Under the pieces are notes generated by a model. The model saw only the letters and a program-made list of their open reading frames with translations, did not search any database and was not told the DNA's origin. 35,072 nt of DNA, taken from assembly GCA_903936565.1 (NCBI GenBank), contig CAIZVZ010000011.1, positions 1 through 35,072 of the forward strand, given 5' to 3'. This document shows, in pieces, positions 1 through 35,072 of this stretch. This DNA comes from an uncultured bacterium. GTDB taxonomy: Bacteria > Patescibacteriota > Minisyncoccia > Phycocordibacterales > CAIZLB01. The position numbers were made by a program, and so were the translations under genes. Every line of letters begins with the position of its first letter. Within the stretch, counting starts at the first letter, position 1.

Positions 1-1
1 C

Positions 2-571
2 TCACACGCTCCAAGTACAGCAACTTCAACAACTGTAACTGGTTTGACTGCAAATACGAGTTATCTTTTTGCTGTATCAGCAATTAACTCTGTTGGAACT
101 AGTTCTCCAGCTACGGTAAGTACATCTACGAGTGCTGTGGTTGAGGAAAACAATTCACCAGCAACTTCATCACCAACGGTTATAACACCGCCAACACCAA
201 GCAATACAAGCACCATAAGCACTGGTGGAGGTAGTTTGCCTGCATATTTATTAAAGTCATTACTTGCAGGAGATGTAAAATCAGAGGTGCGAGCAAACAA
301 TTCTAAAACTCCAATAGCTTTTACAAAGTCATTAAAATCTGGGTCTTCGGGCGAAGAGGTAAAGAACCTACAAATATTCCTAAATAAAAATGGCTTTTTG
401 ATCAATAGCAAAAAAGGAAAGGTTGGATCTATTGGACACGAAACAAAAACATTCAGTTCATTAACAAAAAATGCACTAATGAAATATCAGAAGAAATTTA
501 AAATTTACCCTGCTGATGGAACATTAAATAAGGCAACAAGGTCTCATATAAACAAAAAAAATAATAATTAG
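2..571 (+). CDS. Secreted/surface protein C-terminal fragment: fibronectin type III-like segment plus C-terminal peptidoglycan-binding (PGBD)-like domain; 5' end lies outside the window
   Basis: Frame is open to the left edge (SHAPSTATSTTVTGLTANTSYLFAVSAINSVGTSSPATV, FN3-like); C-term SGSSGEEVKNLQIFLNKNGF...LTKNALMKYQKKFKIYPADGTLNKATRSHI resembles PG_binding_1. Listed start at 44 is a TTG inside the open frame. Confidence 0.75.
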   Translation, partial: SHAPSTATSTTVTGLTANTSYLFAVSAINSVGTSSPATVSTSTSAVVEENNSPATSSPTVITPPTPSNTSTISTGGGSLPAYLLKSLLAGDVKSEVRANNSKTPIAFTKSLKSGSSGEEVKNLQIFLNKNGFLINSKKGKVGSIGHETKTFSSLTKNALMKYQKKFKIYPADGTLNKATRSHINKKNNN

Positions 572-585
572 GATTAGGATTAGAT

Positions 586-615
586 AAAAAACCTCAGAAA
601 TTTCTGAGGTTTTTT
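586..615. terminator. Bidirectional intrinsic terminator between convergent genes
   Basis: Perfect inverted repeat aaaaaacctcagaaa/tttctgaggtttttt, A/T tracts on both sides, between the + strand CDS end (571) and dnaJ end (647). Confidence 0.85.
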
Positions 616-646
616 ATGTGTTTTACATTATATTTATTCTATTAAA

Positions 647-1768
647 TTATAGACCTTCCCTCCTTAAGTCCTCCAATAGTTTCTTTGACTCCCTTGATAA
701 TTTCTTTGGAATATTTATAGAAATCTTAAACAATAAATCACCTCTGTGTGACGCTTTATTATCCATCGGAACCCCCCGACTCCTAACCCTAAGCATTTCT
801 CCATGAGTGATTCCAGCTGGGATTGTCAAAGTTAGTTCTCCATCCAGTGCTTCAACTCTTACATCCGCCCCAAGTAGCGCGTCTGTCAACTTGATGTCAA
901 GAGGATATATCAAATTATATCCATCCTTAACAATCTTTGAGTGATTCTTGATGTGAAGTTTGACATATAAATCGCCCGAAATTCCACCAGTTACTGACTC
1001 ACCTTTTCCTTGAACTCTAAGTGAATCGCCTGGATTAATTCCTGGAGGAATAATTACATTTATTGTTTCAGTACTATGAGTGGTTCCCACACCTCTACAG
1101 ACATGACATTTCTCCTTTGGCACTTTACCTGTTCCAAAACATTTATCACACGTCACTGCATTTTGCATTTGACCAAAGAATGTACGTTTAATTTCGTGAA
1201 CGGTTCCAGTTCCATGGCATGTAGCACAATCATCAAATTTAGTATTTGACTCTCCTCTTGTGCCGTCACAGTGCTTACAGGTGCTATCCTTGCTGACTTG
1301 TATTTGTTCTTCTTTTCCAAAAATAGAGGATTTGAAATCAAGTTCAATATCGATTTCAATGTCTCGTCCCCTTCTTTGTTTTTTGGATGACCCTCTTCCC
1401 CCACCACCAAACATACTTCCAAAGATATCCCCTAAATCAAATTCAACTCCATTACCTCCAAAACCTTGTCCACCAAATCCTCCTTGAAAACCTGAAAAAT
1501 CAAAACCTCCAAATCCACCCTGACCTTGGCCATTGAATCCCCCACCACCAAATCCACTTGGACCATCAGCGCCAAACTGATCATATTGAGCACGCTTATT
1601 GTCATCAGACAGCGTACTATATGCCTCAGATATTTCTTTGAATTTATCCGCGTTCTTTGGATTTTTATCTGGGTGATGCTCGTGCGCTAGTTTTCTGAAT
1701 GCCTTTTTTATATCATCCTTACTTGCTCCTTTATCAACCCCCAGTGATTTATAATAGTCTTTTGCCAT
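647..1768 (-). CDS. dnaJ: Chaperone DnaJ
   Basis: J domain with HPD (HEHHPDKNP), Gly/Phe-rich region, four CxxC zinc-finger repeats (CKHC, CATCHGTG, CDKCFGTG, CHVCRGVG), C-terminal substrate-binding region. Confidence 0.97.
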   Translation of the reverse strand: MAKDYYKSLGVDKGASKDDIKKAFRKLAHEHHPDKNPKNADKFKEISEAYSTLSDDNKRAQYDQFGADGPSGFGGGGFNGQGQGGFGGFDFSGFQGGFGGQGFGGNGVEFDLGDIFGSMFGGGGRGSSKKQRRGRDIEIDIELDFKSSIFGKEEQIQVSKDSTCKHCDGTRGESNTKFDDCATCHGTGTVHEIKRTFFGQMQNAVTCDKCFGTGKVPKEKCHVCRGVGTTHSTETINVIIPPGINPGDSLRVQGKGESVTGGISGDLYVKLHIKNHSKIVKDGYNLIYPLDIKLTDALLGADVRVEALDGELTLTIPAGITHGEMLRVRSRGVPMDNKASHRGDLLFKISINIPKKLSRESKKLLEDLRREGL

Positions 1769-1825
1769 TTTGTGTTTTGATTTTCGAGGACGATTCCTCT
1801 TTTATTTTATTAATTGTATGACGAA

Positions 1826-1856
1826 TGTCTCTCGTGCAATGGTTGCACGATAGACA
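1826..1856. other. Stable hairpin in dnaK-dnaJ intergenic region
   Basis: tgtct-c-tcgtgcaa-tgg-ttgcacga-t-agaca: 5+8 bp stem with one mismatch. Confidence 0.7.
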
Positions 1857-1898
1857 CCCGCTCGCACAGAAGCGTGCGATTTGTAAAAAATAGTTTAA

Positions 1899-3812
1899 CT
1901 ACTTTGTCTCAGCGTCTCTAATGTTTTCTCCTTCGGCTTGTCCTGTTGATGAAGTATCAGATCCCGCTCCAGCTTCAGCACCTTCAGTTGCAGCACCCTC
2001 AGGTGTTGCTCCAGCCTTACTCATGGCTTCACCAATTTTAGACATCTCAGCTGATAATTCCTCGGTTGCCTTTTTAACAGCATCCAGCTCTCCTGTGTCC
2101 TTAATTGCACGAAGTGCAGAAATCTTTTCTTCAACGCCAGTTACAATTTCAGCTGGGATTTTCTCTTTATTTTCCTTGATAGCCTTCTCCGCTGTGTAGA
2201 TCATGTTATCTGCCATGTTTCTTGCTTCAATTTCTTCCTTCTTCTTTTCATCTTCAGCCGCATACATTTCAGCATCCTTCTTCATCTTCTCGATATCATC
2301 CTTTGAAAGACTTGAACTTGCTTCAATTCTAATTGACTGCTCTTTGTTTGTAGTCTTTTCTTTTGCTTTCACATTTAGAATTCCGTTTGCATCAACATCA
2401 AATGTTACTTCAACTTGTGGCATTCCTCTAGGTGCTGGTGGAATACCATCTAGAATAAATCGTCCGAGTGACTTGTTGTCTTTTGCAAGAGCACGCTCCC
2501 CTTGAACAATGTGAATTTCCACAGATGGTTGATTATCAGCTGCAGTTGAAAAGATTTGTGAACGAGATGTTGGAATGGTTGTGTTTCTCTCTACTAATTT
2601 TGTTGCAACATTTCCCATAGTCTCAATTCCAAGTGAAAGTGGAATAACATCGAGAAGTAAAATATCTTTTACGTCTCCCGCCAAAACTCCACCTTGAATT
2701 GCAGCGCCAAGCGCCACAACTTCATCTGGGTTAATAGTCTGATTTGGTTCCTTACCAAAGAAAGCCTTAACAGCTTCTCTGATTTTTGGCATTCTTGTTT
2801 GGCCTCCAACCAGGATTACTTCATTAATTTCTCCAACCTTAAATGGTGATGCCTCCAAAGCACGCTTTGTGATTTGCATTGCACGCTCAACATACTCATC
2901 TGCAATTTCTTCCAATTTTGCACGAGTTAATTTAAGCACCAAGTGTCTTGGTCCTGATTCATCGTTTGCAATGAATGGAATATTAATTTCAGTTTCTGTT
3001 GCAGTTGAGAGTTCAATCTTTGCCTTCTCAGCTGACTCATCAAGTCTTTGCATTGCAAGAGGATCTTTCTTAAGATCAATTCCATTCTCTTTCTTAAATT
3101 CATCAGCAATGTAATTCAAAAGCTTATAGTCAATGTCACGACCTCCAAGTCTGTGGTCTCCGTCTGTTGCCTTAACTTCCACAACATCATCACCCACTTC
3201 AAGAATTGAGATATCAAATGTACCTCCTCCAAAGTCGAATACTGCAAGTTTCTCATCCTTCTTTTTGTTGAATCCATAAGCAAGAGCTGCAGCCGTTGGC
3301 TCATTGATGATTCTCATTACCTCAAGTCCCGCAATCTTTCCAGCGTCCTTTGTCGCTTGTCTTTGTGAGTCATTGAAGTATGCAGGAACGGTAATAACCG
3401 CTTGAGTGATTTTCTCACCAAGCTTTGCCTCGACGTCTGCCTTTATTTTTGAAAGAATCATCGCTGAAACTTCCTCAGGAGTATAGTTCTTATCTCCCAT
3501 TTTAATATTCACTCCATTGTTATCTGCTTTTGAAATTTCATAAGCAACAGTTTTAAGGTCCGCTTGAACTCCAGATTCATCAAAGCTGTGTCCGATAAAT
3601 CTTTTTATTCCATAAACAGTATTCTTTGGATTTGTCACAGCCTGACGCTTTGCTAATAGTCCAACAAGTCTTTCATTTGTTTTTGAGATTGCGATAATTG
3701 AAGGGGTTGTTCTTGAACCTTCTGCGTTCTCTAGAATCTTTGGTGATCCTGCTTCCATTACAGCAACTGCCGAGTTTGTAGTTCCAAGGTCTATTCCTAT
3801 TATTTTTGACAT
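1899..3812 (-). CDS. dnaK: Molecular chaperone DnaK (Hsp70)
   Basis: [22 protein letters not shown]..., [55 protein letters not shown] signatures. Confidence 0.99.
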
Positions 3813-3942
3813 AATTATTTAATTTAGTTATTTTTTATAATTTTACGAGTAATATTCTGATAATAGATACTAATAAAAGCCGTGATTTAAACTCAACTCT
3901 AGTTTAGATTAATTAGATTGAATTTTAAATTTGAAAAGTAAA

Positions 3943-4470
3943 TTAAATAATTTTGTTTGGAGATCTTGGCGAAACTGAAGCTATAAGCTGTTTAAGTTTT
4001 GATGACTCTGTACTTTTTGATATCAGCTCGAATCTTGTAATGAATAGTCCCGCGAGTAGCCCAAGTAGAATTGAGAACATCAATACATTTGTTGAACTTT
4101 GATGAGCGGCAAATGAAGGAGAATTTGTTTTAAAAATTGAAGCATCTCTTATAACTTCTTGAAGTAGGATTGGCTCAACTGCATTCTTGATGTGAGCATG
4201 GATTTGTGCAGAAAGCGCTTCGATGTTAATACCCTGAGCTAATTCATCTGAAGAATCAGTCGCGCTACCGCTTGGGTCCGGAAGGGTATTTAAGTTATTT
4301 AGGAAATATTGAACCTCAGTGCCATTAAGCTTTTTGTAAACAAAGTCCTTAGCCTCAAATATCCCAGTACCCGTATTTTGGGCTAAAAAGACAACCACCA
4401 TAAAAACAGCTAATCCAACTTTCATTAGCAATAGCACCTTATGTTTGTAGGTCTTTTGGGCGATTATCAT
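3943..4470 (-). CDS. Hypothetical membrane protein (N- and C-terminal TM segments)
   Basis: Full-length ORF; hydrophobic VLLLMKVGLAVFMVVVFLA and VLMFSILLGLLAGLFI; TATAAT upstream (4485-4490). Confidence 0.65.
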   Translation of the reverse strand: MIIAQKTYKHKVLLLMKVGLAVFMVVVFLAQNTGTGIFEAKDFVYKKLNGTEVQYFLNNLNTLPDPSGSATDSSDELAQGINIEALSAQIHAHIKNAVEPILLQEVIRDASIFKTNSPSFAAHQSSTNVLMFSILLGLLAGLFITRFELISKSTESSKLKQLIASVSPRSPNKII

Positions 4471-4531
4471 CTTTTAAGGCTTATATTATAGCATGGATGT
4501 CAAGGGCTTTCCAGTTCATTATTAACAATTT

Positions 4532-4927
4532 TTAATTATTCTTTAATGCAGCCCAATTTACCAAGGTATATATATTAACCCCTGTTACCCCTGTGTTTTT
4601 AGAAGCGTTATCCGCCGAGGTTAAATCGTCATTCCTATCTTCTTTCTGAGCCTTAAACTCATTAATTAATTTTTGTTTCAATTCTGCTGTAATTGTTAAT
4701 TTAATCCAAAATTCCTGCGGGCTAATTCTCATGCACAAAATATTTTTATATCTATTTGGTAAATCTGCCTCGCTTACAACTGGATCTACTGGTTTTGATA
4801 AATCCATATAAGGCTCGTACATTCCAGAACAAGATACCTTCATATAAAAGGATGCTAGAATAGATAGTATTGCTATCGCGATTAGCGCCATTATAAACAT
4901 AGAGATCTTATTTATTCCCATGCTCAT
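4532..4927 (-). CDS. Hypothetical small membrane-anchored protein
   Basis: N-terminal TM ISMFIMALIAIAILSILASFYM; ORF fits between same-strand neighbours. Confidence 0.6.
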   Translation of the reverse strand: MSMGINKISMFIMALIAIAILSILASFYMKVSCSGMYEPYMDLSKPVDPVVSEADLPNRYKNILCMRISPQEFWIKLTITAELKQKLINEFKAQKEDRNDDLTSADNASKNTGVTGVNIYTLVNWAALKNN

Positions 4928-5003
4928 ATTTTACTAGACATATACAGTCTTGCCTATCTAAAAACAGCAAAGTTATACACAGAGCACTTGGCACCTCTGT
5001 TAA

Positions 5004-6032
5004 TTACATTCCGGTAGTCAAAGACTCTGCGGACTTAGAATAGCCACTCCCGTTAAATTTAAAAGTTTGCTGATACCACTGTGGCCCCGATCTATATGAA
5101 GAAATAACTTCCTTAGCAACAGAATCAACACTTGGGTTGGATATATTTACTAGTATTGAATTTTTATCAAACTTATTTGTTGATGTATTGAATATGTAAT
5201 AATCATAGAAATTATTTACTCCATTGTATCCAGTTGCAGCAAATACAGCTAAGTCATTATATCCATCAAAATTAGCATCTTGATTTGTAATAAATTTTTG
5301 AAAATTATTAGAATTAACAGCAGTTGCAGCAACCACTGCATCTTCGCTAAGAAATACAGTTTGAAGTACCTTACCGTCTTTCTTGACTGAGAATGTATTT
5401 TCAGAAATAACAAAATCCACACCTTTCTTTGGACTTAATGACAGATCGGTAACTTTAACGAAATTGTCCACATTCCACTTATATCTGATTGTTTCGACGA
5501 CCACATTGCCCCCTCCACCGGTGCCTAATTCGCCCACAACCTCCTTCTTGGAATTATCTATATGGATATTAGCTAAATCGCCCAACTGTTGACTGAGGAC
5601 GAATTTATTATCTTTTGGTTGATAGAGGTAAATATTATAATAATCAATAGCATAACGTCCTTGACCATTCGACACTATTGAAGATATATCATTATACCCA
5701 TCAAAATTAAAGTCGCCATCCGTATCAATCACACGATCCCCAGAAATAATATCCGCAAGCGCTGTATCTCCAAGAATTTCTTGATTAACAGCACCTGTAA
5801 TAGTCATCTTCTTTAGATCACAGGAAAGAACTATCTTAATATTTTTGTCGTCCTTAATTTTTCCATCATAAAGGTGTTCACTCTCTCCACTTAGACATAT
5901 AGACTCCTTATTGTTTGATACGATGGGATTTGGATTGGGACCATAATTAACAAATTGTTTTACAGCATATTCCACCCCTATTAGAATCAACAGGACACAA
6001 AGTATAGCCAATATTTTTGTAATCTTTTTCAT
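5004..6032 (-). CDS. Exported/membrane-anchored protein with two VCBS/FG-GAP-like (XAC2610-like) repeats
   Basis: N-terminal hydrophobic anchor; repeated DGDFNFDGYNDISSIVSNGQGRYAIDYYNIYLYQPKDNKF and DANFDGYNDLAVFAATGYNGVNNFYDYYIFNTSTNKF. Confidence 0.7.
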   Translation of the reverse strand: MKKITKILAILCVLLILIGVEYAVKQFVNYGPNPNPIVSNNKESICLSGESEHLYDGKIKDDKNIKIVLSCDLKKMTITGAVNQEILGDTALADIISGDRVIDTDGDFNFDGYNDISSIVSNGQGRYAIDYYNIYLYQPKDNKFVLSQQLGDLANIHIDNSKKEVVGELGTGGGGNVVVETIRYKWNVDNFVKVTDLSLSPKKGVDFVISENTFSVKKDGKVLQTVFLSEDAVVAATAVNSNNFQKFITNQDANFDGYNDLAVFAATGYNGVNNFYDYYIFNTSTNKFDKNSILVNISNPSVDSVAKEVISSYRSGPQWYQQTFKFNGSGYSKSAESLTTGM

Positions 6033-6052
6033 AATAATAATATTAACATATT

Positions 6053-6913
6053 TTATTTTCTAAACACCTTATCAAAACGCATTAGATCAAAACCATCCAC
6101 CTTTGAATTTATAATTTTTGAATTAGTATTATAAATTAAGCCAACAGTGTTCAAACTATCCATACTGGAATATGTCATATTTCCTAGGAGTTGACCGGTT
6201 TCAGATTTCCATATTCTCCAATTTACAGACGATAACGGTACGTCCAAATGATCTAATTTATTACTTTTAAGCGCGAGTTCAACTTCCGTATTTATTTTTT
6301 TATAAACACCACCTAATGCAACATCAGCATCAGAAAATATCGTTACAACAGAGCATGACTTTTGTTGTAGTACACATCTATACTCCCCTACCCGCTCAAA
6401 TGAACCAGAATCATTAGTTTTACTAATTGAAATTAAGTATTCACGTGATGTACTGGAATATGCGGAGTCTGATATTTTGAATATCGGAGTGGTGTCGCCA
6501 ATAACAAAAATATCCTTCGAGATGCCGGTAAAATCCTTAAATAAAGATAAGTTTGGAATAGAAACGTATTCATCTGAAAAAGCTACACCATCCCTTATTT
6601 GTAAGACATTATTATCTACATTCATATAATCACTGGATGATTTCAAAAATAGATTATTATCCTTTATGTACCAATTACCACTATCAACTTCTCTATCGTG
6701 CAAATAATTTGTATATGTTTTATCATCTTTTAACTCTATCTGCTCGTCGTTATATATACTAGCTATGTATGAAATATTTTCAACTTGTCTAGTCTCACTA
6801 ATCTGCTTAAGTGATTCCAAGTTTAGAAATATCAGACCAGCTAGAATTCCAGCAGTTGCAAAAATAATCAGCATTCCTATTCCTATTCTTTTGAATATAA
6901 AGTTTTTGTACAT
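6053..6913 (-). CDS. Hypothetical membrane-anchored protein
   Basis: N-terminal TM IGIGMLIIFATAGILAGLIFL; remainder polar; no recognised family. Confidence 0.6.
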   Translation of the reverse strand: MYKNFIFKRIGIGMLIIFATAGILAGLIFLNLESLKQISETRQVENISYIASIYNDEQIELKDDKTYTNYLHDREVDSGNWYIKDNNLFLKSSSDYMNVDNNVLQIRDGVAFSDEYVSIPNLSLFKDFTGISKDIFVIGDTTPIFKISDSAYSSTSREYLISISKTNDSGSFERVGEYRCVLQQKSCSVVTIFSDADVALGGVYKKINTEVELALKSNKLDHLDVPLSSVNWRIWKSETGQLLGNMTYSSMDSLNTVGLIYNTNSKIINSKVDGFDLMRFDKVFRK

Positions 6914-6944
6914 ACCTATATCATACTAGAATGCATAATACGGT

Positions 6945-7592
6945 CTAGTGTTGAAACACCCTAACCATCGCAGGTCGGAGCACCTTCTCCTTGAACATAT
7001 ACCCCTTTTGAAGTACAGCGGAAACTGTATGATCTAATTTTACATCATCTGTATTATCTACCCCAATCATGTGAAATTTTGCAGGGTCAGCAGGGTCTCC
7101 AATCTCCCCAAATGCCTCTACCCCATTTTTGGCTAAAATTCCCTTAAATTGATTGTAAATTGTCTCCATACCACCCCTCCATTCGCCAGAAACTGCGTTC
7201 CAGGCGTCTTTATTTGACATAGCCATATCAAAGCTGTCTAGTACTGGTAAAAGCTCTTCTAGAAGACCCTGTGCAGCAAATTTATAGAATTCCTGCTTAG
7301 ATTCTTCATCTCTTCTTCGGATATTTATGAACTCTGCCTTTTCCTTTTGCCAACCTGTTAAATATTGCAGTTTTTCATCAATAGCAACCTTCAGTTTTTC
7401 TCGAAGTTGTTTAAGTTTGGCAGAGCTTCCAAGTTCCTTACCCTCCTCGTCAGTATCAACAAACTCCTCAGCGTCAAGGTCGTCAAATTCAGTGTCACCA
7501 GAGTCTATGTCACTAGCTGTTTTAGGAGCGGTAGTTAAGTCGTCATCTAGTTGTATATCGTTGTTTTGGTGTTTGTTTTTGTCGTCTTTCAT
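6945..7592 (-). CDS. grpE: Nucleotide exchange factor GrpE
   Basis: Acidic N-term, coiled coil KEKAEFINIRRRDEESKQEFYKFAAQGLLEELLPVLDSFDMAM, C-terminal AVLQKGYMFKEKVLRPAMVRV. Confidence 0.95.
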   Translation of the reverse strand: MKDDKNKHQNNDIQLDDDLTTAPKTASDIDSGDTEFDDLDAEEFVDTDEEGKELGSSAKLKQLREKLKVAIDEKLQYLTGWQKEKAEFINIRRRDEESKQEFYKFAAQGLLEELLPVLDSFDMAMSNKDAWNAVSGEWRGGMETIYNQFKGILAKNGVEAFGEIGDPADPAKFHMIGVDNTDDVKLDHTVSAVLQKGYMFKEKVLRPAMVRVFQH

Positions 7593-7600
7593 AGGATCTG

Positions 7601-7629
7601 ATTATATATTAGGCTGTCTTTTTTGTTAA
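7601..7629 (-). promoter_or_regulatory. Predicted grpE promoter (-35 TTAACA, 17 nt, -10 TATAAT)
   Basis: + strand attata 7601-7606 and tgttaa 7624-7629, 17 nt apart, 8 nt from the grpE ATG; -35 lies in the 3' end of the ABC transporter gene. Confidence 0.6.
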
Positions 7630-9420
7630 GTTGTTTAGCTGAGCATTGTATATTCTAGCGTAATGACCTCTCTTTTTCATTAATTGATTATGATCACCAT
7701 TCTCAACTATTTTGCCATCTTCAATGAGCATTATTTTGTCAGCCTTTTTGATCGTTGCCATATCATGACTAATATATAGAATTGAAACTGTTCTTGGTAG
7801 ATTCTCTAATTCTTCAAATATTTCTATCTCTGATTCCGCATCAATTGCCGCTGTTGGTTCATCCAAAATCATAACTGAGGCTTCTTTGTAGAAAGTTCTA
7901 GCGAGCGCTAATTTCTGAGACTGACCTTTAGATAAAGATTCACCATTATATGACTTACCAAGCATCGCGTCGAATTTCTTTTCCCATTGATTTACAAACA
8001 CATCGGCTTTACTCTTCTTTAAGCTTGAAATCATTCTTTTCTCATCAAGATTTTCTTCTCTGGACATGTTACTTAACATTATCGAGTCTTTCAACGTTAA
8101 TGCCTTATAATTATTATAGTCTTGCATAAGAACAGATAAATGAGTCCACCATGCTTCTGGCTCTATATTCCTTAGATCTACACCACCAATTGTAATTTTC
8201 CCTTCAGTTGGGTCGTAAATCCTAAGCAATAACTTTACTATTGTGGACTTACCAGCCCCATTAATTCCAATCAAACCAGTTCTTTCTCCAGGCTTTATTA
8301 CAAAGGATATATTATTTAAAATTACCTTATCCGTATCTGGATACTTAAACACCACGTTTTCAAACACAATCTCAGGTCCAACTTCTGGTGTTTTTATAGG
8401 AATAGCGACAGGATTTTTTGTCATCACCAAGGGTGTAACCTCAAAGTACTCAACGATATCTTTTACAAGACCAATATTTTCCTCTTGATACGTTAACGTA
8501 CTAAATATCTCTGATACAGCAGATGAGAATCTATCTATGGTTTGAGAATAAAATAGAAAAGCACCAACTAGGATTGTACCATCAGTGATATGGCCAATTA
8601 ATATAAATATCGTAGCAATGAAAGTAATTATATTTATGACCTCAACCCCAGTGTATTTTCTAAATCGTTCGCTTTCATTTTTCTGAAGTTCATTTTGAGT
8701 ATCTGTAAATATCTTTAAAGTCCTATCTTTAAAGTATTTAAGCGCTCCAAATCTTTTAATCTCCGGCATACTATCACTGTTGGTTATATTGTACTTAAAT
8801 TGATGATATCTTCTTTGATCTTCTCCTTGATTTCCACCCCAAATACCCCAACTTCTCTTGCCATATTTCCTTTCAATCAAAACCTGAGGAATAACTGCGA
8901 TTATTGCAATAACATATATTCTCCAGTCCAAAAGTCCAAGAATCAAAGATGATGTTATAACAATTGAGACGGGACGCATGAAATAAAATACTGATCTAAA
9001 AGTCTCGGTTATTGGCCACATCTGGCGACGCATAGCCCTTTGTTCTAAGTTCTGAAATTTTTGACTCTCTATTCTACCTAGATCAAGACCAGAAACATGA
9101 TCCATGTACATCTTTTCCATCCCAGCCATTATTTTGTAACGAGAAAGTGCGACCAAATAATTTTCCAATCTATCAAATATACTTCTGGCCGACTCAATTA
9201 AAGCCCAGAGCAATGCCAATTTAAATATTAATACAGTTCCAGCGCTTGGAGTTTTGATATAGTCTATCAGACTGTTTATGATGTCTGATGATACCTTAGA
9301 AGCCAGGAATGGTAGTTGGGCACCAACGATCGTTAGAATACCTATGAACACGGTTAATATCGGCGAGTATTTAGTACAGTTTTTAATTGAAAATTTGAAT
9401 ACTTTTAAATAGTCCTTCAT
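7609..9420 (-). CDS. ABC transporter, fused permease/ATPase (exporter type)
   Basis: N-terminal TM domain; Walker A GINGAGKSTIVKL, signature LSKGQSQKLALAR, Walker B SVMILDEPTAAID, H-loop YISHD. Confidence 0.95.
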   Translation of the reverse strand: MKDYLKVFKFSIKNCTKYSPILTVFIGILTIVGAQLPFLASKVSSDIINSLIDYIKTPSAGTVLIFKLALLWALIESARSIFDRLENYLVALSRYKIMAGMEKMYMDHVSGLDLGRIESQKFQNLEQRAMRRQMWPITETFRSVFYFMRPVSIVITSSLILGLLDWRIYVIAIIAVIPQVLIERKYGKRSWGIWGGNQGEDQRRYHQFKYNITNSDSMPEIKRFGALKYFKDRTLKIFTDTQNELQKNESERFRKYTGVEVINIITFIATIFILIGHITDGTILVGAFLFYSQTIDRFSSAVSEIFSTLTYQEENIGLVKDIVEYFEVTPLVMTKNPVAIPIKTPEVGPEIVFENVVFKYPDTDKVILNNISFVIKPGERTGLIGINGAGKSTIVKLLLRIYDPTEGKITIGGVDLRNIEPEAWWTHLSVLMQDYNNYKALTLKDSIMLSNMSREENLDEKRMISSLKKSKADVFVNQWEKKFDAMLGKSYNGESLSKGQSQKLALARTFYKEASVMILDEPTAAIDAESEIEIFEELENLPRTVSILYISHDMATIKKADKIMLIEDGKIVENGDHNQLMKKRGHYARIYNAQLNNLTKKTA

Positions 9421-9510
9421 AAGAATAAAAATTTAATTAATATTAATCAGAAAAATGTTCTTGAAATTATACCACTCTTTGAATTATTCCACTAAATCGC
9501 AACAAAATAC

Positions 9511-9531
9511 AAAAACTCCTTTGTAGGGAGT
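9511..9531 (-). terminator. Intrinsic terminator downstream of rpsI
   Basis: Minus-strand ACTCC-CTACAAA-GGAGT followed by TTTTTG; located 63-83 nt past the rpsI stop. Confidence 0.6.
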
Positions 9532-9593
9532 CTTTGTAATTTTGGTTTTTGAAAGAACTGATTTTGATCTTCCTGTACCTGTATATCTCTGAA

Positions 9594-9989
9594 TTAACGC
9601 TTTGACCACTGTGGAGCCTTTCTCGCTTTCTTCAATCCGAACTTTCTTCGCTCCTTTGCTCTTGGATCTCTTCTTAGAAGTCCTTCACTCTTAAGTACAC
9701 CACGGAGTGCTGGAGTATGCTTCTCGATTGCACGAGCAATCGCATGTCTTACAGCTTCAGCTTGTCCTGCGATTCCTCCTCCAACAACCTTAACTGTGAT
9801 TGCGAACTTGTGTTCTGCTAAATCAAGTGCAGCGATTGCCTTTCCTTGAAGTGTTGCCGTTTTGAAGTATTCAGCTAGTTCCTTGCCGTTTACTGTTATA
9901 GAAGATTTTGTAGACTCAGTGATTCTAGCTCGGGCGCTAGCTGTCTTTCTTCTACCTATTGTCTCTGTATATTTTTTGTGTTCAGTCAT
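9594..9989 (-). CDS. rpsI: 30S ribosomal protein S9 (uS9)
   Basis: IGRRKTASARARI...GGGIAGQAEAVRHAIARAL-like core, C-term RKARKAPQWSKR. Confidence 0.97.
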   Translation of the reverse strand: MTEHKKYTETIGRRKTASARARITESTKSSITVNGKELAEYFKTATLQGKAIAALDLAEHKFAITVKVVGGGIAGQAEAVRHAIARAIEKHTPALRGVLKSEGLLRRDPRAKERRKFGLKKARKAPQWSKR

Positions 9990-10017
9990 ATTATTATTTA
10001 AATTACGATATTGATGT

Positions 10018-10362
10018 TTACTCAGTTACTGTTAAGTGAGTCATCATTTTTGCCTTAAGCTTGTTATCAGGAAGCATTCCATTAACGGCAATTCTAAATA
10101 CTTCTGAATAACCCTTATCCTCTATAACCTTTGACATAGTTCTGATTCTTTGTCCTCCAGGATATCCTGAGTAATTCTTGTAGTACTTGTCATCCTTTCT
10201 TTGAGAATTGATATCAGCTTTTGATGTGTTGATTATTTCAACTGTCACCTCAGGAATTGAGTTCTTTGAATAGTTCACACTATTCTTTCCCATAAGTATT
10301 GAAGCAGCTTCTTGTGCCACTCTTCCTATCTTTTTGTTTTTTGCGTCTATTACGTACTTCAT
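10018..10362 (-). CDS. rplM: 50S ribosomal protein L13 (uL13), short form
   Basis: YVIDAKNKKIGRVAQEAASILMGK, YYKNYSGYPGG, VNGMLPDNKLKAKMM; position between rplQ and rpsI. Confidence 0.95.
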   Translation of the reverse strand: MKYVIDAKNKKIGRVAQEAASILMGKNSVNYSKNSIPEVTVEIINTSKADINSQRKDDKYYKNYSGYPGGQRIRTMSKVIEDKGYSEVFRIAVNGMLPDNKLKAKMMTHLTVTE

Positions 10363-10372
10363 ATATTTATAA

Positions 10373-10729
10373 TTATTTAGAAATTAGTTCAATTGCAGCC
10401 ATCTTACTTCCATCTGATGGACGACGATCAAGTTTAATAATTCTTGTATAACCTCCGTTAACCTCAAGGTACTTTGGAGCGATTATATTTGAAAGCTTGT
10501 GTGAAATAGTATTGTTAGCCATTCTTGACTCAACTTGTCTTCTTGAGTGAACAGTATTTTGGCGAGCGATAGTTATCAACTCTTCAGCGTATGGGCGCAA
10601 TTCCTTTGCCTTAGCTTCTGTTGTAACAATTTTACCATGCAAGAAAAGCTCACGTGCAAGTGAACGTAGCAGTGCTCTGCGTTGGTTTGTCTTTCGACCG
10701 AATTTTCTGTTTGCATTATGATGTCTCAT
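10373..10729 (-). CDS. rplQ: 50S ribosomal protein L17 (bL17)
   Basis: MRHHNANRKFGRKTNQRRALLRSLARELFLHGKIVTTEAKAKELRPYAEELI. Confidence 0.98.
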   Translation of the reverse strand: MRHHNANRKFGRKTNQRRALLRSLARELFLHGKIVTTEAKAKELRPYAEELITIARQNTVHSRRQVESRMANNTISHKLSNIIAPKYLEVNGGYTRIIKLDRRPSDGSKMAAIELISK

Positions 10730-10772
10730 GGCTTTACTTTTATTTCTTTAATAATTACTAATTTCTTTAAAC

Positions 10773-11759
10773 TTATTCTTTAAGGTCAAGACCTAGAGAA
10801 CTAAGAAGGGTTTTGATTTCTTCTAGTCCTTTGTTTCCTAATCCTTCAATATCAAGAATATCTTTTTCCTTCTTACGAATAAGACCTCCGATAGTTCTGA
10901 TATTTGCATTTACAAGAGCATTTGTTGTTCTTTGAGATAGATCGATTGATTCGATACGTGTCTTAAGAGCGTCATCAAGTGCCTCTTTGTCTTCTAGTGT
11001 CGCAACCTTTGAAGATTCTTCAGCTACCTCCTTCTCCTTACTATGAGCAGCGGCCTCAATTTTATCTTCTTTGAATCCAACAACAGCTCTCAATTGATTG
11101 ATCATGATTTCAATTGACTTCTCAAGTGCATCATGTGGAGTTATTGTTCCATCTGTTTGAATCATAAGAGTTAATCTATTGAAGTCAGTTCTGTCTCCAA
11201 TACGCATTTCCTCTACATCATAGTTAGCAGAAATTATAGGAGAAAAAGCAGCGTCAAGTGCAATCGCACCAATATCTACTCTTTCTTTCTCTATTTCCTC
11301 CTTTCTAACATAACCGATTCCTTGCTCCACCGTTAACTCCATGTCTATCTCTGTATCTTTATGAGTGATTGTGAATAGGTGTAGATCTGGATTTGCAAGA
11401 GTTACTTGACCCGACAATTTAATGTCTCCAGCCTTAACAACATTCTCTCCCCTAACCTTGATTGTAACAACCTGTGGTTCATCTGTTGTAAGAGCAAATC
11501 TAACTTTCTTAAGATTAAGAATGATGTTAATAACATCCTCCTTAACTCCGTCGATTGCAGAAAACTCATGAGCAACACCTGCAATCTTAACTTTTGTGAT
11601 TGCAGCACCAGTAAGGGATGAAAGAATTATACGTCTAAGAGAGTTTCCAAGAGTGTGTCCATAACCAGGGTAAAGACCCTCGATTTCATAAACTCCCTTT
11701 GAAGAAGTCTCTTCTACAATCTTTGGCTTTGATGGTAATACGATATTTGAGTTAGACAT
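10773..11759 (-). CDS. rpoA: DNA-directed RNA polymerase subunit alpha
   Basis: GHTLGNSLRRIILSSLTGAAIT, VEEMRIGDRTDFNRLTLMIQTDGTITPHDAL, C-terminal alpha-CTD RTTNALVNANIRTIGGL. Confidence 0.99.
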   Translation of the reverse strand: MSNSNIVLPSKPKIVEETSSKGVYEIEGLYPGYGHTLGNSLRRIILSSLTGAAITKVKIAGVAHEFSAIDGVKEDVINIILNLKKVRFALTTDEPQVVTIKVRGENVVKAGDIKLSGQVTLANPDLHLFTITHKDTEIDMELTVEQGIGYVRKEEIEKERVDIGAIALDAAFSPIISANYDVEEMRIGDRTDFNRLTLMIQTDGTITPHDALEKSIEIMINQLRAVVGFKEDKIEAAAHSKEKEVAEESSKVATLEDKEALDDALKTRIESIDLSQRTTNALVNANIRTIGGLIRKKEKDILDIEGLGNKGLEEIKTLLSSLGLDLKE

Positions 11760-11782
11760 GGTTGTGTTTTTAAAATTAAATA

Positions 11783-12400
11783 CTATTTTTTATAAAATTC
11801 AATCACTGTACCAAGGTCAAACAGTAAATCCTGACCTTCAATACTTGGTAATTTAAGTACTGAAGCTGTCTGCTTATCTGAATTCCAAGCAAGCCATGAT
11901 GGTGTTTCCTTCTTCACGACTTCGTCGATCTTAGAAAAAATACCATTATTCTTACTGCCTTCTCTAATTGAAACTGTATCCCCGATCTTAACTACAAAGG
12001 AAGGAATAGTTAAACGTCTTCCGTTCACTAGTATGTGACCGTGTGATACCGCCTGTCTTGCAAATCTTCTTGTTGGAACAAGACCTAATCTGTAAACAAC
12101 GTTATCAAGTCTTGTCTCTAGTGCCTCGAAGATCTTTACGATAGGTGTTGTTGATTTTGATTCAATAACCTTATTAACATAGTTTGAAAATTGCTTCTCA
12201 GAAATACCATAAGTAAATCTAGCCTTTTGCTTTTCAATCAATTGCTTTCCGTAATCACTTCTTGGGCCTCCTTTCTTCTTCTTGCCATTCTTTGCATTAA
12301 AATCACGCTCAACCCTAGCTTTAAACTTGGCTGTTTGTGTTTTTTCAAAGATGGGCGCACCCAGTCTTCTTGCTATTTTGTATTTTGGTCCAGTTATCAT
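11783..12400 (-). CDS. rpsD: 30S ribosomal protein S4 (uS4)
   Basis: LETRLDNVVYRLGLVPTRRFARQAVSHGHILVNGRRLTIPSFVVKIGD. Confidence 0.98.
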   Translation of the reverse strand: MITGPKYKIARRLGAPIFEKTQTAKFKARVERDFNAKNGKKKKGGPRSDYGKQLIEKQKARFTYGISEKQFSNYVNKVIESKSTTPIVKIFEALETRLDNVVYRLGLVPTRRFARQAVSHGHILVNGRRLTIPSFVVKIGDTVSIREGSKNNGIFSKIDEVVKKETPSWLAWNSDKQTASVLKLPSIEGQDLLFDLGTVIEFYKK

Positions 12401-12429
12401 ATTTTTATCTTTATTTTATGTATTAAAGA

Positions 12430-12855
12430 CTATACACGTCTTGGCTTCTTTGCCTTAGGTCCATTAAATGGAACACCAGTAGCATCCTTAACGCCGGAAA
12501 TACTGATTCCTTTACTAATAAATGCTCTGATTGCTGATTCTCTACCTGAACCAACTCCCTTAACAACTGCTGATACTTCCTTTACACCCATAGCGATAGC
12601 CTTATCAGCTAGAAGCTCTCCAACTTTTGCAGCTGCAAATGGTGTACCCTTTTTTGCACCCTTAAAACCAAGAGATCCCGATGATGACCAAGCTACTGCA
12701 TTACCCTTTGTGTCAGTTAAAATAACTTTAGTGTTATTATAAGTTGATTGAATACAAAGAATACCAGAATCCATCTTCTTCTTAGATGAAGCTCCCGATG
12801 TCTTTTTTGCGCCTTCAGAATTCTTTCCGGCTGTTACAATTCTCTTCTTTCCCAT
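12430..12855 (-). CDS. rpsK: 30S ribosomal protein S11 (uS11)
   Basis: IQSTYNNTKVILTDTKGNAVAWSSSGSLGFKGAKKGTPFAA; C-term KDATGVPFNGPKAKKPRRV. Confidence 0.98.
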   Translation of the reverse strand: MGKKRIVTAGKNSEGAKKTSGASSKKKMDSGILCIQSTYNNTKVILTDTKGNAVAWSSSGSLGFKGAKKGTPFAAAKVGELLADKAIAMGVKEVSAVVKGVGSGRESAIRAFISKGISISGVKDATGVPFNGPKAKKPRRV

Positions 12856-12873
12856 ATTGATTATAAATTAAAA

Positions 12874-13251
12874 TTATTTCTTAGACTCTTTCTTCTTACC
12901 TGAACCCATAGTCTTCTTAGGACCCTTAAGAGTTCTGGCATTTGTCTTTGTACGCTGACCACGCGCAGGCAATTTACGTGCGTGACGCATACCTCTATAT
13001 GACTTAATATCTTTAAGTCTTTTGATGTTTGCACCAACCTCACGCTTTAGATCGGCTTCAAGCTTGAATTTCTCAATTGCCAAACGGATTTTACCCTCTT
13101 CATCAGCGGTTAGGTCCTTTGGCTTTTTACCATATTCAACCTCAGCCTCATCCAAAATCTTATGAGCTCTTGAACGTCCAATACCAAATATTGCCGTTAA
13201 GGCCATCTCAATTCTTTTTTCTTCAGGAATAGTTATACCAAGAATACGCAT
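12874..13251 (-). CDS. rpsM: 30S ribosomal protein S13 (uS13)
   Basis: MRILGITIPEEKRIEMALTAIFGIGRSRAHKIL, YRGMRHARKLPARGQRTKTNART. Confidence 0.98.
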   Translation of the reverse strand: MRILGITIPEEKRIEMALTAIFGIGRSRAHKILDEAEVEYGKKPKDLTADEEGKIRLAIEKFKLEADLKREVGANIKRLKDIKSYRGMRHARKLPARGQRTKTNARTLKGPKKTMGSGKKKESKK

Positions 13252-13275
13252 ATTGTTTTTATGATTACCGAAACC

Positions 13276-13392
13276 TTAGCCCTGTCTTTGCTTATGTCTT
13301 GTGTTGGCTGGGCATATAACACGCACAACCCCGTTCCTTCGAACGGTTCTACACTGTACACAACGCTTTTTGACGGATGCTTTTACTTTCAT
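13276..13392 (-). CDS. rpmJ: 50S ribosomal protein L36 (bL36), 38 aa, not in the supplied ORF track
   Basis: Hand translation of the minus strand: [39 protein letters not shown]-x2-C...C-x4-H pattern; between infA and rpsM. Confidence 0.95.
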
Positions 13393-13417
13393 ATTATTAT
13401 TTAAAGTTGTGAAAACG

Positions 13418-13446
13418 ATACTACTATAATTCCAAAAAAATGTAAA
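13418..13446 (-). promoter_or_regulatory. Predicted promoter of the rpmJ-rpsM... operon (-35 TTTACA, 17 nt, -10 TAGTAT)
   Basis: + strand atacta 13418-13423 and tgtaaa 13441-13446 with exactly 17 nt between, upstream of rpmJ. Confidence 0.45.
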
Positions 13447-13506
13447 GTTACAATCGAATACACGATAATAACGCGCGGGTCGCTCCTCCCGTTTTACTTT
13501 TTTTGT

Positions 13507-13740
13507 TTACATTCGGCGGACAATTCTACCCTTTCCTCCGTATTGATCTATCTCGACAGTTACCTTATCTCCGATAAATATACGAATTCTATTGATTTTC
13601 ATTTTACCGCCAAGATACGTCATTATTTCCTTGTCCTCGTCCAATAACTTTACTCTGAAGTGTGTATCAGGTAATGACTCTGTGACGATTCCTTGGAACA
13701 GCTTCTTGCCTTGTTTTGATGCATCCATTTGTATAGACAT
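13507..13740 (-). CDS. infA: Translation initiation factor IF-1
   Basis: FQGIVTESLPDTHFRVKLLDEDKEIMTYLGGKMKINRIRIFIGDKVTVEIDQYGGKGRIVRR; start taken at internal Met (MSIQMDASKQGKK) because the longer ORF overlaps the upstream gene. Confidence 0.95.
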   Translation of the reverse strand: MSIQMDASKQGKKLFQGIVTESLPDTHFRVKLLDEDKEIMTYLGGKMKINRIRIFIGDKVTVEIDQYGGKGRIVRRM

Positions 13741-13756
13741 TAGACTAGCACGATAA

Positions 13757-15298
13757 TTAATCTTGCACAAGTATAGTTATCCCCGTAGCCTTAGGTAGAG
13801 TCGTACTCCAGAAGGGAGATAGTTTAATTTGGGCAAAAGTTACTCCATTGGTCTGCTGCAATAACGACAACGCAGCCCTTTTGCCCTTATTTTCTATAGT
13901 TCTAGCCAATTCGTCCTTATTGACAGTAACCTTAATGTCAATATTCCCTGTAGCCGTCATTTGCTCATCAGAGGATGTGGCGTTAGAAATTTCCAATGCA
14001 CTGGATGCTAGACTAACTTCATATTTAAAGCCATTTCCATCTTCAACTCCCAAAATCGACTTGGCAGCCTCCACGATTGAGGCGTTAAGTAGAGTTCCAG
14101 CCTGAAGAGTTCCATCAACCTTTACGACAGCCAGCTTCTTGTCAGCGGATAGTCTAGTCTCAGAATTTATGATCTTATATTGAAGTGTCTCATTATTTAT
14201 AACCAGTCCTCTTGAGTCAGCCTGTTGCTTGAGTAAAAGTAGAAGCTTGTCTTTCATTTTGTCCCTTGCCTCAGCAATTTGACCAGCCAGGTCTTTTTGA
14301 GAAATATTTGGAACGTCACCAGTGTAGCCTCCAGTTATGCTCCCCTTTGACCTTCCGTATATAGTATCAAACTTTGTAGTACCCTTTAGACTAGGGAAAG
14401 TGAAGTCCTTTGGTCCAGAATTGTATTTTTCACCTGACACATCTGCTGTAACGGTCGTTGTTACACTACCCAAAACTATCTTCTTCGAGACTGTCTTCTT
14501 GGCAGGTACCGTAACCGCCTTATCGAGTAGGTATATCAAACCATTTGAAGCTTGGAGCTTCGTACCCTTAGTAAATTTCTGGCTTGCTGTAGTATTGTTG
14601 AAAATTACAACTGTTCCTGTTGATTTTTTATCTACTTTTGAAGAACCGCTAGCTGGAACACTAATAGAGTCGGTGGAGGTGGATTGAAGAATCTCTCCAT
14701 CACCCTGATCAAATTTATAACCAGAATCTAATGAAACTTTTATGTCTTCAGTTTTCAAAACAACACTTGCTCTATTAAATGAACTTAGCGCCAAGAAACC
14801 AACAACTAATACAATTAAGATTATTGCGGGCAACTTAAAAGATCCTCTAAATATATTCCTTAGAAAGTCTCCGCCACCGCTTCTTCCTGTACTTTTTGTA
14901 TAATCAGTAAAGTCCTCGTTTTCAGTCTCAGCGAGTGCTGGAATTTTGTTTTTTTCAATTTCTTCTTTATTTTCACCAAGCATGTGAACCTCCTCTGTTG
15001 TCTCGTTATCTGAAGTAGTATGATCTATAATTTCAATATACTCATCATTATCGTATTCTTCAACATTAGTTATCGGTCTTGCCAACTTCCTTATCTCAAC
15101 ACTAGATGATTCATTATGATCGTGCTTTTTGACAGCATTCTTGTTGGCCCCTCTTGAAACACCACCCCTCTTTAGTTCATGTGATTCTATAATTCTCTCT
15201 TCATCCTCATTTTCATCACTTTTTTCCGGAATAGGAATATTCCTGATTGATTTCTTCTCTTTAGGGACGATATCGTAGAATTTAGATTTTTTACTCAT
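13757..15298 (-). CDS. Membrane protein with baseplate J/gp47-like extracytoplasmic region and long acidic N-terminal tail
   Basis: ~150 aa charged N-term, TM LPAIILIVLVVGFLALSSF, then SGSSKVDKKSTGTVVIFNNTTASQKFTKGTKLQASNGLIYLLDKAVTVPA..., similar to CPR baseplate-J-like proteins from memory. Confidence 0.65.
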   Translation of the reverse strand: MSKKSKFYDIVPKEKKSIRNIPIPEKSDENEDEERIIESHELKRGGVSRGANKNAVKKHDHNESSSVEIRKLARPITNVEEYDNDEYIEIIDHTTSDNETTEEVHMLGENKEEIEKNKIPALAETENEDFTDYTKSTGRSGGGDFLRNIFRGSFKLPAIILIVLVVGFLALSSFNRASVVLKTEDIKVSLDSGYKFDQGDGEILQSTSTDSISVPASGSSKVDKKSTGTVVIFNNTTASQKFTKGTKLQASNGLIYLLDKAVTVPAKKTVSKKIVLGSVTTTVTADVSGEKYNSGPKDFTFPSLKGTTKFDTIYGRSKGSITGGYTGDVPNISQKDLAGQIAEARDKMKDKLLLLLKQQADSRGLVINNETLQYKIINSETRLSADKKLAVVKVDGTLQAGTLLNASIVEAAKSILGVEDGNGFKYEVSLASSALEISNATSSDEQMTATGNIDIKVTVNKDELARTIENKGKRAALSLLQQTNGVTFAQIKLSPFWSTTLPKATGITILVQD

Positions 15299-15330
15299 AT
15301 TATAAATATAACACGAAAATTAAATTGTTT

Positions 15331-16500
15331 TTATGCAAAAAGTTTTTTGTTGTTGAAAAGTGTTCCAGCAATCATAGCTGCATCCAAATCTTGATTAATG
15401 TTAGCCTCTTTATCTACCTCACATAGCGGAAACATATCTGCTACTTCAATTATTTTAACTTCAAATTTACCCTCGGTTAATGCAAATTGATTGTATTCTT
15501 CATTTTCCACAAATTGCTTGAATATTTTTGCAACATCCGATTGTGCAAAGAGATAAAAGTCCTTAGGGAGCAAACCGTTTGATGTAATTTGCTTAAGAAC
15601 AGTTGAAAATCCACCTAGCCACTCTTTCTCAATCATCTTTAATACTTCAGAAACTTTTTGTCTTGTTACTTCATCCAATTTATTATTCAAATACGCATCA
15701 ATTAGGGATTCTGCCATATCCTCTGCACAACCCATTATCTTGGCCATATTTTCCATGACAAAATACTTTCCATAAGGGAAAGATCCGGTGTCTCTTAAAA
15801 TGTTTTCTTTAATTATCAAAACTTCAGTAAGCGCTGAAGTAATATCAATAACAGTGTAATCCTTGATATTTGGGTACAAGTCTCCTATCGCTGAAAAAGA
15901 TACGAGGGACTGAGAGTGTATATGAATATTATTTAAGTGGAAATTACTACTAATAATATTTTCTATCTTTTTTACAGATTCAGTTCTGGCATAACTAGTG
16001 AAGACATTTATGTTGATGTCTTTTACTTTCTTTCCGATTGGATTAATAACATTGTATCCATTTACAACAACTGATAAAAAGTTTTGCTCTAGGACTGTAA
16101 CATTATCTTTTTCGCCAGTATATGCTTTTACGATATTGGAAGTTGCCTTGTCAATTAACTTTTCCGTCACAAGGAAAGGTGTAGCTTCCTGCATCTTAAT
16201 AGTTTTTGTTTCAGATAGATACCAAGGTGATGACATGACAACTAGTGCAGTATCAGGCTTTCCGCATTTAGCATTATGCAACTTGGGAAAATCTTCAGTT
16301 TTAATTGTCTTGAGTAGAGTTTCAAATTCAGCTAATATTAGAGCCTCTAGTTGAGCCCTATCTCTTTCAGGATTATATTTCAAATCACTTTTTCTAGCAG
16401 AAAGAACAATTGGTTTTTTCCCTTTTTCATGAAGCACCAAACTTCCTTTGACAACGCCATTTCCAACATAAGCAATAATAGATGTGCTAGTGGTTTTCAT
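15331..16500 (-). CDS. Actin-like ATPase-fold protein (possibly PilM/FtsA-like)
   Basis: ASKHA-like organisation, IKDYTVIDITSALTEVLIIKENILRDTGSFPYGKYFVMENMAK; start moved to MKTTSTS because the promoter and -10 spacing place the ATG at 16498-16500. Confidence 0.45.
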   Translation of the reverse strand: MKTTSTSIIAYVGNGVVKGSLVLHEKGKKPIVLSARKSDLKYNPERDRAQLEALILAEFETLLKTIKTEDFPKLHNAKCGKPDTALVVMSSPWYLSETKTIKMQEATPFLVTEKLIDKATSNIVKAYTGEKDNVTVLEQNFLSVVVNGYNVINPIGKKVKDININVFTSYARTESVKKIENIISSNFHLNNIHIHSQSLVSFSAIGDLYPNIKDYTVIDITSALTEVLIIKENILRDTGSFPYGKYFVMENMAKIMGCAEDMAESLIDAYLNNKLDEVTRQKVSEVLKMIEKEWLGGFSTVLKQITSNGLLPKDFYLFAQSDVAKIFKQFVENEEYNQFALTEGKFEVKIIEVADMFPLCEVDKEANINQDLDAAMIAGTLFNNKKLFA

Positions 16501-16507
16501 TAGTAAT

Positions 16508-16536
16508 ATTATAGCACCCAGTATGTGATTATTCAA
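16508..16536 (-). promoter_or_regulatory. Predicted promoter (-35 TTGAAT, 17 nt, -10 TATAAT), 7 nt upstream of ATG
   Basis: + strand attata 16508-16513, attcaa 16531-16536; 7 nt to start codon at 16500. Confidence 0.65.
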
Positions 16537-16587
16537 AATCATCGTTTGGATGATTCTTCAAAATTAACCAGATGCTAATAGTGAGGT

Positions 16588-16902
16588 TTAATTGAAAACC
16601 GCAGGAACTATAACTCTGCATAACGTGATCGCTGCCATTATAAATGGAATCACGACACCAAACACAGGAATTATTTTTCTGAAGCCACGTTCTTTTATGA
16701 ATCCATTTGTCCATGTAATAAAAACAAAGGTATTCACACAGATTTGTAACAAACCAGCAAACAAGCCGGATTGGACTATAGCGGGACTATACACTACCCC
16801 AAAGTATTCCAATACAAAAGGGTTGGCAATCAAGAAAAGTGAAAGGCCACAAACTCCTGAGATAACCATCCAAATTCTTGATTTTTTAAGAGTGCTTTTC
16901 AT
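16588..16902 (-). CDS. Hypothetical small integral membrane protein (about 3 TM)
   Basis: Three hydrophobic segments in 104 aa; no family recognised. Confidence 0.6.
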   Translation of the reverse strand: MKSTLKKSRIWMVISGVCGLSLFLIANPFVLEYFGVVYSPAIVQSGLFAGLLQICVNTFVFITWTNGFIKERGFRKIIPVFGVVIPFIMAAITLCRVIVPAVFN

Positions 16903-16947
16903 ATTAATAAATTAACTGTAGTTAAAATACCACAGACGTGTAGACGA

Positions 16948-18825
16948 CTACTCCAACACTGCCTTGATACGTCTAACCCCCGCAGAAACAGCTTCCTCTT
17001 TTTGGATTTTAAAGTGACCAAGCTCGCTTGTATTCTTTACGTGAGGGCCTCCACAGAATTCTTTTGAGAATGCTTCTTCTATTGTGTTACCAATATAGTA
17101 CAAAGTTACTTTATCGCCATACTTTTCACCGAAGAAGTGAAGTGCTCCTGTTTTCTCAGCTTCTTCAATTGGAAGTTCAACAACATTCACTGTTAATGCG
17201 TCAGCGATTTTTTTATTAACGATATCTTCAACTTGTTGTTTTTCCTCATCAGTCATCTTTGCTGTGTGAGCAAAGTCAAAACGTAATCTCTCAGCTGTAA
17301 TATTACTTCCCTTTTGTGAGACATGAGTTCCAAGGACCTCACGAAGTGCCTGATGTAGTAAGTGAGTAGCTGTGTGATACTTAATTGAAATATCACTCGT
17401 ATCCCCCATTCCTCCTTTGAATTTCTGACCCGCGCCAGAACGAGAAAGGTCTTGGTGCTTCTTCATTTCTTCTTCAAATGCCTCTTTGTCAACCTTAAGA
17501 CCAATCTCCCCAGCCATTTCAATTGTCATTTCAACAGGAAAGCCGTAGGTGCTAAATAGGACGAAGGCATCTTTTCCACTTATCAAATTTTCGCTTGAGT
17601 TTTTGTTTTCTCCACCTTCCACCCCCAGTTTTTTAACAATTCTATCAAACTCTTTAAGACCGTGAGAAAGTGTGTTTCTAAACTTCTGTTCTTCATTATC
17701 AATTGTAATTTTTATTGTCTCTCTTTGACGAGCAACATTTTCGTAAATATCAGCATAAGTATTTACAACCGCATCAGCAATCCAGAATAGTGAACCTTTT
17801 TTAAGTCCCAAATTATCAGCAAATCTAACAGCGCGTCGAAGAAGCCTTCTTAAGATATAGCCCTGATCAGTGTTTGATGGAATTACACCGTCAGAAATCA
17901 GCATCACAGATGTTCTGACGTGATCTGCAACAATTCTCTTTGCACGAAGTGCGTCTTTTTTACTTAAGGTTGTTGGGCTTTGAAGTTGAGCTGGGGAAGG
18001 ATTTAATTCAGCATGTTGTGTATCAATTTTTGCAAAAATTTCCTCAAAAATATCTGTATCATAAAAATTATCCTTTCCGTTTAATGCCAAACAGAATCTC
18101 TCAAATCCAGCACCTGTATCAACATTCTTATTTGCCAACTTTCCAACAATCTCGCCATCCTTCTTTTCAAATTCCATGAAGACATTATTCCAAATCTCTA
18201 CAAGCTCTTGAGTTTCCTCAGAAGCCGTCCAATATTCCTCATGAGTTAAACCTTCTGTGTGCTTACCAGTTATATCGTAAAAGATTTCTGTGTCAGCTCC
18301 ACAAGGACCATTGTCTCCTGCGCTCCACCAATTATTTTTTTCTGGAAGGAAAAAAATTCTGTTTCCCTTAACACCGTGCTTATCAAAAATTTCCTTCCAA
18401 ATAGCCGCACTTTCTTCATCCTTTGGTGCATTTTTATCACCCTCAAAACATGTCACATAAAGTCTATTTGGATCAATACCAAAACCTTCCTCCTTAGAAG
18501 TTAGAAGTTCAAAACTCCAATTAATAGATTCTTTCTTAAAATAGTCACCCAATGACCAATTACCCATCATCTCGAAGAATGTTGCATGAGTGTTGTCTCC
18601 GACTGATTCTAGGTCAATTGTTCTAACGCATTTTTGTATGCTACAAAGTCGAGTTCCAAGTGGGTGTTTTTCCCCTAATAGATATGGGACAAGGGGTTGC
18701 ATACCAGCTGTGTTGAATAAAACTGAAGGGTCATTCTCAGGGACAAGTGATGTACTAGGTAATACTGCGTGGCCTCTTTTCTCAAAAAAACCTAAATATT
18801 TTTGACGTATTTCTTTAGAATTCAT
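16948..18825 (-). CDS. alaS: Alanine--tRNA ligase, short form ending after the editing (tRNA_SAD) domain
   Basis: MNSKEIRQKYLGFFEKRGHAVLPSTSLVPENDPSVLFNTAGMQPLVPYLLG, HATFFEMMGNWSLGDYFKKESI, HTATHLLHQALREVLG, EFCGGPHVKNTSELGHFKI. Start set to Met30 of the ORF. Confidence 0.97.
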   Translation of the reverse strand: MNSKEIRQKYLGFFEKRGHAVLPSTSLVPENDPSVLFNTAGMQPLVPYLLGEKHPLGTRLCSIQKCVRTIDLESVGDNTHATFFEMMGNWSLGDYFKKESINWSFELLTSKEEGFGIDPNRLYVTCFEGDKNAPKDEESAAIWKEIFDKHGVKGNRIFFLPEKNNWWSAGDNGPCGADTEIFYDITGKHTEGLTHEEYWTASEETQELVEIWNNVFMEFEKKDGEIVGKLANKNVDTGAGFERFCLALNGKDNFYDTDIFEEIFAKIDTQHAELNPSPAQLQSPTTLSKKDALRAKRIVADHVRTSVMLISDGVIPSNTDQGYILRRLLRRAVRFADNLGLKKGSLFWIADAVVNTYADIYENVARQRETIKITIDNEEQKFRNTLSHGLKEFDRIVKKLGVEGGENKNSSENLISGKDAFVLFSTYGFPVEMTIEMAGEIGLKVDKEAFEEEMKKHQDLSRSGAGQKFKGGMGDTSDISIKYHTATHLLHQALREVLGTHVSQKGSNITAERLRFDFAHTAKMTDEEKQQVEDIVNKKIADALTVNVVELPIEEAEKTGALHFFGEKYGDKVTLYYIGNTIEEAFSKEFCGGPHVKNTSELGHFKIQKEEAVSAGVRRIKAVLE

Positions 18826-18832
18826 GTCATCT

Positions 18833-18861
18833 AATATAGCAGATTTGGGGTGGTTTGCATA
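18833..18861 (-). promoter_or_regulatory. Predicted alaS -10 (TATATT) with weak -35 (TATGCA)
   Basis: + strand aatata 18833-18838, 7 nt upstream of the alaS ATG; -35 is poor. Confidence 0.4.
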
Positions 18862-18930
18862 CTGGTGTAATACGCGCACTATGTCCGACGATAGATAATA
18901 ATTCTGCAACAAAAAAGAATATATTATTAT

Positions 18931-18963
18931 AAAATGCGCCCCGCAGTACGCATACTGCGGGGC
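18931..18963 (-). terminator. Strong intrinsic terminator of the GC-rich island gene
   Basis: 11-bp perfect stem GCCCCGCAGTA-tgcg-TACTGCGGGGC (18938-18963) followed on the minus strand by GCATTTTATAAT. Confidence 0.75.
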
Positions 18964-19005
18964 CGAAGTTCCTACAACCTCGAAAGTGACATGAGCGTAA
19001 CAGCT

Positions 19006-19803
19006 CTACGTGGCTGATTCTGCAGCGGTTATACATTGGGACAAGTCAGGATCTTTCTCATCTTTGATACCGAATAGCTCGATTTGCTTAAGGGCCATTT
19101 CAAGACGAGTGCTGAGACATTCGAGCCTTTCTTGCAAATCATCACGAGTTGTTTCATCCAGGTCGGGACATTCAACCACATGAGCAATGAGTCGCAAGAG
19201 ACTCGCTTTTTCAGCTCTCACCCTCGCGATGAGGTCCAGGGCGTGTTCAGACCCAAACAGTTCATTGTGATACCAGTAAAGGTCTTCACTCATGAGATGC
19301 CTAGTGAACGCACCTAGGTAAACTAGACCCAACTGCATTTGTTTCCGGACAAGAGCGTTATCGTCCATCTCGTCCTTTGCCTTCAGCTTCTTGTCCTTGA
19401 TGTGCCCATAGATTAGATGAAGCAACAGAATGAAAGCGATAGCGGCAAGCAGGGCCCATGCGTGAGTTTCCGTGGTTTTTTGATGCCAAGCTCCATCCTT
19501 AAGCAAGGACCGCAGAAAAAGATACAGCAGGGCCGCCCAGACGAGGTAAAGCCAAATCAGTAGGCCTTTGTACCACATGGTGATCGTTGAGAACCTGCTC
19601 CACCTGGCGGACGCGAGGAGTTCATCCTCGCATGCCTGCTTGATGTTACAGGAATATGTGTTTTCGTAGTTTGCAACGAGTTTGGGATCGATGCAATCGA
19701 CCCATTCGGTGCCAAGTGAATCGGTTGTTTTTCCTTGTGATCCATTGACCACTAATAATTCTGACATGTAGGTAATTTCTATAGCTGTGTGAAAGGACAA
19801 CAT
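19006..19803 (-). CDS. Hypothetical two-TM membrane protein, GC-rich, probably foreign
   Basis: SD-like AGGAGAG-TTCC-ATG at start; TM segments GLLIWLYLVWAALLYLFLRSLL and AWALLAAIAFILLLHLIYG; helical C-term; strong terminator downstream. Confidence 0.7.
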   Translation of the reverse strand: MLSFHTAIEITYMSELLVVNGSQGKTTDSLGTEWVDCIDPKLVANYENTYSCNIKQACEDELLASARWSRFSTITMWYKGLLIWLYLVWAALLYLFLRSLLKDGAWHQKTTETHAWALLAAIAFILLLHLIYGHIKDKKLKAKDEMDDNALVRKQMQLGLVYLGAFTRHLMSEDLYWYHNELFGSEHALDLIARVRAEKASLLRLIAHVVECPDLDETTRDDLQERLECLSTRLEMALKQIELFGIKDEKDPDLSQCITAAESAT

Positions 19804-19864
19804 GGAACTCTCCTAGATAGTAACGTATTCCAGACAAGGTCCGGATATACATCAAACAGGAGCC

Positions 19865-19941
19865 ATGCGTAATCCGGAACAGTTAGCCAAACTATTCTGC
19901 CAGAACCATAACATGAATTGCTCCGTCTGTAAATATTACCC
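19865..19941 (+). pseudogene. Possible truncated divergent ORF start (MRNPEQLAKLFCQNHNMNCSVCKYY) cut off at the pepF-like gene border
   Basis: aggagccatg: SD-like AGGAG followed by ATG; first ~25 codons lie in the GC-rich island, then the frame runs antisense into the peptidase gene. Confidence 0.35.
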
Positions 19942-21792
19942 TTATTTCCCCGCCTTCCTCACCTTGTTAACTATCGCCTCATATTTCTTAACATCATCCG
20001 AAATTGCATCAATTCCCGCTTGGATAAATTTAGGATCTGCAATATCGATTCCCGTCTTTAAGAAAATATCTCTTGGTGACATAGATTGGCCAGACCTTAG
20101 AAATTCCTCAACTTTTTCAATAAAATTATGATCTTCATTGTATTTTGCACAAAGCGCCCTACTTACAATTTGTCCTAATGCATAAGTGTAAACATAGAAG
20201 AAATATCTAAGGTGTGGAATGCCAATAAACGTATACCCATCATCTACCGTTGAAGCAAAAACAGGACCTACAAAATTCTTTGATTCTTTATAAAACATTT
20301 CAGCCATTTCTTCCTTCGATGCTCCACCATCCTTTCTAATTTTATCGTGTAGTGCTAATTCAAAATTAAAAAATGAAATCTGTCTAAAAACCGAACCTAT
20401 ATCACCCTTCATCTTTTCATCCAATAACCGTAGTCTTTCCTGATCGTTTTCTGCATTTTCAATCAAATCATCAATGACAAGTTGCTCAAAAAATGTACTG
20501 GCAACTTCAGCGACGGATATGGTGTAATCCTCATATAACACAGGCTGACCTTTTGCTAACTCTGAGTGAATAGAGTGACCCATTTCATGTGATAATGTAC
20601 AAATATCATCAATGCTTCCAATGGCATTCATTAGGACATAAGTTGGAACATTGTGACCCGGTGAACAATATGCGCCCGCTCGCTTACCTTTTCTTGGTAG
20701 AAAATCAATTTGTCCATTTTCCGCAAAAGATTTTACATAATTTGCAAACTCAGGTTTTATTTTATTAAAACTTTCAATTGTTTTACTCACTACTTCCTCC
20801 AAACTTATTTTCTTTTGTGTAGTCTTAGTAATCGGCGCATACAAGTCAGCAGAGCCCAATTTCTCCAATCCAAGTAGTTTTGCTCGAGCCTTGAAGAATC
20901 TATGAGATACCTTCATATTATCATTAATGACTTTTATGAGATTCTCTACTGTGTCCAAATCATTCTCATAACCTTCAACGGTTGCTTGATATGGTGTTTT
21001 ATAACCCCTAAGTTCATCTTCTATTTTTTTATCAGTATAAACTGCATTAAGCTCCGCTTCAGCCATGTGGCTTACCGCCTTTAAAACGGGTATAATCTTA
21101 TTTTGCAATTCATGTCTTTCTTTGAAGCCAAGTTGATGTCTAAGCATTAAAGCCTCTGATATAGGTATGTCTCTCTTTTGGAATTTAACTGTCTGAGCAT
21201 TCAAAAGCTTCTTTTGAGCATCAACCCACATTTTGTATGTTACCTGGTATTTTAAACTTAGTATTTTCTCTTCTGATTCAGACAATAGATGTTTGCCTGC
21301 TTCGAATGTTTTCTTTAAATAATATTTATAAGGTGCAAAAGATTTGTCATTCAAAATTTCCTTTTGCAATTTAGAGTCTAATTTGGAAAGTGAAAGTTCA
21401 AAGAAAATTATTTCATTTTCTGCTTTTATAATTCTTTGAGTCAAGAGACTTGTTCTTGATTTTCTTTCTTGGTTAGAAGAGTCTGCGTCATTCAATTTTG
21501 TTAAATACCAAATACACTTAGCAAAACCAGCTTCATCCTGCATTTTTTCCCAATCTTTCATCGCGCTCAAGATTGTTTTAGTAGAGCTTAAGAATTTCTT
21601 ATTTGAATACTTTTTAGCAAAAGCATTTCGTCTATCTTCCATCACTTTAATTTCTGCTTCAATCTTTGGGTCTTTGTCTCCACTGTATAATGCTGAAAAA
21701 TCCCATTCAGTTTTAAATGCGAATTTTTTAAGTTTAAGAGAAGTGTCAGCTTTTATCTTTGTGTTTTTACTTGTAGTTTTACCTTTATTCAT
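19942..21792 (-). CDS. Oligoendopeptidase F-like M3 family metallopeptidase
   Basis: HEMGHSIHSELAKGQ (HExxH), YCSPGHNVPTYVLMN, ISVAEVASTFFEQLV; ATG at 21792 preferred over TTG at 21798. Confidence 0.93.
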   Translation of the reverse strand: MNKGKTTSKNTKIKADTSLKLKKFAFKTEWDFSALYSGDKDPKIEAEIKVMEDRRNAFAKKYSNKKFLSSTKTILSAMKDWEKMQDEAGFAKCIWYLTKLNDADSSNQERKSRTSLLTQRIIKAENEIIFFELSLSKLDSKLQKEILNDKSFAPYKYYLKKTFEAGKHLLSESEEKILSLKYQVTYKMWVDAQKKLLNAQTVKFQKRDIPISEALMLRHQLGFKERHELQNKIIPVLKAVSHMAEAELNAVYTDKKIEDELRGYKTPYQATVEGYENDLDTVENLIKVINDNMKVSHRFFKARAKLLGLEKLGSADLYAPITKTTQKKISLEEVVSKTIESFNKIKPEFANYVKSFAENGQIDFLPRKGKRAGAYCSPGHNVPTYVLMNAIGSIDDICTLSHEMGHSIHSELAKGQPVLYEDYTISVAEVASTFFEQLVIDDLIENAENDQERLRLLDEKMKGDIGSVFRQISFFNFELALHDKIRKDGGASKEEMAEMFYKESKNFVGPVFASTVDDGYTFIGIPHLRYFFYVYTYALGQIVSRALCAKYNEDHNFIEKVEEFLRSGQSMSPRDIFLKTGIDIADPKFIQAGIDAISDDVKKYEAIVNKVRKAGK

Positions 21793-21830
21793 TGGCAAAT
21801 AATAGCAGATTAGGGTGGAAATTCAAAGTA

Positions 21831-22379
21831 TTAAGATCTATAGTTTTCTGTGATTGATATTATGATATTATCCTTGACTATTATATCCCATGGGTTGCCA
21901 GATCTCACATCCTCTTTATTGGATATTATATTTTTAAACTCTTCAAAATTTATATTACGATCATTAAGGGATGAACACTCACCGGCACCCTTACAGTCTG
22001 ATGTTATATTTATTATTTTTATTTTCACATCCGAGGCTATTCCAAAAGTTCTTATTTTTGGATTATCATTTATTATTGTTCCCCATGGCATATCGCCACC
22101 TTCGTGTCTGAAGGTAATGTAATCGATATCTATATAGTTTTTACCACCATTTACATATGCTGATTTTATGTAGCCACTTGCCTTTTCATCTACATTGTTG
22201 GATTTCACACTTTTTGATTCGGAACTATTTATTGCAACATTATCAATGGGTGTACTATTTGAAATAGGTTTTGTTGGTATTTTACTTTCTCTTAAATAGA
22301 TATAGGAACTACCACCAACAACTAGTGCTAAAATAACTACTGTTAAAGGAACAATAAATCCATTTTGAGTTTTTTTCAT
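21831..22379 (-). CDS. Hypothetical membrane-anchored protein
   Basis: N-terminal TM FIVPLTVVILALVVGGSSYIYL; predicted -10 TACAAT 7 nt upstream of ATG. Confidence 0.6.
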   Translation of the reverse strand: MKKTQNGFIVPLTVVILALVVGGSSYIYLRESKIPTKPISNSTPIDNVAINSSESKSVKSNNVDEKASGYIKSAYVNGGKNYIDIDYITFRHEGGDMPWGTIINDNPKIRTFGIASDVKIKIINITSDCKGAGECSSLNDRNINFEEFKNIISNKEDVRSGNPWDIIVKDNIIISITENYRS

Positions 22380-22460
22380 GCATTAAATTGTATCATAAAT
22401 ACCCAATACATCCATACATCAACATGTGCCATTTCAAGAAAAATCTTATAAATTAAAATA

Positions 22461-23363
22461 CTAAACCCCCTCCACAGCCCTCTTTACCCCTTCCAGCTCT
22501 TCAAATATTGTTCCAATCTCAGAATATGCCTTGAATATTTTTGCAGGCGAAATTCCTAATTGCTTCATATCATCCTTTCTCTCATACAGGTCTTTGCAAA
22601 GCATTATTTTTCTACCAATCAGAGCTTTTTTATCCGCGGAAGTTAGAGATGTAAGACATGTCACTGGGTGCAATTTATATCGCTCAATTAAATCCAGAAT
22701 ATTCTCATTCTGAGGATAATTCCAGCTGAGCAACTTTAGATTACTACATTCAGCATAAGTGATTGCCGTTTCAGTGAATTTTGTGTTTGTAACCAACCAT
22801 CCCTCATCAAGTTTTCTTGCTGGAGTATCTTCTGTGTATTGATATTTATTTTGTGATAAGTCATCAAATCTCGCCTTAACATAAAGTGCAACCTTTAAAT
22901 CAGTCTTACCCGCCAATTCATTGTGATATTTTACTTCTGCCATCAATAGCTTCCTTTTATTCCATGCGACAACATCAACTTCATGAGGTACACATTTACC
23001 CAAAACCATTTGGTCTGTTAGAGTATTGAATCCTTGAGCCTTAAACAGCTCAGCTACAAATTCTTCAAACGGAAAACCAGTTGGTCCAATCTCCATTATA
23101 GATCTTCTTAGGGAGTATCTAGCAGCCGCTGAAACAGACATCTTCTTAAGCATCGAGAATGCCTGCTTGTATATCGAAGTAACATCACAGACTGCCTTAT
23201 TACCCAATCTTGCAGATTTGCATTTCAAATCTTCGGTTATTGTTCTAATTATCTTATCTATGATTGTTGGTTGCGCGCCAGATCTAACCAAAGACTCTTT
23301 AAGCTTCATTATATCAAATTCTTCATCTGTACCGTCCGATTTTTTAACGAAAATTGGATTCAT
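22461..23363 (-). CDS. ATP-cone domain fused to restriction-endonuclease-like (PD-(D/E)XK/Mrr-type) domain
   Basis: N-term FVKKSDGTDEEFDIMKLKESLVRSGAQPTIIDKII...AAARYSLRRSI (ATP cone); FEEFVAELFKAQGF...HEVDVVAWNKRKLLMAEVKYHN (E, D, ExK). Confidence 0.8.
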   Translation of the reverse strand: MNPIFVKKSDGTDEEFDIMKLKESLVRSGAQPTIIDKIIRTITEDLKCKSARLGNKAVCDVTSIYKQAFSMLKKMSVSAAARYSLRRSIMEIGPTGFPFEEFVAELFKAQGFNTLTDQMVLGKCVPHEVDVVAWNKRKLLMAEVKYHNELAGKTDLKVALYVKARFDDLSQNKYQYTEDTPARKLDEGWLVTNTKFTETAITYAECSNLKLLSWNYPQNENILDLIERYKLHPVTCLTSLTSADKKALIGRKIMLCKDLYERKDDMKQLGISPAKIFKAYSEIGTIFEELEGVKRAVEGV

Positions 23364-23385
23364 GTTTATTTATATTTTAAATTAT

Positions 23386-24600
23386 TTAGATTATAACACC
23401 CCCTAATGTTTTTGCACCTACCATCCCTTTCACTTTCTCCTCGTCAAAATAAATTACGAGCGACTGTCCTGGGGTTATTCCTTCCTGTGGTTGTGCAAAT
23501 GTGATTTGGTATTTTTCAGCGCCAAAGTCGCCCTCACTGCCATCATTAATTAACGATAGAACGCATTTCTCTTTCTTTTGCCTATACCTTGCTCGAGCCA
23601 GACAATTAATTGAGTTTTTCTTAAGTATTTCTTTATATTCTTTTGATATAAAGTGAATGTCGTTGAAAACTAATTTCTCTACACTTCCCGCTCCGTCATT
23701 TTTGATCTGCTCTTTTTCTGCAACAGTTATGGTATTTTTTATAATATCTTTATCTATTACATAATATCTTGGAGTATTTATTGTGTTTGTACTTAGCGCC
23801 AAACCATGTCTCTCCCCTATCGTATAAAGCAAGGATCCATCATGCTTTCCTATCACCTTGCCATTCACATCAAGCACATCTCCTTCGCTTAGCCCTCTAA
23901 CTTCTACTGAGTGCGGTGACCCGGATGAATCAGAAGCACTCGCTAAGACATGCTCCCTTATAAAATCCTTCATATCAATGTGGCCAATAAAACAAACTCC
24001 CTGACTATCCTTTTTTTTAGCAACGGGAATATTATTTTTCTCGGCAATTTTTCTTACTTCACTTTTTTCTAAGTGACCAATTGGAAATATTATTTTTTTT
24101 AGTTGATCCTCACTGAGGGTCCAAAGAAAATATGATTGATCCTTTTCTCCGTCACGACCTTCAAACATTTCATCATTGCGTGTTTGTGCATAGTGGCCTG
24201 TGGCAACATAATCCGCCCCCTGTGCAATTGCCCAATTCATAAACGCACCAAACTTAACCTCTCTATTACACATCACATCTGGATTTGGAGTTCTCCCTTT
24301 TGCGTACTCCGTTATCATGTAATCAACCACACCCCTCTTATATTCATCGCGTAGATCAAGTGTTACGAACTTTATACCCAGGCTCGCTGCAACCCTCATT
24401 GCGTCCCTTCTATCCTCCTTCCAGGTACATTCCCCATTTTCAGGTTGCCATACCTTAATAAAGACTCCTGTGACGTCGTAGCCTGCTTTTTGCAAGAGTA
24501 ATGCAGAAACAGACGAATCAACACCACCAGAAAGCCCAACAAAGACCTTTTTCTTTGCCGAATTTTGATTGGAACTTGTTGAAGTTAGGGATTGGCTCAT
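23386..24600 (-). CDS. mnmA: tRNA-specific 2-thiouridylase MnmA
   Basis: VFVGLSGGVDSSVSALLLQKAGYDVTGVFIKVW (PP-loop), PNPDVMCNREVKFGAF, DQSYFLWTL, KKDSQGVCFIG. Confidence 0.98.
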   Translation of the reverse strand: MSQSLTSTSSNQNSAKKKVFVGLSGGVDSSVSALLLQKAGYDVTGVFIKVWQPENGECTWKEDRRDAMRVAASLGIKFVTLDLRDEYKRGVVDYMITEYAKGRTPNPDVMCNREVKFGAFMNWAIAQGADYVATGHYAQTRNDEMFEGRDGEKDQSYFLWTLSEDQLKKIIFPIGHLEKSEVRKIAEKNNIPVAKKKDSQGVCFIGHIDMKDFIREHVLASASDSSGSPHSVEVRGLSEGDVLDVNGKVIGKHDGSLLYTIGERHGLALSTNTINTPRYYVIDKDIIKNTITVAEKEQIKNDGAGSVEKLVFNDIHFISKEYKEILKKNSINCLARARYRQKKEKCVLSLINDGSEGDFGAEKYQITFAQPQEGITPGQSLVIYFDEEKVKGMVGAKTLGGVII

Positions 24601-24626
24601 TTGTCTTTAATTATTCAAAGTTAACG

Positions 24627-25700
24627 CTATCTTATATATAATCTCTTAAATTTCAAGTGCTCAGCGTAAGTCTTGGAAAAATATGTCTTACCGTCATCTC
24701 CAGTCAAAAAGAAAACATAATCATTAGAGGTAGGCGAGATTGCCGCTTCAATTGCATCAATTCCTGGGTTTGATATCGGTCCTGGAGGTAGCCCTTTATT
24801 TTTATAAGTATTATAAAGGGAATCAGTTGCCAAATCTTCCATTGTTAAGTCAGCAGACTTTTTTCCATTTATATAGCCAAGCGTACTATCAACTTGAAGC
24901 ATCATCCCATTTTTAATTCTTCTCCACAACAAATCGGCGACCATTTTCTTATCCTCTGCTGTCTTAACCTCTTCTTCCAAAATGGATGCCATGGTTATTA
25001 TTTCAGCATTAGTATGTCCACTTGCCAAAATTGCGCCGTCATACTTTTTAATTTTTACTTTAAATTCAGCATCCATTCTATTGACAATTGTCTTTATGTC
25101 AGCATTTGGTGGAAAGAAATAAGTATCAGGAAACAAATATCCTTCTTTAGAAAATAGCACCGATTTATCCATCTCGTATGTTGGAGAATTTTTTAGGTCC
25201 GGTAATTTAGAATCAATAATATTTAGAATCCCTTTAGAATTTATTCCCTCCGGAAAAGTTAGCTTCACAGGAGTATATCCATAATCTTGATGTGACAACC
25301 TGTACGCTACATTAAAAATATTCGCGGGCTTATCAAATTCATAAACACCCGCCTTGATGTGATTCTGTCCGCCATCAATTGAAATCATTAATCTAAGCAA
25401 ATCAGCGGACCTAACAACACCCGCCTTTTTGATCTCCATTGTGATTGTTTTGAGCGAATCTCCAGAAGTTATTTCTAGCATCAAAGGTTTGCTAAAAGAT
25501 CCAAAAGGTGCGCTTAAAAAATAACCGAGGACCAATAAAATTAATATAATTGGAATAAGAGTTATCTTTAAAATTCTTGAGATAAAAAATGCATGCGAAA
25601 CCACTGGTGTCGATTCTGCAGGCGCAGACGCCGACAATGTAGAATCCAACGTCGAAGATGAAGGATTTTCCGTATTTGTCTCTGAATTTTGGTCGGGCAT
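24627..25700 (-). CDS. mltG: Endolytic transglycosylase MltG (YceG-like)
   Basis: N-terminal TM, TMASILEEEVKTAEDKKMVADLLWRRIKNGMMLQVDSTLGY, YNTYKNKGLPPGPISNPGIDAIEAAISPTSNDYVFFL. Confidence 0.95.
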   Translation of the reverse strand: MPDQNSETNTENPSSSTLDSTLSASAPAESTPVVSHAFFISRILKITLIPIILILLVLGYFLSAPFGSFSKPLMLEITSGDSLKTITMEIKKAGVVRSADLLRLMISIDGGQNHIKAGVYEFDKPANIFNVAYRLSHQDYGYTPVKLTFPEGINSKGILNIIDSKLPDLKNSPTYEMDKSVLFSKEGYLFPDTYFFPPNADIKTIVNRMDAEFKVKIKKYDGAILASGHTNAEIITMASILEEEVKTAEDKKMVADLLWRRIKNGMMLQVDSTLGYINGKKSADLTMEDLATDSLYNTYKNKGLPPGPISNPGIDAIEAAISPTSNDYVFFLTGDDGKTYFSKTYAEHLKFKRLYIR

Positions 25701-25717
25701 AATTATATTTGAATATT

Positions 25718-26968
25718 TTATATTGGAAGATTTGATGGTGGTTCAACTTTCTTAGCTTGTACACGTGATAATGTAGGAGTCTTGGCCACATTTCCTGGAA
25801 GGTGGAAAACCGTTGCTAGCTCTTCTGTTGTCATAACAAAATGTGCCAACCTTGAGCCATACGGAATATACTCTGGAATAAAGTATGAACGATGTTGATA
25901 TTCACCAAGTATTTTTTTCTTTTGCGCCATGAGCTTTACCTCACCCTTATCTTGCCATTTAAACTTTGTAGCCTTCGGAGCGTTTACCGTTTTGAATCCA
26001 TTCAAGTTAGGAGAACCGTATTGTCTAAAGGAACCATTAATTCCCGCGATCATAGACGGCCTAAATACATCCTTCTTGGCAACATAAACAGATCTTACGC
26101 CACAATCAAACGGCAACTTAGAGATGCTATTCTCAATTGCCTCCGCCGCTTCCTTTTCAGCCTTTGTTAATTGAAGCAAAGCTGGGTTAACAGGCTTATC
26201 CTTATCCATCTTTACATCTCTCTTTGTTCTCTTTATCAAATCAAGCTGAGCCGCATGCTTCCAATCAACCATCTCATTCTTGGTGCCTGGCTTTATTAAC
26301 TCTTTTGTGTGAGCCCGGACCATTATCTGGAACCAAACCTGTTCCCCTTTCTTAAGAGAACCTAGAAGCTCAATAACTGGTGTTATTGGATCCACTTTAG
26401 ATTCTTCCTTTCCGCCTCCAACCATTCCATGAGAAACGTAAGTCTTAATTGGTAAGTGAGAAACTGCAGTCTTAACAAAATTACAACCCCAGTATTGATA
26501 ATTTTCAGGATCCCATTTTACATCGGTTGTGTAATCATTACCTGTTCTATCGATAATTTCAATGTCAGGGTATTGAGAGTACAGCTGAGTCTCAATCATA
26601 TCTGTAAAGGCTGCCCGAGACCAGATGAAGAATCTAACATGCCCGTCAATGGAGATAATCTCCAGTGAGAACCATGGGCGACATGAGCCGTTTGTATATT
26701 TTGAGAAAAAACCACTCGCATCGCCACCCGCCTGATATAGCGAACCAAGGAACAACTCCATAGCTTGAGGAGTTTTCTGAAGATCCTTTGGAGGTGTTAT
26801 TTCAAGTAGTATATACTTTTGTTTAGCGAAAAATTCAGCTCGAGACTTTTTCTTCAATTTTGCCAAAAACTTTTTTCCAAGGCCAACTACAATTAAAATG
26901 ACAACAAACGCAATTGCTATTTTCAAGAAAACCAAAACAAAAACTTCTGCTGTGAATTGTGATTGCAT
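25718..26968 (-). CDS. Membrane-anchored protein resembling conserved CPR/Firmicute proteins found near conjugation-type HerA/TraD ATPases
   Basis: N-terminal TM; C-terminal VMTTEELATVFHLPGNVAKTPTLSRVQAKKVEPPSNLPI motif recalled from type IV secretion-associated proteins. Confidence 0.55.
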   Translation of the reverse strand: MQSQFTAEVFVLVFLKIAIAFVVILIVVGLGKKFLAKLKKKSRAEFFAKQKYILLEITPPKDLQKTPQAMELFLGSLYQAGGDASGFFSKYTNGSCRPWFSLEIISIDGHVRFFIWSRAAFTDMIETQLYSQYPDIEIIDRTGNDYTTDVKWDPENYQYWGCNFVKTAVSHLPIKTYVSHGMVGGGKEESKVDPITPVIELLGSLKKGEQVWFQIMVRAHTKELIKPGTKNEMVDWKHAAQLDLIKRTKRDVKMDKDKPVNPALLQLTKAEKEAAEAIENSISKLPFDCGVRSVYVAKKDVFRPSMIAGINGSFRQYGSPNLNGFKTVNAPKATKFKWQDKGEVKLMAQKKKILGEYQHRSYFIPEYIPYGSRLAHFVMTTEELATVFHLPGNVAKTPTLSRVQAKKVEPPSNLPI

Positions 26969-26988
26969 GCTTAAAGAATATTATAACA

Positions 26989-27004
26989 TATATTGTACAA
27001 TATA
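26989..27004. promoter_or_regulatory. Perfect 16-bp palindrome adjacent to a predicted -10 box
   Basis: tatattgtacaatata, identical to its reverse complement; TATAAT (minus strand) at 26980-26985. Confidence 0.45.
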
Positions 27005-27012
27005 CTCTGACA

Positions 27013-27054
27013 AAATAATAGCCCCAGATTGAATTCTGGAACTATTACTTATTT
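27013..27054 (-). terminator. Likely intrinsic terminator of the sigma4/HARE gene
   Basis: aatag-cc-ccaga-ttgaat-tctgg-aa-ctatt stem, minus-strand T-rich tract beyond; 24 nt past the gene end. Confidence 0.55.
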
Positions 27055-27077
27055 TGTATTAAATTTTACTGATCGAT

Positions 27078-28127
27078 TTAGTTATTTTCTGCGTATCGGT
27101 ATCTTCCCTCCTTATCCTTCTTGAAGAACTTACTATTCTGTAGGTTCACTAGAATTGTATTTTCCTTAACATATCTCTCTTTCAAAACCTTTTGTATTAT
27201 TTCTTCTTTTGTTAACGGTCCGTTCTTATCTAATACCTTCTTGATAACGTCCTTAACAACACCACTTAAATAGCCCCATTCACTCAAAGCATAAAGTCCT
27301 CTTCCAACAAGAACGAATCTCTTGTCTTTAATAAGCTCATTATGAGTTGTAGCGATGTGCGCCTTTTTGTCGAATAGCTTTTCAATTTGCTTTGCAATAT
27401 CACGGAAGTGTATTGGTGAACCATGCTTTCTCATGGCAAGAAAAGCATAATCTCTAATCCCCTTTGTTCTAACATTTGAAGAATTGGCCTTACCCCATTC
27501 TCCTAGTGGATTTTTATCCAAATTCTTTGAAACAGACAACCATCTCTTTGCAATTTCTTCTGTTAGATATTTTTGATTTACATCTTGTAGGTGCTTCAAA
27601 AATTCTCCAATAATTTCTGATTCTGGGATAAGAGATTCATCGTCTAGACTCTTGTATAATTTCCTAATAGCTTCGTGAACTTTCTTTGAAAGATTTGGAT
27701 CAATATTCCATCTGTGCTTGAACTCAACGTCTTCTTTATCTTTCTTAAAATCCTCTCCGACAACTAGCATGAAGTGAACATGATTTCTAACTGATACATC
27801 CTTAGACAAGGTAGACAGAAGATCGTCTTCCGCAAGAAAACCTCCAAGACCGTCAACTACAGTGTGCAATTCATCAAATGACGCCTTCTCTTGTTTGTAA
27901 GCAGGAGACTTTCTGATATTTTGAAGAGCAGCATGCTCAATCTGACGAACACGTTCACGGGTAATAGAATATTGCTCACCAATGGCCTCTAAGGTCATCT
28001 TTTCACCATCCTTATCAAGCCCATAACGCTTAGTAACGACCAATTTAGCTCTATCTGTCAGAGATGACAGGAGCTTCTTTGTGACGTTCTTAGGCTTAAA
28101 AGATAACACTATGTTTGTTGTTGACAT
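27078..28127 (-). CDS. Sigma-70 region 4 HTH fused to C-terminal HARE-HTH (RpoE delta-like) domain
   Basis: LTDRAKLVVTKRYGL...MTLEAIGEQYSITRERVRQIEHAALQNIRKS (sigma region 4); GIRDYAFLAMRKHGSPIHFRDIAKQIEKLF...RFVLVGRGLYALSEWG (HARE-HTH). Confidence 0.85.
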   Translation of the reverse strand: MSTTNIVLSFKPKNVTKKLLSSLTDRAKLVVTKRYGLDKDGEKMTLEAIGEQYSITRERVRQIEHAALQNIRKSPAYKQEKASFDELHTVVDGLGGFLAEDDLLSTLSKDVSVRNHVHFMLVVGEDFKKDKEDVEFKHRWNIDPNLSKKVHEAIRKLYKSLDDESLIPESEIIGEFLKHLQDVNQKYLTEEIAKRWLSVSKNLDKNPLGEWGKANSSNVRTKGIRDYAFLAMRKHGSPIHFRDIAKQIEKLFDKKAHIATTHNELIKDKRFVLVGRGLYALSEWGYLSGVVKDVIKKVLDKNGPLTKEEIIQKVLKERYVKENTILVNLQNSKFFKKDKEGRYRYAENN

Positions 28128-28151
28128 CGCTTTTGATTAATTTATACCTTA

Positions 28152-28180
28152 TTTTTAGCACACTATCATTGTTTCGTCAA
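28152..28180 (-). promoter_or_regulatory. Predicted promoter (-35 TTGACG, 17 nt, extended -10 TGCTAAAAA)
   Basis: + strand ttttta 28152-28157 and cgtcaa 28175-28180 upstream of the sigma4/HARE gene. Confidence 0.5.
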
Positions 28181-28308
28181 ATGGGTTATACACATTCTAG
28201 GACAAACATCCGATGGTTATGTATAATAATGTATCAATATCATGTACTCATAATAAGGTTGTCTCATATTTACTTCTCTTCAGTTATAATAAGACCCATC
28301 TCAATAGA

Positions 28309-29145
28309 CTATTTTGAATCAGATAAACGGACTGCTTCATTTATTAAATCACTAATCAGACGAAGTTGATTATAAGCCCTATTGTAATTATTGAATGAAT
28401 ATTCAGCTTCGTTTCCTACTTCAAATACATAATCATCTCCCCCATCATCCATATCTCTAGGAGTATTTTCTTTAGCCCTTTTTACCAAATCATTATATTC
28501 AATCTCTAGCTCCACCCTTAATTCATCATCGTCTTTACCAGGTTCACGTTCCTCAGGGTATCTATCGTAATAAGTAAGTACACTTTCGTAAAACTTCTCA
28601 GGACCCATATCAAGTAGAGACTTATAAACATCGTAACGTTGTCTACCGTTTGACGCAGACTCAAGGAAGGATAGCCTTAATTCGTAGATAAATTTAAGTC
28701 TATCTTCTTCTGGTAAAGACAAAGCCCCATCCACCATCTCTTGATAAGGCATAGTGTATGGCATATCAGGAGCAGTTGAACAATATAGATACTGAATATA
28801 CAGAGCCTGGTCAGTTGGTCTACCTACAAAACATGGAATGCAAAGGTCTGGGTCATGACAAATGGCAGCTTGTTCTTTATCGTAGCCATGAAGCACAAGA
28901 GCATCGTAAGCCTTAATCCAATTCAAAATTGAACTATCAATACAAGCACGCAATTCTTCTAAATCGGCTGGGAAAGTCTCAGGGAGTTTTGGTAATTCAT
29001 TTGAAGAGCCAGGGTCCCCATCTTTTGTTTCGTCCGTATTTTCCTCAATTACTTTTCCAAGATATCTACGAATATTCGTTTGCAGTATTTCATATTTATA
29101 CATTCTTGTATTAAATACCTCTTCTGCCTGTTTTGGTTCACTCAT
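28309..29145 (-). CDS. Hypothetical acidic soluble protein
   Basis: Long ORF; start at MSEPKQAEE preferred (TATAAT at 29155-29160 lies just upstream); no family recognised. Confidence 0.6.
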   Translation of the reverse strand: MSEPKQAEEVFNTRMYKYEILQTNIRRYLGKVIEENTDETKDGDPGSSNELPKLPETFPADLEELRACIDSSILNWIKAYDALVLHGYDKEQAAICHDPDLCIPCFVGRPTDQALYIQYLYCSTAPDMPYTMPYQEMVDGALSLPEEDRLKFIYELRLSFLESASNGRQRYDVYKSLLDMGPEKFYESVLTYYDRYPEEREPGKDDDELRVELEIEYNDLVKRAKENTPRDMDDGGDDYVFEVGNEAEYSFNNYNRAYNQLRLISDLINEAVRLSDSK

Positions 29146-29155
29146 ATGAGAAATA

Positions 29156-30253
29156 TTATATCTTAAACTCAATCACATCGCCATCCTTAACTACATATTC
29201 TTTTCCCTCGGTTCTCACTAATCCCTTCTCTCTAGCGGCACCATATGATCCAGCCCCTAGTAAATCTTTCCAAAATACAATTTCCGCTCTAATGAATTTA
29301 TCTTTGAAGTCTGTGTGAATTGCCATTCCAGCAACAGGCGCAGTTGAACCTTTTGCAATTGTCCAAGCTCTTGTTTCAACAACTCCGGTTGTAAAATAAG
29401 TTTCAAGGTCCAACAGTTCATACCCTTTCTTAATCAACAAATCAACGCCATCGTCATGCGCACCAAGCTCTTTTCTAAATATTATTTTATCCTCCCCTTC
29501 TAGGTCCTTCAATTCGTGTTCGATTCCAGCATCAACGATAGTCCACTTAGCCTTTTGCTCATCCAAGAATTTCATAAGCTCATTCCATCTTTCATCTTTT
29601 ACTTCGTCCAAATTCTTTCCGCCTGCCTTTTTATTTAGAATGTACATTATCGGCTTCATGCTCAAAAGATGTAGGCCTTGGACAATTTCTTTTTCCTCAT
29701 CTGTTAGATCAAGAGTTGACGCTAATTGCGCTTCCTCAAGTGAATGAGCAAGCTTTTGTAAAACCTCTTTCTCCGCAATAGCTAATTTATCACCCCTCTT
29801 TGCTCCGCTCTCTACTCCAACAAGCCGCTTAGATACAGTCTGCTGATCAGCTAAAATTAGCTCAAGGTTTATTACCTCAATATCACGCTTTGGATTAATA
29901 GAACCATCAACGTGAATTACGTTTGCATCTTCAAAAATTCTAACGACCTCTGCAATAGCATCAGTCTCTCTAATATGAGCCAAAAACTTATTTCCCAATC
30001 CTGACCCCTCAGATGCTCCTTTAACAAGACCTGCAATGTCCACAAATTCAATTGCTGCGGGTATTGTCTTTTGAGTCTTGGAAAACTCTGCAAGCTGGTA
30101 TAAACGCTCGTCTGGGACAGGCACAACCCCAACAGAAGGGTCTATGGTGCAGAATGGATAATTCTCCGCAGGAACTGACTTTTTGGTCAATGCATTAAAT
30201 AACGTAGATTTACCTACGTTTGGGAGACCGACGATGCCGATGGATAATTTCAT
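29156..30253 (-). CDS. ychF: Redox-regulated/ribosome-binding GTPase-family ATPase YchF
   Basis: [83 protein letters not shown]-terminal TGS domain. Confidence 0.98.
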
Positions 30254-30260
30254 GTTGTCC

Positions 30261-30289
30261 AGTCTAACAAAATTTGGTAATTAAGCCAA
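30261..30289 (-). promoter_or_regulatory. Predicted ychF promoter (-35 TTGGCT, 17 nt, -10 TAGACT)
   Basis: + strand agtcta 30261-30266, agccaa 30284-30289; 7 nt to ATG. Confidence 0.45.
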
Positions 30290-30301
30290 ATATACCAAGC
30301 A

Positions 30302-30381
30302 GGAGATTCAGCAGAATCACCTACTGAGATCATCACGCAGCTAGTCGTTTGGATGATTTAGTAAAATCGCCTACTGAATCA
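30302..30381. repeat. Tandem pair of 31-nt imperfect direct repeats, each forming a hairpin
   Basis: 30302-30332 ggagattcagcagaatcacctactgagatca; 30351-30381 ggatgatttagtaaaatcgcctactgaatca. Confidence 0.7.
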
Positions 30382-31005
30382 CTTAGTTGAAAAGGTAAGC
30401 ATGTAAGGTTTGTACAAATCATAAATAGAATTAATTATTTTTGTTCGTCCATCAATTCCAAAATAATATGTATTATATTCATCAAATAACATGTATTTTA
30501 CAAGAGAGCCTCCATTTTTAATAATATTTGCCTTTATTAAGTATCCACTTAATCCATTTAGAGTAATGGGAGTCTTCTCCACAGAAGTCCAACCCCGTGT
30601 ATTGATTTCTGTACTTATAAAAAAACTTGTGAATTCATCTTGATTTGGATACACTCCATAAACACTCTTATATGATTCATTTTGTATATTTCTAGGTGCC
30701 ACAGATACACTAAATGCAAAGTCATCTCCAGTCCATTTATCTGTCGAATCTTCAAAAAATAGAAGAAATGGATTATTTACATCATTAAGGTTTCCGGTGG
30801 AATCAACAGTCCATTTCTCTGGTACTTTAATTGAAAAATATGGATTCTTATTTTTATATGTCTTCATCGCAGTATTACCTGAAGAAGTTGCTTCTTGCAC
30901 TTCAGAATATTTTAGAACATCTACGTTTTTATTTGTAGGTATATAATAAAAAGCAATATAAACTAACACGGCAAGGATTACAATAAGAGTTATTTCTTTT
31001 TTCAT
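30379..31005 (-). CDS. Hypothetical membrane-anchored extracytoplasmic protein
   Basis: N-terminal TM ITLIVILAVLVYIAFYYI, then ~180 aa globular region (YFSIKVPEKWTVDSTG...). Confidence 0.65.
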   Translation of the reverse strand: MKKEITLIVILAVLVYIAFYYIPTNKNVDVLKYSEVQEATSSGNTAMKTYKNKNPYFSIKVPEKWTVDSTGNLNDVNNPFLLFFEDSTDKWTGDDFAFSVSVAPRNIQNESYKSVYGVYPNQDEFTSFFISTEINTRGWTSVEKTPITLNGLSGYLIKANIIKNGGSLVKYMLFDEYNTYYFGIDGRTKIINSIYDLYKPYMLTFSTK

Positions 31006-31029
31006 AATATGATTTATTTTAGCATAAAT

Positions 31030-32223
31030 CTATTTAATTTTTTTTCTACGTACAATAGTAACAAATACTATAAGAACCAGCGCAAGAAGGGCTAGCACAC
31101 CTGACTTCGACTTAGATGACTCCTTTTTATTTTCAAAATCCTGGCTACTAACAAATTTCACTTTCGAAGAAGTGCTATTGATATATAAATCTTTCTTTTC
31201 ACCTGGTAACGATATACTTTGACTTACTTTTTTCTTACCAATAGATTCATTATTTTCTGAAAATATTGCAAATCTGGTCAAGTGACTAACTTTAAATACA
31301 ACTTTATCATTCGAAAATACAGCATCGGGAATCAATACCCATTTCCAATTTTTTTCATTCAACCAATATAATCTAAGATTCTTTAGACCGATTTTATCTT
31401 TGCCGATAGGTAAAGTAATTGTTATAGGTTTAGAAAAATTATGAACTGCAATTCCATCCTTATTTACAGCCGTTATATCATAAAATGAATTATTAATTAA
31501 TTTCTTATCATCACCTATTAAAAAATTAATTTTGTCATCTAACATCTTTACCTCCACAGTAAAAGCAGTATCATCAGCTACGATACCAGCTGGCACATCA
31601 ACCAAAATCTGGCCATTATCAGTATCTTTATTTAAAGTACCAGATTGAAGTGGTGAAATAATTAAAGGATCATTGTGACTATCTATGTGAACATTCTTTC
31701 CAAATAAATTCATCATCATGGTGGAATAAAATCCGCCACCGGAGCCGCCACTCGATACGCTACCTGACACAGAGGTCGGATTTACAACAGGTGGAGTCGA
31801 AGTTGCAATAAAAATTCTCCAGTCTGTGCGAACATCACAATAATTTGGGTAATCAAAATTAATTGTACCCACAAGATCTCCCGTTGCACTACCATGCAAT
31901 CTCCCTGTCGATACGTTTATTGTGGTACTTGAAAAATTAATCCAACCCAATGACTCACCCCAAGCATATCCAGATAGATTTCCATGACCATCGTTGATAA
32001 CCCCACCCTGAGCTGGGTCAAATTTAATCCAACCTGCATTTTCTGACCAGGCATATCCAGATAAACTATTGTCATCAACTAGTACATTCTCGAAATTAAT
32101 ATATCCACTATTGCTACTCCAAGCATACTTATATGAACTTAAAATTGTCCCCGCCAAAACAGATGATTTTGGTAATAAAAAGAAAATTAGAATAATTAAA
32201 ATTACTAACCTATTCTTAACCAT
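31030..32223 (-). CDS. Surface protein with GYAWSxNxGWIxF-type repeats and C-terminal TM anchor
   Basis: Signal peptide LVILIILIFFLLPKSSVLAG; repeats YAWSSNSGYINF, GYAWSENAGWIKF, GYAWGESLGWINF; C-term VLALLALVLIVFVTIVRRKKIK. Confidence 0.8.
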   Translation of the reverse strand: MVKNRLVILIILIFFLLPKSSVLAGTILSSYKYAWSSNSGYINFENVLVDDNSLSGYAWSENAGWIKFDPAQGGVINDGHGNLSGYAWGESLGWINFSSTTINVSTGRLHGSATGDLVGTINFDYPNYCDVRTDWRIFIATSTPPVVNPTSVSGSVSSGGSGGGFYSTMMMNLFGKNVHIDSHNDPLIISPLQSGTLNKDTDNGQILVDVPAGIVADDTAFTVEVKMLDDKINFLIGDDKKLINNSFYDITAVNKDGIAVHNFSKPITITLPIGKDKIGLKNLRLYWLNEKNWKWVLIPDAVFSNDKVVFKVSHLTRFAIFSENNESIGKKKVSQSISLPGEKKDLYINSTSSKVKFVSSQDFENKKESSKSKSGVLALLALVLIVFVTIVRRKKIK

Positions 32224-32226
32224 AAA

Positions 32227-32775
32227 TTATTTACGTTTAATTGGTGTCGTTGCCGCTTTTATTGCTGACGCTGAAGTTGTTGAGTCATTTATCGTTGGTG
32301 TAGACACTACTGGTTGGGTCCGCTCTACTCCCTCATTGATGTTTTGAGGTTGGTTGATAGTGATTGGAGCTACATTGATAATTTTATTTACAGATGGTCT
32401 GTATAAAATAGCTTTCATTGAATTTGTGTAAGCAAACAATATATCTCCATTTTCTGCTTTATCAAAAAAAGCTTGCCCTTTTAATTTTTCCTTATCAGAA
32501 ATTGTAGCCACAGTCGGAGTTTCATTTTGTGGTAATTCCATTAGAGTAGATAATACCCCAACCAATTTCTTTGTTTCCTTTTCGGCTTCAGCATTTGGAT
32601 TAGCCTTCAATGACTGATACTTGCCATAAAAGTGCAAAGATCCATATACCCCCAATACTGCTACGATCAAAAGAATCCATAAGAAAAATTTTCTCGGCTT
32701 ATATTTCATTTGAACTTTTTTATTTTCAAACACAACGTCACTTTCAAAATTTTTAACGTCCTTCATTTTTTTCAT
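32227..32775 (-). CDS. Hypothetical single-TM membrane protein
   Basis: TM FFLWILLIVAVLGVYGSLHFYG; KLVGVLSTLMELPQNETPTVATISDKEKLKGQAFFDKAENGDILFAYTNSMKAILYRPSVNKIINVAPI. Confidence 0.65.
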   Translation of the reverse strand: MKKMKDVKNFESDVVFENKKVQMKYKPRKFFLWILLIVAVLGVYGSLHFYGKYQSLKANPNAEAEKETKKLVGVLSTLMELPQNETPTVATISDKEKLKGQAFFDKAENGDILFAYTNSMKAILYRPSVNKIINVAPITINQPQNINEGVERTQPVVSTPTINDSTTSASAIKAATTPIKRK

Positions 32776-32817
32776 TTAATATTATATTTAATTATTTCAT
32801 CATTAATAATAAACTAT

Positions 32818-35072
32818 TTACTGCTGAACTTCAATAGGTGCTGGTGTTACATCAGGTACGGATATTGCAGGCGCAGATTCTGTAGATGCGGGCGCCTGTG
32901 ACGCAACCTCTTCTGCTGTTCCAACTGGCTCCGGAATTACAACATCTGGTAATGATACCGATTCTGAGACAGCGGGTGTTGAACTCTCTGTAGATGATGC
33001 AGATGACCCATCTGTTATACCAGTACCGCCGCCACTCTCGCCTCCTCCATCTATCGTGGCAGCTCCACCATTACCCACTGAGGCAGAAGATGTAGATGAA
33101 GTATCGGTAGTATTCTGTGTAGGATCAATAATTTCGGCTGAAGTAGAAGAAGATGTTTTGGTTGATTTTTGAATATTCGGAGTGAGATTTGCTTTTCTAA
33201 CCATTGTATCCAACTGATCTCCATTAACACAGATTTCGCTTCCATCAGATTTCTTAACACAAACTTGATCTGTGTGAACTTTCTTTGCGAACACTTCATC
33301 AAAGTACCCCCTGATTGCAGTTACTCTTGCGGAAACAAAATCAGTTAAGAATTTTACATTACCTGAAATTTTATCACCAATTACAACTATTGGATTGCGA
33401 ATTGATTCCTTTTGAATTGCATCAACCAACTTAGATAATCCGGTGTCTGTACTTGTGGATGAACTTGTCGCTGAAGCCGTATTCCCAAAGGCAGAATAAA
33501 TGTCGCCAAGTAGAACAGCCTGTTCCTTTATGGAATAACCAGCAGAATAGTATGTGTTTTTAACAAACGCCACAATAACACCTGTACTATTTACGCTATT
33601 TCCATCAAATGATGATAAAGCTTGTCCAATCACAACACCATCAGAATCAGCCTTCACCGCAACACCTGGAATGTCTGAACTTGTAAGATAATCACCAACT
33701 TGAATTGAACCATTTTTAGATGATACCTTTACTGGTACACGACCAGACAGAGCTACAGGGTATGCACCAGTTCCCTCCTTTTCTACTTTTCCAATAAGTA
33801 CACCTGGTTGAGTAGAAACTATTCCTAATACATTTTGGTCATAAGACTTCGTACTCTTTGCAATACCCGCCTTAAGTGATGGATCATACGATACAACATC
33901 ACCCGGTTGAATCGAAGTATCATTTGATGTATACATCTCGGCTAAGTCGGCACCTGTATCAATCACCATTGCTGTTGCAATACCACCAATTGAAGCACCA
34001 TTGTTTGTTGAAGACAAGGCACAGATGGCATAATTTTGGGCAGAAGCACCAGGATTTAGAACTAACGTTGATGCAAACAATGCCGGACCTTCACCTGCGG
34101 TGACTCCAGTGAGGGTTGACGTTCCACTTGCAAGTAAAGTTCCAGCACAAGTTGTTCCTGAACGAATTTGAGCTGTGATTGTCTGGTCCGTACTACTTAA
34201 ACTGTTAGAGAATAGGTTTGCAGAAACATATACATCTCCAGTGGCCGTGGAAGGAGTTATACTAAAAGTTTTGATAAGGGTGGCTGCAGTTGCGACAGTC
34301 ACTCTTACTATATTTGCTACTGTTTGTTGCGGTTGGCTTCCAGAACAATTTCTCCAAGCACCATTCTCGTAACATCTAAATTTATTTGTTGCAGTTGAAT
34401 AATACATTCCACCATTTACACCAGCAGGATCTGCACTTCCAGCATCAAGTACTAATAAGTCTGCGGTTGACTTTCCGGTTACTGTACCAATTTGAATTTT
34501 TCCAGAGACACCAGTTCCACCTGCATCAAGAGTAATATCTCCTGAACCAGAGTTTAAAATTAATGCACTTACTCCAGTAATATTTCCCATTGTAATTGTC
34601 TTCGCACTTGCCCCAGTACCAATATTAACAGCACCAGTTGTTTCAGAATCAATTGTAATTGAATTTGCTCCAGCAGAAGACACACTACCGACACCAGCGA
34701 ATCCAATCGCAGTTGCAGAAGTTGTAATTGTGTCAATTGACGAAACTCCAGTCAGAGCTCCTCCTGTTGTTAAGTTTAATCCAGTTGAAGAAATTGAAAG
34801 GGCATCAAGAGCTGAACCAATAGTTACTGTGTCGACAGTAGTATTATCCGTTCCAATGTTAATCGAATTTCCCGCAGAACCTGTTCCAACATTAATTGTC
34901 TTAGAGTTATTTCCGCTTCCAATATTCACTGTTCCAGTTGTACCAGAATCCAGAGTTACAGAACCTGTTGAACCAGAAGTTATTGAAACATTTCCAGTTG
35001 TTGCAGTTAGAAGTGTAATTCCATTTGTTCCAGAGTTTAGCGCAAGACCAGTTGCTCCAGTTGAGTTTCCAA
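32818..35072 (-). CDS. Large repetitive surface/adhesin-like protein, 5' end outside the window
   Basis: Frame stays open to the right edge (GNSTGATGLALNSGTNGITLLTATTGNVSITSGSTG...); INIGTGxxxKTI-type repeats; C-terminal ADLAEMYTSNDTSIQPGDVVSYDPS...VALSGRVPVKVSSKNGSIQVGDYLTSSDIPGVAVKA resembles phage tail/peptidase-G2-like regions. Confidence 0.8.
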   Translation of the reverse strand, partial: GNSTGATGLALNSGTNGITLLTATTGNVSITSGSTGSVTLDSGTTGTVNIGSGNNSKTINVGTGSAGNSINIGTDNTTVDTVTIGSALDALSISSTGLNLTTGGALTGVSSIDTITTSATAIGFAGVGSVSSAGANSITIDSETTGAVNIGTGASAKTITMGNITGVSALILNSGSGDITLDAGGTGVSGKIQIGTVTGKSTADLLVLDAGSADPAGVNGGMYYSTATNKFRCYENGAWRNCSGSQPQQTVANIVRVTVATAATLIKTFSITPSTATGDVYVSANLFSNSLSSTDQTITAQIRSGTTCAGTLLASGTSTLTGVTAGEGPALFASTLVLNPGASAQNYAICALSSTNNGASIGGIATAMVIDTGADLAEMYTSNDTSIQPGDVVSYDPSLKAGIAKSTKSYDQNVLGIVSTQPGVLIGKVEKEGTGAYPVALSGRVPVKVSSKNGSIQVGDYLTSSDIPGVAVKADSDGVVIGQALSSFDGNSVNSTGVIVAFVKNTYYSAGYSIKEQAVLLGDIYSAFGNTASATSSSTSTDTGLSKLVDAIQKESIRNPIVVIGDKISGNVKFLTDFVSARVTAIRGYFDEVFAKKVHTDQVCVKKSDGSEICVNGDQLDTMVRKANLTPNIQKSTKTSSSTSAEIIDPTQNTTDTSSTSSASVGNGGAATIDGGGESGGGTGITDGSSASSTESSTPAVSESVSLPDVVIPEPVGTAEEVASQAPASTESAPAISVPDVTPAPIEVQQ

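Follow-up and report, generated by a model that had tools for sequence, protein, structure and literature searches.

Accessory-gene hot spots between conserved genes are a general feature of bacterial genomes, and integron gene cassettes are one-gene units that are able to stand in tandem and turn over. Streamlined symbiotic bacteria, on the other side, are thought to shed genes. Absence of CCUCC combined with scarce Shine-Dalgarno (SD) sequences has been published for several candidate phyla, among them Wolfebacteria and Campbellbacteria (PMC10783764), and targets of diversity-generating retroelements (DGRs) in candidate phyla bacteria are covered in the literature (e.g. PMC8144416).

The locus described here lies in a 35,072-nt stretch of DNA (the window) from an uncultured member of Patescibacteriota with a 1.04-Mb draft genome in 21 contigs (relatives, 0.4–2 Mb). 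The genome size, the short AlaS and the relatives suggest a Patescibacteria-like organism. A gene encoding an M3-family oligoendopeptidase (pepF-like; 19942..21798, minus strand; start uncertain), identified by synteny and by matches to TIGR02290 and TIGR00181 that fall short of the curated thresholds, is followed on the same strand by a short form of alaS (16948..18825, minus strand; supported by NF002436, its start and synteny), the ATG of which is conserved in sister species (MNSKEIRQ). The island between them (18937-19941) has a G+C content of 47.8%, compared with 36.7% for the remainder of the window, which bears out the sharp change in composition that the original prediction had read from single lines of sequence. 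On recounting, the 60-nt lines at 19201 and 19501 held 34/60 and 32/60 G+C and those at 20041 and 21241 held 23/60 and 20/60, off by at most one from the earlier counts of 34, 33, 24 and 20. The GC3 of the 265-codon ORF in the island is 0.53 (G+C at the three codon positions: 0.54, 0.36 and 0.53), versus 0.19–0.37 for the remaining window ORFs of at least 150 aa. Among 247 ORFs in a 272-kb sample of the same genome, from which the own-genome figures were drawn, its GC3 ranks 8th, so that the ORF is an outlier, not unique. The comparison of codon usage proposed earlier placed the gene outside the native range: in a codon model, the score of which largely reflects GC3 for this gene, it scored +0.17 per codon toward the GC-rich set against −0.14 for native genes (sd 0.05, maximum −0.015), that is, about 6 sd beyond them. 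The 265-aa gene is compositionally foreign to its host genome.

In all five same-genus genomes compared (G001–G005), pepF adjoins alaS. The spacers of G002 and G003 measure only some tens of nucleotides and hold no gene, while that of G004 (~450 nt) has an ORF of ~55-62 aa (MIHEEN...; 40-62 aa for this type of ORF overall), that of G001 (~470 nt) an ORF of 83-91 aa (MSSSTLDTL...), and that of G005 (~1 kb) relatives of the G004-type and G001-type ORFs in tandem. Among 61 genomes, the 83-aa protein occurs in G001 and G005 only. The spacer in the window is 1.1 kb long, with ~1,050 bp of it unique relative to the sisters, and the interval comparison delimits an inserted unit (18866..19915, minus strand) that has no counterpart at the site in the five sister species. 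On the alaS side, homology with the sisters resumes at ~18865, where a conserved alaS upstream region common to them begins (18825..18865, minus strand; 62/66 to G004 including the gene start). Immediately behind the pepF stop, 26 nt of the sisters' spacer survive as a remnant (19916..19941, minus strand); they match the sequence behind the first unit of G005 at 22/26 positions (19/26 to G004), and none of 500 shuffles in one test and none of 200 in another did as well. The alignment of this interval in relatives, also proposed earlier, thus found no gene or different genes in the five sisters, and the same gene at the same site in none of them. Within the genus, the pepF-alaS interval is a site at which single orphan genes turn over; this nature of the site, and the apparent membership of the gene in a genome-scattered set, had been overlooked. 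In two further stretches of the window, 16518-16958 (439 vs 935 nt) and 28206-29160 (953 vs 1398 nt), the length is not that of the counterpart in sister G004; G+C is not raised in either.

Just upstream of the ATG of the 265-aa gene, an SD-like AGGAG is found within CTAGGAGAG (19808..19816, minus strand). AGGAG or GGAG precedes this gene only among the 26 window genes checked (0/25 of the others), in agreement with the earlier description of its SD as unlike those of the neighbours. A hairpin scan located an intrinsic terminator (18938..18963, minus strand) with an 11-bp stem containing eight G-C pairs and a T-rich tail. At −21.3 kcal/mol it is the most stable T-tailed hairpin in the window, as had been claimed; a longer, AT-rich 15-bp hairpin at 584-617 reaches −17.9 kcal/mol. 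The claim that the unit brought its own promoter did not hold up equally well. The sole promoter candidate on the strand of the gene is a weak one, TTTACA-17-TATGGT with TG before the −10 (19905..19933, minus strand), from a motif scan that performed no better than chance (2 found, 3.1 expected), and its −35 falls within sequence that probably predates the insertion. With the 5′ end assumed from this weak −10 candidate, the leader would comprise ~95 nt (19804..19898, minus strand) and is moderately structured (z −2.4).

The 16S gene of the same genome reads AAGTCGTAACAAGG and then CACGGCTAGCGGAAGCTGGTCGTGGAACAATTCAATTTG, without CCTCC (3′ tail at L052 ~11030-11087, contig C5, minus strand). 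The segment AAGTCGTAACAAGG is carried by 45 of the 61 genomes searched, none with CCTCC 25-40 nt behind it, and CCTCC is missing from all 30 16S tails read of order relatives (loci L145-L174). Among the native ATG genes of at least 200 aa in the own-genome sample, 0/125 have an SD core. Given a 16S without CCTCC and native genes without SD, the AGGAG of the 265-aa gene is probably a relic of a donor, and chance is by our own estimate a very improbable source of it. The missing anti-Shine-Dalgarno in this order also offers a way to recognise recently imported genes. The 16S gene itself is seemingly interrupted after CTTGTACTCAC (L052 11100-11700, contig C5, minus strand), where 11356-11428 matches a group II intron domain, and the conserved GCCCGTC segment resumes further on.

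The orphan ORF (19006..19803, minus strand) was described by its translation, GC3, hydropathy, open run and lack of a homologue. Its predicted product of 30.4 kDa (pI 5.3) has two hydrophobic TM segments by hydropathy, at residues ~79-101 and ~113-135, the second of which is followed immediately by five positive residues that suggest that the C-terminal part is cytoplasmic; this part is acidic and helical. The original prediction of a two-TM protein without a recognised family agrees with our searches, since no relative was detected in Pfam, PHROGs, NCBIfam, PADLOC, PDB sequences, viral contigs, phages, plasmids or genome contigs, and the protein is absent from 61 relatives and 380 phylum genomes. 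No Pfam or PADLOC profile matched up to E 5, and a PHROGs match was very weak (E 0.13). Two phylum-level matches with E 0.003-0.007 were discarded as ~30%-identity fragments, one of them with internal stops. The suggested structure search gave no family either: the AlphaFold single-sequence model is all-helical but poor (pLDDT 52), and Foldseek with this model returned nothing below E 0.38. The product probably sits in the membrane with its N and C termini on the cytoplasmic side, where the acidic helical C-terminal part would act. SLATT-type two-TM effectors, which we take to be a lead, also have two TM helices and then a cytoplasmic helical part; they differ in that the 265-aa protein has no match in Pfam or PADLOC at the threshold given above. 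An accessory role, e.g. in host-cell contact or phage conflict, is a guess that we put forward only tentatively.

Given the differing intervals of the sisters and a codon usage ~6 sd off that of native genes, the proposed insertion of a foreign one-gene unit between two housekeeping genes is upheld, and we assign a probability of roughly 0.7 to the full explanation that the island represents a one-gene unit gained by horizontal transfer at the variable pepF-alaS site. Acquisition taken by itself is very probable. No donor or relative outside the lineage was found in the libraries, the 61 relatives or the 380 phylum genomes, and the horizontal origin is hence based on composition and distribution. 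The source would be a GC-richer donor, possibly one that uses SD initiation. The borders show no convincing target duplication or terminal repeat, and no mobility gene is present; because no repeats or integrase were found, the unit may have entered by non-site-specific recombination. In the simplest history, an older unit would have been deleted and the new one placed beside its spacer remnant. The terminator may serve as an insulator of alaS, which would allow the unit to be kept or lost at little cost.

Alternatively, the gene could derive from a phage, plasmid or integrative element, as cargo or as a remnant, in keeping with a self-contained gene with a terminator and with the very weak PHROGs match; we consider this unlikely, because phages, plasmids and viral contigs contained no relative and neither an integrase nor repeats were found at the site. 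It is also improbable that an ancestral gene of the genus was lost in all sampled sisters. Just six genomes of the genus have been sampled and losses are common in streamlined genomes, but several independent losses would be required, including one in the closest sister G004, whose insert is shared with the more distant G005, and the foreign GC3 and codon usage of the gene argue against such an ancestry.

The acquired unit has possible counterparts elsewhere in the genome. In the 272-kb sample, ~7 further GC-rich ORFs that look coding are found singly among other genes; most are preceded by a promoter-like sequence and followed by a GC-rich hairpin. One insert of 848 bp and 50% G+C corresponds to 26 bp in sister G004, and G004 has a reciprocal 675-bp insert relative to this genome. 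Ten such proteins, drawn from this genome and its sisters, were compared with Pfam, which matched one, by a PEP-CTERM motif. The orphan with this sorting motif (L053 17100-17738, contig C6; Pfam E 0.0003) is unexpected in so small a genome. A strict promoter-boxA pattern, TTGAC-N15-21-TANNNT-N3-18-GTTCYTT (a looser pattern was dropped), occurs 9 times in the genome versus 2 for the reversed control, and 45 versus 12 times in six genomes of the genus. An ORF of at least 60 aa follows 26 of the 28 hits read, which are a partial choice, with a mean GC3 of 0.51; an SD core is present in 1/26 genes of this boxA set. The 90 nt after GTTCYTT fold beyond shuffles with a mean z of −3.1 (n = 28), versus −0.5 before native genes (n = 59; p 2e-5). 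Across the genus, the leader that recurs before GC-rich orphans consists of the TTGAC promoter, GTTCYTT, a long hairpin and often a CA-rich stretch before the ATG (loci L048, L052, L058, L086, L129-L144). GTTCYTT resembles the boxA of rRNA leaders, and this likeness suggests that it may act in antitermination. In the wider phylum, the motif count is often near that of the control, with exceptions, and the set may accordingly have a patchy distribution.

The strict pattern has no match on contig C11, the contig of the window. The leader z of the 265-aa gene (−2.4) can be set beside the mean of the boxA set (−3.1) and of the control (−0.5), and the gene fits the GC-rich codon usage of the set. 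Accordingly, it belongs to the set by codon usage, perhaps by leader structure and not by boxA, and lacking a boxA it is not filed under the boxA set but called a foreign unit of one gene that occupies a turnover site. A ~90-nt 3′ end with a terminator recurs, in this genome and its sisters, in orphan genes whose ORFs differ (L052 16883-16976, L086/L092, L088, L090, L091). Two orphan genes of this genome have a 94-nt 3′ end in common, which is absent from the 265-aa gene; shared 3′ ends suggest modular reuse. In sister G004, a DGR (L063 86-2646, contig C2) has a variable repeat that ends a GC-rich orphan and a template repeat behind it; between the two, 14 of 112 positions are mismatched, almost always where the template has an adenine, and a reverse-transcriptase-like ORF containing YADD lies at 1840-2646. 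In the literature covered by our search, no description of such gene sets was found.

Could these units be integron-like gene cassettes moved by a site-specific recombinase? Single-gene units, their tandem arrangement in G005 and turnover at one site would fit, but no integron integrase over the cut-off was found in this genome and 14 relatives, the only matches being Xer-like, as in control genomes, and the units are dispersed rather than gathered in one array, which makes this explanation very improbable. An assembly or binning chimera, in which foreign DNA was joined in silico between pepF and alaS, was part of the original prediction and would explain why the composition shifts abruptly at both borders. 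It hardly deserves credence, because the borders adjoin a remnant of the sisters' spacer on one side and conserved homology on the other, and independent MAGs carry other inserts at the pepF-alaS site; in addition, both flanks are the expected, conserved neighbours, and similarly composed genes are found within other contigs of this genome as well as in sister species. That the island encodes a structured RNA or a chance ORF rather than a protein is scarcely credible: it has a structured leader and a terminator, and no homologue able to show coding constraint, but its open run is longer than in all 2000 dinucleotide shuffles, its three codon positions differ in G+C, and an Rfam scan of the pepF-alaS interval and the window gave nothing, with no match up to E 1.

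The acquired unit at the pepF-alaS site points to a rapid turnover of individual orphan genes at a position flanked by core genes, in an organism in which gene shedding would be expected. Similar genes occur across the genus, many with a common leader design, and this wider set is a more interesting lead than the single 265-aa gene. If the set is real, it would hint at how such cells come by new surface, host-interaction or defence genes.

In comparison with accessory-gene hot spots, the site has the same constant neighbours, differing or absent cargo, foreign composition and lack of known relatives, but here a unit consists of one gene plus a terminator of its own, the genome measures 1 Mb, and the window site is without a mobility gene or tRNA. 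As in the anti-SD-less organisms described before (PMC10783764), CCTCC is missing from the 16S rRNA of this genome and of the 30 order relatives read, and native genes carry no SD; the difference is that the trait is used here as a test of foreignness, the AGGAG being unpairable with host rRNA in the usual way. DGR targets of candidate phyla have a parallel in the GC-rich orphan of G004, with its variable repeat, template repeat and reverse-transcriptase ORF, whereas no such repeat lies near the 265-aa gene. With integron cassettes, the genus units share one-gene size, tandem arrangement in G005 and turnover; they differ in that they have no integron integrase and no shared recombination site was found for them, are dispersed and often have their own promoter and terminator. 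As a speculation, rather doubtful as a whole, the 265-aa gene may belong to a dispersed repertoire of one-gene cassettes in an order without anti-Shine-Dalgarno, each with a promoter of its own, in many cases a boxA-like antitermination element and a long leader hairpin, a GC-rich orphan (in one sister a DGR target) and a GC-rich terminator, which would turn over between housekeeping genes free of any integrase and so form a dispersed counterpart of integron cassettes.
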